This document shows, piece after piece, positions 1 through 64,000 of a stretch of DNA of 64,000 nucleotides. Each line of letters begins with the position of its first letter. Position 1 is the first letter of the stretch. The stretch is from Floccularia luteovirens (Eukaryota; Basidiomycota; Agaricomycetes; Agaricales; Squamanitaceae). The DNA is taken from assembly GCA_009739215.1 (NCBI GenBank), contig VSJF01000006.1, forward strand, positions 682,001 to 746,000, read 5' to 3'. The notes under the pieces are model-generated. The model saw only the letters and a program-made list of their open reading frames with translations, ran no database searches and was not told where the DNA came from. The translations under genes and the position numbers were made by a program.

Positions 1-2259
1 GGCTCGTTGAAGAATGGATTTGATCTAGCATTCGGTATGCTGCTTTTTTTGTGATACGTTTCGTAGCGCCTTTTCTGATTTCCCCAGTAACCACTTACTG
101 CATATATGCGTTTCTGCGCCTATTTGGGGTTTACAGTGGTAGTTCGTCACTTACTATAGATTCTTATGATGTGTCCTAATATCCACCTAGGAGAGTGGGC
201 CCGCACACTGGGAATTGACTTTCTGGCACTTACCGCATGTTTACTGTTTCCGCGGTGAGTTGGTTTCTGTTGTCGGGAAGTCTGACAAGATATTGATGGT
301 CGCAACATCAAGGCTTGCGTTTGTAACTTTGAAGAATAATCTAATGGTTCTCTCACTCCGTGCTATGATGATGCAGTTTGTGTTCCTTATGCTTGTGGCC
401 GCTTTTTGTTTTTGCGGGTTTTTATACGCTTTATGGACGTGAGTATACTTACCGGACTTTGCATTCCCTCTCTGAATTGTCCGCAGGTTGAGTCGCAATG
501 AAGCAGGGTAAGTAAATTTATCAATTAAATTGATGTTTGTGCTCATCTCATCACGTTCCAGATATACTGCTGGGTCAGTTGCCATCCATTTTTATGAAGT
601 CTTCTCATCCTTCTCTCAGAACGATTGCGTGGTGGATGTTAGACCTTTGGTTCGGTCTTGACGCTAGTGGATTTCAATTTGCAAGTCAGTGCTTAATACT
701 GCGTAAACCAAAGTATCTTATAGTATAATGCAGCCCAATTTCACCCCATGTTCGGCCCCTTACTGATGGTTACTTATGCCTGCCTGAGCAACACGCTTCT
801 ACTTACCGGTTCGTCTTGCCATGAATCAGACCAACCAACTCATTATCTGACTAACCAATTCTAGTTCTCGTATCTGTAAGTTTACCAACCCTGATGTAAT
901 GTATCGTTAGAAATGACTCACTGCAAAGATACTGTCCAATACATTCGCCACCATTAACGAAGACGCTGCTGCCGAGGTATTTATCTCAAATCCACCAAAT
1001 TTAAATAGATCTCTCACCATTGTATAGGCAATGTTCCGCAAAGCAGTGTCCACCATTGAAGGGTTTGTTTACTTACCTTCGTAACGTGACCTTTGTTAAC
1101 GAGACCGGCAGAGTAAAAGCGGATTTCCTTTTCTCATATCAGCCTCCTGTGAACGTACTCGCATTAATAGTGTTGTTACCTGCAAGCTATTTCCTTTCTC
1201 CCAGGTGGTTTCATAAGGTAAGATAGCAATAAAAATGACATACACACTCACCAAACTTGGATGTAGGTCAATGTATTCATGATCAGGTGACTCCCAATGA
1301 TTGCCGTTTTTGAATCTTCACAAACTCAAATACTCACCAGGTTGACGAATTTCCCATTGCTTTTGTCGATCGCTCTTTATGAGCGCCAGTCGAAGAAAGC
1401 AGGATCAGCAAACTTCTATGAGACAATCAGTCATGTTACAGAAAAAATATTCGATACACTGCCTCGCGGTTTAAAGAGGATGAGTAGGTTCTTTATGTTC
1501 ATCTTTTGTTGCGCCCTTCCTCATTTGTCGTTATAGCCTTTCTTCGAAGGACTTGCAGGTTCACACGGTGATATCGACGCAGTACGTATCATTTGTCATG
1601 GCACTGGTACAAATCACCAAAGCTGCCATTAATAGATTTTTGAAATTGAAGACGAATTCGAGAGTGCTCTAGAGACACGAGATGACTATGGTACTTTCGA
1701 GGAACAACATATCCGCACCACTTCTTCGTCTTCGTCCAAACGACCAATACCTACATCATCATCTCAGCGTTCTCCCTCAGGTGGACGACCCGGTATTCGA
1801 GCAAGGGTTGATTCTGTGATGGCTCGTATCCCGGATGTTACAAGCCCCCTTGCCCAGCTATTTCAACCTCTGAATGTTGGTGATGATATAGCCGAAGAAC
1901 CAGGAACAAACAAGACAGGGTCACCCACCAATATAAGCTACGGCCCAGCGAGCCGGCGTAGACTTACATCTATTCAGTCAATCCAGAGACGTCCCCAAGA
2001 CATCATGAACCAATCAAATGGACCCAGACGTTACCCGCTTACAGGTCCTCCATCTTTCAAAGAGCAGTTATCAGCTAGTCCTGGACAAAATGTCCTTCCG
2101 GCAACTGCAAGTCAAGTAAAAGAAACGGAAAACGAAAGCGAAAGTCTCCCAGCATCGATTCAACTATCAAAACGGTTAACCGATATTGAGGAGAAACAGG
2201 CCAATATTGAGAAACTGCTCTTGCAAATAGCACAGGATATAAAGGGTATGAAGCAATAG
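1..2259 (+). CDS. YVC1: Yvc1-like vacuolar TRP cation channel, 5' partial
   Basis: Fungal TRP-type calcium-permeable channel of the vacuole membrane (Yvc1 family). The start lies upstream of the window. Exons read on through short introns (for example 256-311). They give a hydrophobic stretch ending FCFCGFLYALW, then LDLWFGLDASGFQF, a pore/S6 region (FATINEDAAAE), then PPVNVLALIVLLPASYFL, and a cytosolic tail with an acidic block (IFEIEDEFESALETRDDYG). The tail is Ser-rich and ends in a predicted coiled coil (residues encoded about 2150-2250) before the TAG at 2257-2259. At the exon starting near 1537 the expected TFFEGLAG is only read if one T of the TTT at 1539-1541 is dropped, so the sequence carries an apparent +1 shift. 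Family assignment rests on recognisable conserved segments; exact exon ends are inferred. Confidence 0.85.
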
Positions 2260-2493
2260 TAAACACTGATGTTTTACAATAATTTTTAGTAGATATATGT
2301 TTGATGACCATGACGAAATTCACAATCACGTTGATAGGCTATGTAATGGAAATCCAGATGCATGACAATTTTGATCCAAAAAACTATTTGGACATGTCCT
2401 TAATGCAAGGGCTAGGTGCACATTTTGATTGTATAGCCGATTCATTCCTTACAATTCGAAAATTGAGATCAAGTGGATCTTAGAAACAATACT

Positions 2494-3591
2494 CTAAGAG
2501 ATCTCAATTACTGGTGGTATCACATATCTAGAGGCAGATTCATCGAATAATTGTTCCTTATTCGACACATCCACGACTAATGGATGAGATGGATGCTCAG
2601 TGGCTAGTCGGCTGGGGAGGGAGGATTAATAATCAGACCGTCATCAATAGAGAGGGATTACATACTTCCATATGTCTTCCGCTTCAGGCTTTTTGAGCGC
2701 ACCCAATCCTGCAGCAACCACATAAGCAGCTAATGCTTCATGGTCATCTTTTTGTTGTTCAAGCGCTTCTTCCAGATCTGATTTTGCATCCTGGATATCG
2801 TTACGAAGTATGCGAGTTACACCTCGAGCTGTAAGGAGATGCGATGAAGATAATGATGGATTTGCGAGTTGTTCTGTGTAGAAAGAATGTGAATTTGAAT
2901 AGCCGTCTCTACCAGTGACAAGTCCGATCGTGGATTCAATGAGTTGAAGGAGGAGATCATCTTCTGCCCAACGTTTGGATCGCTCAAATTGCTTCTTTGC
3001 AAGGTCGGGTCGATTGATGGACAGATATATCTGCACTATGACTGCTACCCTGTATGAAACAGAGAGGTTAATACGCAGACTTGCTTTGAATGTAATCCAA
3101 TACGTACGCTTCCAAATCTTCAGTGTCAGTCCCTAATGTCTCTAAAGCCTCTTCGATCTCCCCAGCTCGTGCAAATGCTGTCCCAGCCAATACTCGTACA
3201 AGAGACTTTTCTCTTTCCGTTCCTTCAGCATCGTCACTTTCTATTTCAACAGAGAGGTCACGCAATTCCTCCAAAGCCGACTCCATGTCAGACTCATCGT
3301 GTTCCCCAACATATTTCGCAAGGGCAGTGAGAGCCTTGAATGTGATGTTATCGCTGTTCTTCGGAATGAGTTCGAGTGCTGAATGTGTGTCATTCAGAGC
3401 TACATAAGCGCGAGCCTTGTACAGCAAGATCAGAGAATAATCATCAGACGACGCGTCTGGGAGTGCAATGTTGGAGAGGCTCTTGTAGGCGCCTTGAATT
3501 TGGGTTAGTCCGCAACTTCCTGGGATTAACAGATTTAGTGTTTACCGAGTATGAACTGCTGCTTGACATGATAAAGTTCTGAAGAGTCCAT
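2494..3591 (-). CDS. SEC28: Coatomer subunit epsilon (COPI coat)
   Basis: Epsilon subunit of the COPI coat, an alpha-solenoid TPR-like protein that binds alpha-COP and supports Golgi-to-ER transport. Roughly 300 residues. The start ATG (3589-3591) gives MDSSELYHVKQQF, followed by GAYKSLSNIALP after an intron that seems to use an AAG acceptor and skip a nearer CAG. Helical repeats follow: LLYKARAYVALND, then LEAVAVIVQIYLSINRPDL across a 58 bp intron with donor GTACGT, then LTARGVTRILRNDIQDAKSDLEEAL. The last exon ends SNKEQLFDESASRY plus eight residues and TAG at 2494-2496. Reading frame is intact. It is tail-to-tail with YVC1. Family membership is clear from motif order; the terminal residues after the conserved DESASRY are species-specific. 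Confidence 0.88.
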
Positions 3592-4246
3592 TTTTTGTGA
3601 GCGTAGAACAGAGAAACGTGGATTTACTTTATGGGGAAGTGATCTAACCTGTATATATCAACCCAAATAAAGCACTCCAAAATATTCAAGCTTGTCAGGC
3701 TGACTTCACATTCTTAAACTCTTTATCACTCCCTTTGTATAGCAATTACCCTTAAAATATAAGGAAACTATCTAACTCCAAGCATGACAATAAACCAAGC
3801 ACAAGCCTCTGTGGCACATGGCGTCCTACGGACCGCAGCCTCTCCGTTGGCAGTTTAGTGATCATAAAGAAGATTTCAATACAATTGGGAGAAAATCCGA
3901 AAAGGTCCCTCAGCAAATCACTACTGGCCAAGTTGATTCTTTCAAAAGTTCCGCTATCACTTTTCTGCCAGGTAGATTTTCGAATTATCTTTTGCAGTCC
4001 CATGGGTGACCACATGATACTTTCGCAAATCAATGCAATGGAGGTGCAAAACCTCCAGTTTATTGAGATATAGAGTACTTCCGAGATCAACACCGTACCA
4101 CTACCGACCACTCGCAAACGATCTCCTGATGCCCGCAATCCGCTGGCGGTCCGAGTCTAGTCAGTGTAGCCACGTTGATATGTTATAAAGGGTGCCTAAG
4201 GAAAAGCAGTTGTCACACCCAACAACTAGCATTAACTTCCGTCGAA
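3592..4246. other. Intergenic, divergent promoter region of SEC28 and GH43
   Basis: No convincing gene is present. A 128-codon open frame on the minus strand (3752-4138) has no recognisable domain and lies where promoters of the two divergent genes should be, so it was not called. The only clear element is a TATA box close to the GH43 start, listed separately. Confidence 0.5.
4184..4189 (+). promoter_or_regulatory. TATA box of the GH43 gene
   Basis: TATAAA lies 58 bp upstream of the GH43 ATG at 4247, a normal spacing for a fungal core promoter with a short leader. A strong TATA box fits an inducible secreted enzyme. Inference from sequence only. Confidence 0.5.
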
Positions 4247-5968
4247 ATGCTGAAGCAGCTGTTTTTCGCCTTGATATGTTTCGCAGAATTTTTTCTAGCT
4301 ACACAGGCTTTCCAAAACCCAATCAAGCGCACAGACGGATCTGACCCTTTCATGGTACATACCAAGCTTCTTTGACAGTCTACCTCATACTCATCATACC
4401 TTTGGCAGGTATATCATGAAGGCTATTATTGTAAGCTTTCACTTTGAGCTTTTCCGTGAATATATATTTCAACGGGACTATGTAGACCTTACTACAACTA
4501 CTTGGAGCAATATTCAGATCACCCGGGCTACAACTATTGCTGGATTGAAAACAGCTACCCCCAAAGTCGTCTGGACAGATAGCACGTCTTCCAGATGCTG
4601 CAATGTCTGTAAGTATTCTAACAATTACTTGTTTCGCACAAATAAATAACGTCTTGTCTCGGTCCAGGGGCCCCGGAAATTCATTGGTGGGTATATCCAA
4701 GCTTCATATGTGATCCCAACTGATTTCTCTGACTAATCAGGCAAGCAAAGGAAGGTGCCTGGTTCATGTGAGTTATATATATCAAACCCCAACCAACATT
4801 TGCCTGATCTATCGAATCTCTGCAGCTATTATTCTGCTGGAACCAGTGGAACATTCGATAATCAACACGTACACGCTCTAAGAGGCTCCTCCAATATCAT
4901 CTGGGATTCTACCTGGTCATATGCTTGTGAGTGATAGAATAGTATAATGAAAGCAGACCTGTAACACTCCTGGAGCTCGAATTGTCATCCCTAACAGAGA
5001 CGTATGGTCCATCGATGCAACGGTCATGATTCTAGGATCAAATTCGTATCTAGTTTATTCAAGTTGGGACGGCAGTAGTGAGTCAATACTACTAGTGTAA
5101 CAACTAAACTCTGTAGCTGATATTTTCCTACCAGACCAATGTTTATACATTGCGTAAGTGTCGATAACGCTGCTACCACTCTATTACCGATTAACAATTT
5201 CGTTAGCCCGATGACCAGTGCAACCACCGTTGGAAACGCCGTAAAAATTCTCTACACCTACCTTGTCCTGGGAAAAAGTCGGTGCTAATGTCAATGAAGG
5301 ACCTGGTAATGCATTCAATTACATGTCGTTTGTTACATCTAACTCTCGCCTAAGCTTTGTTGTATCACGGCGGAAGAACATTCCTCGTCTATTCCGCTTC
5401 AAACTGTGCCGGAACCGGTTATGTACTAGGAAGACTTGAATTGACTGGATCTAATCCGCTCAGCGCAAGCTCTTGGACAAAGTATGCTAATCCAATCTTT
5501 ACGTCGGCAAATGGGTAAGATAACTTTGCATCCTTTATGATGGGTTCATTCTGACTCTTTCTTGTTCCAGGAACTTTGAGGTAGGCAATAATAATCTATC
5601 AGTCTGTCAACCCGTTTATGCTTAAAAACATTTCTAGTAGCCTGGTCACAATGGCTTTTTCCTCGGTCCATCTGGATCACAGACCTATATAGTAAAATAA
5701 GGCGATATGATATTGTAATTATCACTCACAACTTTCACAGGTTTATCACGCTTCTCCAAAGTCACCAGGAACATGCGATGGAAACCGATACACGATGGTT
5801 CAACAGTGAGTAGATGGTTCGGTCCGTTGTAGGTTAACAGACTAACTTCATTCCATGTACTTCAGGGTCAATTGGCATACGGATGGGACTCCCGATCTAG
5901 GATCTCCTCGAACTCTGACTGACAATGTTCCAAGAGCCTGTATAATTCGGCAATGTTGTCTATGTTAA
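4247..5968 (+). CDS. Secreted glycoside hydrolase family 43 (arabinofuranosidase/xylosidase type)
   Basis: Predicted extracellular GH43 enzyme that removes arabinose or xylose from plant cell wall polysaccharides; about 330 residues, a single catalytic domain without an obvious carbohydrate-binding module. Signal peptide at residues 1-20 (hydrophobic core LFFALICFAEFFLA). Five-bladed propeller motifs in order: DGSDPFMVYHEGYYYL with the catalytic base Asp, WAPEIHWW, YYSAGTSGTFDNQ, LVYSSWDGS (likely pKa-modulating Asp), VNEGP (likely acid Glu), and PGHNGFF. The gene is broken by about a dozen introns and includes very short exons: 22 nt at 4409-4430, 27 nt at 4741-4767 and 10 nt at 5571-5580. 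As read, the C-terminus ends in a Cys-rich RACIIRQCCLC. Dropping one A near 5932 would instead give a neat PEPV stop. Substrate cannot be decided from sequence. Confidence 0.85.
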
Positions 5969-6192
5969 ATATATTGACTTGATAAGTAAACTTATTTAGC
6001 GTGATTTCTTGGGGTTCACCCCCATTGACTAATGGCGGCCACTAAAATCAAAGATCATATATTTCATCCCTTTCGAAAACTCCAAGTCGTCGTCATAATT
6101 CTACAAACAACCGGACTAATACATATCTTAAAGTCCTTGACTATGCTATACCACAGATAAATATACGATTACAGATCGTCCGGGCAGTTTGA

Positions 6193-7204
6193 TTAGTTCT
6201 TGCCGGAACCCATATATTTATCAAGGCCTAATCCCTTGTATATCTTGTCCAAGCCCTTCACATATGCGTTAGTTACAATAAGAGAAAATAGTGTATAGTA
6301 CAAACCGTCGCAGAGACAATTCCTTTGAGGAGGCTATCAAGCCCGAGCCCACTCAGCTGCAGATGATGATCACTTAACCAAATACGCAAAGGAAGGATTG
6401 CAGGTGCATACCAATTTCCCAAGAAGATTAAGCACACCAGTGAGTAGTAAGGCGACTCCGCCTACAATTTGTGTCAAAGGTTCTACAGGGTAATGATTTT
6501 CGTGAATATCCACGTGCAACAGAAAACCTGAAGAAAAGACATACGTCCAAGCGCATCTAAAAGAGGGCCCAAGTCTCGTTTAGCTTTCGGGAAAGAGTCG
6601 AGTTTGTCTTTGGCCCAGTCGATGGTACCTTGTACCTCTTCCATCAACTAAATAAATAAATTTGTTAATAGATTGAAATGGTTCTAGATTGGGAAGGGAA
6701 ACATACCGTTTTAAGTGCTTCAGCAAGGCGCTGTTCTTCCGGTGTAGCCTTGTGGTCTTGCATATTCCTCTTGGCTTTGTTCGAAAGACGATTGTCTGGG
6801 TCTGCACCCCTAACAGCACCATTGGTTTCATTCAAGACCCTTTCGGCTTGTTCAATGAGTGGTTTGACCTGTTTAACAAGTTCCGCTTCGTCGCGGTCCT
6901 CAGGTTTCTGAGACTCGAATTTTTCAATGTTCTAATCATGTGTATATAACTTAGTCTAAGGCTAGTTCTCGATGTTATTCCGTGAACGTACCTTTCGAAT
7001 CATCTTGCAAAGGGGGGTCACTCGAGAATTGGCATCTTCTATGATAGCTGAGAGACGTTCTGCGAGTTCTTTATCCATCTTCTTCTGCTCCTCTGAGCGA
7101 GGATCCTCAGCGTCAGATTGGTCGGTGAAATTTCTGTTTTGATTTTGGTTTTGGCTTTGGCTTTGGTTTTGGTTCTGGTTGCGAGGAGGAGCGGTTTCTG
7201 CCAT
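6193..7204 (-). CDS. DUF6987-type fungal protein (LEA-like)
   Basis: About 260 residues in several exons. The N-terminus is a low-complexity Asn/Gln/Ser tract (NQNQNQSQSQNQNQN). It is followed by a charged helical domain: EQKKMDKELAERLSAI, then LVKQVKPLIEQAERVLNET, then ATPEEQRLAEALKTLMEEVQ. A hydrophobic segment near the C-terminus (QIVGGVALLLTGVLNLLGK) leads into a Gly-Leu-Asp repeat tail (GLDKIYKGLGLDKYMGSGKN). This layout matches the widespread fungal DUF6987 family, whose function is not established; members are often labelled LEA-like. The start is ATG at 7202-7204 and the stop TAA at 6193-6195; no frameshift was seen. It is divergent from the LEA-like gene at 8044, with which it shares an 839 bp promoter region. 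Confidence 0.7.
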
Positions 7205-8043
7205 TGTGATTTAGAAGATTGGTGTTCTGGTAGAGCGAGTTTCAATAATAAGCTTATTTGGTGAGATTTTTATTCGATTCCTCTGGAGGTTGCACCCCCT
7301 TTATATGCTCAAATCTTGAATTTCACAACTCCACAGCATCTAGACTTGGTGCTTGCTAGAATCATTGTGGGGTAACATTTTGTAACCTTGCCAAAAATTG
7401 GGTAAGCCGCTGTTTTCGTCATCAAGACCCACGCAGATGTCAGATTGACGACGTTAGGCACGCAATCAACTAATTTAACGCGAGATGTCACCCCACTAGC
7501 ATGAGCTAGAGGAATAAATCGAAATTACTCCACATTGAAACTGTTCCCAAGAATGGAAATCCGATGTGGTTTGGTGTGTGTGAGCTTCATATGTCAAACT
7601 AGCCATTGGAGGCTGACCCATCAAAGCCAGTGGAGTTGTGTATCATAATATGATATGATGCATAACTCGACTCTCGACGTGGAGTTGTGATGGGAGTCCA
7701 TATGGATCTCTCTCCACAAACCTACTGTAAGTATGAACTAGTCTGGCTTTCAGTAATGTTAATGAGAAGATGGTTGAGAGTTAAGAGTAGGGATGGTATG
7801 CAGGGTTTGACTTTTTCCTTGACATCGGCAAGATTCGAAAACTATAAATATCAATGGCTTCCCTTTCGGCATTCTCCTCAGAACCAATTTAGCACCAGCC
7901 CAGGGTCCCACTGACAGCGCGCCAATAACTCCACCTCCAACGAACGTCATCAGCTCATAATCCCCCACAGATAGAGTTAAAAGACAGACGAATAAGAGAT
8001 AGAATGTACTTACAGAAACACCCATCCTTGATTATCTTTTACA
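7205..8043. other. Divergent promoter region between two LEA-like genes
   Basis: 839 bp between the starts of the DUF6987 gene and the gene at 8044. Open frames here are short and unlike any family I know. No motif can be singled out with confidence. The arrangement would allow co-regulation of the pair, which is inference. Confidence 0.4.
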
Positions 8044-8487
8044 ATGTCCCAACCCGCATCCCGAAACCAATCTCGCGCTCCTTCCGTCGCGCCATCTGAA
8101 CATGAAGGTGGCGAAGATAACCAGGAACGCCCCCAATCTGCGCGTCGGCAAAGCCGAGGACGTGGACGTGCTGCACGCTCCCCATCAGTCGGAAGCACGG
8201 TTGAATCCGACTCTGAACCACAATCACGCAAAAGAAAGAAACGCCGTGGCAAGAATGCAGGTCTGCCTGCCGTTGACGAAGTTGAGGATACTGGCCGCCA
8301 AGTGGCTAACACCGCTGGTAATGCAGTCAACACCGTAGGCAATGCTGCTGGCCAGGTCGCTGGGGGTGGAGGTGAAGGTGGTGGTAGCGGTGACAAACCA
8401 CTGAAGCTGCGCCTCGACCTAAACCTGGACGCGGACATTCGGTTGACTGCCAAAGTCCATGGCGACATCACATTGTCCCTCCTGTAA
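8044..8487 (+). CDS. Small disordered LEA-like protein with conserved C-terminal amphipathic motif
   Basis: 147 residues in one exon. The first 80 residues are disordered and highly charged (Ser/Arg/Glu-rich, with a basic cluster SRKRKKRRGKN that could be a nuclear signal). Then come Ala/Asn/Val/Gly heptad-like repeats (NTAGNAVNTVGNAAGQV), a Gly-rich linker, and an end motif LKLRLDLNLDADIRL followed by HGDITLSLL. I recall the same type of end motif in fungal LEA-like proteins, including ones related to the DUF6987 neighbour. The stop TAA overlaps a perfect donor-like GTAAGT (8484-8489), so a further exon cannot be excluded. Function unknown; a membrane- or protein-protecting role is only suggested by resemblance. 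Confidence 0.65.
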   Translation: MSQPASRNQSRAPSVAPSEHEGGEDNQERPQSARRQSRGRGRAARSPSVGSTVESDSEPQSRKRKKRRGKNAGLPAVDEVEDTGRQVANTAGNAVNTVGNAAGQVAGGGGEGGGSGDKPLKLRLDLNLDADIRLTAKVHGDITLSLL

Positions 8488-8948
8488 GTATGGTCCCTTT
8501 GATCTATCCGCCTGCTGTACTCAATTCCAAAAAGGCGTTAGCTAAATCACACCCTGTAGAATGTAAACCGACATATGGACCTTGTATAATTAATTCAGTA
8601 TGAAACATGAGCTCAGCATAGGTGTTACATACTACGAGTGTCTTGCGGATGTTGACAACAGGATTTGAATAAGCTATATTCTTTTTTATAGTCGTTACGA
8701 GTGCATGTACCATGCGGCAGACATTTGTTCATTCAGTAATTGCATTCTTTTTCTTTTGTAAAACCCATGTCATAGCTTATCAAATAAACTGGAGATTTGT
8801 TAGAAATACAAAATATGGTCTAAATGGTAGTATACAATGGATAACGTCAACGTATAGGCTTTCGAGAACTTGCAAATGGTTATGAGCGTTTCTATGTTTC
8901 ACAGGCATTGTAGACCTACCACATAGTGTATGGATGTCTAACATAAGA
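8488..8948. other. Intergenic, 3' regions of two convergent genes
   Basis: Presumed 3' untranslated sequence of the 8044 gene and of the small minus-strand gene. Only short open frames; AT-rich stretches around 8680-8830. Nothing else recognised. Confidence 0.4.
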
Positions 8949-9257
8949 TCAATGCATTGTGAATCTTGCATTGTGTCTCAAATTAGGAGAAGGTGGAGCA
9001 CTATGGTGAACTGTAGGAGTAGTGCGGGCAGCATGGAGGTATTCATCGCGTAAGTCGTGACAACGCTTCTTCCTGTGGAGCGTTTTATAATCAGAGCGTG
9101 ATGACAACGGTGGTGCGCTGGTAGAGCAAGGAACGCTCGTGATTGAGCGATTGTCAGTGAAACACAGAGTGTTAATGGGATTACGAGGAGACGGAGCCCA
9201 AACGGATTGGAAGTAAAAATTAGAAGCAGAAGTCATAATAGTCGTCGATGAGTGCAT
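8949..9257 (-). CDS. Small orphan protein, 102 residues
   Basis: One-exon open frame from ATG at 9255-9257 to a stop at 8949. The product is basic and rich in Ser, Thr, Pro and His (ARTTPTVHHSAPPSPNLRHN) with no recognised domain, signal peptide or membrane segment. What supports it as a gene is its promoter: a TATAAG box about 41 bp upstream on the minus strand and a pyrimidine-rich tract just before the ATG. No homologue comes to mind. It could also be a non-coding transcript. Confidence 0.4.
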   Translation of the reverse strand: MHSSTTIMTSASNFYFQSVWAPSPRNPINTLCFTDNRSITSVPCSTSAPPLSSRSDYKTLHRKKRCHDLRDEYLHAARTTPTVHHSAPPSPNLRHNARFTMH

Positions 9258-10150
9258 GATAGTCGTTGAATAATAAAATTCAAGAAAAAAAAGAGAAATG
9301 AGCGACTACTTATAAGACCTGGGGAGTCTAACAAGAAATGCAGCTGACACAGGAGTCAACGTCATTGCCGCCGTCCGATCACGGCCAGCGCTTCGCTTAC
9401 AGTAGCGCAGCTGTATTATACATGGGATTATAATATAATGCAAGTATAGGAGCAGAGTAGCTAGCTAGTTGATATCGGGAAATCAGTGTTTGTTCAGATT
9501 AGGCGGTTGACTGAACCAAAACACGGAGAGATCCGATGATGAGAAGCAGATGCAGGGGTAAAGACTCCTAAGTCAGATAACGGTAGAGAAGCAGAGTCGG
9601 ACGTACAAGTACATTATTGTAAGCTCTACTTGGTCGACTCGGACGTTGTGTGATTAATGAAAAGAAAAAAAGTCACGTGAATTGTGCCAATTGACCAGCT
9701 GAACTGCTGCCAGCTTCCAATTCGAACTCTAAACCTGTTTTCATCTCGACTTCGCCGCTGTCTCTCTTCCTCTCTTTCTTTCACCTTCACTGGCTCTTTT
9801 GTCTCTATTGCCATCGTCCTCGACTCCGGCTGTCGAGTCTGGACAACCCGTAACCAGGTTCGTGACCGTGTGCTTTTGTTAGGGCCACATCGTGCATGGC
9901 ACTACACCACACATCATTCCCATCCTATCTCTGGCCATCCAATTGCATCGTTATCACTCATTTATTGTCATCTCTAGATCTTGTCGGAAACACGTTCTGC
10001 CATCTCTTCGCCAACCACCATCTTTGATCATCAGCGCGAAAAGTCAAGGCTGTCAAAAAAACACAGCATAGAAGGAACCCACGCGCGCGTCTCGTGTTTC
10101 GACTGAAGTCGTAGTGGACACTTTATTGCGATTCTCTAGTGAAGTCGGAT
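9258..10150. other. Upstream region and probable 5' leader of the PAK kinase gene
   Basis: Contains a CACGTG E-box near 9675 and a strong pyrimidine-rich tract at about 9745-9790, typical of fungal promoters and leaders. The rest has several short ATG-initiated frames that would be upstream ORFs if transcribed. No gene recognised. Confidence 0.45.
9309..9314 (-). promoter_or_regulatory. TATA box of the small orphan gene
   Basis: TATAAG on the minus strand, followed by a CT-rich stretch and the ATG at 9257. Layout is that of a compact fungal core promoter. Confidence 0.4.
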
Positions 10151-12885
<2,735 letters not shown>

Positions 12886-13584
12886 TCTACAACGATGCTC
12901 GATTACTCCTTTCTTACCCTTCTCTATTCGTACATTTAATACTGGTGTGGGTCTATAATGCTTTCACTTCCCCGTGCAATCTATTTTTCAAACTCTGATT
13001 TGCATCTGACCTTTTTTCCCCCTTCTCTTCCTTCTATTCGAAAAAAAAAAAATTTCTCATGAAAGCCACACAAAATATTCAACATTTATTCAGAACCCTC
13101 TGCCCTATATCCCCCTCTACCCCTTCTGTCCCCAATGTACTTCTGTGCGGACTCTTTCATTTTTTTTCCTTCTCTTAGATATGCATTAAGACTCGCTTAT
13201 CGTTGTAATGACGGTAGTCGTGTATCTTCAAATTGTAGTAATTCGATGCATACATACCATTGCTGAAAGGTGAGAATTAAAAAAAAGGAATGACATTTTT
13301 GATGTATGTAGAATTTAATTGTTATCAAAATTTAAGTTCGGTAAAATAAATGTTGCAAAACGTTTGTTGCCCTGGATTATATTTATTTGTAGTCATTATC
13401 CTTGAGGTGCATACAGCTGGAACATATAGGTTTGCTTTAATATCCTGGGTGTAAAATGTCCGACGAATTGCAATAAGGAGAACATTGAAAGGAAATAAAT
13501 ATACAAGGGAGACAACAAGTTGTTCTAGATAGCGCGATTCGATAACAAGGTCAGAAAGCAAAATGCCATAGTTTTTTTGATCAT
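12886..13584. other. Intergenic between convergent PAK and TEL1 genes
   Basis: Presumed 3' ends of both genes. AT-rich, with short A or T homopolymers (13040-13052, 13160-13170). No gene recognised. Confidence 0.45.
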
Positions 13585-16500
13585 TTATAAATGAGGTCCC
13601 CATCCTAGAATTTTCATTCGAATATGTATCAGTGAAAACATCAAGCACTCATAAGGGGGTGTTTACCATAGAATATAGTAGCAAGATTCAAAGGATCAGT
13701 AGCTTCTGCTATAAGCTCGTTAATCGTATATTCAACGCTCAAAGATTTGTCTAATTTGCGGGCTACAGAGCTTAACGCACGATCAGCAGCTTCCTCAGCT
13801 GTCCCGCTGCTCATATCGATGCCAATACCAGTTGGTAGATAAATTGTGTCATTTATGGTCGCTCCGGAAGGTACTTCGTGTTGTGCTTGTTTCACTTTGA
13901 TTTCACTCGCAGTCCTGTGAGATGAGAATTAGGAATGACAGGACAGAAAAATTCGCTATATTTCAGATTTACCATGAGTGCAAAGGATCATGTTTGAACA
14001 CCTCGAGAACAGTCATGATAACTTCTGATCCTTCCCGTAGAACACGAAGTGTTTCTTCTGCACAACGCTGGAACACTCCTTGTGTCCCCGAGATACCCAT
14101 ACCATCGACAATATCCGCTGTCATACGGAAAGGAACACGTTCAGGGACTTTAAGAAGCTTGCCCTGTTGTAGATGTCAGGGCAACATGACTGCCGTATAA
14201 TTAAAGGCCAACTTACTTGGTCAAATGCGATACCAAGGTCGATATGAATCACTTCTCCGCTAACATTATCCATGAGAATATTTGATGTATGCCTATCTCC
14301 AAGACCCAAGACATGTCCAACAATAGATGTTGTTGCAACGCTTCTGGTGTAGTTTAATCTCATTGAGAACCAAGATATTGGTGTTTTGTGTTTCTCCGTG
14401 AAATAATGACGCATCACCGGTTTGAAAGATTCTCGCAACTCCAAGAAATTTTCTAGCTGTCGTGCAGTGTCATTAGGGTATCCTAACTGCACGGACTTGA
14501 GCTTTTTGAACGCAATCTCGGTTTTTATGTCAGATGGCCGATATCTACGTAGAGGGTTAGAGATGTGGTATTTGTCAAAGGACATATTACATACGTTGAG
14601 TGAGCTTTTGTTAGCCAGTCTCTCATAGGTGAGGTGTTGCCAACAAATTCAAGCAGACCAGCCTGCGTATCCAGAGGGATGACTTTGTAGTCTCGAACCC
14701 TTAGTTCCCGTCTTCGGGTTTCCCTATCGCTTCCTAGAACAGAGTTCACAAGGTCAAAAACTTGTTCCATAACTGCGTCTTGTCGCAAATCGTCGTTTCC
14801 TTCCCCTTTGAACTACAGTTTATTCAATAAATTGTCGTAATGACCTAAACGCTGCCACACACCAGTTGTTTGTATTTTTTACCATCTGATCCATAGCAAA
14901 CACTGATTTTTGGTAAATTAATGCCTCCAGCAGTTTCAAATTTTGAGTCATAGTGATTTATCCAAACACAATCATCATAACGCATGGTGAGGTCGAGGGG
15001 TGTGTGGAAAGTTGGGACGGGGACCCGTATATTCGAAATGCGACGAATCAAAAGATCTGGAGGAACGTCAAAACGATTATCTTTGCCCCTGACAGACACA
15101 TATCGTTTATCGTTTGTAATTGGGTGCTTAGCCCATTGCAAACAAGCATCACACAGCCTTTCCACATCGACAGCTCTCTTGCCACCGTCACCTTCGCTTT
15201 TAAGACGATCAAAAATCTCTATAGCAGCAATTCCCCGATCACTCTGAGAGGATTGTGTTGGTTGCCTTGCCGGATGCTTTTTAGGAATAGTGGAGTACCG
15301 ATTAGGGAGCAAGCAATATACTTGGTATAAGCTATGGAATGGGTGTTCTCGGCACATTTGGATAACGAGATTCTGGAGATTTTCTTGGTTCTTTGGCATT
15401 TGTTGTAACGGAGATTTTGAGAGTCTCGCAGTGAGTTGATGCTAAACAAGATCATTTGTATATTGTGAATGATCTCTATATAAGACTGACTCACAGCAAG
15501 GAAGACTAGTTTCGATGATGGAATACGGTTTAGCCCATTGCAAACTGTATCTTGAAAAGCCGCTTCTTTGTCAAAATTTGCGAACCATAAAGAACAAAAT
15601 CGGATAGCTGCGTCAGTGTCGAAAGCATTTGATGTCTCGAGACAGCGAGAGTACATCTCGATGGCCTGGTGAAGAAATGTATCCCGGGCCGCATTATGTT
15701 TTCTAAATAATTCGCTGTCTTCTTGTAAGAGCTTCTGTGCATTTTCCTGGTCACGTCTGAGTTTGGTGGCGTCCAGCATCGTAGACTGGGGATCAGCCAG
15801 TCTCATGCTTCGTTGATGAATTTCCTGTTTCTTGCGATCAACATAGACCCTCAGTCGAATGGCATCTGGTGATCTTAAAATAGCATAATACTGCCGTTCC
15901 GCGAACATTGCACATTCATGGTAAATCATACCATGGGACGCTGCATCATCAGAACTCTCAATAGAGTTTTTGCCCAGAACTTCAATAGAAGGTTCGAAAT
16001 AACGAGCCCAAATGATCGCTGGTTTTTCCAAACAAGCCTCAGAAGTCCAAGCACCCTGAAGAAATAGTTGTCAATTACATGAAGTTGATACATCGATTCG
16101 CTTACCAAACGAGCCAGTAATGATGCCTTCCGAGTGTTATTTGACTTGTCATTGGTTGTTGGTTCTGTTTCCTCAGCCAGGGTATGGAGAAATCTGACAG
16201 CGAGTTCTTCCTCTTTCTCAAGCCACAAAACATTCGCAAATTCTCTAGAGACACTGAACGAAGGGCCTTGTTCTAATCTTTGAGCACGAACCACAGAATT
16301 CAATGCGATTTGGACTTGATCGGCTTCTCGTGCTGCTTCGGATAATCGCAACAAAAGCTTTTGTTCAACATTGAGTAGTGTGAGGGAGAAGGGTGTAGTG
16401 AGTGAACCGATTTGCTGTCGTTCTTCTTGATGCCTAACCGATCGAACCAAGGCTATACGTGTAGCCATGATACTCTCCAAATCGGAAAACCTGATGACAA

Positions 16501-19500
16501 GGAATGAGAGGGAATTGTACAAACCTAAATACTACTTACTCAAAACCAGAATTAATGCGGAAGAAGTCGGTCCAACATTTCTCATCAGTGCTTCTGGTAG
16601 CGAGGAGATTTTTGAAATGAGTCTTGTCTCCATTGTAAGATCTGGCTGAGGCACATCAGAGTTTGCGTGATTTCACGTATCTCAGCAACATTCTCCGAGC
16701 CCAGAGTCTTCAGTCGTGACATTTCTTGACGTATGGAGTGGCGAATGACGTTCTTCACAACTAAGGGATCTCTTTCTCGGTAATTAGCCCGCAGGGACTG
16801 GTAGAGGGAAGCACCCGGAGCATATCCTTCTGGATCTGGCAAATCCCATGTCTCTGTTCTCCATCCTAGGCGGTAATTCATGCTAGATGGGTTGCTCAAA
16901 CTCTCCTTATGCCCTTCAGAGGTTTGTAAGGTGTCGATAGCTAGGTGGTTGAACCCAAAAGAATGAAACGACTTGAGAAGTCCTTCTGTATCCCCCGCCA
17001 GATCACGACCCGCTTCCATTGCTGCCCCGTGGAAACGGAAAGCCTTCTCCCATTGTTTCTCGTGATGAAAACGTTTGATCAAGAATTGGTGAAGGTTTTT
17101 TGTTTTGATTCCATAGAATCCGTCAGGCTCGTCAATATGGGCATAAATTTCGTATAACACTTGTTCATGCGATGAATCTTCATGTCGCGGATTATCTTCT
17201 GATGAGAGTTCCAAGAAAAGGAGGGCAGTAGTATAAGCGCCGTAGAGAATAGCCTTCCTAGCTAATAAACCAAAGTCTATATTAAGCCATTTGTTACAGG
17301 CAAGGACATCTGGAGAAGATGGGGGGAAATGACGAAGGTGCAAAACGACATCAACGATAGCACGTAGGCAAGATGTACTAGTGTGATCGGACAATAAAAT
17401 GGAAGTGAAGTATTTGGATAAAATTGCGCAGAGGCTCTGTTTATCTGCAGTAGTAGCTTTCTGTTTTTCTGACTGTAAAAGGGTGTGGACTAAGATGGGC
17501 AACAGTTGTTCGGCGAAATCTGTGTCCGAGTTCAGGATATCGGTTAATTGCGCGAAGATAGGATCCTCGACCGAGAGAGCGTCGCTAAATAGATTAGCTA
17601 TGGTAGAAATCCAAACAGAAAAGTCCCGAGTTGATTCCATGTACGGCTCCGATTCAAGAAGTTCCCGTAGATTCTGCACTGGCCTACTTTTTGGAGCCCG
17701 GCGGTATGATTGTAAATATTGCACCTGAACTCGAAATTCTGGAATCCACTTCTTCATTTGTGACATGTCGGGTGTCCACACGGACAGGATGAGTCGTAAT
17801 GTGTTGTATGCGGAGAATACATGAGTCGCTATGTCCTCTTCGAGCATCATTAATAACCCAATAGTAATAGTCTCTCGAGCGGTCATGAGGTGATCTCCCG
17901 GTGTATTTCCTATTTTCCTGTGGCTTCGTCGGTGGCGCGTGCGGATTGAATCCGCTACAGGTTGGTCAACACCAAGACTAATTATTCTCCCATGGGTAAT
18001 GAAAAGAAGAGCTGCGAACGCGCTAATATCATCGTCTTGTAATTGATCAGTATGTGGTACACTTTCTTTGAGGCGCCAAAAATCAGTCTTAGAAAATTTA
18101 AGTTCATCGTAGCCGTCTGACGCAGCTTGGTCCCGTAATCGGCGGACCAGTTTGAATTTATTAGAGGTGATACGATTATCTGCAAGAACAGCAGAAATGG
18201 TTTCAGGGGAAATGTTGTTGTACGTGGCAATTAGCTCTTCGGAAGGTTGATGAGGCCAAGCAGGAAGTGCCCTGAGGATGATGTTGTCAAAGGAGTTACT
18301 TGTCGACCTAAATGCAATGACTTGTTTGTCGATCCACTTCAGCAAATCAATTCCCATACTGTGTAGGGTGATATCGCTGCGACTAGATGCGAAATCGTGA
18401 GCTAAGCACCCTATCCGAATCAAAATATTCGATAGGCGAGGGTCTCTGGTGTCATTGGTGCGGTAGCGCCGGAAAGCCCACTCCAGAATAGATTGTGCAT
18501 TTCGGGCGAGATCCGACTGCTCAAGTAATGATGTAGCTCCATGAACCAGCATGTATAGAAGAGTTCCGTCATCAAAGTGTTGGCTGAAGCAAGATATCCA
18601 TAATGAAATGGAATGTACTAGTCTTATTTGTTCGTTAATCAAGGGAGAACGTTGTACATCAGCGAGCAATTCATGCACAACGTGATATGTTGTTGCCTTG
18701 GATATCTGACCAGATAATCGTTCTCCAAGCCAGAATATTCCACGAAGGATGCTACCGGCAGGGAATGCGGGGAGATTGGGTTTGTGGGTATGGAATTGTT
18801 CAGAGTCACAAAAACGAGTCAGGTCTTGAAATGTTTGTGCGCTCTTCCCTGATCTCCCTAGCCTCTGCAGCGTCGAATGAATGGAGTTGTCGGGAGACCA
18901 ATGATCCAGCGTACGCAACATCGACGAGATAATACCATCCAAATTCTGTTCCAGTGATTCCTCGAATATCTCAGAGTCGAAAGTCACCGACTTCAACGCC
19001 ACTTCCAGTTGTTCTCCGGAGCTATCACCTTGACTGTCGAACCAAGTAACGATCTTGATGCCGACAATATCCCCAAAGCATTCGCGTAGTCCAACTTCCA
19101 CTGGCTTTTGTAGAACTTTACAATGATTTTCAAAAATTTTGTATGCTCCGCTAAGGATATTCGTTGGAGTAAATGAGCGAAAGCTCGCTTCTGCGCACTG
19201 TTTTCGATCTTTATAACCAAGGAGATGTGGGGGGAATCGCAAGAAGTCTTCTTCAGATTGACGGATGGAATATGCAAGTTGTGAAGCGTATGCTTGGAAG
19301 AGTTCAGAGCAACTTTTTAGACCCAGCCTCTGAGAGACACCGTTCAATATGGATTCGATGTGTTTTGAGTACGCATTGCTATGCACACACGTTTCCAATA
19401 GATGCCAGTATGGGCCTCGCCTGACAGCGGAGCTTGTAACCATGATATTACCAAGCGCTAGCATACGTGTGAGCATCATCTCGTAACTATGAAGATTCAG

Positions 19501-22500
19501 ATATTTAGTTAGATCGGAAATGATATTATGGAGATACGTACTTAGAGATCCTGGGTTGTATAGAAGTTCTTAGTCGTTCCATATAAAACGAGTGCCCCGT
19601 CTCCTGCAGCTCGAGCACTGGAGAACAGCCGAGCATTCAAAACAGCCACACGAAAACGAACACGAATATCTTCGTCTGCATTCATCATCGGCAATAGATA
19701 TGTTGGGAAGTTCTCTTTTCGTTCTGAAGCCTCTTCTTGTGATTCTTCGTCATCAGCAGTGGACCATAGTAACTCTTCTTCATCGAAATGGAGGTACTTG
19801 TTGAAAAAACATGCAAGAGTGTCGCGAGTGGCCCAAGAACGGATCTTCCTCTTCCTTAATGCACCAGAAAGCCACATACACAATTCTTTGACTTTATCAC
19901 CAATGTCACTAGATGATACTTGGGGGGCTGACCAAAGATTCAATGTGGAGTCTAGCAACTGGATAGCAAGTAGTTGTAGACGTTCACTTCGTGCATAAGC
20001 ATACGATTGTAACAATTTGGACAGCTCGTCCAAAAAACTGTCTAGATGTTTAACGGTGATATTCAGGTGCTTTTGACGAACAGAGTCGAGAAAGATCGGA
20101 CAAATCATAAAGAAGAATTCCGGATACGGTCCAGCACAACCAAGCACAAGTTCTACGAGCTCTTTGTCTCTGGTCGGTTCACCAGAAGCTGACTGCAAAA
20201 GAGGACCTACAATGACAAATTGCAGGGATACGTCGAGGATATGATGCAACGAAGCTTTGTCTTCAATTTGATGTGTTTCTGTTGAAGGATGCGTTGTATT
20301 AGTTCGTATGGGGCCGAATCCATCTCTGTCATCAACATCCATGGTATGTTGACTGTGATGATCGTTTGTCGACATTCCCGCAGTAAAGCTCAAGATATCT
20401 CTTAAGACACCCATGATTTCCGTAAAAACATTGCGAACCTAACGAGTGTTCAATATCTGACAACTCAAGAGCTCCAAGATCAACTCACATCCACGTTCTG
20501 CCATATGGTTCGGAGAATATTCATTCTTCCCTTTGTCCTTGGATTTTCATGGTGCGACTCGTCAGAGATGAGGTCCTTGAAGACTTGTCTCCTGATTCCT
20601 GACCCTTGTTCCGGAGGTAGCATCGTTTCCCAGCGAGAACATTCCTCATAAGAGTTGTCATATATCACTAGAGGTTTCAAGGCCAAAGAAACGAAACTCT
20701 TCTCTGCTTGAGACCACCTATGATCCTTCAGGAGAGGCACGATGAGTGTCATCAGCTTGACAGCACTCTGAAGTACACGTCTATTTGCGACTATGCCATT
20801 TGCAGTGAGAGTTGATTCAAAAGCCAGAGCCGTTACAGAAAAGTCAAGGGACCTCCGGGACCATTCTGCCGTTGCACGACTAGGATGCGCTTCGGAGAGT
20901 TCCCAGCGTTCCAAGAGAGCGTCCAAAGATTTTAGAAGAAAAGCAGAAACCTTGCGTTCGCGAGCTCGGGGCTGAACGAGATGAAGCTCCGAGCCTGATG
21001 GCTTGGAATTAAGTGGATCGGATCCCTGGTCAACAGACATTTGGTTCTTCATTGGATGGCGGAAAGGAGGAAGTTCCCCATCTAGAAGAAAATCCCTAAT
21101 AACCTTTGAACGTGTGTCTTCCTTCACCAGGTCGACAATTTGACAGTGTGGTAGAATAATATCTGACACGAGAGTGTGTCGAATACCAAGGCTGCATATC
21201 CCTTCAAGGAGAGATAGAACATCATTAACTGTGTGTGAAGCCATCTTCCCCTTTTCAGTGCTGACAATCTTCCAGCTGTCCACTAACCAGCTCAGGACCT
21301 TTTCTTCCAGTTGCATACGATATAAACGAACATCTTGGCTAGCAATCTTCAAGCATTGAACCAGGAACAAGCAAACGGAATCATATGGATAGCCAGGTCC
21401 CTGAACATCCATATCCTTTCCAAGTGACTCAATCTCGAGAAGTACTCGGGGTGTTGCGGGAAGACGAAGAGATGAATCAATCAATGCAAGGGCCGCATGA
21501 CATGCCGCGCGACAAACCGCAGGCACATTTACACGACGAATAGCGTGCGTCCAGATAGAATCCCAAGTGTTTACATCGATTACGGAGCGAACTGTATTTT
21601 CCGATGGAGACTTTTCAGACACTGGAGATACTGGATGGGTTTCCGCATAGGCAACAGCAGCGAGGTTTAAAAATACCCATGACTGGACTAAACCATCATC
21701 AACTGACACAAGTTGCAATAGTGCTTGTACAATTTGTATTCGCAATGAGTCGTGCAAGATCGACCAATGTTTATCGACGAAAAAAAGTAGGGTTTGAAGG
21801 TAATAAGTCCGGACGTGGGTGCTGAAGATAGTCTGGATTTTGTGAAGAAGGGTGGTAACTGGATTCTTCGGTTTAGTCCTCCTAGTTTCCCACCGCGGGC
21901 TTGCTACAGATGATATATGTATAGACTCCGAGATTTTGAATAGCTACATGGTAGGTAGCATCAGCCTCGCAAGTATCTCATACGGAATAAGTACAGCTCA
22001 CCTTCCCTGCACAGTCTGCTTGTAATTCTAGTATAGCCCAAACTGAGGCCTGATCGGCATCAAAATTCCATCCGGCTCTGAAAGTCTTTGTCGCAAATAC
22101 TTCATCGGAAAGTCTAGGTAGCTTGTTAAGATCCCTTGACTCAAGTCGGATCGCGTCCAATGATAAAGCATCTATCCCCCACTTACTATCTACTTCGCTG
22201 CTTAATATATGCCATAACTTCCAAACACCCTCCGTATAATCAAATGGTTCTCCACTGCTTGTTCCTGTTTCGATATCGGAGGTTACGAAGGGGAATAAAG
22301 TCCGTAAAACGATGACAAGATCTCCTTTTAGACGTTTATCCTTGCTCCCCCAGATTGAGACTAGAGTGTCCCAAGAGGAGCGTGCAAACATTTGTACCTC
22401 GTGTTTCCTGTTGAGCGACAAGTGTTGGAGGGCGTGCGAGAGTGTAACGAGGTAGTCGTGTAGAAGGGAAGAGTCCGCAGGATAACTTTCCAGGAAGCGG

Positions 22501-23378
22501 AGGAGTCTAGCCAAGACTGCAGATGGCAAGTATGCGTGGTCTACAGAAAGAAGAGGAGCAGCTGAAGATCCAAGCAAAATCGAGAGCAACGATGCAAACT
22601 CAATCTGTTCTACCGAGACAGACATATGCGCATTTCGTCTAGATTTGCTCATTACATCAGACTTCTGCTTTTTGAAGGTCTTAAGAGGTGGCGTTTCATC
22701 ATCCAGGCGTCGTCTCCGTTTGCCCTTGGAAAGTGTTGGAGATTCATCTCCAGAGTCCTTTTCTACAGTATCCTCTTCATAAAATTCCGAGTCGTCGACA
22801 TCATTGACATCAGGACTGGTAAGATTGGAGGGAGTATCTTGGAGACTAGATTTCACCGGATCACCTAATATGACATTGAAACCCAACTCAACAATCCTGA
22901 CCCATGTATCGTCCTCCATATGTTCCAAGTGAGGTGTATAGCTCGCGAGACATTTCAAGGCTTTGACATAGTCTAGAACCACCGGTGCAAGCAGTTCCCC
23001 TCTGTGGATCATGGTTTGTATCAGATGTTCAAGTAAAGCTTTGACGACGCGATTGTTCAAGAGGTGGACACTTCTTTCTATCAGCCATCTGACAACACTG
23101 GCAGCCTCTTCAAGTCTGCGTAGCGCGATAGCAGATGGGCCAGCTGATCTTGTTGTAGCTTTCTTCGTGCTTGCTAGCTTTTCATTTAAAACAGCCCCGA
23201 ACAGTGCTTGGAATATAGACAGCCACGCTCGCGGGTCGCTCCTTCCTTCCCGATTTATATGGAAGTTTGCAACAACTTTGTCTTGCTCGAAGACAGTCCG
23301 TATAGAGGCAAGGCCTTCTTGTCGCTCCTTGAACTTGTCGCTTTTGAGGTTTTGTAGTACTGCTTTTAGGTTATCCAT
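13585..23378 (-). CDS. TEL1: Tel1/ATM-type PI3K-like checkpoint kinase
   Basis: Giant PIKK (roughly 3000 residues) that senses double-strand breaks with MRN and maintains telomeres. It starts [20 protein letters not shown], a TAN motif typical of Tel1. Long HEAT-like helical exons follow (16.6-23.4 kb), then FAT ([17 protein letters not shown]). The kinase has the catalytic loop [11 protein letters not shown] and [10 protein letters not shown] as DFG equivalent, and the FATC ends [16 protein letters not shown] after a terminal intron. TAN plus FAT plus FATC separates it from Mec1/ATR and Tor. Two apparent +1 shifts break the frame: AAAA at 19585-19588 (needed to reach [14 protein letters not shown]) and TT at 16624-16625 (needed to reach the FAT exon). 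Introns are 50-65 bp, for example just after VDVRNV near 20415-20490. Tail-to-tail with PAK. Confidence 0.92.
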
Positions 23379-24170
23379 TGTCAATGATTATCCTGCAAAC
23401 TGCAGTACGATATAAGCATTGTTTCGAACTAAACCAAATGAACATGGCATACTGTCATCAACAGCAAGTTATATGGGTACAGAGACACGAAGATTAAGAT
23501 GTTTGGAGGTTCAACAAGGTATAAAGCATTATCTGACCGCCATCCCTCATGAGAAGTTTCCAGACGCGTTCAAGGTTTAGGCGTTGTTTGGCTTTATTTG
23601 TCCGTCAAGAAAATGGTTAAAACTATCAACAATATATCTCTTCTCAAAACTTCCACTTGCCTCTTTGATGGCATGTAGCTTCGGACGAAAAAGAATGATG
23701 CTGCTCTTTTCCGTCCGAATCAACATTGTCTGGTACAGGATTATTTCTGTTCCTTGGCCCCTTTCTGCCCGAGCAGCGCTACAACTGCATCCATGCTGAC
23801 ATCGGTTCTGGTGACGGCCAATATTAAGGTACTCTTTCTGTCTAATCAACAGATGGATGGGGAGCTTCTAGATATTTGGACTTCTGGTTACAGATGAAGT
23901 TGTATAATTTCTGTTGCTCTTCTACACTTCTTTCTACTTGTTATGTACCCTCGTAATGAGAATATTGGCGTGTATTGATGAATAAATGTAAATCTAATGG
24001 TGGCTGCGTGTACAACAACAATACTTAGGTTGGGATGGAAAGCTAGAAATGTGTCTGAGCGGCCGGAAATAAATGTTAACTTCAAACAATCGTTTCGAGT
24101 GTACTGAGTTTCCGAATGATGATCGAGATCTCTTCTCCCGTACTCACCTCTACGAATTTATGAATTCTGG
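23379..24170. other. Intergenic, TEL1 promoter and CBS 3' region
   Basis: 792 bp. A minus-strand open frame at 23577-23849 ends SFEKRYIVDSFNHFLDGQIKP and looks somewhat protein-like, but it has no recognised family and no clear upstream exon. It was left uncalled. Otherwise nothing recognised. Confidence 0.35.
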
Positions 24171-25730
24171 TCACAACAGCGGGGTTGCTGCATTCGTATC
24201 TTTTGAGTTCGCGTGTTGAAGTACGTCCGTAATTGCATGCGATAGATCTGATTTTCCCGTAGAATCCATTGCGAAGTTCAAAAACCATGGCTTGCTCATA
24301 TAATTACGGATGCTGGACACAGACGTGAGGACACCAAGAAACCAAATCGTACAAAACACACTCACCCATCAGGTAACAGAACCACAACATTCTTCCCTTC
24401 TGTGTTAGCGATTTCCTTTCCTTCCCCTTTGAGCCATCGCAAAGTTCCACTTAAAGCGCTACCACTACTACCGCCCACCAATAATCCTTCAGTTCTCATC
24501 AAGACTTGGACTGCAGCGAACGACTCGTCATCAGATGTTTTGAATCCATGAATTAACGTCTTGTGGACTTCTCGAAAGGACATCAGGAACGAAATCATAG
24601 CCAATTCCTTCCACGACATAGAGCAGACCCTCGTCCGCTTTATTCAAAGAATCTGGATAAGCTAGAATGCTTCCTTTCTGTATACCAGTCAAAACACCGT
24701 ACGTATGGTTATGGTTACATTGACTTACGGGATCTACGCCGACTATAATGCAATCCTTGTTGTGTGTCTTCCTAATTGCGCGGGAAACTCCTGTGATTGT
24801 TCCACCTGTACCTGCTGTAAGTACAACAGCATCTACCTTCCCAGAGGAAGGCCGGGATGGTGTGGATGGTGTAGATGTTATTGCCTCGATTATTTCTGGA
24901 CCAGTAGTATACTCGTGTGCCAACGGATTATTAACCTGTGTACATCGCATAATAAACTTTCAATCCACTCAAACCCATAAAGACAAGTTTACATTTCTAT
25001 ATTGGTCGAGTATGATTCCGTGTGGAATTTCGCGCTGTAACTTCTGGGCAATCCCTACAATCGTTAAGGAATTCAGCCACGAGACTTCCAAGATGTGATT
25101 CTAAACTCTACCTAGATGACTCTCAGGCGAGTCCCAAGGCGCCTCGGTCGGCGTTCGGACAACTTCTGCACCCAATGCTCTGAGAATAGCTTCCTTTTCC
25201 TGATTGAGAGTCTAAATGTTTGATTCTGAATATTGCAATTAAGAGATGGTACATACCAATGACATCTTGTTAGGCATCGTTATAATTACGGAATAACCCT
25301 TATCTATAGTATTCAGTGTATACTCGACCTTGTTACTCGTTGTACACCACCTTTATTGCACAAGCCATAGCTAGGCCAATGCCTATTTATTTGTACATTG
25401 AGCCTCACATTTTTACTAGTGATCAATGTGCAATGAATACCTGTGTTTCCAGACGTTGGCTCGATTACGACACTCTTTCCAGGGATCAGCTTTCCCTCCT
25501 TCTCAGCAGCTTCAACCATAGCCTTCGCTATCCTATCCTTAACTGAGCCACCAGCAGACATATACTCAACCTTTGCCACTATACCAAATCAGCTAGTATT
25601 CGTGCTCAGCATGGAAGATGGACATACAGAGATTACATTTCAGGTTGTTCGCCTTTGCTATCTTGTCTAGTCGTATTAAGGGCGTGTTTCCGACAGCAGC
25701 GAGTGCGTTATCAAGGATGTGTGGAGACAT
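24171..25730 (-). CDS. CYS4: Cystathionine beta-synthase, catalytic domain only
   Basis: PLP enzyme joining serine and homocysteine to cystathionine (transsulfuration). The start [20 protein letters not shown] is followed by the PLP lysine region [88 protein letters not shown] and [16 protein letters not shown]. About 365 residues, ending soon after the catalytic fold, so the C-terminal Bateman (CBS-pair) domain of yeast and human enzymes is absent. I believe several basidiomycete forms are likewise short. The IRNYM ending favours CBS over cysteine synthase. One +1 shift is evident: TTTT at 24538-24541 (AAAA in the gene) must lose a base to join WIQ to [11 protein letters not shown]. Eight or so short introns. 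Confidence 0.9.
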
Positions 25731-26463
25731 GATAGAGGAGGGTAGGTGTGAAATGTTATGCTGTCACTGCCTCATGAATATACCTCGATGATATCGGAAA
25801 AGAGGCAACCGCTGGCGGACTCGGACGGATCTCAAGTAGTTGCAATTAGCATGGCCCATTCCGATTGGCACCCTCTCTTGCTCTTACACATTTACTAAGT
25901 ATTTAAACAACACTCTAACGCAATGTATCACACTGTATACATAGATAAAAAGGAGATATACCCCTGTTCTCGGGCTACCCATGTTGTCGTCGAAAATATA
26001 CACCCCTCGAATTTTGTAGTGGCCCCGGGTTCCATAGAATTTCTCAATCATCGTTTCCTTGTGGTCTTTTATCATTGGTTCTTTATACACCCGTCGGTAC
26101 GGTCCTAATGATATCTAACATAACCCGGGAACTGTGATAGATTGGGTCTGTTTGCTCAATAAAGTTATGTTTCAGTTCTGCTCACAGCTAGCATTGACAT
26201 CAGTGATGGCAAGTACATATCTATCAGACCTCATGGTGCTAAAAGTGTTCTGCGGAAGGACTAACGAGGCTGTGTGAAATGAACTTGGGAAAGCTACGAC
26301 TACTTTGGCAGTGAGACATCGTCCTCGGATCCCGACGTGTACAGGCCAACTTGTCAACTACACTGCAACGGACTGCAATCCGACATCCAAGTGTTTGATG
26401 ATGATCAAAACGCCTTAAGATTGGTGTTAGAAAACTACTTTTCTTTCGTCATAATGACGAAGG
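25731..26463. other. Intergenic, CBS promoter and 3' side of the DOPA-dioxygenase gene
   Basis: 733 bp with only short, unrelated open frames. No repeat or RNA gene recognised. Confidence 0.4.
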
Positions 26464-27271
26464 CTATCGTACAAAGAACAGCTCTAATTTTCCTTCAAGT
26501 TTCAGTCTTTCTTTCGGGGCAGCATTGCTGTATGCAGGGGCCAGGATCTTCCCATCCACTGACATCAGCTCAGTGTGATCCTTGTATGGATCATCCGTGT
26601 TCGGATGAATCAGCACTCTGAATGTCAATCAGTCAGAGATCCATGATAGATGGTAAGTAGGACAATCCGTAACAATACAAAGCAATGTGTCGTTGGGTTG
26701 ACTTACGAGCACGGTCCGCGATTTACCGTTAACCAGGAAAAGAGTACCCCAGTTTGGTGGGGATTGAAAGTGTTGACTTCAAACATTGCAGTAGGATGTG
26801 GACCTATGTTGGTTGCGGTATTACAATCGGTTTTATAGATCTTCCAAGAGCTCTAATAGATTCTCACCAACTGGCCTATCCCAAAACCTGTAAATACGGA
26901 ACTGAAACAAAGGAAGGATCAGCTAGAAGGCGAAGACACTCGGGTTGCATGGGGGTCGGAGAACTCACTTCGGGGAACTCCCTTCGTATTCTCTCGTGCA
27001 GTTTTCTTGCATACTTCATTTCTGCCTCAACTGTGGGCATATAATAAACTATCCAATCCTTCTGCAAGAATATAAATAATTCTATTCATCAGAACAACTC
27101 ACTGTGGAAGTCGAAGCCATTATTTGACGAATCGATTGGTTCAGGGAATTCGTCATAAACCCGCGAAGTAGTACCCGGTGGGTTGTATAACGACTTGCCA
27201 TCGCTATTCAATGTAGCTGGCAAAGGGTCTGCATTCTCAGAGCCGGCAAGAGGAGATGTCCCAATATTCAT
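26464..27271 (-). CDS. DOPA 4,5-dioxygenase-like protein
   Basis: Small fungal member of the DOPA 4,5-dioxygenase family (extradiol cleavage in betalain pigment synthesis in Amanita; in most fungi the substrate is unknown). About 190 residues. After a 50-residue variable N-terminus the family motifs appear in order: GFDFHIYYMPTVEAEM, ARKLHERIRREFPE, FRIYRFWDRPVGPHPTAMFEV, FSWLTVNRGPCSVLIHPNT and DDPYKDHTE. The His residues of DFHIYY, GPHP, LIHPN and KDHTE are those expected to bind the metal. The HIYY junction requires an acceptor TGGATAG about 16 bp beyond a tempting CAG, which restores the motif exactly. The start is placed at ATG 27269-27271. Stop TAG at 26464-26466. No frameshift seen. 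Confidence 0.85.
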
Positions 27272-28408
27272 GCTGTAGTTACGAGAGTGAGAATCCAAGT
27301 GACTGCTTAGTTGGCTACATGAGAAATTTCCAATAATAATATCGATCAGCCTGGATTTGGTTAGAGGGGCGTGTATTATATATAAAGTATATATGTAAGT
27401 ATAGAACAAGTCTATGGAAACACTGGACATCCCCATTCCTTTTGAATTGTCTAAACATACCTGGTACGACTTTTGGGCATTTCTTTGTCTTCAACAACAT
27501 GGTCAGGTACATGCGTGGCGTACACGCAACGCTGCATACCCTACCCGAACACCCGCCACGAATAGACTGCCTTAGTGACACAACTACAAAGATTGACATG
27601 GACATGTAGTGTACCTTTGCACGTCCGTTTCTAAATAGATAAGGCCGACCTCAGCAGATCTCGATGAGTGGAAAATCGGTGGCGCTAAGATTCATTGATA
27701 TCCGGAGCTTGCCTTGAGGACAGCAATTTACTTACAGCACTTGACAAGGCAGCTGCAACTTCAAAAAACGTGCGACTTGCGAGTAACTTGTAATTAAAAA
27801 TATAAATGAACTACGACAAGATCGCGCCGGCAAGTAATAAGTTTTGTGGTTAATTTCCGAATATATTAAACCGGGGGTGGTGTTTCGTGTATTTGCTTAT
27901 GTGTGAAATGTTCTTAGGAGATACTCGATTTCTGTGATATTTTGCAAACAACTTGGCACGTGCACGTGGTTTCTTTTTTTATTCCATGTTTCAGAATCTG
28001 AAATTTAGAAAAGGAATTTTTACACACACGGATGTTGTGTGTGGAAGTGAGGGTGAAAGATGGGGGGTGGATTGGATACTATTAGAGCAAAGGTAAAAAG
28101 GTTATTGTACGAAATTGGTTGTGATGGTTGCTGTACTTTTGCATTGTTGCCTGATAGAGGACATGAATTGGACTGGATTGTGAATGATACAGTGCCAGCG
28201 AGCTACCGCCGACTATCCTTAATTCCTTATTTTGCAAATATTCAACCTGACCTCAACCTTTGCACCCGCTCCAATATAAACGAGAAGGATCTAGTTTAGT
28301 ACGCACAGCACGCACTAAGCGAGCTATTTTCTGCTGATACCATCGCAATCTGTCATTCCTATTCCCTCAGCCCCGCTTCAGCGCTCTCTCCTTTCCTTTA
28401 GTCCGTTC
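27272..28408. other. Divergent intergenic region, DOPA-dioxygenase / Far1-like
   Basis: 1137 bp holding the upstream regions of both genes. A tandem E-box is listed separately. A minus-strand frame at 27315-27605 and a plus-strand frame at 28060-28299 have no recognisable protein content. A pyrimidine-rich stretch precedes the ATG at 28409. Confidence 0.4.
27957..27968. promoter_or_regulatory. Tandem CACGTG E-box
   Basis: CACGTGCACGTG, two perfect E-boxes back to back, about 440 bp upstream of the Far1-like gene. Such sites are bound by bHLH factors in fungi. The target gene is inferred from position. Single CACGTG sites also lie near 9675, 40104 and 62050. Confidence 0.4.
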
Positions 28409-31400
28409 ATGAAATCCTCGTCCAACGCTTGGATTCCAAGGACTCTCAACCGTGACTCTCCAGCTCTTACCGTCAACTCGCAGAATCTGTATTCTGGTCC
28501 TCTCACTCCTTCCTACATCTCTCCTCGTTCTGCTCCCGCCCCCCCTCAACTCGACCAAAAATCTTCATCTTTTAAAGCTTTTCAGTCCGTTTTCCAACGT
28601 AAACAGGATCAGCCCCCTTCTCTGCACTCTGCTTATTCCACGTCCACAACAACTTCTTCCGGTGAAACTCATAGTTCCCATCCCTACGCAGCCATGCACA
28701 TGGCTCCAATTCCCGTCGTATCAACGCACGGCCCTCCGGAGGATGATGACGAATGCCCTGTCTGTCTTGAACCACTTAGTTTCAGTTTTCGTCTCCCGGG
28801 AGAAAAGCCACACATTGTCCCAGAGTGTGGCCATGCATTACACGAGGTATGCAATCTCAACAGTTATTATCTACATCACTCATTTGTTCATCAAGGCATG
28901 TTTCACCGCTGTTTACGGCCCACCAAATCAAGGACGTTCCGCCCCCCGAAAATCTAATCTTGGAGTTTGTGGTGTTTGTCGACGCCCGATGAAAGTGGGT
29001 GGTGGTGATGGGGGGAAATCAAACAGTTCGTAAAATCATAATTGTCTTACTACACTCTACTTAACATTGGTCAATCTCAGAGTTGGCTGCCCTCACCGGC
29101 ATGGGCGACAGCAAGGCTGCACCAATGTATCCAGGACGAGACACACCAACCAATCGGTCTCGCGGGCCCGCACCTCCACCCCCGCAAGCACCATACAACC
29201 CCAACGAAGACGACCCCATCGAAAACCCAAATTTGGGTAAATCAAATCTCCCCACCGATAATAACCAATACATTGTCGCACCTTCTATTCAGGTCCGGCC
29301 AGAATTCTCGTCACTGACCCGCTCAAATGAGTTGAGTCAACCTTTAACCTGCATAGTGGTCATCGAATTACCGGGTAAGCGACCCGGGGTTGCTGTTCCT
29401 GGCCCAGTCATGGTTAACAATTATCCCGTAACAAATGGACAAAATCATCCTCAGCATGATATGTCGCACCCCGGACACTCAAACGCCTTTCCTGACCATA
29501 CCCTACGTCAACGCAGACAGTATGAACATGACTCATCGCCATCATCACAAGATTATCAAAGTCAACGCCTCACGATGCCAGAGAGTCAATTCTCATCGTC
29601 ATCTCATGGACATGACTCTCCTCCATTCGCATCGAATAATGTCATCCGGAACGAGGAAGATTCGCCTTTCTATTCCATAACGGAAGACCTCCGAAAACGC
29701 ATTATAGATTGGAAGGGGCACCCACTGTCAGACCTGGGTCCATTACAGATGTATGATCTCTTATCGGTCCGGCGTGATTCGGCTATAAGGGAGTTCTATG
29801 TCTATCTGTTTAAGGAAGCGATTATCTGTGTTGCAGAAGAAAAGAAACGCGGCCTGGGTCGACTCCTTTCAAATGCTTCGGTACTCACAGACAACAGTTC
29901 AATACCTTCTAGTGGCCCTTCTAAAGGTGTCCTGAGGCTGAAGGGGAGGATATATGTCCGGCATATCAGAAGGGTCACAGCATCTTCTGCTGCTGGAGAG
30001 ATGAGTTTAACAATCGATATGGAAGATGAACTGGCCTCTTTCATTCTCGTGTTCAGAGATCGGTCATCTATGGAAGCATGGAAAAACAAAATTCAAAATC
30101 TTGTTCAGATGTTCCAAGCGCAGCACGCTGAGAAGCAGCCTCCGCGTTCTGAACCAGAGCGCACACTAGAAATGGAGGAGTTTGGTGGAAGTGCAAAAGC
30201 TATGCGAATGTTGAGTGGTGCTACACAAACGACGGTTAGTACCGTTGATAGCCTGTTGAACGGCTCATCACGTTCGACTCTGTCATCTTCCACGTCACAG
30301 GGCTCAGTAATGCATCGAAACCAGACGCAGAATAAACTCTCTCCTCTAGGAGAAGATGAAGAACTTGTTGCCTACGATAGCCCGTCAAACTTGGTCACCC
30401 CATATACTTCTGCTGGTCCATCCAACTCCCTATCACCCTTGCCTCATCCACCAATGGACCTTATCCTTGTCGTATCGATTCCTCCCCCTTCGGCAGTGGT
30501 AAGTACTGCACAGCTGAAAATACGCGTAATCAAAGGCACATTCGATTTTCTCGTCGCATCACTATCACCACGAGACCGCTTGAGCCTAGTAACCTTCGAG
30601 GTGGGCACAGGCGGGCGAGTGAGAAAAACTCCATTTTTAAGCCCTGGAAAAGCACAAAGTCGACGGAGACTCGAAAAGTTCATTGATGAAGTTGGTCTAC
30701 GGCTAGACGAGAACAATGATGAGTTCCTGGTGAGGGGTTCTAAAGATGAGAAAACTGATGTCGTTACAGCTGTCAATCATGGTATGACGCTGCTTCCGTT
30801 TCTTCGTCATGTAACTGACTTTTGCTTCAGGCTTAGATATTGTTTTGCAGAGAAAAGCTCGTAACCCGATATCAGGCATGGTACTTGTCAGCGATGCCTC
30901 AGATAGTACACGGCGTGCACAAATGGATCTTGTACTAGCTCGAGCAGAGGCGGCAAACGTACCGATACATTCATTTGGCTATGGTCGTTCACATGATCCT
31001 GCGTCTCTTTGGCTCATGTCAAACAATACAAGCGGTACTTACACATTTTGTGAAGGACTGGTATGACCTTCGCGACTGTATCAGCGGATGTGTTGGTGGA
31101 ATGATGTCGATTGGACTGTTAAATATGAAGCTACACATGAAAATAGTTGATAGTCAACGATTTAGGATCCGCAAAGTCTCGGGTGGACCCTCATCTATCC
31201 TTGCCTCCGACGGGCAGAATGTTGATGTTGACGTGCGAGAATTGCGGTATGGAGAGCGTAAGGAGATGTTGATTGAATTGGAGCTCGACAATACGGACAT
31301 GCAGAAGTCACAATCGCGTCTTACGCAACACACGCGCTCGCCTAACGCAACCGATCAATTCGTGCAGAGTTTAGGATTGGATGCCCTAACTATCGATGAT

Positions 31401-32091
31401 GCTCCAGACTTCGCTGACGGAATGATGGATCGCATGATAGATGAGGTCCCGGTGGTAGAAGTTGATGGCTCATTCTTCGATCCTGCCGCTGGGAAACACG
31501 TGTCAAGACTGGCTCATCCCGTACTCCTCACTATTACCCTTCTGCCTATGTCTGTAAATAATCCACGGCCACCGTCTACGGTGTCGGATCCTGTGATTGT
31601 GCGTCGACGAATGGAACTGCTGGCATCTGATATGATCACAAGATCACTTGTACTGGTATCGCGGAGAAACTTCCCACAAGCACAAAAAATAATGGGCGAG
31701 ACAAAGAGGATTCTCCACACGGTTCTTCAAACGATCTCCCGGTCGCTTCCTCCCAACAGCCAGGGCGGAGCAGTGCGAAATCGGAAAGAGATTATCACAC
31801 TGTCTGCAGTGCGTGCTATGCAGGCCATTCTACAAGACCTACAGATCCTGTCCGAGGCTTTAGAGGACAATGTTGAACTGTTCGCTCACGATCAACGTAA
31901 CTTTGGAGCTCAGCAGGTGAATATCTAATTATTATGCATATCTAAACCGGCTGATGAATAAATTTAAGGCAATGATCTTACGGGATCAAAGAAGTTGGAC
32001 TGGCAGAAGTGCTACAGAGCGTATATTCTGGACAACAGACAACTCGATTGAGCTGATCTCACGGAGCACTGACTGGGTTGCACGCGAGTAA
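28409..32091 (+). CDS. RING-PH-VWA protein, Far1/Ste5-like scaffold candidate
   Basis: About 1140 residues with three domains in the order RING, PH, VWA, the layout described for Far1/Ste5-type pheromone-pathway scaffolds in fungi. RING at residues about 112-185: ECPVCLEPL, then CGHALHEACF, then CGVCRRPMK. A Pro/Ser-rich linker follows. The PH-like domain (about 29755-30115) starts LLSVRRDSAIREFYVYLF and ends RSSMEAWKNKIQNLVQ. The VWA domain (about 30455-31130) starts PMDLILVVSIPPPS; this lacks the DxSxS metal site. It continues with GMVLVSDASDSTRRAQMD and VPIHSFGYG. A long C-terminal region follows, ending STDWVARE. A +1 shift (TTTT at 31046-31049) must be corrected to join TYTF to VKDWYDLRDCISG. 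The second intron is best read as 28995-29082. Alternative: a generic RING/VWA ubiquitin ligase. Confidence 0.75.
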
Positions 32092-33098
32092 TTTGACTCG
32101 CTCTTCTCCTCTACCGCATCTCGACACCACCCTCCTTGCGATTGACTACACTATTGTTCTACTATCTTGACACTCCTTACCATACTGTACTCTTTTTTTG
32201 CATGTTATCCCAGTTCTATCATGATAGACTCAATCCTCTTTGTGTCTCTGCCTCTCTTTTATTTCGCTCCGCGACGATGCTCTCATTAATATGTTTCTTT
32301 CTTATTCCCGTACCTTTTCTCCCCATGTCTAGAACATGGTCTTATTCTTATTGTAATGAGCTTGGGATTCTACTCCGTCAGATAAAAAGTATCTGTTGTG
32401 GCGAATTAAAATAAAGTTGGATCGTTTTATACAGCGAATAAAAATTTCTTTGATAAGGGGTGTGCAGGATTTTAAATAACAGATTGTTGAATTCTTTTTG
32501 GGTACTTCAAACGATAATTACTACACTTTGCTGCAACCTATCAATAGAAAATTGCTCACACCCTCCTATTTCTGGCTCTCCTGCAGTTCACATACTAAGT
32601 CACTCATGCCACCCAATTTGCGGTAGCTCACCAGGAAGCGTATTCCAAGTTGATGGAGAAACTTCGGAAACTGGGTGACCTGATGGGAGGTTGTTTCTGG
32701 CGCATGAAAGTAAAATGTACAGTTATATCAGCTTAGCGTACTGCATATAAGTAACGCCTAGAGTGCTAAGCAACCGTTGTTCACCGCTTCAGTCTCAAAA
32801 TTCAATACAAGTAATTTCCCGATTTACATAACCGAAGTTAAGCTTGAAGGAGATTTTAAGCTTAAAATGACACCGTTAAAATTTACAGACAATTATTCTT
32901 GTATACCTTTGGAATTCCAGACGTAGTTCCTGCAGCTGGACCGTCGAACATCACTGCAGATTGTACAATGAATTCTACTTGTGTCACTTGAGGAAAAGGA
33001 CTTTCGTGGGAATTATGTCTTACATAATACGAAGAACAAGTTTATTGATCAACGAACGCTGCCACGACCTCTCAACGTCAACAACCAACAATCTCATC
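32092..33098. other. Intergenic, Far1-like 3' end and PMT4 promoter
   Basis: 1007 bp, mostly AT-rich. Short open frames only (such as 32136-32414 and 32460-32678) without recognisable protein content. No RNA gene seen. Confidence 0.4.
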
Positions 33099-35972
33099 AT
33101 GGCGGGCAAGGGGAAAGCCACCACCCACCCAACTCCCCCTCTTAGGCAGAGGCACACAACCTTTGACTCTTCAACTCTCGAATATGAACAGGTGCAGGAG
33201 GATGAACACGTCGGTGATTTATACCGCAATCCAGTCAGTAGCCATCTTTCTTCGTCATTTGATTTCCCAGTTTTGAATCCACCTCAGAGGAACCGCAGCC
33301 AAATTGAACAACTTCTGGAAGAGAAGAAATACAGTGCAGTTGTAGTCGCTACCCTCACCGCGCTGGCATTTGCATTGCGCTTCTATAAGATAAATCATCC
33401 AGACCAAGTCGTGTACGCGAACAATTTTTTTTTTGCGCGCTAATACCTAATACTCATGGTTTATTAGATTCGATGAAGTACACTTCGGAAAATTCGCGTC
33501 TTACTATATCTTGCGGCAATACTACTTCGATGTTCACCCACCATTTGCTAAACTGTTATTTGGATTCGCTGGCTGGTTCGTCGGGTTCGATGGTCATTTC
33601 CAATTCGACAACATTGGTGATAATTATGCTGTCAACCATGTTCCGTATGTTGGCATGCGCGCCCTTCCAGCTATCCTAGGCAGTCTGACAATACCCGTCA
33701 TATATGCTATTATGAAGGAGAGTGGTTATTCTACTGTGATAGCTGCATTCTCTGCTTCTCTCGTACTTTTTGGTATGCTTTATTCATAAAGTTTCCTTCC
33801 CATTCTTACAAAGTCTAATAGACAATGCACATATTGCGCAGTCACGTTTGATTTTGCTTGACGCGACACTAATTTTCTTCATGTCTTTGACCATCTACTC
33901 CTACATCCGGTTCCGCAAGCTACGATATCAGTGAGGTTTTTACGTATTATATCTAGACAACTTCTAACAAGGTCATAAGTTCTTACTCTGTCGATTGGTG
34001 GACGTGGCTTATTGCCACCGGAGTCTGCATGGCCTGCACTTGGGGGTCGAAGGTCAATGGGATTTTGACTGTGGTTACGATTGGTATAGCAGTTTTGGTT
34101 GATCTCTGGGATGTACTAGATATTAAGAAGGAGGGCCATACAATGGTAAGTTACATGGATGTCATTCGGAGTAGAATACTAACAGTTTGTCTTAGGAATA
34201 CTTCTACAAACACTTTATTGCCAGGGCGGTGGGGTTGATACTCGTTCCTTTCATCATATACCTGTCGTTCTTCTACATCCATTTCTCTATTCTTACACAA
34301 TCCGGGCCTGGAGACAGTTTTATGAGTCCCGCATTCCAGGAGACTCTGGCAGGCAATGAAATGCTTCTTAAAAGTCAAGGTTTGTAGATTGCTATTGTCC
34401 TCTGTATCACACTGAATCAGGGTCTATTTAGAAATCCATTATTATGATATTGTTACCATGAGACACAAGGACACAAAAGTTTTCTTACATTCGCATCAGG
34501 AAAAATATCCTCTTACTTATGACGACGGGCGTATCAGCAGCCAAGGTCAGTATTCATTGTATATAGCGTGCTTACAGTAATTAAAAAGTTTTCTCAAGGT
34601 CAACAAGTAACTGGTTATGGGCACAACGATACCAATAACTATTGGCAAATTATCCCGACAAAGTCTCTTCCAGAAACTGGCCGTGGTCGCATTGTTCGCC
34701 ATCAGGATATTGTTCAACTTCTTCACGTCAACACCGAAACTCACCTTCTCACTCATGATGTTGCTTCCCCTCTGATGCCCACAAATCAGGAATTTACAAC
34801 ATGGCCTAAGGATGACTATACCCGGCACAATGACACGCTTTTCCAAGTCCTTCTCACAGATGGTCATGATGGACAGGTTTGGAAGACGAAATCTGGACAC
34901 TTCAGATTTATCCATGTTCCCACTAAAGTATCCATGTGGACTCACTCGCAGCAATTACCGGAATGGGCCTTCAAGCAGCAAGAAATCAACGGAAACAAGA
35001 GTCCTACAGATAAGACTGCCACCTGGTACGTTGAGGAAATTATTGCTGATGAATGTATGTTCTTGCTTGATGTCAAATCACACCTTCAAACTGACTGATC
35101 CATTTAGATGGGGATGAGCCCTATGACCGCACTGATGACAAACCAGCTAAAGTGCCGAAGAGAATGAACTTCTTCAAGAAATTCGCAGAACTTCAGCTTC
35201 TCATGCTCCAGCATAACGCAGGCTTGACAGCGTCTCATCCTTATGCTAGCTCTCCGATTAATTGGCCTTTCCTACTGAGCGGTATTAGTTTCTGGACGAA
35301 CAATGACGATAAAAAGCAAATTTACCTCATTGGTAATTTACTTGGGTGGTGGACATGCCTTTTGGGTCTCTGTGTTTATGTCGGAATCCTTGGAGCTGAT
35401 CTCATCGCTCAACGCCGAGACATGGATCCTCTCACTGAACGTAAATACAATTGATATTTGCCCAAAAGGTTTCAAAATTGACCTTTTTTTTTTTTTTTTT
35501 TGCAGCGGTCCGCAATCGCCTGTGGAATAATACTGGGTTCTTCTTCCTTGTGTGGGCTGTCCATTACCTTCCATTCTTCCTGATGAATCGCCAGCTTTTC
35601 GTTCATCATTATCTTCCATCACATCTGGCATCTGCTATGATCACAGGTGCAGTGCTGAGCTTTGTCTTGTCAGATACTGTCAACTACCCAATATCGATTC
35701 GAGGACCCAAAACAAAAGCGAAACCACGTTCATATTCTGATATCGGTATCAAGGGATCAGTCATTTTCATTGTGTTTAGCATCTTCCTATTTGTGGTGTT
35801 TGCGTACATCGCCCCTTTGACTTACGGCTCACCAGGGTAAGTTGTTCGGCTGTGGATTCCGCTATGATGCTAACATGATATTGATAGATTAACTGGGGAA
35901 CAAGTGAACAGCAAGAGATTGTTATCCACTTGGACACTTCACTTTGCTGCAAAAAAGACTCACGATGTCTAA
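33099..35972 (+). CDS. PMT4: Protein O-mannosyltransferase (Pmt4 type)
   Basis: ER membrane GT39 enzyme that transfers mannose from dolichyl-phosphate mannose to Ser/Thr of secreted and membrane proteins. About 790 residues. First luminal loop FDEVHFGKFASYY with the Asp-Glu pair, then DVHPPFAKLLFG and VPYVGMRALPAI. Several membrane helices lead to the MIR region: DIVTMRHKDTKVFLHSH, YDDGRISSQGQQVTGY and GHFRFIHVPTKVSMWTH. C-terminal helices follow (GISFWTNND..., FFFLVWAVHYLPFFLMNRQL, HHYLPSH). The FASYY and GRISSQGQQVTGY wording fits Pmt4 better than Pmt1 or Pmt2. The start at 33099 (MAGKGKATTH) is preferred, but the frame stays open upstream with in-frame ATGs. The intron at 35452-35504 has a run of about 18 T before its acceptor. 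Frame intact through all exons. Confidence 0.9.
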
Positions 35973-36206
35973 TTGACTGAGGTGATCCCTTTGTGGAACA
36001 ACTTAGTTAACATGTTATTCTTAAATACCCGCTAGTAGAACTAAGTTGTATATAACATAATGCTTTCAATATGGGATGTGAGATGAAATAAAATTGAGCC
36101 CAGGCAGGGTGTTGATTGTTGTTATTCAATATTCATCAATCAATCACTACTTTCCGTCAAACGCTTCAGCTCCGCTCTGGTGAGGCGTCATTAATCCAGG
36201 TTCATA

Positions 36207-38752
36207 ATGTTCAACGCACCACGACCCGCGCAGAGGTATGTTGGTACTTCGAGCAATGGATTTGGAGGTAGTTTCGTAGATGAGAACCCGCTATCGAGTT
36301 CGGTGTACGAAGACGGTCTGGATCCTTGGAGTGCTGGCCCCAAGTCCAACACCAACACCCGCACCTCAAGTGCCAGCATCTGTCTTTAGCTCTGTAATTG
36401 GCAAGTTTATACTTTCGTAATGTTATCGTCTAAGCTAATTTTTCGTTTGTAGCCGATGCAACTGTACCCTCAATTTACGACCGTTCATTCCAAGCAGTTG
36501 ATCCAAACAAAACAGGGGAGACGTCTGTGAATGCTCTTTCACGCGTCCTGAGCACTTCTTCATTACCTGCTGCGACCATTGACAGGGTAAGCATCCAACC
36601 TCACTCTAAGTCAATGTTTCGTACTAAAGGTTTACTTTCTTAAGATCGTCAATCTCGTTAGTTCACGACCACGAGTTTCGAAACTCGAGTTTTACGTCGC
36701 ACTTGCACTTGTAGCGCTTGCTCAGTCCGGTAAAGATGTTAGCATCGAACAAGTAGCTGCTCTATCTTCTCAAAATACACTCCCGGAACCGTCTTTGGAT
36801 CTCGACCGACTACAGGTGTCAACCCCCTCATTGAACTTCCCCCCTTCCAATTACAGGCAAAACAGTGCCAGCACAGTTCGCGCACCAACCGCATACAATT
36901 CTGACGATCCGTGGAACGTGAACCCCCGCACTCCAACGGGGATAACCCCAAGCCCCGGCTTTGATGTTGGTGCTTTGCCTAATGGAATTCCTTCCGGTTT
37001 GTCTGGGACGGGACTACCGAAAGATTGGTGGAAGAAGCAAGAGAATGTTCGCATTACGATTTTAGGACAACAGGGGTTCATTTTGAACCGGTATATGGTA
37101 TACGAAATTGCAACCGACGTAAGTTACGATCACCCGCCCCCATCCTGTCTTTTGATCGTTATTGGTGATGTTTGCTGCTAGAAAGGGGGCACGGTTCCTC
37201 GACGATATTCAGAGTTTGTGTACCTATGGGACTGCTTGACGCGACGTTATCCGTTCAGACTATTTCCTGCGCTACCACCCAAGCGCATTGGTCGTACGTT
37301 TTATCGTTCTGTGCATCAACTCTATGACTGAATTTTTCACAGCCGACGAATACTTCTTGGAACAAAGGAGGTGTGGTTTTCTTTCAATCAGATCCTTGAT
37401 AGTTGAGTTCAAGCAACAAACAGACGAGGGTTAGCAAGGGCTTTGAACTTTATAGTGTTTGTGCACATATCTTCACATTCACCCACTGTTAAAGGTTTAA
37501 ACAAATAGTAATCACCCAATAATGAAAGATGACGGGATTCTGGCCGCATTCTTGACGGTACCATCGTTCGAAAGCTGGAGAAAGCAATCAGCTGTATCCC
37601 TGGATGAAGAATCAGTATCGAAACGTGTTGATCGAATAGAAGAGATGTCTATTCCAAGTGATTTAGAGGATAAAATCTCGTATGTCATTCCCCTTCCTGA
37701 GCCCTTTTTATTATGCTTCTATATTTACAATAGTGTAATTCGCGGCAAGCTCAACCCGCTCATCGAGTTATGGCAGAGGATATGTATTTTGGCAGAGCGG
37801 ATAATAAAGAGACGTGAAGCAGCAGCGGTACGGTTACCTCCAGCCTCTCGACGAAGCTTCCTGCCGACTCACTTCACATTGCCTAATTTCTCTCCTACCA
37901 TACGCGCGCCTGGATTGCCAATCTCTCCTACGTCTTCAATTTCTGGCTCGCTTAATGACTCGATTTTTGGAATACGCTCTTTGGTTGTTGCGGAGGAGCA
38001 GAGTGATCTTGCTAGGCTTACGAATACCTTACGTGCAGTTATTGAAGTCAATGATCAATGTTGGCGTGGAGACGATTGTGAACTGTCAAATGGGGTCCGC
38101 CAGGGCATGGAACATATTGCTGTTCATACGCAGAGGCATTCAGATTTATCAGAGACCAGGGTATGAATTTATTTTTCACATTTAAATTTCTTCTTGACGC
38201 AGACAGTAGGCGCGCACTCTGCTTGATACGACCCTTGAAATGTTCAAAGTAACATAAATTTCATCATTATGAAGACCCTTGATTGAAGGTGGAACTTTTG
38301 CAGGGCCAGCGAGACTTGTACATTGCAACACGCGATCTTTTCATTCGGCACGATCGGCTTTCAATAGACCAAGTGGAAAGGTTAAAGAAACGAATTGATA
38401 CAACTTCTGTGAAATTGGATGGGATCCGTGCTGCACAAAAGGATGGCTGGCAAGAAGAGGTCGAGAAGCTCTCTGCTATGATTGAACGTGACCAAACTAC
38501 GATTGCTGCTCAACTTAGCAGACGAATTTTCATAAGGGCTTGGTTAGTTTTCTTTGCTTTTACCCTTTTTCAATTCGGACTAATTCTCCTAGTATCTGGC
38601 ACGAACTCCGGGTTGTATTACACAACCGGGAAAATACTCTACTTACACAAGCAGCGATAGGGTTTGCTGCGGAGGAGCGCAATTTTTCAGAAAGTGTATT
38701 GCATAATTGGGCCTCACTTGGCGAAGCCGTCGAAGGCATGCCTTTCGAGTAA
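36207..38752 (+). CDS. MVP1: Sorting nexin Mvp1 (SNX8 type, PX-BAR)
   Basis: Endosomal sorting nexin that binds PI3P and tubulates membranes for recycling and retrograde transport. The N-terminus (ENPLSSSVYEDGLDPWS) is followed by an EH-like helical stretch (YDRSFQAVDPNKTGETSV). The PX domain comes next: VRITILGQQGFILNRYMVYE, GTVPRRYSEFVYLWDCL and PFRLFPALPPKRIG, with the phosphoinositide-binding RRYSEF. The BAR region follows with LAAFLTVPSFESWRKQ, helices around 37740-38520, and the end EERNFSESVLHNWASLGEAVEGMPFE. The many introns include very short exons around 37340-37480. After DPWSAG the frame runs to a stop within 15 codons. Removing one C from CCCC at 36338-36341 gives a Pro/Thr linker ending SVFSSVIADATVPSIY, so a +1 shift is inferred. 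Confidence 0.88.
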
Positions 38753-39039
38753 AATTCTGCGTACTTCACGAATTACCAGTAGCTACTGGTGTATGTTTTA
38801 CGACCTCATGACATCGTTCACATTCCGCACTATGTACTACTCACCCTCTTGGACATAACTCATCTTGGTCATTATATACATATTTTGTGTCTTTTATTTT
38901 AGTAAGGAAAGATATGCATCAGCTCATCGCTCTTTCTGTGATAAAGGCTTCACAAATTGAATTATCTATCATTGTCATTCCGGAGATGTCCTATTATTAG
39001 AAGCAACCTTCATTAACTACTTACAAACTTGAATGCCTA

Positions 39040-40073
39040 CTATAATTTTGGTTTCCTGACCCAAAAGAGATAGTTACATTCTGTTGCACCCCAAGTGTCG
39101 CGACCAGCTAGAATCCAACGACCTTGCAATGGGTTATATATGAGACCCCGCACTTCTGCTTGCTTTCGAGGAATATACGATCCACCATAAGTGTCTATCC
39201 ATGACTTTTGTGTTGCGGAGTCTCGCTCGCGATAATTTTGAAAGAATTCTACAAGTTCTGAGGGTTTGATGAATTTTGAATATGTATGCGTGCCAGAAGA
39301 CACTTTCCGCAGTATGTTTTCAGCAAGGAAAATGGTTAAGCCATAAGCCAGTGGTGTGCGAGATATTGTGGACAAGAAAAGATGGCCGCCTGGCTGTTTG
39401 AGGGGTTAGGTCCGATTGTTGAATGTGAATGTAATTATACCTTAAGGAGCTGAGCGCACGTAGACAGAAAGAAAGATGGATTATCGACATGTTCCAAAAC
39501 TTCCATTGAACATACTACATCATAACGTTTCTGGGATGTGAGTAGAGCTTCAGCGGGACTATGAATGTAGGTCAGATTTGGTAAAGGTGGGGATAGTTTG
39601 GGGTCTGCAGATGCATGCAATGTAGCTATAGCTATGTTGGATTCCGACGCATCAATCCCTGTTGTGCGCGCCCCAAGACGTGCTAGGCTCTAGATAAGGA
39701 GTAAAGAAGCAGCTTTGTGGAAAGTTTGACTTGGACGCACTTCGGAAAGTAAACCTCCGCCACAGCCAACGTCAAGGACATCGAGACCAGAAAGTACACC
39801 GCGCGCTTCAGCCTCTACGCCATCATCTGATTGCCCTTCGCGGGCGACTTCAAGAAGCTTCTGACGGATAAATTGGACACGGACAGGGTTCATCATATGG
39901 AGGAAACTGAATTCGCCTTGCTCGTCCCACCAATACTCCGAAAGTCGTGAGAAATGAGATATTTCATTGTTGTTTATCGTAGCAAATCCCGGGTTTGGGT
40001 TTGGGGTTGAGGATGGTATATGAAGAGCGCGCGTGAGTCGGTAAGAACGGATGAACGGACGCGCAAGGAACAT
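39040..40073 (-). CDS. COQ3: Ubiquinone biosynthesis O-methyltransferase Coq3
   Basis: Mitochondrial SAM-dependent methyltransferase acting in two O-methylation steps of coenzyme Q synthesis. About 310 residues. The start at 40073 gives MFLARPFIRSYRLTRALHIP, an Arg-rich, acid-free presequence. Family motifs follow: FSRLSEYWWDEQGEFSFLHM, MNPVRVQFI, LDVLDVGCGGGLLSE (SAM motif I), GIDASESNI, DVVCSMEVLEHVDNP, GGHLFLSTISRTP, and a C-terminal GLIYNPLQGRW ... CNYLFW. Two short introns. Stop TAG at 39040-39042. Convergent with MVP1 and divergent from CCC2. No defect seen. Confidence 0.93.
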
Positions 40074-40468
40074 CGGATTCGGAGGAGAGAATGGAGGGAT
40101 AGTCACGTGAACGAGCTGTGCATTAATATTGAAAGCTGACTAATTTATATGATGGTCACCATTGTTCGAGTCGATGAGGTGCCGAGGTAGATCCATCATC
40201 ATCCACGAGGACAACGGACTGACTGACAAAGATTTAAAGTTACTCCTTATCATCGGCGCTGGCGCTCTCACTATATTCCTATTTTCTGTCCTGCTCCCAT
40301 ATCTTCTCCCAGACCGGACAATCGCAACATTTCAATTGGTTTCCTTAGGGTTTCAATACACCTATATTTATCCTGTGGTAACCGATAGTCGGAAACTCAG
40401 AGTTCGGCATTGGTCGACGTTTAATACCTCACAGCCAAGAGCCACGACCCTCTTTGCTGCTGACTGAG
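40074..40468. promoter_or_regulatory. Shared divergent promoter of COQ3 and CCC2
   Basis: 395 bp between the two start codons. It holds one CACGTG E-box at 40104-40109, about 30 bp upstream of the COQ3 ATG. No other element could be assigned. Coupled regulation of mitochondrial CoQ and copper delivery is conceivable but only inferred. Confidence 0.4.
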
Positions 40469-43400
40469 ATGTCTGCCTATATCAGTAACCTGTGGGCCAG
40501 CGCTTCCTCCCCCCTCCGTCAAGTAGAATTTACCACCATGGACCCTCCAAAGAGCGCTATAGAGAGTTCCCCGCAGCCAGAAAAATGTGAATTACGAATA
40601 GAGGGCATGACCTGTGGCTCATGTGTGGAGGTGAGTTACCCCGAGTGCTTGGAGCTTCTTGGCCTCCCTAACAGAATTTTAGGCCATCGAAGGGATGCTC
40701 AGGGAGCAAAAAGGCATCCATTCCATCAAAGTCGCTCTTTTGGCAGAGCGTGGAGTGGTTGAATATGATCCGTCGCATTGGACAGTTGACAAACTCATCA
40801 ACGTTAGTATCCCCTCTTCTGTCTTTTATAATACCTTACATTCTTTCAATCCGCACAGGAGATATCAGATATTGGCTTCGATGCAACACACATCCCACCA
40901 ACTCGTACAGATACCGTTCAACTACGAATATATGGCATGACATGTTCGTCATGCACCTCAACAGTGGAAGCTGGCCTTTCTTCTGTCCCTGGAATATCTA
41001 GCGTTGCCGTCTCACTTGCTACCGAGACATGTACTGTTACTTTCGATCGAGCAATGATCACTGCGAGAGAAATGGTGGAAAGGATAGAGGACATGGGATT
41101 CGATGCAATGTTGTCCGAATCAGGGAGATGCCACCCAACTGCAGTCACTAACCCGGGCTAAGGAAGTACGTGAATGGCGCTCACGTTTCCTTTGGAGTAT
41201 AGCATTCGCCCTACCTGGGTTCTTTGTCAGTATGATAGGGCCTCATATCCCCGGTATCAAATCCCTCTTAGAATACCGTCTATTCGGAGGAATTTATCTT
41301 GGTGATGTCCTGGCCTTCCTCATAACAACACCTGCTCAATTCTGGATTGGCGCGAAATTCTATCGTAGTGCATACAAATCACTCAAACATGGAAGTGCTA
41401 CTATGGACGTCCTTGTCATGCTTGGCACATCAGCCGCCTACTTCTACTCATTATTCACAATGCTCATTTCAATTTTCCACACTGCAGACGACTTTCGCCC
41501 AATGCTCTTTTTCGAAACCAGTACTATGCTGATCATGTTTGTATCACTCGGACGGTTCCTAGAGAACAAAGCGAAAGGGAAGACTAGTGCTGCACTCACA
41601 GATTTAATGGCTCTCACCCCTTCGATGGCTACGATATATACCGATGCGCCTGCTTGTACACAGGAAAAGAAGATAGCGACAGAGTTAGTAGAGGTCAACG
41701 ATACCGTCAAGCTTGTTCCTGGAGATAAGGTGCCTGCCGACGGCACTGTCATTCGAGGTTCATCTAGTGTCGATGAAAGTGCCATCACTGGTGAAGCTCT
41801 TCCGGTTGTAAAACAAGTTGGGGACAGCGTCATTGGCGGCACTCTCAATGGTCTAGGCACATTCGACATGATCGTTACTCGCGCAGGCAAAGATACAGCA
41901 CTCGCGCAGATCGTACGTCTTGTGGAAGAGGCACAGACCTCCAAGGCACCTATTCAAGCATTCGCAGACAAAGTTGCAGGATATTTCGTACCAACAGTTA
42001 TTACTCTTGCCGGAATTACCTTCCTAACATGGATTTTGCTCTCCAATGTCATTAGCGACGAAAGTCTTCCTATGATGTTCCACCGTCATGGCTCAAGTAA
42101 GGTTGCTGCGTGCTTGCAAATTTGCATCAGCGTCGTCGTCGTCGCGTGCCCATGTGCGCTAGGCTTAGCTACACCAACAGCTATCATGGTTGGTACAGGA
42201 ATGGGGGCTAAGAATGGCATTTTAATCAAAGGCGGTCGGGCTTTGGAAGCCAGCAACAGCATACGACGAGTAGTCCTCGACAAAACTGGTACCGTAACAA
42301 TCGGAAAACTTTCAGTTGTAGGAATGCATTGGGTTTCTTCTTCCAGAACTCCTTTTGATAATGAAGAGTTATACGCCGGAGACACAGATTTGCATGGGGT
42401 ATGCGCCGACGGTATCACCCAACGCAAGGATGTCATCGACATGGTGAGCACCACAGAATCCAGGTCTGAACACCCTTTGGCGACAGCTATTGCTACCTAC
42501 GGAAGAGAACTCTTAGGCGAAAAAGGACCCCAAACCGTTATAGAAACATTCGAAAGTGTTACCGGACAGGGAGTAAAAGCAGAAGTCAGCTGCTCAGGAC
42601 AAAAACACACACTTCTGGTTGGTAGTATGGCATTTGTAACTCAGGGGGACGACGAACCCATCCCAGCCTCTCTTTCAACTTACGAGGCACAAGAAACAAA
42701 GCTAGGGCGTACAATTATCTATGTTTCGATCGTTAAGCCGAAAGCGGTACGACCTCAGATAGTTCTTGCAGTTTCATTATCGGATGCACCAAAGCCGTCC
42801 AGTCGATATGCTATCCGAAGCCCTACAAGCTATGGGAATCGAAGTGAATATGATGACTGGAGATGGCAAGGCAACAGCAATTGCTATAGCTAAGCAAGTA
42901 GGAATCCGGCCTGAAGGAGTATGGGCTGGTATGAGTCCAAAAGGCAAAGCGGCTATGGTAACTGAACTAATGGAAAAGTATGGGGACGGTGTAGCAATGG
43001 TGTGTCCTTTGATCGATGTATTCCCGTGTAATACTAACTGTGATTTCTCGAAAAGGTTGGAGATGGAATCAATGATTCGCCTGCTCTAGTTGCTGCAACC
43101 GTTGGCATAGCTCTTTCATCGGGGACATCTGTTGCCATTGAAGCAGCAGACATTGTACTCATGCGGTCCGATCTTCTTGACGTCGTTGCCGCCTTCCACC
43201 TTTCTCGCGCTATCTTCTCTGTCATCAAGCGGAACCTCATCTGGGCATGCGTGTACAACGTACTCGGTATTCCTCTTGCGATGGGAGTTTTCCTTCCGTT
43301 AGGGCTATACATGCACCCAATGCTGGCAGGCGCAGCGATGGCGTTCTCCAGCGTGAGCGTGGTTACGAGTTCCTTGACTCTCAAATGGTGGCGTCGTCCC

Positions 43401-43583
43401 GCGGACTCAATTATGCCAGAGGATGGTATGCGCACTGGAGGAAGTGCTAGCCGTGGGATATGGGCAGAAATGTTCGTGGACACCACATCGAGCGCGTTGA
43501 GTAGTGTGAAGGGACTGTTTAGTGGGAGGAAGCAGGGTTATGGGTATAGCCAGCTCCCAGTTGAGATGGACTCCCGAGCATGA
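40469..43583 (+). CDS. CCC2: Copper-transporting P1B-type ATPase Ccc2, frame broken twice
   Basis: Golgi Cu(I) pump that loads copper into secreted oxidases such as laccases and ferroxidases; about 980 residues. Two heavy-metal domains, GMTCGSC and GMTCSSC. The P-type core has all key motifs: TGE phosphatase loop ([12 protein letters not shown]), CPC in the membrane ([15 protein letters not shown]), DKTGT phosphorylation site, [18 protein letters not shown] and [13 protein letters not shown]-terminal tail follows, ending [12 protein letters not shown]. Introns lie at about 40631-40682, 40802-40858 and 43000-43055. Two +1 shifts interrupt it: GGG at 41123-41125 (between MLSES and [11 protein letters not shown]) and the AA at 42818-42819 (between RYAIR and [10 protein letters not shown]). 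No intron can explain either. With the shifts read literally the protein would stop after the metal-binding domains. Confidence 0.9.
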
Positions 43584-43847
43584 GACATCTATCTACTTGG
43601 TTATTCGTCCGTTCGGGTTGCACGGCTGCATGACATAAATTAACTTGCTGTTAGTCGTATTTGGCTTTTTATTGTATTGGTAGTACACTTTGTGAATTTG
43701 GGAGGATCATGTTCCGAATTCTAATTCAGGTCTATACCGTTTGTGGAAAGGACGTACTCCTTCACTGAGGCACGCTCCGCGTGTAATTTATACATCTGCT
43801 AAGTATGTCTTCACGGCCTTAGTAATTGCGTGTAGCACACAGTAGTT

Positions 43848-44931
43848 ATGGCAAGCATAGGGAGCGTATTTCTAGGTGATATCCAACGCATTCGAAATCT
43901 TTCGTCGACTCCACCATCTACACCCACTCTGTCGCGGCGACGTTCATCATCATCTCTATCTCACGTGGACCCTTTATCGCTCAAGTTATCGCCTTCATCA
44001 CATACAAACACAATGGAACAAGTGATGACGGCGGTCGCTAATACTCCCCTCCCCACTACGACAATCGACCCAAATCTTGCTCTAGAGTTGCGCATACGTT
44101 GGTTGGAGGTGATTATTTTAGGTGTTAAACAGGATGGATGGGTGAAGGACAGGAAAGGGAAGGAGCGTGAGCTCGCAAAAGTGCAGGACACAAAGCTCAA
44201 GCCTGGACAGACTCTGATACGATTAGCGGAAGAAGTTCAGCAGAAACTTAATAGTGTTGTGGAGGGGAACGAGGGGTTGACAAACTTCATGGAACATTGT
44301 ACGTTCCCATTTCTTCCTGCCCTTCTACTTCATTCGTTTCTACGCATCTTATAACATATATACCTAAAATTCTACAGACGACCAATATGCTCATCTTATC
44401 ACGCTGTCATCTTTGCCGGGCACAGAAGCTCCTGCCACCAGCATGACAGACGAGGAGTTCGACGCGCTATTGTCGGAAATGGAACCAGATATACGTGCCG
44501 CTGAAAAGGACATGCGTGAGATTGAAGCTCTGGAGAAGAAGAATATCACAGGTGCCGGAAAGCTAACAAGTACGTTTCGCAGAATAAAATATATATGCCG
44601 ACGTCCAAATGCTTATAAGTCTGTTATTCTGCAGGCTATGAAAATCTTGTACCCCGACTGAATGAGGTGGTGAAAATGCATAAAGAGAACTCAAAGCTGG
44701 TGGAATCATTGGAGCAGCAGATAGCTTTACTTGTGGATCGTCATACAATCCAGGTCAGTTTCTGATATCGAGAACTCATGTTTGGTAAATGTTTTCTAAG
44801 CATATTTTTAGGTGGACGCTCTGTCAGAGCTTTTTGTTGCATGGGACGATACGCTCACAGAAGTAGAGGACATGGTTATGCGACTTGAACGACAAAGAGA
44901 TGAGAGACGTCGACTGGGTTATGAGCCATAG
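43848..44931 (+). CDS. Dynactin subunit 3 (p22/p24)-like coiled-coil protein
   Basis: About 300 residues in four exons. After a Ser/Pro-rich start, a helical region begins LALELRIRWLEVIILG, the usual opening of the dynactin p22 family. Coiled coils follow (LIRLAEEVQQKLNSV, MEPDIRAAEKDMREIEALEKK, LNEVVKMHKENSKLVESLEQQ). The end VDALSELFVAWDDTLTEVED resembles the conserved p22 terminal helix that contains a QWD-like turn. p22 belongs to the dynactin shoulder, the adaptor complex for dynein. Assignment rests on overall helix pattern and two short motifs, so another coiled-coil protein is possible. The last 58 bp of this gene are duplicated in inverted orientation at 58227-58284. Confidence 0.55.
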
Positions 44932-45268
44932 TTAAATGTTGGATAGAGGCACCCTGGTATATTCTTATGAGCATTTCAGTTGAGAAGATTTCTTCGCATT
45001 CACATGAGTTTTGATATTAAAACTATGTATTTAATTCTAGTCTACTACGGGTATCATTCGTACAAGCTGTATTTATAATATCCCCGACAGTGCCGCACTG
45101 TGAAATCGGGTGAGATATCGTTGTATTAGAATCCCCAGGGCCAAGAATCCTGCGCGAGCGAAATGCCTAAAAGCAAGATACCGGCAGGGGCTTGCAAAAA
45201 TAGTCCCGAAAGTTGATGTCATAGGGACAATGTTCAACAATCAAATAATTTTACAGACTTGTTTTGCA

Positions 45269-47347
45269 TCATGCCTTCTCTTGTTTTACAACAGAGGTGC
45301 GAGAACGCTCAGCACGTTGTTGTTCTACCCATGCTGCAACATTGGTGGCTGCTTCTAACGGGCGAGTTTTATGGGTCATGAGATATCCTTGAAGAGCTGC
45401 CATCGAGAACTCGCGATCTGGGATAGCCTCTTTAAATTTATCAGCTAGCCTGGAAACTTGGGCAGGCGAGAGCTTGGGTGCACGTGTGCGTTGTCGCAGC
45501 AATGCAAGAGCTACAGAAGTTTCTGTTTCATTAGATGCGGATTCCTCAGTGGTGGTCGTAGTGGTAGGGAGTGGTACATCCAGGTCGATTAGGTTGGTTT
45601 CGTCAGAAGCATAACCAGAATCAGTACTTGATTTTTCAGTAACCTGAATATTTTCCGTCTTCTCATCGCTTGTATCAATGGGGAGATAAAAGCAGCAATA
45701 TAATTCCCGGGCTTGATATTTGCTTGCCAGCTTGAATTCGATATGAATATCCATGCGACCAGGACGTGTGAGGGCAGGGTCGAGAGATGTGTACTTGTTG
45801 GTTGTAGCAAACAAAATACGACCTTCTTGAGCAGCAACTCCGTCAAGGCAGTTCAGCAAACCACTTAGAGAGACTCTAGAAAATGTAAAAAGAAAAGATT
45901 AGATAAACCACGTAAATAGGAAAGTAGCTGAGACGCACCTGCTTGTGGGAGTTCCGCTTGCAGGGCCTGGTTTGTTCTCAGCTTCCTGTGTATCTCCACT
46001 GTCACGGTTAACCACTGACGAGAAAGCGGCGTCGATGTCTTCCATCAGAGCAATGCATTTTTCTGCAAAAAAGCAATGAGAGTCATGATTTGGAATATCA
46101 AATAAGAACTAACCAGGAAGCTCAAAAACCAATCGATTAAGAGTAGTATCATCCATTCCAACACGAGAGAGAGAGATGACATATACATCAAGACTCAATT
46201 CGCCAGCAAGACTGTGGATAATGCTAGTCTTTCCCGAGCCAGGAGCACCGTACTAGAGATGGAAAGGTCAGAAGTAGAGAAGTAGAGAGTGATACGAATG
46301 AGACTCACCAGAAGATATCCACGTCTGAATGGTATACCACGTTCTGCATACCAAGATTTACTACCAAGGAAATCACGAGCGTCTTCAATTATTAGATCCT
46401 TGATGCCAGGATCAAGGACAATCGATTTCAGAGGCCGTTTTTGACGGTGTGCTGCATGACGCCAATTATTGTACTGATCAGACACATATATTGAAATAGT
46501 GTTTTCGTTTGCTGCATTGTATGCCTTCTTTGCATCCACCAATAATGAATTCAAAATGTTCAAGTCACGAGAGAAAATACTAAATCATATCGTTAGCCAT
46601 GGGACAGTTAAAAATATAACAGGATGCATGCATACGTGATTTGCAGGGACTCTTCGGTCTGTGAGTCGTAGTCCATACGTTGAACCTCACGGCGTGCTCG
46701 CGTAATCCTCATGGGACGCCGTTTGTACCACAAGGTTTGTGTCGTGTGTACCGCAGGAAGATATTTCACTTTTTGGTTACCTTCGAACAAAGAACCATCT
46801 TCACTAGCCATATTGATCGCGGAGAATTGAAGGCCAAAGGTGCGTGTACTGACTTCCAAATCCCTTGCTGTTGCTGTGGGTCATAAGGGTATCAGTCCAT
46901 ACTCCATTTACAAGTGGTATATGTGCTCACTCCATGAAGCCTGCTTTGTTAACCAAACCATCATCCAGTCTGGAATTACCCTTGTGTTAATATGGCATTT
47001 TGCATGGGACAGGATAAACACCTACCATAACTGAAATCATTTTCTTCAAAGCTGGCTGTAATGAAGAAAGAATTGTATGTCTTATAGTATACATAAAAGG
47101 CCAGTCTCCGGAAGGATTCGAGGACGCTACCGAGAGCGATGAGCTTGATCCAGTCACGCAAAGCAGCAAAAGAGACGAGGAATTTGATAAGTGATGTGAT
47201 GTCTCGAGGTAATGTGGCAGGTGAGGCATTGGGAGTTCCAGCAGTTGTGGTTGACGTTGAGTTGCCACAATCTGTACTGCCTGTTGGGCCACTGAAGCCT
47301 GTGAAAGATGAAAGCAACTGTTCAACGAGCAGGAGTGGCGACGCCAT
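45269..47347 (-). CDS. BCS1-like AAA ATPase, copy A
   Basis: Member of the Bcs1 family of membrane-anchored AAA proteins; yeast Bcs1 inserts the Rieske protein into complex III, while fungal paralogues such as this have no assigned role. About 560 residues. The N-terminal Ser/Thr-rich stretch is followed by a predicted membrane/targeting segment (SLIKFLVSFAALRDWIKLIA). The Bcs1 N-domain comes next (DWMMVWLTKQASW, YLPAVHTTQTLWYKRRPMRI), then the AAA core: KSWYAERGIPFRRGYLL, Walker A YGAPGSGKTS, Walker B IALMEDIDAAF, RVSLSGLLNCLDGVAAQEGR, sensor FATTNKY and Arg finger TRPGRMD. The C-terminus has an acidic Thr-rich insert and ends VVKQEKA. Frame intact over seven or eight short introns. Mirrors copy B at 55808 with only scattered changes (for example LNRLVF versus LNQLVS). 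Confidence 0.88.
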
Positions 47348-48309
47348 GTTCCTGTGGGGATAGAATATGCAGACAATAGATCATTCATCTTGTTTTTATA
47401 GATGAATGGAGAACAAGGGTTAGGGGCGGCACCGGTAAGGGATTACGGATTTAAAAAAACACTAGCGCTCGGGTATAATCAGTCTTGACTCGAAGAGAGT
47501 CATTTAATGGGGATCTCGCTGTTTAGCGCCTTCTATGACTCCAAAGAGCGCCAGATGGCGCCAATTCATTTTGCATTAGGAACAAGGTTTTCTGGCAATT
47601 GATGTACATAGAGCTTCATTAGATGTCATCAATCATCTTTTGTGGCTCACTCATTGTATCTTCTACAGTTATGTTGGTTCTAAAATGATCGCACTTCCTA
47701 AAATCTACCTGAGGTCATGAACATATACAATGAACTCAAGTTTATTCTAAGCTGGTGATATTTTGCTTCTCACAGTTTATTACACGTTCACATTACACAA
47801 TAAGGCCGTCCTGCCCGCTACGTCTTATTGGTCGTTTAGCAAGTAAGTACTAGTTTTCGGAAGCTTTTAATTATGTGAAAAGAACATCAGAAAGGCAATG
47901 TGATGCTTCAATGCTTCAAGTCCATCGCAATTCCTTCACATGAGGTCAACACCGAAAGAAACATGGCAGACTCGAAGTCGTCATATAGCGTTTAATTTAA
48001 GAACAGCTCCGGCTGTAACTCATCTGATGAACTCGTGTCATTCACATCACAATGAGGAACAGGTTCAACACATGTGACAGAGATGTAAAGACAACAAACA
48101 CCTAGAATGATATGATTCACCAAGGAAGACTCCATCTCATCAACGTTTCAACAGTAAGGTCGGTATCAACAGCTAAGCCATGCAGTAATCTCCTTTCACG
48201 GAGACATTTCAACTTCAGTTTTTCAACGTCATCAGACAACGTAGAAATATCATAACAATTATGCAACAGTGAAGCAGATGACAGTTTTAAATGATCATCC
48301 ATGATAACT
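47348..48309. other. Spacer inside arm A, upstream of BCS1-A
   Basis: Upstream region of BCS1-A and the gap to the decayed copy. Near-identity with arm B stops at about 47519; beyond that only parts match. At about 47811 arm B carries an extra segment of roughly 0.7 kb (54647-55358). At about 48023 the match breaks off, and it resumes at 49311. Confidence 0.6.
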
Positions 48310-49684
48310 GACAAGCAAAAAATAGACGACCTTCTTGAGCTGCAACTCCGTCAATGCAGTTCAGTAGTCCACTTAGAGAGACTCTGCGAATGTAATAAAT
48401 TAAATAAATCGTTCAAATGGAAGGTAATTGATATGCACCCGCTTGTAGAAGCCCTAATAGCCCTGGTTTCCTGTACAATCTCTACTGTCACGGTTCACCG
48501 TCTGAGTGAAGGCAACGTCGATTTCTTCCACTGCATCTTGCTGCAAAAAGCAATGAGAACCACAATAAGAATAATATAAAAGAACTAACCAGGAAGTTTG
48601 GCAACCAAATCACTAAGTGTGGCATCATCCATTCCACCACGAGAGGGACAGATAATATATACATGAAGCTGCAGTTCACCAGCAAGACTGAATATTGCTA
48701 GTCTTTCCCGAGCTAGGAGCACCATACTGGAAATGCGGTGATCAGAGGAATTGGAGAAGAAACAGATGAGGACTCACCAGAAGATGTCCAGGTCGGAATG
48801 GTATGCCACGCTTTCATACCAAGATTTACTGTTGAGGAAATCGCGAGCGTCTTCAACTATTAGCTCTTTGACACCAGGATCGAGGATGATTGATTTAGAG
48901 ACCGCATTTGACAATCTCGCAATACGCCAGCTTTGCTGATCAGCTGTATATATACAGACATATTCCTGGTTTGCGATATTGTATGCCTTCTTTGCATCCA
49001 CATCAATGAATTCAAAATGCCCAAGTCACGAGATAAATACTAAAGCATATCGTTGGTCAGGGGTCAAACAGTCTACGATGTGCGTACTAGATTCTGATAT
49101 ACACCTCTTGAGTTGTATCATAAAATTCGCGTAACTGCGTAGCCTCATCCAACGTCATTTGTACCACAAGGATCGCGTCGTGTTTATTACAGGTAGATAT
49201 GACACTTGATACACACGTCCTGGGAAGGTTCATCATCATCAGGTACATTGACTGAGGAAGTTCCAATCCCATGTCTGAGTGAATAGACATCCAAGTGCCT
49301 TATTCTTTCTGCGAATCATAAGACTATCAGCTCATACCTCGTTTACAAGTGATATATGTACTCACTCCACGAAGTCTGATTCGCTAACCAACATATTATC
49401 CGATCTGGATTTAACATTACATTAATATGGATTTTGTATAGGACAATGATAAAGACCTACCATAACTGCTATCGCCTAACTCAAAAGTGGCGGTAATGAA
49501 GACATAATCATATGCTTTGTAGTTTAAACCCAGTCTCCATAAGATCTAAAGAACACTGCCGAGAACGATGGGCTTGAACCAGTCACGCAAAGCGGCGAAA
49601 GAGATGATGAATGAAGTTATATATTGCAGCAAAGAGGCATTTGCAATCGAGGTTGATGTTCTGGAACCTGAGTGGCGTCGCCAT
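48310..49684 (-). pseudogene. Decayed BCS1-like AAA gene (second copy)
   Basis: Remnant of a gene like BCS1-A. The N-terminal start region is near 49684, the post-TM exon lies around 49330-49420, and the exon with VDAKKAYN-like and GVKELIVEDARDFL sequence is at about 48780-49010. Walker-A and later exon pieces run down to about 48330, where similarity ends at the counterpart of NCLDGVAAQEGR. Frameshifts, stops and loss of the C-terminal third make it non-functional. The Walker A segment is damaged near 48690-48725 and lacks the YGAPGSG spacing. About 1.29 kb of it (48023-49311) is missing from arm B. Confidence 0.75.
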
Positions 49685-49961
49685 GTTCCTGTGGGGATAT
49701 ACAGACAGAGAGTCATCCCGTTTTTTTTTAGATGCATAAGAAAAAATAAACAGCGCTCAGTCATGAATCCATGATTTTCGAAATGATATCTTCAAAATGC
49801 CATTTGATGGACGAATTACTCACTGATAGTAATACCTCCGAATATGGGGATGTGACGTGACGAATACAAATGCAGCATGTTTGATTTTCTAAGGAGACTC
49901 AGAGTCATTCCAAACACAGCTTTCTTTTCTTCGAGTCATCACCAAAGCCACAACATTGGGG

Positions 49962-50901
49962 ATGTCAGATGGACCAAGAACTTCCCTTGACCTAACCCAC
50001 GTTCTCTGTAAGACATTCGCAACGATGGAGGGTGACAAGGAGCTGATGGGGCCAGAGTTTTATAGATGATGACTCTTCCATTTTTTCGCTGGCGTTAGCT
50101 TTAGTAACCTTGAGTCCCATCCTATTAATGGTAAGACCTCCTCTTATCCTGTACCAATGTTTCAATGCACGAATATATTGGCTAGGCATCATACGCAGCA
50201 TTAGCAGTGCAGACGCGAGAATTCCTCATCATTACCATGTGGGCAGGTCAACTCGCCGGTGAATGTATCAATTATGCATTAAAGCACCTCATTAAACAAG
50301 AACGACCAATCCGTACGTTCAAACCACATCTCTGTGACAACGTGAAGTTACAAGAAGCTTCTACTACAGAAAGTATAGGGAATGGTTTCGGATTTCCTTC
50401 ATCCCATAGCCAGTATATGGGTTACTTTTCGTCGTTTCTCATGTTTCATCTGTACTTCCGCCATAGGTTTTCGTCCACAGGATCTAACATAATCGACTCC
50501 CTTTGGCGGCTCATAATCTACACCGGCCTCATGGCGTGGGCAGGCCTGGTTGCATATTCTCGGTAATGATTCTTGTGATGTGAATACCCGACCTTTCCCT
50601 AACATTCTCAAGGTATTATTTAGGGTATCATAACGCTCATCAGATATTATGGGGTTTTGGCATAGGTGTGATGCTGGGCACCTCTCTATATACCTTTGCC
50701 GAACTTCTCCCGACACGATATCCCGAATCCCCCATAGGGAAATTTAAAGCGTTCCTGTTAGACAATCCGTTGTCACTTTGGCTTCAGATACGGGACGGTT
50801 GGGCAGTTTGGGAAGATGGTGGGCGGGCAGGTGAATGGGTGCAGTGGAGGAAGGAATGGGATAAACAACAAAAAATTGCAACTGCTAAACGGAAAAATTA
50901 G
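49962..50901 (+). CDS. CAX4: Dolichyldiphosphatase (Cax4/DOLPP1, PAP2 family)
   Basis: ER phosphatase that recycles dolichyl pyrophosphate after N-glycan transfer; about 255 residues. The first exon is MSDGPRTSLDLTHVL, then YDDDSSIFSLALALVTLSP through an intron whose acceptor is TTTATAG at about 50076. PAP2 signature: KHLIKQERP (KxxxxxxRP), GFPSSHSQYMGY (PSGH-like block), YSRYYLGYHNAHQ (SRxxxxxHxxxD-like). Four or more membrane helices. Ends with a charged tail QQKIATAKRKN. The frame is intact. The first half (49962-50438) lies inside arm A, so a broken mirror copy exists at 53283-53775; the second half is unique. Confidence 0.9.
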
Positions 50902-51039
50902 AAAATTTGTATTGGCGTTTGCAAAGATTAATGACAACAATAATTTTTTACAATCTTATCTGATCAAAGATTCCGAGTACATAATGGGCCCTTCAAAAAA
51001 AAACTCCCTATTCATCAGTTTAATATCATTTATGTATCA

Positions 51040-52222
51040 ATGACATTCCTTACAATCGGTTCTCTTGGTTCCACTTGCTTTCGTGTCTGCAGAAACATGT
51101 CGACATCTTCTCTTCCACCATCTCCATTCCCCCTTCTGACTACAGTCAAGGAGTTCAGAGAATGGCGAAGGAAAGCTTATGACGCGCGGAAGACAGTCGG
51201 TTATGTACCAACTATGGGTGCCCTACATGAGGGCCATCTCTCACTAGGTTAGCTTTCTCATTCTTCCAGTGGTCTGGTTGTACGAGAAATGAAGTTGTCT
51301 AGTACGAAAGTCCCTCAAAGAGAATGATTTGACAGTTCTCTCAATCTTCGTCAATCCGGCTCAATTTGCCCCTCATGAGGATCTAGCAACTTATCCACGT
51401 ACCCTCCCAACGGATATCCAGAGTCTCATCAACACAACTGTTTCCGTTCCGAACTCGCCTTCTCCCCGCTCCACCGATGCAGTCTTTCTACCTTCAGTAC
51501 ATGAGATGTATCCATCTGGAATCAGCCAGAATATCTCTGACCAGAAGGGAACATTCGTCGAAGTCAAAGGATATGGACACCAAATGGAGGGCGCAAGTCG
51601 TCCGACGTTCTTCCGAGGTGTAGCCACAGTCGTTACCAAACTTTTCAACGCTATAGAGGTCAGGGTTACTTATTGCAACTGTCGTTAAACACATAATGAG
51701 CAACCTCTTTAGCCCACAAACGCATATTTTGGACAAAAAGACATCCAGCAGTGCCTCCTATTGCGAAGACTCACTAGAGATCTATTATGTTCGCACCCAG
51801 ACCCGGAACACTTCCATATCGTGCCTACAGCGCGAGATCTACAAGACGGGCTCGCCCTGTCTTCCCGTAATGCCCATCTCACTCCCGAAGGTCGTCATCT
51901 TGCCCCTACTCTGATTAATGCCTTGCGTGAAGTGGAATCCGCCTGGAACGAAGGCAAGTCAAAGGCAGAGTGTATCCAAAAAGGGATAAAGATCGTCGAC
52001 AACGCTGAGGTTAATATACGTGCCTCCAATATAGACGTCAAGATCCAATTGGATTATATCCAGATGAACGATTCACAAACTTTTGAAATTATAAATGATA
52101 ATACTAGAAAAAACCCAAGTGATCCTGTCCCTATTATTCTCAGTGGGGCTCTTTGGGTTGGCAAAACCCGGTTGATTGACAATCTTATACTGGGGAATAT
52201 TAATTCAATTATCAGCACATAA
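51040..52222 (+). CDS. PAN6: Pantothenate synthetase (pantoate-beta-alanine ligase)
   Basis: Last step of vitamin B5 synthesis: ATP-dependent joining of pantoate and beta-alanine. About 355 residues in three exons. HIGH-type motif VPTMGALHEGHLSL, then LTVLSIFVNPAQFAPHEDL, GYGHQMEGASRPTFFRGVAT, KLFNAIEPTNAYFGQKDIQQ, and the KMSKS-like GLALSSRNAHL. It ends with the usual domain terminus GALWVGKTRLIDN plus a short tail. The start may be ATG 51040 (an N-terminal extension rich in Cys, Phe and Arg, possibly targeting) or 51097 (MSTSSLPP). Frame intact. The 3' end is duplicated at 58752-58990. Confidence 0.92.
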
Positions 52223-52418
52223 ATTATAGTTTGCTGTTGTTAACGTTAAAACGTTAACCTTCCACCATAGGTGGTGTATATGTAATAAAATCATGCTCAA
52301 TGTAGTCAAAATGTCAGTTTGCAAGTGATAAGAAGAAAAAAAGTTAGATTTAGATAGCAATTATTGATCAACCCTCTATGTTCTCCCCTAGATCTCTATT
52401 ATTTGCTTCTGATACCAA
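51757..52418. repeat. Direct repeat, copy 1: PAN6 3' end plus a VPS9 3' scrap
   Basis: The 3' part of PAN6, its downstream sequence and a 50 bp piece of the VPS9 gene end (52369-52418) recur at 58752-59210, shortened and diverged, in the same orientation. Matches recognised by eye: GACTCACT-type stretch at 51770, the GGCAAAACCCGGTT stretch at 52157, and CTAGATCTC-ATTATTTGC at 52389. Confidence 0.75.
52369..52418 (-). pseudogene. Scrap of VPS9-CUE gene 3' end
   Basis: Read on the minus strand it encodes LVSEANNRDLGENIEGL, matching [17 protein letters not shown] of the CUE domain encoded at 59160-59210. Too short to function; it marks a duplicated PAN6-VPS9 junction. Confidence 0.7.
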
Positions 52419-52639
52419 AGTGGTGGGACATGGGACTCAGACCAGAGGATGGAGGTCTTAACAACTACCAAACCACAATAGGCAGAGTATTTATTTACTT
52501 GAAGAACCCCCGGAAACATGGTCTCCAGTAAATATCACAGATAGCTGATAGCCAAAGATGAAATTTATTCGTTTAGTTGGCTTCTCAGGTTGGCTATGAA
52601 GAAGCACTAAAGCACGGCCAAGTAGCCTTGAAATAGAAA

Positions 52640-53282
52640 ACGCCTCATAAAAAATGTTATGTGATGGGGACAAATGATTTTACAGACTTGTCCAGCAGAG
52701 TTGCGAGCATGCTCAACAGGTTGTTGTTCCACCCATGCCATAACCTTGATGACCACTCCGAAGGAGGGTGTCTTATACAACATGAAATACCCTTGAAGGG
52801 TTGCTATCGAGAATTCGCGATCTGGATGGCCCGCTGAATTTTTCAACTAGTCTTGAATCTTGAGCAGGCGAGAGCTCGAGTACTCATGACTGTTGCAGTT
52901 GCATGACAGCAGCTATAGAGATATCTTTTTCCATGGATGGGAATTTCTCAATGGTGGCTGTAGAGATAGGAGGTGGTACATCTAGGTCGATTAGGTTGGT
53001 ATTATTAGGAGCATAATCACTTTCAGTGTCGGATTTTTCGACATTTCCTGTCTTCTGATTGCTTGTATCCATGGGAAGATGATGCAGCAATATAATTCTC
53101 GAGCTTGAATTCGATACGGAGATCCATACGACCAGGACATGTGAGAGCATGGTCGAGGGGTGCGTACTTGTTAGTCGTAGCAAACAATAGGCGACCTTCT
53201 TGAGCTGCAACTCCGTCAATGCAGTTCAGCAGTCCACCTATAGAGACTCTGCAAATGTAAAGAAAAGAATTTAAAACAGATC
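52640..53282 (-). pseudogene. C-terminal part of a third BCS1-like gene, cut off at arm B
   Basis: Minus-strand remnant matching the BCS1-A C-terminal exon: NCIDGVAAQEGR-like start near 53220, TRPGRMD-like segment near 53120, the TNLIDLDVPPP block near 52990, and an end resembling the AAWVEQQ stretch near 52730. Frameshifted and lacking parts (for example the acidic insert is shortened). It stops exactly where arm B begins (about 53283). The N-terminal piece of what seems to be the same gene reappears on the far side of arm B at 58285-58410. Confidence 0.75.
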
Positions 53283-53775
53283 GATGAAAAGTAACCCATA
53301 TACTGGCTATGGGATGAAGGAAATCCGAAACAATTCCCTATACTTTCTGTAGCAGAAACTTCTTGTTAACTTCACGTTGTCACGGAGATGTAGTTTGAAC
53401 ATACGGATTGGTCGTTCTTCGTTCTTGTTTAATGAGGTGCTTTAATGCATAATTGATACATTCACCGACGGGTTGACCTGCCCACATGGTAATGATGAGG
53501 AATTCTCGCGTCTGCACTGCTAATGCTGCGTATGATGCCTAGCCAATATATTCGTGCATTGAAACATTGGTACAGGATAAGAGGAGGTCTTACCATTAAT
53601 AGGATGGGACTCAAGGTCACTAAAGCTAACGCCAGCGAAAAAATGGAAGAGTCATCATCTATAAAACTCTGGCCCCATCAGCTCCTTGTCACCCTCCATC
53701 GCTGTGAATGTCTTACAGAGAACGTGGGTTAGGTCAAGAGAAGTTCTTGGTCCATCCGACATCCCCATGTAGTGG
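53283..53775 (-). pseudogene. Broken copy of CAX4 5' half
   Basis: Mirror of 49946-50438, including the ATG region and first intron, and reaching the SSHSQYMGY codons. It has substitutions, small indels including an ACGAAGA duplication in the QERP region, and no 3' half, so no functional phosphatase can result. Confidence 0.85.
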
Positions 53776-54033
53776 CTTTGGTGATGACTCGAAGAAAAGA
53801 AAGCTGTGTTTGGAATGGCTGAGTCTCCTTAGAAAATCAAACATGCTGCATTTGTATTCGTCACGTCACATCGATCACATATTCGGAGGTATCATTGAGT
53901 AATTCGTCCATCAAATGGCATTTTGAAAATATAATTTCGAAAATCAGGGATTCATGACTGAGCGCTGTTTATTTTTTCTTATGCATCTATAAAAAAACGG
54001 GATGACTCCCTGTCTGCATATCCCCACAGGAAC

Positions 54034-54420
54034 ATGGCGACGCCACTCAGGCTCCAGTAGCTCAACGTTCAACCTCGACTGCAAATGCCTCTTTGCCGCA
54101 AAATATAACTTCATTCATCATCTCTTTCGCCGCTTTGCGTGACTGGTTCAAGCCCATCGTTCTCGGCAGTGTTCTTTAGATCTTATGGAGACTGGGTTTA
54201 AACTACAAAGCATATGATTATGTCTTCATTACCGCCACTTTTGAGTTAGGCGATAGCATTTATGGTAGGTCTTTATCACTGTCCTATGCAAAATCCATAT
54301 TAATATAATGTTAAATCCAGACTGGATAATATGTTGGTTAGCGAATCAGGCTTCGTGGAGTGAGTACAAATATCACTTGTAAACGAAGTATGAGTTGATA
54401 GCCTTATGATTCGCAGAAAC
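54034..54420 (+). pseudogene. Truncated N-terminus of a decayed BCS1-like copy in arm B
   Basis: Mirror of the start of the decayed copy in arm A (49684 side). It encodes an ISFAALRDWFKPIVLGS-like stretch after a frame-disrupted start, then the next short exon, and ends where a 1.29 kb deletion joins it to upstream sequence at about 54430. Confidence 0.7.
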
Positions 54421-54646
54421 AATAACTCTGAGTTACAGCCGGAGCTGTTCTTAAATCAAAGCTGTACGACGGCTTCGAGTCTGCCATGTTTCTTTCGGTG
54501 TTGACCTCATGTGAAGGAATTGCGACGGACTTGAAGCATTGAAGCATCACATTGCCTTTCTGATGTTCTTTCACATCATTAAAAGCTTCAACGAAAATTG
54601 GTATTTACTTGCTAAACGATCAATTAAACGTAGCGGGCAGGACGGG

Positions 54647-55358
54647 CTTATCAGCCTTATTCCTGCTACCTTTAGGTAGGGGGTCTTACAGTTCACTAAA
54701 TTTCAGTTTTCATCAGTAAATCACTTAAAATGCAATAATCTTGTTCCTGCTCGGCAGCATTGTATTTGTATGTCTTTTCTTCATCATTTTCCATACAACG
54801 GGTGAGTTTCGGTTCCTTCTCACTCATCTTCCTCTTTTTTGATGTTCTATACAAAGTTCTGCGTCATAAACCAAAGCTGTATGTAGTATTCCACTGCGAT
54901 TCATGATGATGATGTTTATTGGGTTTTTTGGAACAGATGATATGGTTAACTTTGATGATTTGTCGATGACGTTGCGAAACTTTTCCAAAAATGAGAAAAG
55001 ATGAATATCAAATAAACATGTTATTAGAAATGTTGCTGAGCGTCATGGCTTAACTTTTCTGAGGACATCCAGTACCAGTCTTATGAAATCCGTTGACAAA
55101 CCAAAATAACCGATGAAAACAGCTGCAATCATGACATCAAATACATGTCGAAAATAATGTACATCATCACCACAGTAACCACATACATACAATTCATAGC
55201 ACGAAAATAATACCCTCCAAGACACCAACAAAGACCGTTGGGATCAACCAATGTAACTTACCACAAGTAGTGCTACCCCAGTATACATCGCAGCCCAACC
55301 GAAACCCCAGAAAATAACCCGTCGGTAGGGGGCACTGCCCTGCACTGCAGTGCAGAAA
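54647..55358. mobile_element. 0.7 kb segment present only in arm B, possible insertion
   Basis: Arm A passes straight from AAGGCCGTCC to TGCCCGCTACG at 47803-47822, while arm B carries about 0.7 kb at this point. The flanks show imperfect direct repeats (ATAAGGCCGTCC and ATAAGCCCGTCC, minus strand). Both ends carry GGTAGGGGG, one end has the palindrome CTGCACTGCAGTGCAG (55339-55354) and the other a CTACCTAAAGGTAG hairpin. Inside, minus-strand frames encode hydrophobic stretches (KLHWLIPTVFVGVLEGIIF; DVMIAAVFIGYFG) that resemble a decayed membrane protein. No transposase seen. It could equally be a deletion from arm A. Confidence 0.4.
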
Positions 55359-55807
55359 GGACGGCCTTATGGGATTATTATATAATGTGAACGTGTAATA
55401 AACTTTGAGAAGCAAAATATGACAGCACTTAATATCACCAGCTCAAGATGGATTCATTGTATGCATTCATGAACCTCAGTTAGATTTACGATTGAAGTGA
55501 ATTTGTATTCGCCGAAAAAAGATGAACATGCTTTTAGAACCAACATGATTGTAGAAGATACACTGAGTGAATGATTGATGACATCTAATGAAGCTCTATA
55601 TATTACTTCCTGATATTAATATCTGGCGCTCAACGGCGAGATCCCCATTAAATGACTCTCTTCGAGTCAAGACTGATTATACCCGAGCGCTAGTGTTTTT
55701 TTAAATCCGTAATCCCTTACCGGTGCCGCCCCTAACCCTTGTTCTCCATTCATCTATAAAAACAAGATGAATGATCTATTGTCTGCATATTCTATCCCCA
55801 CAGGAAC

Positions 55808-57889
55808 ATGGCGTCGCCACTCCTGCTCGTTGAACAGTTGCTTTCATCTTTCACAGGCTTCAGTGGCCCAACAGGCAGTACGGATTGTGGCAACTCAACG
55901 TCAACCACAACTGCTGGAACTCCCAATGCCTCACCTACCACATTACCTCGAGACATCACATCACTTATCAAATTCCTCGTCTCTTTTGCTGCTTTGCGTG
56001 ACTGGATCAAGCTCATCGCTCTCGGTAGCGTCCTCGAATCCTTCCGGAGACTGGCCTTTTATGTATACTATAAGACATACAATTCTTTCTTCATTACAGC
56101 CAGCTTTGAAGAAAATGATTTCAGTTATGGTAGGTGTTTATCCTGTCCCATGCAAAATGCCATATTAACACAAGGGTAATTCCAGACTGGATGATGGTTT
56201 GGTTAACAAAGCAGGCTTCATGGAGTGAGCACATATACCACTTGTAAATGGAGTATGGACTGATACCCTTATGACCCACAGCAACAGCAAGGGATTTGGA
56301 AGTCAGTACACGCACCTTTGGCCTTCAATTCTCCGCGATCAATATGGCTAGTGAAGATGGTTCTTTGTTCGAAGGTAACCAAAAAGTGAAATATCTTCCT
56401 GCGGTACACACGACACAAACCTTGTGGTACAAACGGCGTCCCATGAGGATTACGCGAGCACGCCGTGAGGTTCAACGTATGGACTACGACTCACAGACCG
56501 AAGAGTCCCTGCAAATCACGTATGCATGCATCCTGTTATATTGTTAACTGTCCCATTACTAACAATATGATTTAGTATTTTCTCTCGTGACTTGAACATT
56601 TTGAATTCATTATTGGTGGATGCAAAGAAGGCATATAATGCAGCAAACGAAAACACTATTTCAATATATGTGTCTGATCAGTACAATGATTGGCGTCATG
56701 CAGCACACCGTCAAAAACGGCCTCTGAAATCGATTGTCCTTGATCCTGGCATCAAGGATCTAATAATTGAAGACGCTCGTGATTTCCTTGGCAGTAAATC
56801 TTGGTATGCAGAACGTGGTATACCATTCAGACGTGGATATCTTCTGGTGAGTCTCATTCGTATCACTCTCTACTTCTCTACTTCTTCTGACCTTTCCGTC
56901 TCTAGTACGGTGCTCCTGGCTCGGGAAAGACTAGCATTATCCACAGTCTTGCTAGCGAATTGAGTCTTGATGTATATGTCATCTCTCTCTCTCGTATTGG
57001 AATGGATGATACTACTCTTAATCAATTGGTTTCTGAGCTTCCTGGTTAGTTCTTATTTGATATTCCAAATCATGACTCTCATTGCTTTTTTGCAGAAAAA
57101 TGCATTGCTCTGATGGAAGACATCGACGCCGCTTTCTCGTCAGTGGTTAACCGTGACAGTGGAGATACACAGGAAGCTGAGAACAAACCAGGCCCTGCAA
57201 GCGGAACTCCCACAAGCAGGTGCGTCTCAGCTACTTTCCTATTTACGTGGTTTATCTAATCTTTTCTTTTTACATTTTCTAGAGTCTCTCTAAGTGGTTT
57301 GCTGAACTGCCTTGACGGAGTTGCTGCTCAAGAAGGTCGTATTTTGTTTGCTACAACCAACAAGTACACATCTCTCGACCCTGCCCTCACACGTCCTGGT
57401 CGCATGGATATTCATATCGAATTCAAGCTGGCAAGCAAATATCAAGCCCGGGAATTATATTGCTGCTTTTATCTCCCCATTGATACAAGCGATGAGAAGA
57501 CGGAAAATATTCAGGTTACTGAAAAATCAAGTACTGATTCTGGTTATGCTTCTGACGAAACCAACCTAATCGACCTGGATGTACCACTCCCTACCACTAC
57601 GACCACCACTGAGGAATCCGCATCTAATGAAACAGAAACTTCTGTAGCTCTTGCATTGCTGCGACAACGCACACGTGCACCCAAGCTCTCGCCTGCCCAA
57701 GTTTCCAGGCTAGCTGATAAATTTAAAGAGGCTATCCCAGATCGCGAGTTCTCGATGGCAGCTCTTCAAGGATATCTCATGACCCATAAAACTCGCCCGT
57801 TAGAAGCAGCCACCAATGTTGCAGCATGGGTAGAACAACAACGTGCTGAGCGTTCTCGCACCTCTGTTGTAAAACAAGAGAAGGCATGA
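55808..57889 (+). CDS. BCS1-like AAA ATPase, copy B
   Basis: Inverted twin of copy A with the same exon layout. The 196 residues encoded by the last exon (57299-57889) are identical in the two copies. Differences noticed: SPTTL for SPATL near residue 43, NDW for NNW in the N-domain, ASEL for AGEL after Walker A, RIGMDD for RVGMDD, LNQLVS for LNRLVF, and a 3 bp insertion in the intron at about 56880. Walker A YGAPGSGKTS, Walker B LMEDIDAAF and the Arg-finger region are intact, so both copies could be active. Role of the paralogue is unknown. Confidence 0.87.
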
Positions 57890-58226
57890 TGCAAAACAAG
57901 TCTGTAAAATTATTTGATTGTTGAACATTGTCCCTATGACATCAACTTTCGGGACTATTTTTGCAAGCCCCTGCCGGTATCTTGCTTTTAGGCATTTCGC
58001 TCGCGCAGGATTCTTGGCCCTGGGGATTCTAATACAACGATATCTCACCCGATTTCACAGTGCGGCACTGTCGGGGATATTATAAATACAGCTTGTACGA
58101 ATGATACCCGTAGTAGACTAGAATTAAATACATAGTTTTAATATCAAAACTCATGTGAATGCGAAGAAATCTTCTCAACTGAAATGCTCATAAGAATATA
58201 CCAGGGTGCCTCTATCCAACATTTAA
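57890..58226. other. 3' flank of BCS1-B, mirror of the DCTN3-BCS1-A spacer
   Basis: Sequence between the BCS1-B stop and the duplicated DCTN3 end. Mirror-identical or nearly so to 44932-45268. Both copies include the short inverted repeat CAGTGCCGCACTG (45089-45101 in arm A), which could form a terminator-like hairpin. Confidence 0.6.
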
Positions 58227-58284
58227 CTATGGCTCATAACCCAGTCGACGTCTCTCATCTCTTTGTCGTTCAAGTCGCATAACC
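58227..58284 (-). pseudogene. Duplicated last 58 bp of the DCTN3-like gene
   Basis: Encodes the terminal RLERQRDERRRLGYEP and TAG in mirror orientation to 44874-44931. It defines the outer edge of the duplicated block and shows that the duplication was copied from the arm A side, since only there is the gene complete. Confidence 0.85.
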
Positions 58285-58410
58285 TAGATGCTGGATGCTC
58301 AGAAGCCACACTGGCAGTCCCAATCATATTGCCTGTTTGGCTTCTGGTGCTTGTGAAAGCTAATAGCAACTGTTCAACGAGTAGGAGTGGTTCGCTTTAT
58401 TCCTGTGGGA
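58285..58410 (-). pseudogene. N-terminal scrap of the third BCS1-like gene
   Basis: Minus-strand sequence matching the BCS1-A start: CCTGTGGG(A) leader, LLLVEQLL-type codons and the following Thr/Ser region. The ATG is lost. It lies directly outside arm B and points toward the C-terminal piece at 52640-53282. Confidence 0.65.
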
Positions 58411-58751
58411 AGAAGATATGCAGACAACAGATCATTCATCTCGTTTTTACATTGTTCCGTTGCTTGAAAAGAGTTTGAAGAAAAAACAACCTCCACTCGC
58501 ATAGGCCGTCCTCAAATGAGATTTCTAAAATGTTATTCGATGGACCAGATCACGAATCAACGTAGCTTCGTGCATAAGTACTCTCGAACAGAGAGGTGTT
58601 ATAACTGGCACACTCCGTGGTTCAAAAGAGTGCCTGTAATTTCGCTTCAGGAACAAGGTTGTGGCTGCGTTGCCTTCAACAAATGGAAGTCTGGGGAAAC
58701 AAAAATATCAGGCACTCAGAAGGTGCAGTTACTTACGTTTGACATTTTCTC
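58411..58751. other. Spacer with no recognised gene
   Basis: Sequence upstream of the third BCS1 scrap, reaching the duplicated PAN6 piece. The open frame at 58516-58785 shows no family resemblance. Confidence 0.4.
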
Positions 58752-59210
58752 ATTAAGGAGACTCACTGAAATTATATCACACTGACATCGCGCTTACAGC
58801 GCGAGTTCCACAAGACAGATCCGCTCTGTCTATAGATGATAATACTAGAAGGAACAGAAGTGAGTCTATCACTGTTATTATCCTCAATGGGGCTGTGGGA
58901 GTTGACAAAACCCGGTTCATTGGCAATCTTGTACTGGGGAACATTAATCAGCACATAGAATATAGTTTACTGTTATTAACCTTCCATCGTTAATGGTGTA
59001 TATACAATAACCATACTTGACGTGGTAGAAATGCGGAATTGCAACCAAATTCGTGTCTAACCTTGCAGTTTCGTTTCGTGAAAATCATGGTCATAGTCCT
59101 TAAGGAAAAAAAGCGGATTCGGATAATTCCACAAACTAGGATCCACTACTCATCTCCAACAAGCCCTCTATGCTCTTCCCTAGATCTCCATTATTTGCCT
59201 CTAATACCAA
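58752..59210. repeat. Direct repeat, copy 2: decayed PAN6 3' end joined to the real VPS9 3' end
   Basis: 58752-58990 resembles PAN6 3' codons and trailer with an internal deletion (from the CGAGATCTACAAGACGG counterpart straight to the GATAATACTAG counterpart). From about 59136 it runs into the true 3' end of VPS9. The matching copy lies at 51757-52418. Confidence 0.75.
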
Positions 59211-61941
59211 TTGCACTATTTCCACATCCATTCCAGGGAAGATTTGTGTCAAAGTTTCCTTTGCTGCAGCTGCAGCCTGCTCATGCGCCTGATCAATTTC
59301 TGCCTGGACACCAGCAATATCAAGACTTGGCGTTGGTGTGCGAGAGATTCGTGCTCCATCTCCACCACCCGCCAGTGTTTGCACGCGGGGCGGGGCTAGA
59401 CTTTGTGGGAATAATGATTGAGAAGGACTCCCCGCTCGAGGCTGATGCGGACCAGGACGTGAAGGCGTATCCTCCGGTCCGTAACCAGGAGATGCTGGTG
59501 ACTGGAATGACGACGAGGGAGATCCCCGTCGCACACGAGCTTTATAAGGAGTACTGATAGGTGGAACATACACTCCCGCTCCTCCACCAGCCTGCGGCGT
59601 ATTTTGTTGCCATACACCAGGATGTGTCATATAAGGAACTTGTGGTGCCTGTCCGGAAGTTAACCCTGCTTGATCTAACCTACTTTCTCGCCCAAGTTCA
59701 AATGGTGCGAAGGGTCCAGGAAGATATGCTAGCTTATTTTCTGCACCATCCAAAGCTTCTGTGAATATACGCCCAATCGCGTTCAGAGGCTTTGAAATTG
59801 TATCCCCTGTCTTCTGGAGTAGCCTTCTTGCGTCTTCTGAAAGAGCTTGTACGGGGGTAGAGATTGAGAGTGGCTGTGCTGATTCTTCGCCTGCGTGGGG
59901 AGAGAGATTACTCGGTGAGGGAAAAGGTGCTATCCTGGATGCTTGTGGTGTCATGGGTGATTGAGGTTCTGAAGGTGGGAGTGCTTGAATAGCTTTTTCC
60001 ACTTGCCTAGGCAAAGTTGGTCAGTTCGGAGAGATGAATAACAAGAAAGCTTAATTTTACTTTTCAAACTCTTCCTGTGATATATTCGATAGTGATGTAT
60101 GGTCCATCGCCTCAATGAAGGAGACAGCACCCATCTGTGATCGAGATTATGAGACCACGCGCAATGAGTGCCAAGGGATAAAGATTCATACAAGACTCGA
60201 CAAGTAATATCCTGCCTCACTTTGCAATTTTTCGGGGTTGCGGAATCGGTTGATAAATCTACAGGAACTTAACGCCAGTGCTGGTCAGGACTTCAGAAAC
60301 TCACTCCACATTTGATAGCAAATTCTCCGGGTTTGCCTTCAGCACAACGAATATCAGAATAGGAACGAATGAGTCTGCCCCTTCATCCTTCCGCAGATGT
60401 CGAATTAGGCCTACAAGATTGTCGTTACATTGATATGCTGGTATACAGAGATAGACGAGACGGCATACCAAAGATAACCTTGCAGCAGTTCAATATACAG
60501 ATTAGTTTATCCCGTGGTGCTTTATAATGGTTAATCTTAAGTAACTCTGCAAGACATCAGATAATTTCAAGTTTGGTAATTGATGGGTGTGACCTTGTTG
60601 AGCAAACATCAGGAAGCCTTTGCTCCCTTCGCCTTCAGGGATATCTAGGTGTTTCTCTTCTAACCAGCCGAAGAGTGCTATTCGTTGGGACAAGACACGA
60701 TCCCTCTCAAGGTCATCGGTGGTGATAGGTCTCGGAGGAATTGCGTGTACAACCTGGGGTGTGAATGTGCTATCCACCATTTCCCGGGTTCAAAAACTCT
60801 TGTTAACGTCGCATACCGATATAAATGCACTGACAATTCATATAGTCGGTTCATAACCAGCTTTTCCATACCCTCCATAGCGTTCTCGAATTCCGCATCT
60901 GTGGCGTTTTTCCATGCATCACAGTTTCTCATTTGCACGGAGATAAACTAAAACGCCTAACTTCAATGAGGAACATTTATAGATGTGATTAATAACTCAC
61001 GTTCAGAAAGTCATTAATGATCTTAACTTGATCGTTAACGGTAAAGGTCCTCTTGGCAAAGTTACTCAAGAAACTAACAGTGATTTGCTCAAACCCAAAT
61101 AAACCAACAGGTGGAGCACAAAGGTGACATACGAGCGCAGATACTTTGACACAGGCTCCGCACTGCGAGTCTTCATCTGATCCAAGAAGGTTTGAAAATC
61201 GAAAGCAGTTTCATTCTTATCTCGTGGAGTTGCCGTCCCGCTAACGCTCTGGATAGGCGTTCCTGAGCGGCTTATATTTCTCGCGGTCTCTGTTTCATCT
61301 GGGGGCGCGTCCTGCTGAGAGGCGAATAAGGAAAGCGTAGTCGGTGAAGGCACGGTTTTTGCAGCATCTAGTGACTGCGGACGCGAGCGGCTAAGTGAAG
61401 TTATGGAGAATGATCGCGCCAATGACGCGAGGGAGGGGAATGCAGATGATGGGCGTGGGGTTCCCAAACCCAGCGAGTCCGGGGGTACTGAACGAGGGGG
61501 AACAAGATCATCTTTCGGAGGAGCGGGTGGTGGAGATGAATGTGGGGGTGGAGGATGTGCCTCAGAAGATTCCCATGCATCTCGGGCAGCTCTTTCTTCA
61601 CTGCTCACCAGTGGGTCGAATTCATTCAGGATCTCCTTGTTGACGGCTACCGAAGATACAGGAGCTACAGCTGACTCTGCCTCGAAACCAGCAACAACAG
61701 GTTGTTCGAAGAGCGACGTCGGATCGGGGGGTTGCAAGCGATTATACTCTGGTTCTTCTGGAGTCTTTGTACCTAGAGAGTCGCTTGGACTTTCGTCCCA
61801 AGGATTGTCGGAGGGCGGATAGGTCTGATCATTTTGTAGTGGTACTGGAGTGGTGCTTTCACTTGTTGGTGCGGTGAACTCGGACTGAGGTGTAGACGAA
61901 GGTTGATGGTGATCTGAGACTTGCTTTGGGGTAGAAGTCAT
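59136..61941 (-). CDS. VPS9: VPS9-domain Rab5 guanine nucleotide exchange factor with C-terminal CUE domain
   Basis: Activates endosomal Rab5/Vps21 and binds ubiquitin; about 760 residues. Residues 1-260 are disordered and Pro/Ser/Thr-rich. A helical bundle starts [21 protein letters not shown], then [21 protein letters not shown]. The VPS9 domain runs through [95 protein letters not shown] and [12 protein letters not shown] 250-residue Pro-rich linker follows and the CUE domain closes the protein ([33 protein letters not shown]). The start is ATG 61939-61941 ([11 protein letters not shown]); no earlier in-frame ATG. About nine short introns; frame intact. A CACGTG E-box lies at 62050-62055, about 110 bp upstream of the start. 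Confidence 0.92.
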
Positions 61942-63497
61942 GGCAAGGTTAGTGTTGATAGGTGGTGGTGGAGGTACACGACCTGTTATGCCACGATGGG
62001 CAGAGGACGGATGAACACTGCGGATACTGCAAGGGCAAAGTATGCAGATCACGTGCACGACGCGTCCCAAACTATCCTATACTTGGCTCAGTCATATTAC
62101 TCGGCTGTCAATACTAAAGTTTGTTGGGTTCCTTCACTTCAGGCCAACAGGAAGTCTGATAAAGTGGCCATTACTACCTCAGCTAAAAAAAAAAGCTCAA
62201 AGTACTAAAATTCAAAACGCATATTTGCATGACTTCCGACTGGCCATGTCTTCCATGCGACGTCGGAGTTTGCTTATAGTTAACATATGCCTCGCATGAA
62301 CATTGACGGTTGTTCTATTCGCCGGCGAGAGGTGTATCGGATGGAGTGTATGCGAATGCCAAGACGCAATTCCCCTTTTCCCGGTAGATGTTGTCGATAC
62401 TATAGTTGCTGATTGTCAAGAACCGGAATAAGAGTAGTCGAGAAAGTCTTGTGTCCCGTACCAAGTTTATTATTAGCCAATGTGTCATTTTCCAATCTTA
62501 GAATGAAAATCAGAGATGACATTGACAGTATCCATGATTGAATCAAGTACGTGAACTTTGCTCAGGAAGATCGAAGACCCGTATTATTTTGCTGATTAAT
62601 AGGGAGACTTGTATGTGTAATCTGGGGAAATAAAAGCTTCGAAAGTGGGGCGTATCATGGATGGCCTGGAATTTTGTAGAAGTGCGATGAATGGGACATC
62701 TTCTAACGCCACTCTGTGTCCGCTTTGGTTTGGGATGCCGGGGGGACAGGATCTGAGCATTACTTTCCACACATCCAGCTCTATCAAGCAGTAATTCATT
62801 AACGTTTAACACCGAGGCCTGAGGTTGTAAATCAGTTGGCGAAAACCTGATTCACAAATAGGCTCCTAGTGGAAAGTAGGTACTATAAGGGAGTCGTTAA
62901 ATATAGCTCACCTGGGCTCGTTTACGCTAGGATAAGTCCAGGTGAGTCTTTGCAGAATGAGATGAATGTGTGAAAAAGTGCTGGTGCGAGTATCATGCCC
63001 TTATGGTGCCATTACCCATGTCAAGCGAGAAACTCCGATCTGGCTCGGGGTAAAAACAGAGAATCAGTGGTAGGATGAATGAACATGAAAAGCTTGGCAT
63101 GACATAGGAAGTGTTCCGTCGGGGATGATATAAAGATATTTGTAAGACAGCTATGAACATGAGATATTGAAGTGGTAAGAAATGTATTAAACTTGTACAC
63201 ATATTACATAGTAAAATGTTTTTTTCTTCTTTGATTTGTAAAACATTGTCAATGGTGAATTACTAGAAGAAGATGCCAAGAACAGCGCTTAACTCCGCGT
63301 GTTGCTGTTTTGGAGTATTTGGCAGGGAAACAATCTGCTTTTCTGGCCGCGACGCGACTTGGTTCCCACCACCATCATCTTCGCCCGCTCTTGTACTAAA
63401 TACCCTACCTTCCTTCATACCCTTTCTTAAAAGCCGTCATCCTAGGCACTATTTCTTGCAATCCTTAATCGTTTTGCTTGTTTCCTTCTAATTTACA
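61942..63497. other. Intergenic, VPS9 promoter and upstream of the last gene
   Basis: 1.56 kb with no recognisable gene. Features seen: the CACGTG E-box at 62050-62055, and a 9 bp perfect inverted repeat CTCACCTGG/CCAGGTGAG at 62907-62915 and 62938-62946. A 90-codon minus-strand frame (62543-62812) lacks family resemblance. Confidence 0.4.
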
Positions 63498-64000
63498 ATG
63501 GGTCGAGCCTTGTTCTCTCAGATCTACGCATCTGCTCCTGCAGTGCGTACAGAGCCAGAACCAACCATCGAGCGCTGGGGAGACTGCAATCGTTTCGATC
63601 CTGACTCAGAGGAATTTTTCGAGTCCGCTCAGTACGAGGCCTTCATCGATCCTGCAGAGTATCAATCTTCCCAGGCACAACCGCCTGTCATAGAAAGTCG
63701 CTCCGTCAGCTCAGCCTCTAGCGAGAGTAGTGTCGACGACAATAGCAGTAGTGACACACCTATGGCCATCGGATCGGATGATCCTGCAATCATGATTGCA
63801 GATGCCTATTCATGGCAACGACGCCGCCGCGATACAGACTCTGAGAGGTTGCGCATTAGGACTGATCGGGATGCCCCCGTATTGAGGTCTGTTCCGATCG
63901 ACCGCTTTCCTGTAATGACCTCAGTCCCTGTCGTCATTCCGACTCCGTCTCCTCGCAATGCAGCATCCTCTGATATTCAAGAAGCTACCTCCCCACGCTC
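63498..64000 (+). CDS. Unidentified Ser/acidic-rich protein, 3' partial
   Basis: Open frame from ATG 63498 (MGRALFSQIYASAPAVRTEP) to the window edge, 167 codons without a stop. The product is acidic and Ser-rich (SVSSASSESSVDDNSSSD), then basic (SWQRRRRDTDSERLRIR), with no recognised domain in the part visible. Codon use and absence of stops support coding. Could be the disordered N-terminus of a longer regulator. Confidence 0.6.
   Translation, partial: MGRALFSQIYASAPAVRTEPEPTIERWGDCNRFDPDSEEFFESAQYEAFIDPAEYQSSQAQPPVIESRSVSSASSESSVDDNSSSDTPMAIGSDDPAIMIADAYSWQRRRRDTDSERLRIRTDRDAPVLRSVPIDRFPVMTSVPVVIPTPSPRNAASSDIQEATSPR

What the first reader, a model, noticed from the sequence alone, without database searches (positions are those of the whole stretch)
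44874..58284. Large inverted duplication carrying twin BCS1-like AAA ATPases
Two arms of 5.6 and 5.0 kb face each other across a 2.8 kb unique spacer. Each carries an intact BCS1-like gene plus decayed relatives. The outer pairing is exact to a constant sum of coordinates (103158). Nuclear palindromes of this size around an expanded AAA family are unusual. They could be a source of copy number change or chromosome breakage, or a device that keeps paralogues alike.
Basis: partly seen in the sequence, partly recalled or inferred. Interest (0 to 1): 0.78.

Follow-up and report, generated by a model that had tools for sequence, protein, structure and literature searches.

The report
Inverted gene duplication in a mushroom
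A stretch of what is probably a mushroom chromosome was copied backwards a few thousand bases downstream, apparently into a related gene, leaving two facing copies of one ATPase gene that seem to have partly overwritten each other; the structure looks real, but the processes behind it are familiar.

Summary
Arms 44874-50434 and 53282-58284 face each other across 2.85 kb. Each carries an open seven-exon BCS1-like gene (579 codons; six residues differ) plus decayed BCS1 relatives.

The host is agaric-like. The copied unit is BCS1-like – dolichyldiphosphatase (CAX4) – panC, a neighbourhood kept in several other mushrooms. This gives direction: left arm and spacer are the original. The right arm is an inverted copy that ends inside CAX4 exon 4 and lies between two ends of what was apparently a third BCS1 gene ("D"). 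Later it lost 1.28 kb and gained a 0.72 kb dispersed repeat.

Arm divergence is a mosaic: outer 1251 bp no differences, then 488 bp with 2.5% substitutions, then 605 bp with none, inner arm 4-6%. This fits gene conversion over the BCS1 gene after one older duplication.

Nothing shows that conversion keeps both genes good: right-arm residue 307 is Ser where 120 of 120 aligned relatives have Gly; left-arm residue 333 is Phe, seen in none of the 120. Only three other BCS1-like loci and one partial match were found elsewhere (capped searches). Gene-bearing inverted repeats are described in Candida albicans. Ordinary, well-resolved segmental duplication; no reads were available.

The parts
44874..50434 (.). 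Left arm (original): BCS1-A (-), BCS1-B pseudogene (-), 5' half of CAX4 (+)
   Evidence: Self-alignment; continuous with an open CAX4 and panC
53282..58284 (.). Right arm (inverted copy): truncated CAX4 5' half (-), 5' remnant of B (+), dispersed-repeat insert, BCS1-A copy (+)
50435..53281 (.). Spacer, found once apart from fragments: CAX4 3' part, panC, 3' end of BCS1 'D'
45269..47347 (-). BCS1-like gene A, left copy; 7 exons, 579 aa; residue 333 Phe
55808..57889 (+). BCS1-like gene A, right copy; 7 exons, 579 aa; residue 307 Ser where 120 of 120 aligned relatives have Gly
44874..46124 (.). Tract 1, identical between arms (1251 bp; partner 57034-58284); spans part of exon 5, exons 6-7, two introns and 3' flank
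46125..46612 (.). Diverged patch: 12 substitutions and one 3-bp indel (partner 56543-57033)
46613..47217 (.). Tract 2, identical (605 bp; partner 55938-56542)
48314..49684 (-). BCS1-B pseudogene, broken frames, exon 7 cut short; only its 5' part survives in the right arm (about 54034-54421, +)
48023..49299 (.). Segment absent from the right arm (read as a deletion there)
54652..55374 (.). Dispersed repeat inserted in the right arm; flanked by ATAAG[G/C]CCGTCCT (12 of 13 alike); left arm is the empty site
49962..50901 (+). CAX4-like dolichyldiphosphatase (PAP2), 5 exons, 236 aa, open; exons 1-3 and part of exon 4 lie in the arm
53282..53762 (-). Truncated CAX4 copy (limits approximate), cut in exon 4 and decayed
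51097..52222 (+). panC, pantoate-beta-alanine ligase, open, 338 aa
52671..53281 (-). 3' part of a BCS1 gene, called D (end of intron 6, exon 7, 3' flank); its first 82 bp are 93% identical to B
58327..58449 (-). 5' part of a BCS1 gene, taken as D (promoter-proximal and exon 1 start, start codon lost)
58787..59210 (+). Three remnants matching the panC 3' part and the sequence below it: trace of an older duplication of the unit

Best explanation
This is an inverted segmental duplication, most likely made by templated repair, followed by decay and gene conversion. (1) An older tandem duplication of the unit BCS1-like - CAX4 - panC left a BCS1 gene, D, and panC remnants to the right of panC (inferred from fragments at 74-89% identity in the same order). 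(2) A break in D was repaired by copying about 5.5 kb of the upstream neighbourhood in reverse: CAX4 5' half, B, A. This is repair of the fold-back or template-switch type, with the 2.85 kb spacer as the loop. It joined D intron 6 to CAX4 exon 4 on one side and the 3' flank of A to D exon 1 on the other, and D's middle was lost. That the right arm is the copy is shown; the repair route and the single gene D are inferred. (3) The right arm then lost 1.28 kb and took a dispersed repeat, and its CAX4 and B copies decayed. (4) Ectopic gene conversion between the facing arms re-homogenised two tracts covering most of BCS1-A and its 3' flank; the patch between them and the inner arms kept their older divergence (inferred from the mosaic).
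For: Polarity: CAX4 is whole and open in left arm plus spacer and cut in the right arm. Several relatives keep BCS1-like, CAX4 and panC together: consecutive locus tags in Asterophora (DXG03_007780/007779/007778) and Hohenbuehelia (HGRIS_005052/005053/005054), near-consecutive in Galerina (241190/241192/241193) and Tephrocybe (010207/010203/010202). Target: BCS1 fragments of the same strand and in the right order lie next to both ends of the right arm; panC remnants and a weak upstream match (E=0.04) lie beyond. Later changes: repeat relatives on six other contigs and flanking duplication. Conversion: 0 of 1251 substitutions in tract 1 against 12 of 488 in the next patch (Fisher P=2e-7) and 56 of 1331 in the inner arm (P=4e-17). 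With 15 differences scattered at random, the longest clean run has P=0.001 and the two longest together P=2.5e-5. Tract 1 includes two introns and 3' flank, so selection on the protein does not explain it. Of the 12 patch substitutions, B matches the left arm at 6, the right at 4 and has no letter at 2, so B is not a uniform donor.
Against: No reads, no second strain and no relative's DNA of this locus were examined. No microhomology is established: the identical block simply begins at the outer edge, and at the inner edge it runs out as TTTTC, one mismatch, TCG, so fold-back cannot be told from other template switching or end joining. The two D fragments may not come from one gene: the first 82 bp of the 3' fragment are 93% identical to B but 86% to A, while the fragment as a whole is closest to A. 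Identical tracts could in part come from assembly polishing. The tract borders were chosen after seeing the data.
Confidence: 0.73

Rival explanations
1. Two-step duplication without conversion: the inner part was copied inverted first, and the BCS1-A part was copied again recently, giving the higher identity.
For: Identity is much higher in the A part than in the inner part.
Against: The parts are collinear at one place; within the A part itself clean, 2.5% and clean segments alternate, which one recent copying event would not give.
Confidence: 0.1
2. Assembly artefact: two haplotypes of a dikaryon, or a chimeric read, joined head to head.
For: Divergence of a few per cent would fit allelic copies; no reads were examined.
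Against: The arms have different outer flanks, the right arm ends inside CAX4 and lies beside BCS1 fragments, it holds a repeat insertion and a deletion, and no second copy of the CAX4-panC spacer was found in the assembly.
Confidence: 0.06
3. Selected device: the palindrome is kept because facing copies convert each other and so maintain two working BCS1-like genes.
For: Both copies are open; clean tracts cover most of the gene; palindromes on mammalian sex chromosomes are said to be maintained by arm-to-arm conversion (PMC6790999, start of abstract in a search listing).
Against: Each copy has an unusual residue in the unconverted patch; 6 of 9 exon differences alter the protein; the region upstream of the gene is the most diverged (206 per kb).
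Confidence: 0.08

Closest known systems
Long gene-bearing inverted repeats of Candida albicans (PMC6591007; abstract and passages seen)
   Same: Inverted copies of kilobases with whole genes and a spacer of kilobases (one example there: copies of about 3.2 kb, 99.5% identical, about 11.3 kb apart, four ORFs each).
   Different: Those are tied to copy-number change, loss of heterozygosity and inversion seen in isolates; here only one assembly, with mosaic identity.
Inverted duplications with a normal-copy spacer formed by fold-back (PMC3907307; abstract and passages seen)
   Same: Inverted copy separated from its source by a single-copy spacer of kilobases.
   Different: Those human cases adjoin terminal deletions, translocations or rings and show 2-8 bp inverted microhomology at 13 sequenced junctions; this one is interstitial and its microhomology is not established.
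Ectopic gene conversion in Aspergillus (PMC12844118; abstract and outline seen)
   Same: Fungal paralogues in one region with conversion and decay of copies.
   Different: Another phylum (recalled) and other genes; orientation of the copies there was not checked.
Mitochondrial chaperone BCS1 (PDB 6sh3, 6uko, 6ukp; that 6sh3 is the yeast protein is recalled)
   Same: BCS1_N, AAA and BCS1 lid domains; residues 69-441 match 6ukp.
   Different: A better candidate for the true BCS1 lies on C16 near 775 kb: 219 bits for a 194-aa piece to 6sh3 against 131 bits for a 175-aa piece of A covering most of the same part. A is a BCS1-like paralogue.

Membership tests
BCS1-like AAA ATPase | BCS1_N domain | tested here: met
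   PF08740 E=3.8e-41, full profile 1-182 (right-arm copy)
BCS1-like AAA ATPase | AAA domain with Walker motifs, and BCS1 lid | tested here: met
   PF00004 E=1.5e-18; PF25426 E=8.2e-14; GAPGSGKT at 292, EDIDAA at 344 (motif names recalled)
Canonical BCS1 | Best match of the genome to solved BCS1 structures | tested here: not met
   The C16 775 kb locus scores higher over a largely shared part
Canonical BCS1 | Mitochondrial inner-membrane location and work on the Rieske protein (recalled) | not testable with these tools
   Needs experiment
Conversion-maintained palindrome | Near-identity of the arms over their length | tested here: not met
   Near-identity only in the outer 2.65 kb; inner arm 4-6% diverged
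Conversion-maintained palindrome | Homogenised tracts bounded by diverged sequence | tested here: met
   0/1251, 12/488 and 2/907 substitutions in consecutive segments, the last with a clean run of 605 bp
Conversion-maintained palindrome | Ongoing conversion among individuals | not testable with these tools
   One genome only
Fold-back inverted duplication | Single-copy spacer between the copies | tested here: met
   spacer found once apart from fragments (best candidates only)
Fold-back inverted duplication | Inverted microhomology at the spacer junction | tested here: inconclusive
   TTTTC, one mismatch, TCG where the block ends; ancestral sequence unknown, no random-junction control run
Fold-back inverted duplication | Adjacent terminal deletion, translocation or ring | tested here: not met
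   Interstitial, about 0.7 Mb inside a 2.0 Mb contig

The most novel reading that the evidence does not exclude
The facing arms are an active exchange system. Conversion is tolerated only over BCS1-A, because conversion or crossover in the inner arm would bring decayed sequence into CAX4; so selection on CAX4 sets where the arms may exchange. The part between the A copies may be inverted in some strains, and the two copies swap arm-specific residues (307, 333).
Probability: 0.12. Interest if true: 0.5.

Novelty: new member of a known kind. Interest (0 to 1): 0.27.

Why it matters
It is a clear single-locus record of how a backward copy forms next to conserved genes, decays, and seems to be partly rewritten by its source. 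Polarity is fixed by a truncated neighbour gene and by gene order kept in several relatives. It warns that near-identity of two facing paralogues need not mean recent duplication. If strains can be compared, it would allow a test of whether a conserved gene inside one arm limits where arms convert.

Tried and rejected
Conversion from pseudogene B into one arm as the cause of the diverged patch: not supported, since B-like states are split 6 and 4 between the arms. Substitution type as a sign of directed mutation of repeats: transitions exceed transversions (inner arm 32:12, short block 10:2, A block 12:2), 8, 2 and 4 of them in CpG-type context; no expected value was computed and nothing is concluded. 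The left-only 48023-48313 stretch: no other match found in the genome; identity unknown. A fragment below panC that first looked like a stray P-loop gene is the end of panC. A 2-bp GG microhomology at the outer junction, which I noted in the notebook, is withdrawn: GG is part of the identical block. Papers: BCS1 expansion in mushrooms, none held all terms; 'BCS1-like' with 'fungi' gave three, none on expansion by listing; BCS1, microsynteny, Agaricomycetes (two of three terms) gave eight, none on this neighbourhood by listing. Shared contigs show the same contig, not adjacency.

Full report
The window is 682001-746000 of contig C19 (2.0 Mb) in a 27.0 Mb, 22-contig assembly. Its BCS1-like protein is closest to agarics (58% to Galerina, 59% to Cyathus), and its CAX4 is 75% identical to that of Crucibulum, so it is most likely an Agaricales mushroom (inference). 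The gene symbols CAX4 and panC are recalled; the listings call them dolichyldiphosphatase and pantoate-beta-alanine ligase.

Observation. Self-alignment finds three collinear inverted blocks of 95.1, 92.4 and 94.1% identity, making arms 44874-50434 and 53282-58284. The outer sum of coordinates is 103158 until a 3-bp indel near 46269, then 103155. The outer edge is sharp, at 44874/58284. DNA searches of the genome found no other copy of the outer arm, or of 49300-53300, apart from pieces within this locus; such searches score only the best candidates.

Genes. Each arm holds a BCS1-like gene A with seven exons and 579 codons, open in both by a hand-made splice model, with BCS1_N, AAA and BCS1 lid domains. 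It is not the best candidate for the canonical BCS1: a 194-aa piece of the C16 775 kb locus scores 219 bits to 6sh3, against 131 bits for a 175-aa piece of A that covers most of the same part. Other BCS1-like loci found are C14 near 3130 kb, C16 near 775 kb and C19 near 1590 kb, with a partial match on C16 near 393 kb. Further weak matches look like general AAA proteins. B (48314-49684, -) is a broken gene. Left arm and spacer hold an open CAX4 (49962-50901, +; PAP2, E=9.1e-13) and an open panC (51097-52222, +).

Polarity. CAX4 runs from the left arm into the spacer. The right arm has only its first exons, in reverse, cut in exon 4 and decayed. In several mushrooms BCS1-like, CAX4 and panC are neighbours: locus tags are consecutive in Asterophora and Hohenbuehelia and close in Galerina and Tephrocybe. 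Of distinct contig lengths of 5 kb or more (106, 100 and 109 in three listings of 120 hits each), 26 are shared by the BCS1 and CAX4 listings, 33 by BCS1 and panC, and 16 by all three. Contig sharing alone does not show adjacency. Against a universal arrangement: Flammula alnicola has the three on three contigs; Amanita inopinata and Mycena sp. CBHHK59/15 have the listed BCS1-like apart from CAX4 and panC, and so has Gymnopilus junonius; Psilocybe cyanescens has panC apart and the other two 21 tags apart. Some of these contigs are short, so fragmentation may play a part. The left arm is therefore taken as the original.

Target. A BCS1 fragment with the end of intron 6, exon 7 and 3' flank (52671-53281, -) touches the inner end of the right arm. 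A fragment with the start of exon 1 (58327-58449, -) begins 43 bases beyond its outer end. Same strand and order suggest one gene D split by the copy, with about 1.4 kb missing (inference). Against it: the first 82 bp of the 3' fragment are 93% identical to B and 86% to A, so part of it may have another history; as a whole it matches A best (232 bits against 167 for the next protein). Remnants matching panC and its downstream at 58787-59210 and a weak match (E=0.04) of the B-CAX4 intergenic region at 58514-58545 suggest that D belonged to an older tandem copy of the unit.

Later changes. The right arm lacks 48023-49299 and has an extra 54652-55374. The extra piece has relatives on C16, C17, C3, C14, C21 and C8 (69-95% over their matched parts) and lies between 13-bp sequences alike at 12 positions, one copy of which is in the empty left site. 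It therefore inserted after the duplication.

Mosaic identity. Substitutions between the arms are: 44874-46124, 0 of 1251; 46125-46612, 12 of 488 plus a 3-bp indel; 46613-47519, 2 of 907; upstream 47520-47799, 45 of 218 with 7 gaps; 47804-48022, 12 of 210; inner arm, 44 of 1121. With 15 difference events scattered at random in the 2646 bp of the A block, a clean run as long as 1251 has P=0.001, and the two longest together P=2.5e-5. Tract 1 includes two introns and 3' flank. Ectopic gene conversion is the simplest reading; the borders were chosen after seeing the data, so the Fisher values are descriptive. The upstream part is more diverged than the inner arm and aligns poorly; I have no explanation beyond local rearrangement.

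Are the twins kept good? The copies differ at six residues, from nine exon differences. At position 307, 120 of 120 aligned relatives have Gly; the left copy has Gly, the right Ser. At 333, relatives have Ser (73), Asn (38), Ala (7), Thr (1) or Cys (1); the right copy has Ser, the left Phe. Numbers are small, but nothing here shows that conversion keeps both copies fit.

Mechanism. An inverted copy separated from its source by a single-copy spacer is what fold-back repair gives (PMC3907307, abstract and passages). Those cases adjoin terminal deletions, translocations or rings; here a second junction returns to the local sequence. Junction microhomology is not established. Templated inverted duplications at breaks in yeast (PMC11724301, start of abstract in a listing) are far shorter. 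The route is inferred.

Compared with what is known. Inverted repeats with whole genes are reported in Candida albicans, for instance copies of about 3.2 kb at 99.5% identity about 11.3 kb apart (PMC6591007, passages). Ectopic conversion among fungal paralogues of one region is reported in Aspergillus (PMC12844118, abstract). This locus is a new example of known processes.

Limits.

Noticed in passing
window 44874-52222: BCS1-like - CAX4 (dolichyldiphosphatase) - panC is a gene neighbourhood kept in several mushrooms (consecutive locus tags in Asterophora and Hohenbuehelia; 16 contigs shared by all three listings). One search found no paper on it.
   Followed up: partly
window 54652-55374: Dispersed repeat of about 0.72 kb with relatives on six other contigs at 69-95% identity; class not determined.
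   Followed up: partly
window 48023-48313: Left-only stretch downstream of the broken B gene with no other match found in the genome; one frame is open for about 50 codons.
   Followed up: partly
window 47520-47799 with 55379-55635: The region upstream of the two A copies is far more diverged (206 substitutions per kb) than the other paired parts, starting about 170 bp before the start codon.
   Followed up: partly
window 53179-53260 with 48314-48395: 82 bp at the start of exon 7 of the D fragment are 93% identical to pseudogene B although the rest of the fragment is closer to A.
   Followed up: partly
listing: Amanita inopinata has two BCS1-like genes with consecutive tags (AX17_001767, AX17_001768): local BCS1 pairs elsewhere too.
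   Followed up: no
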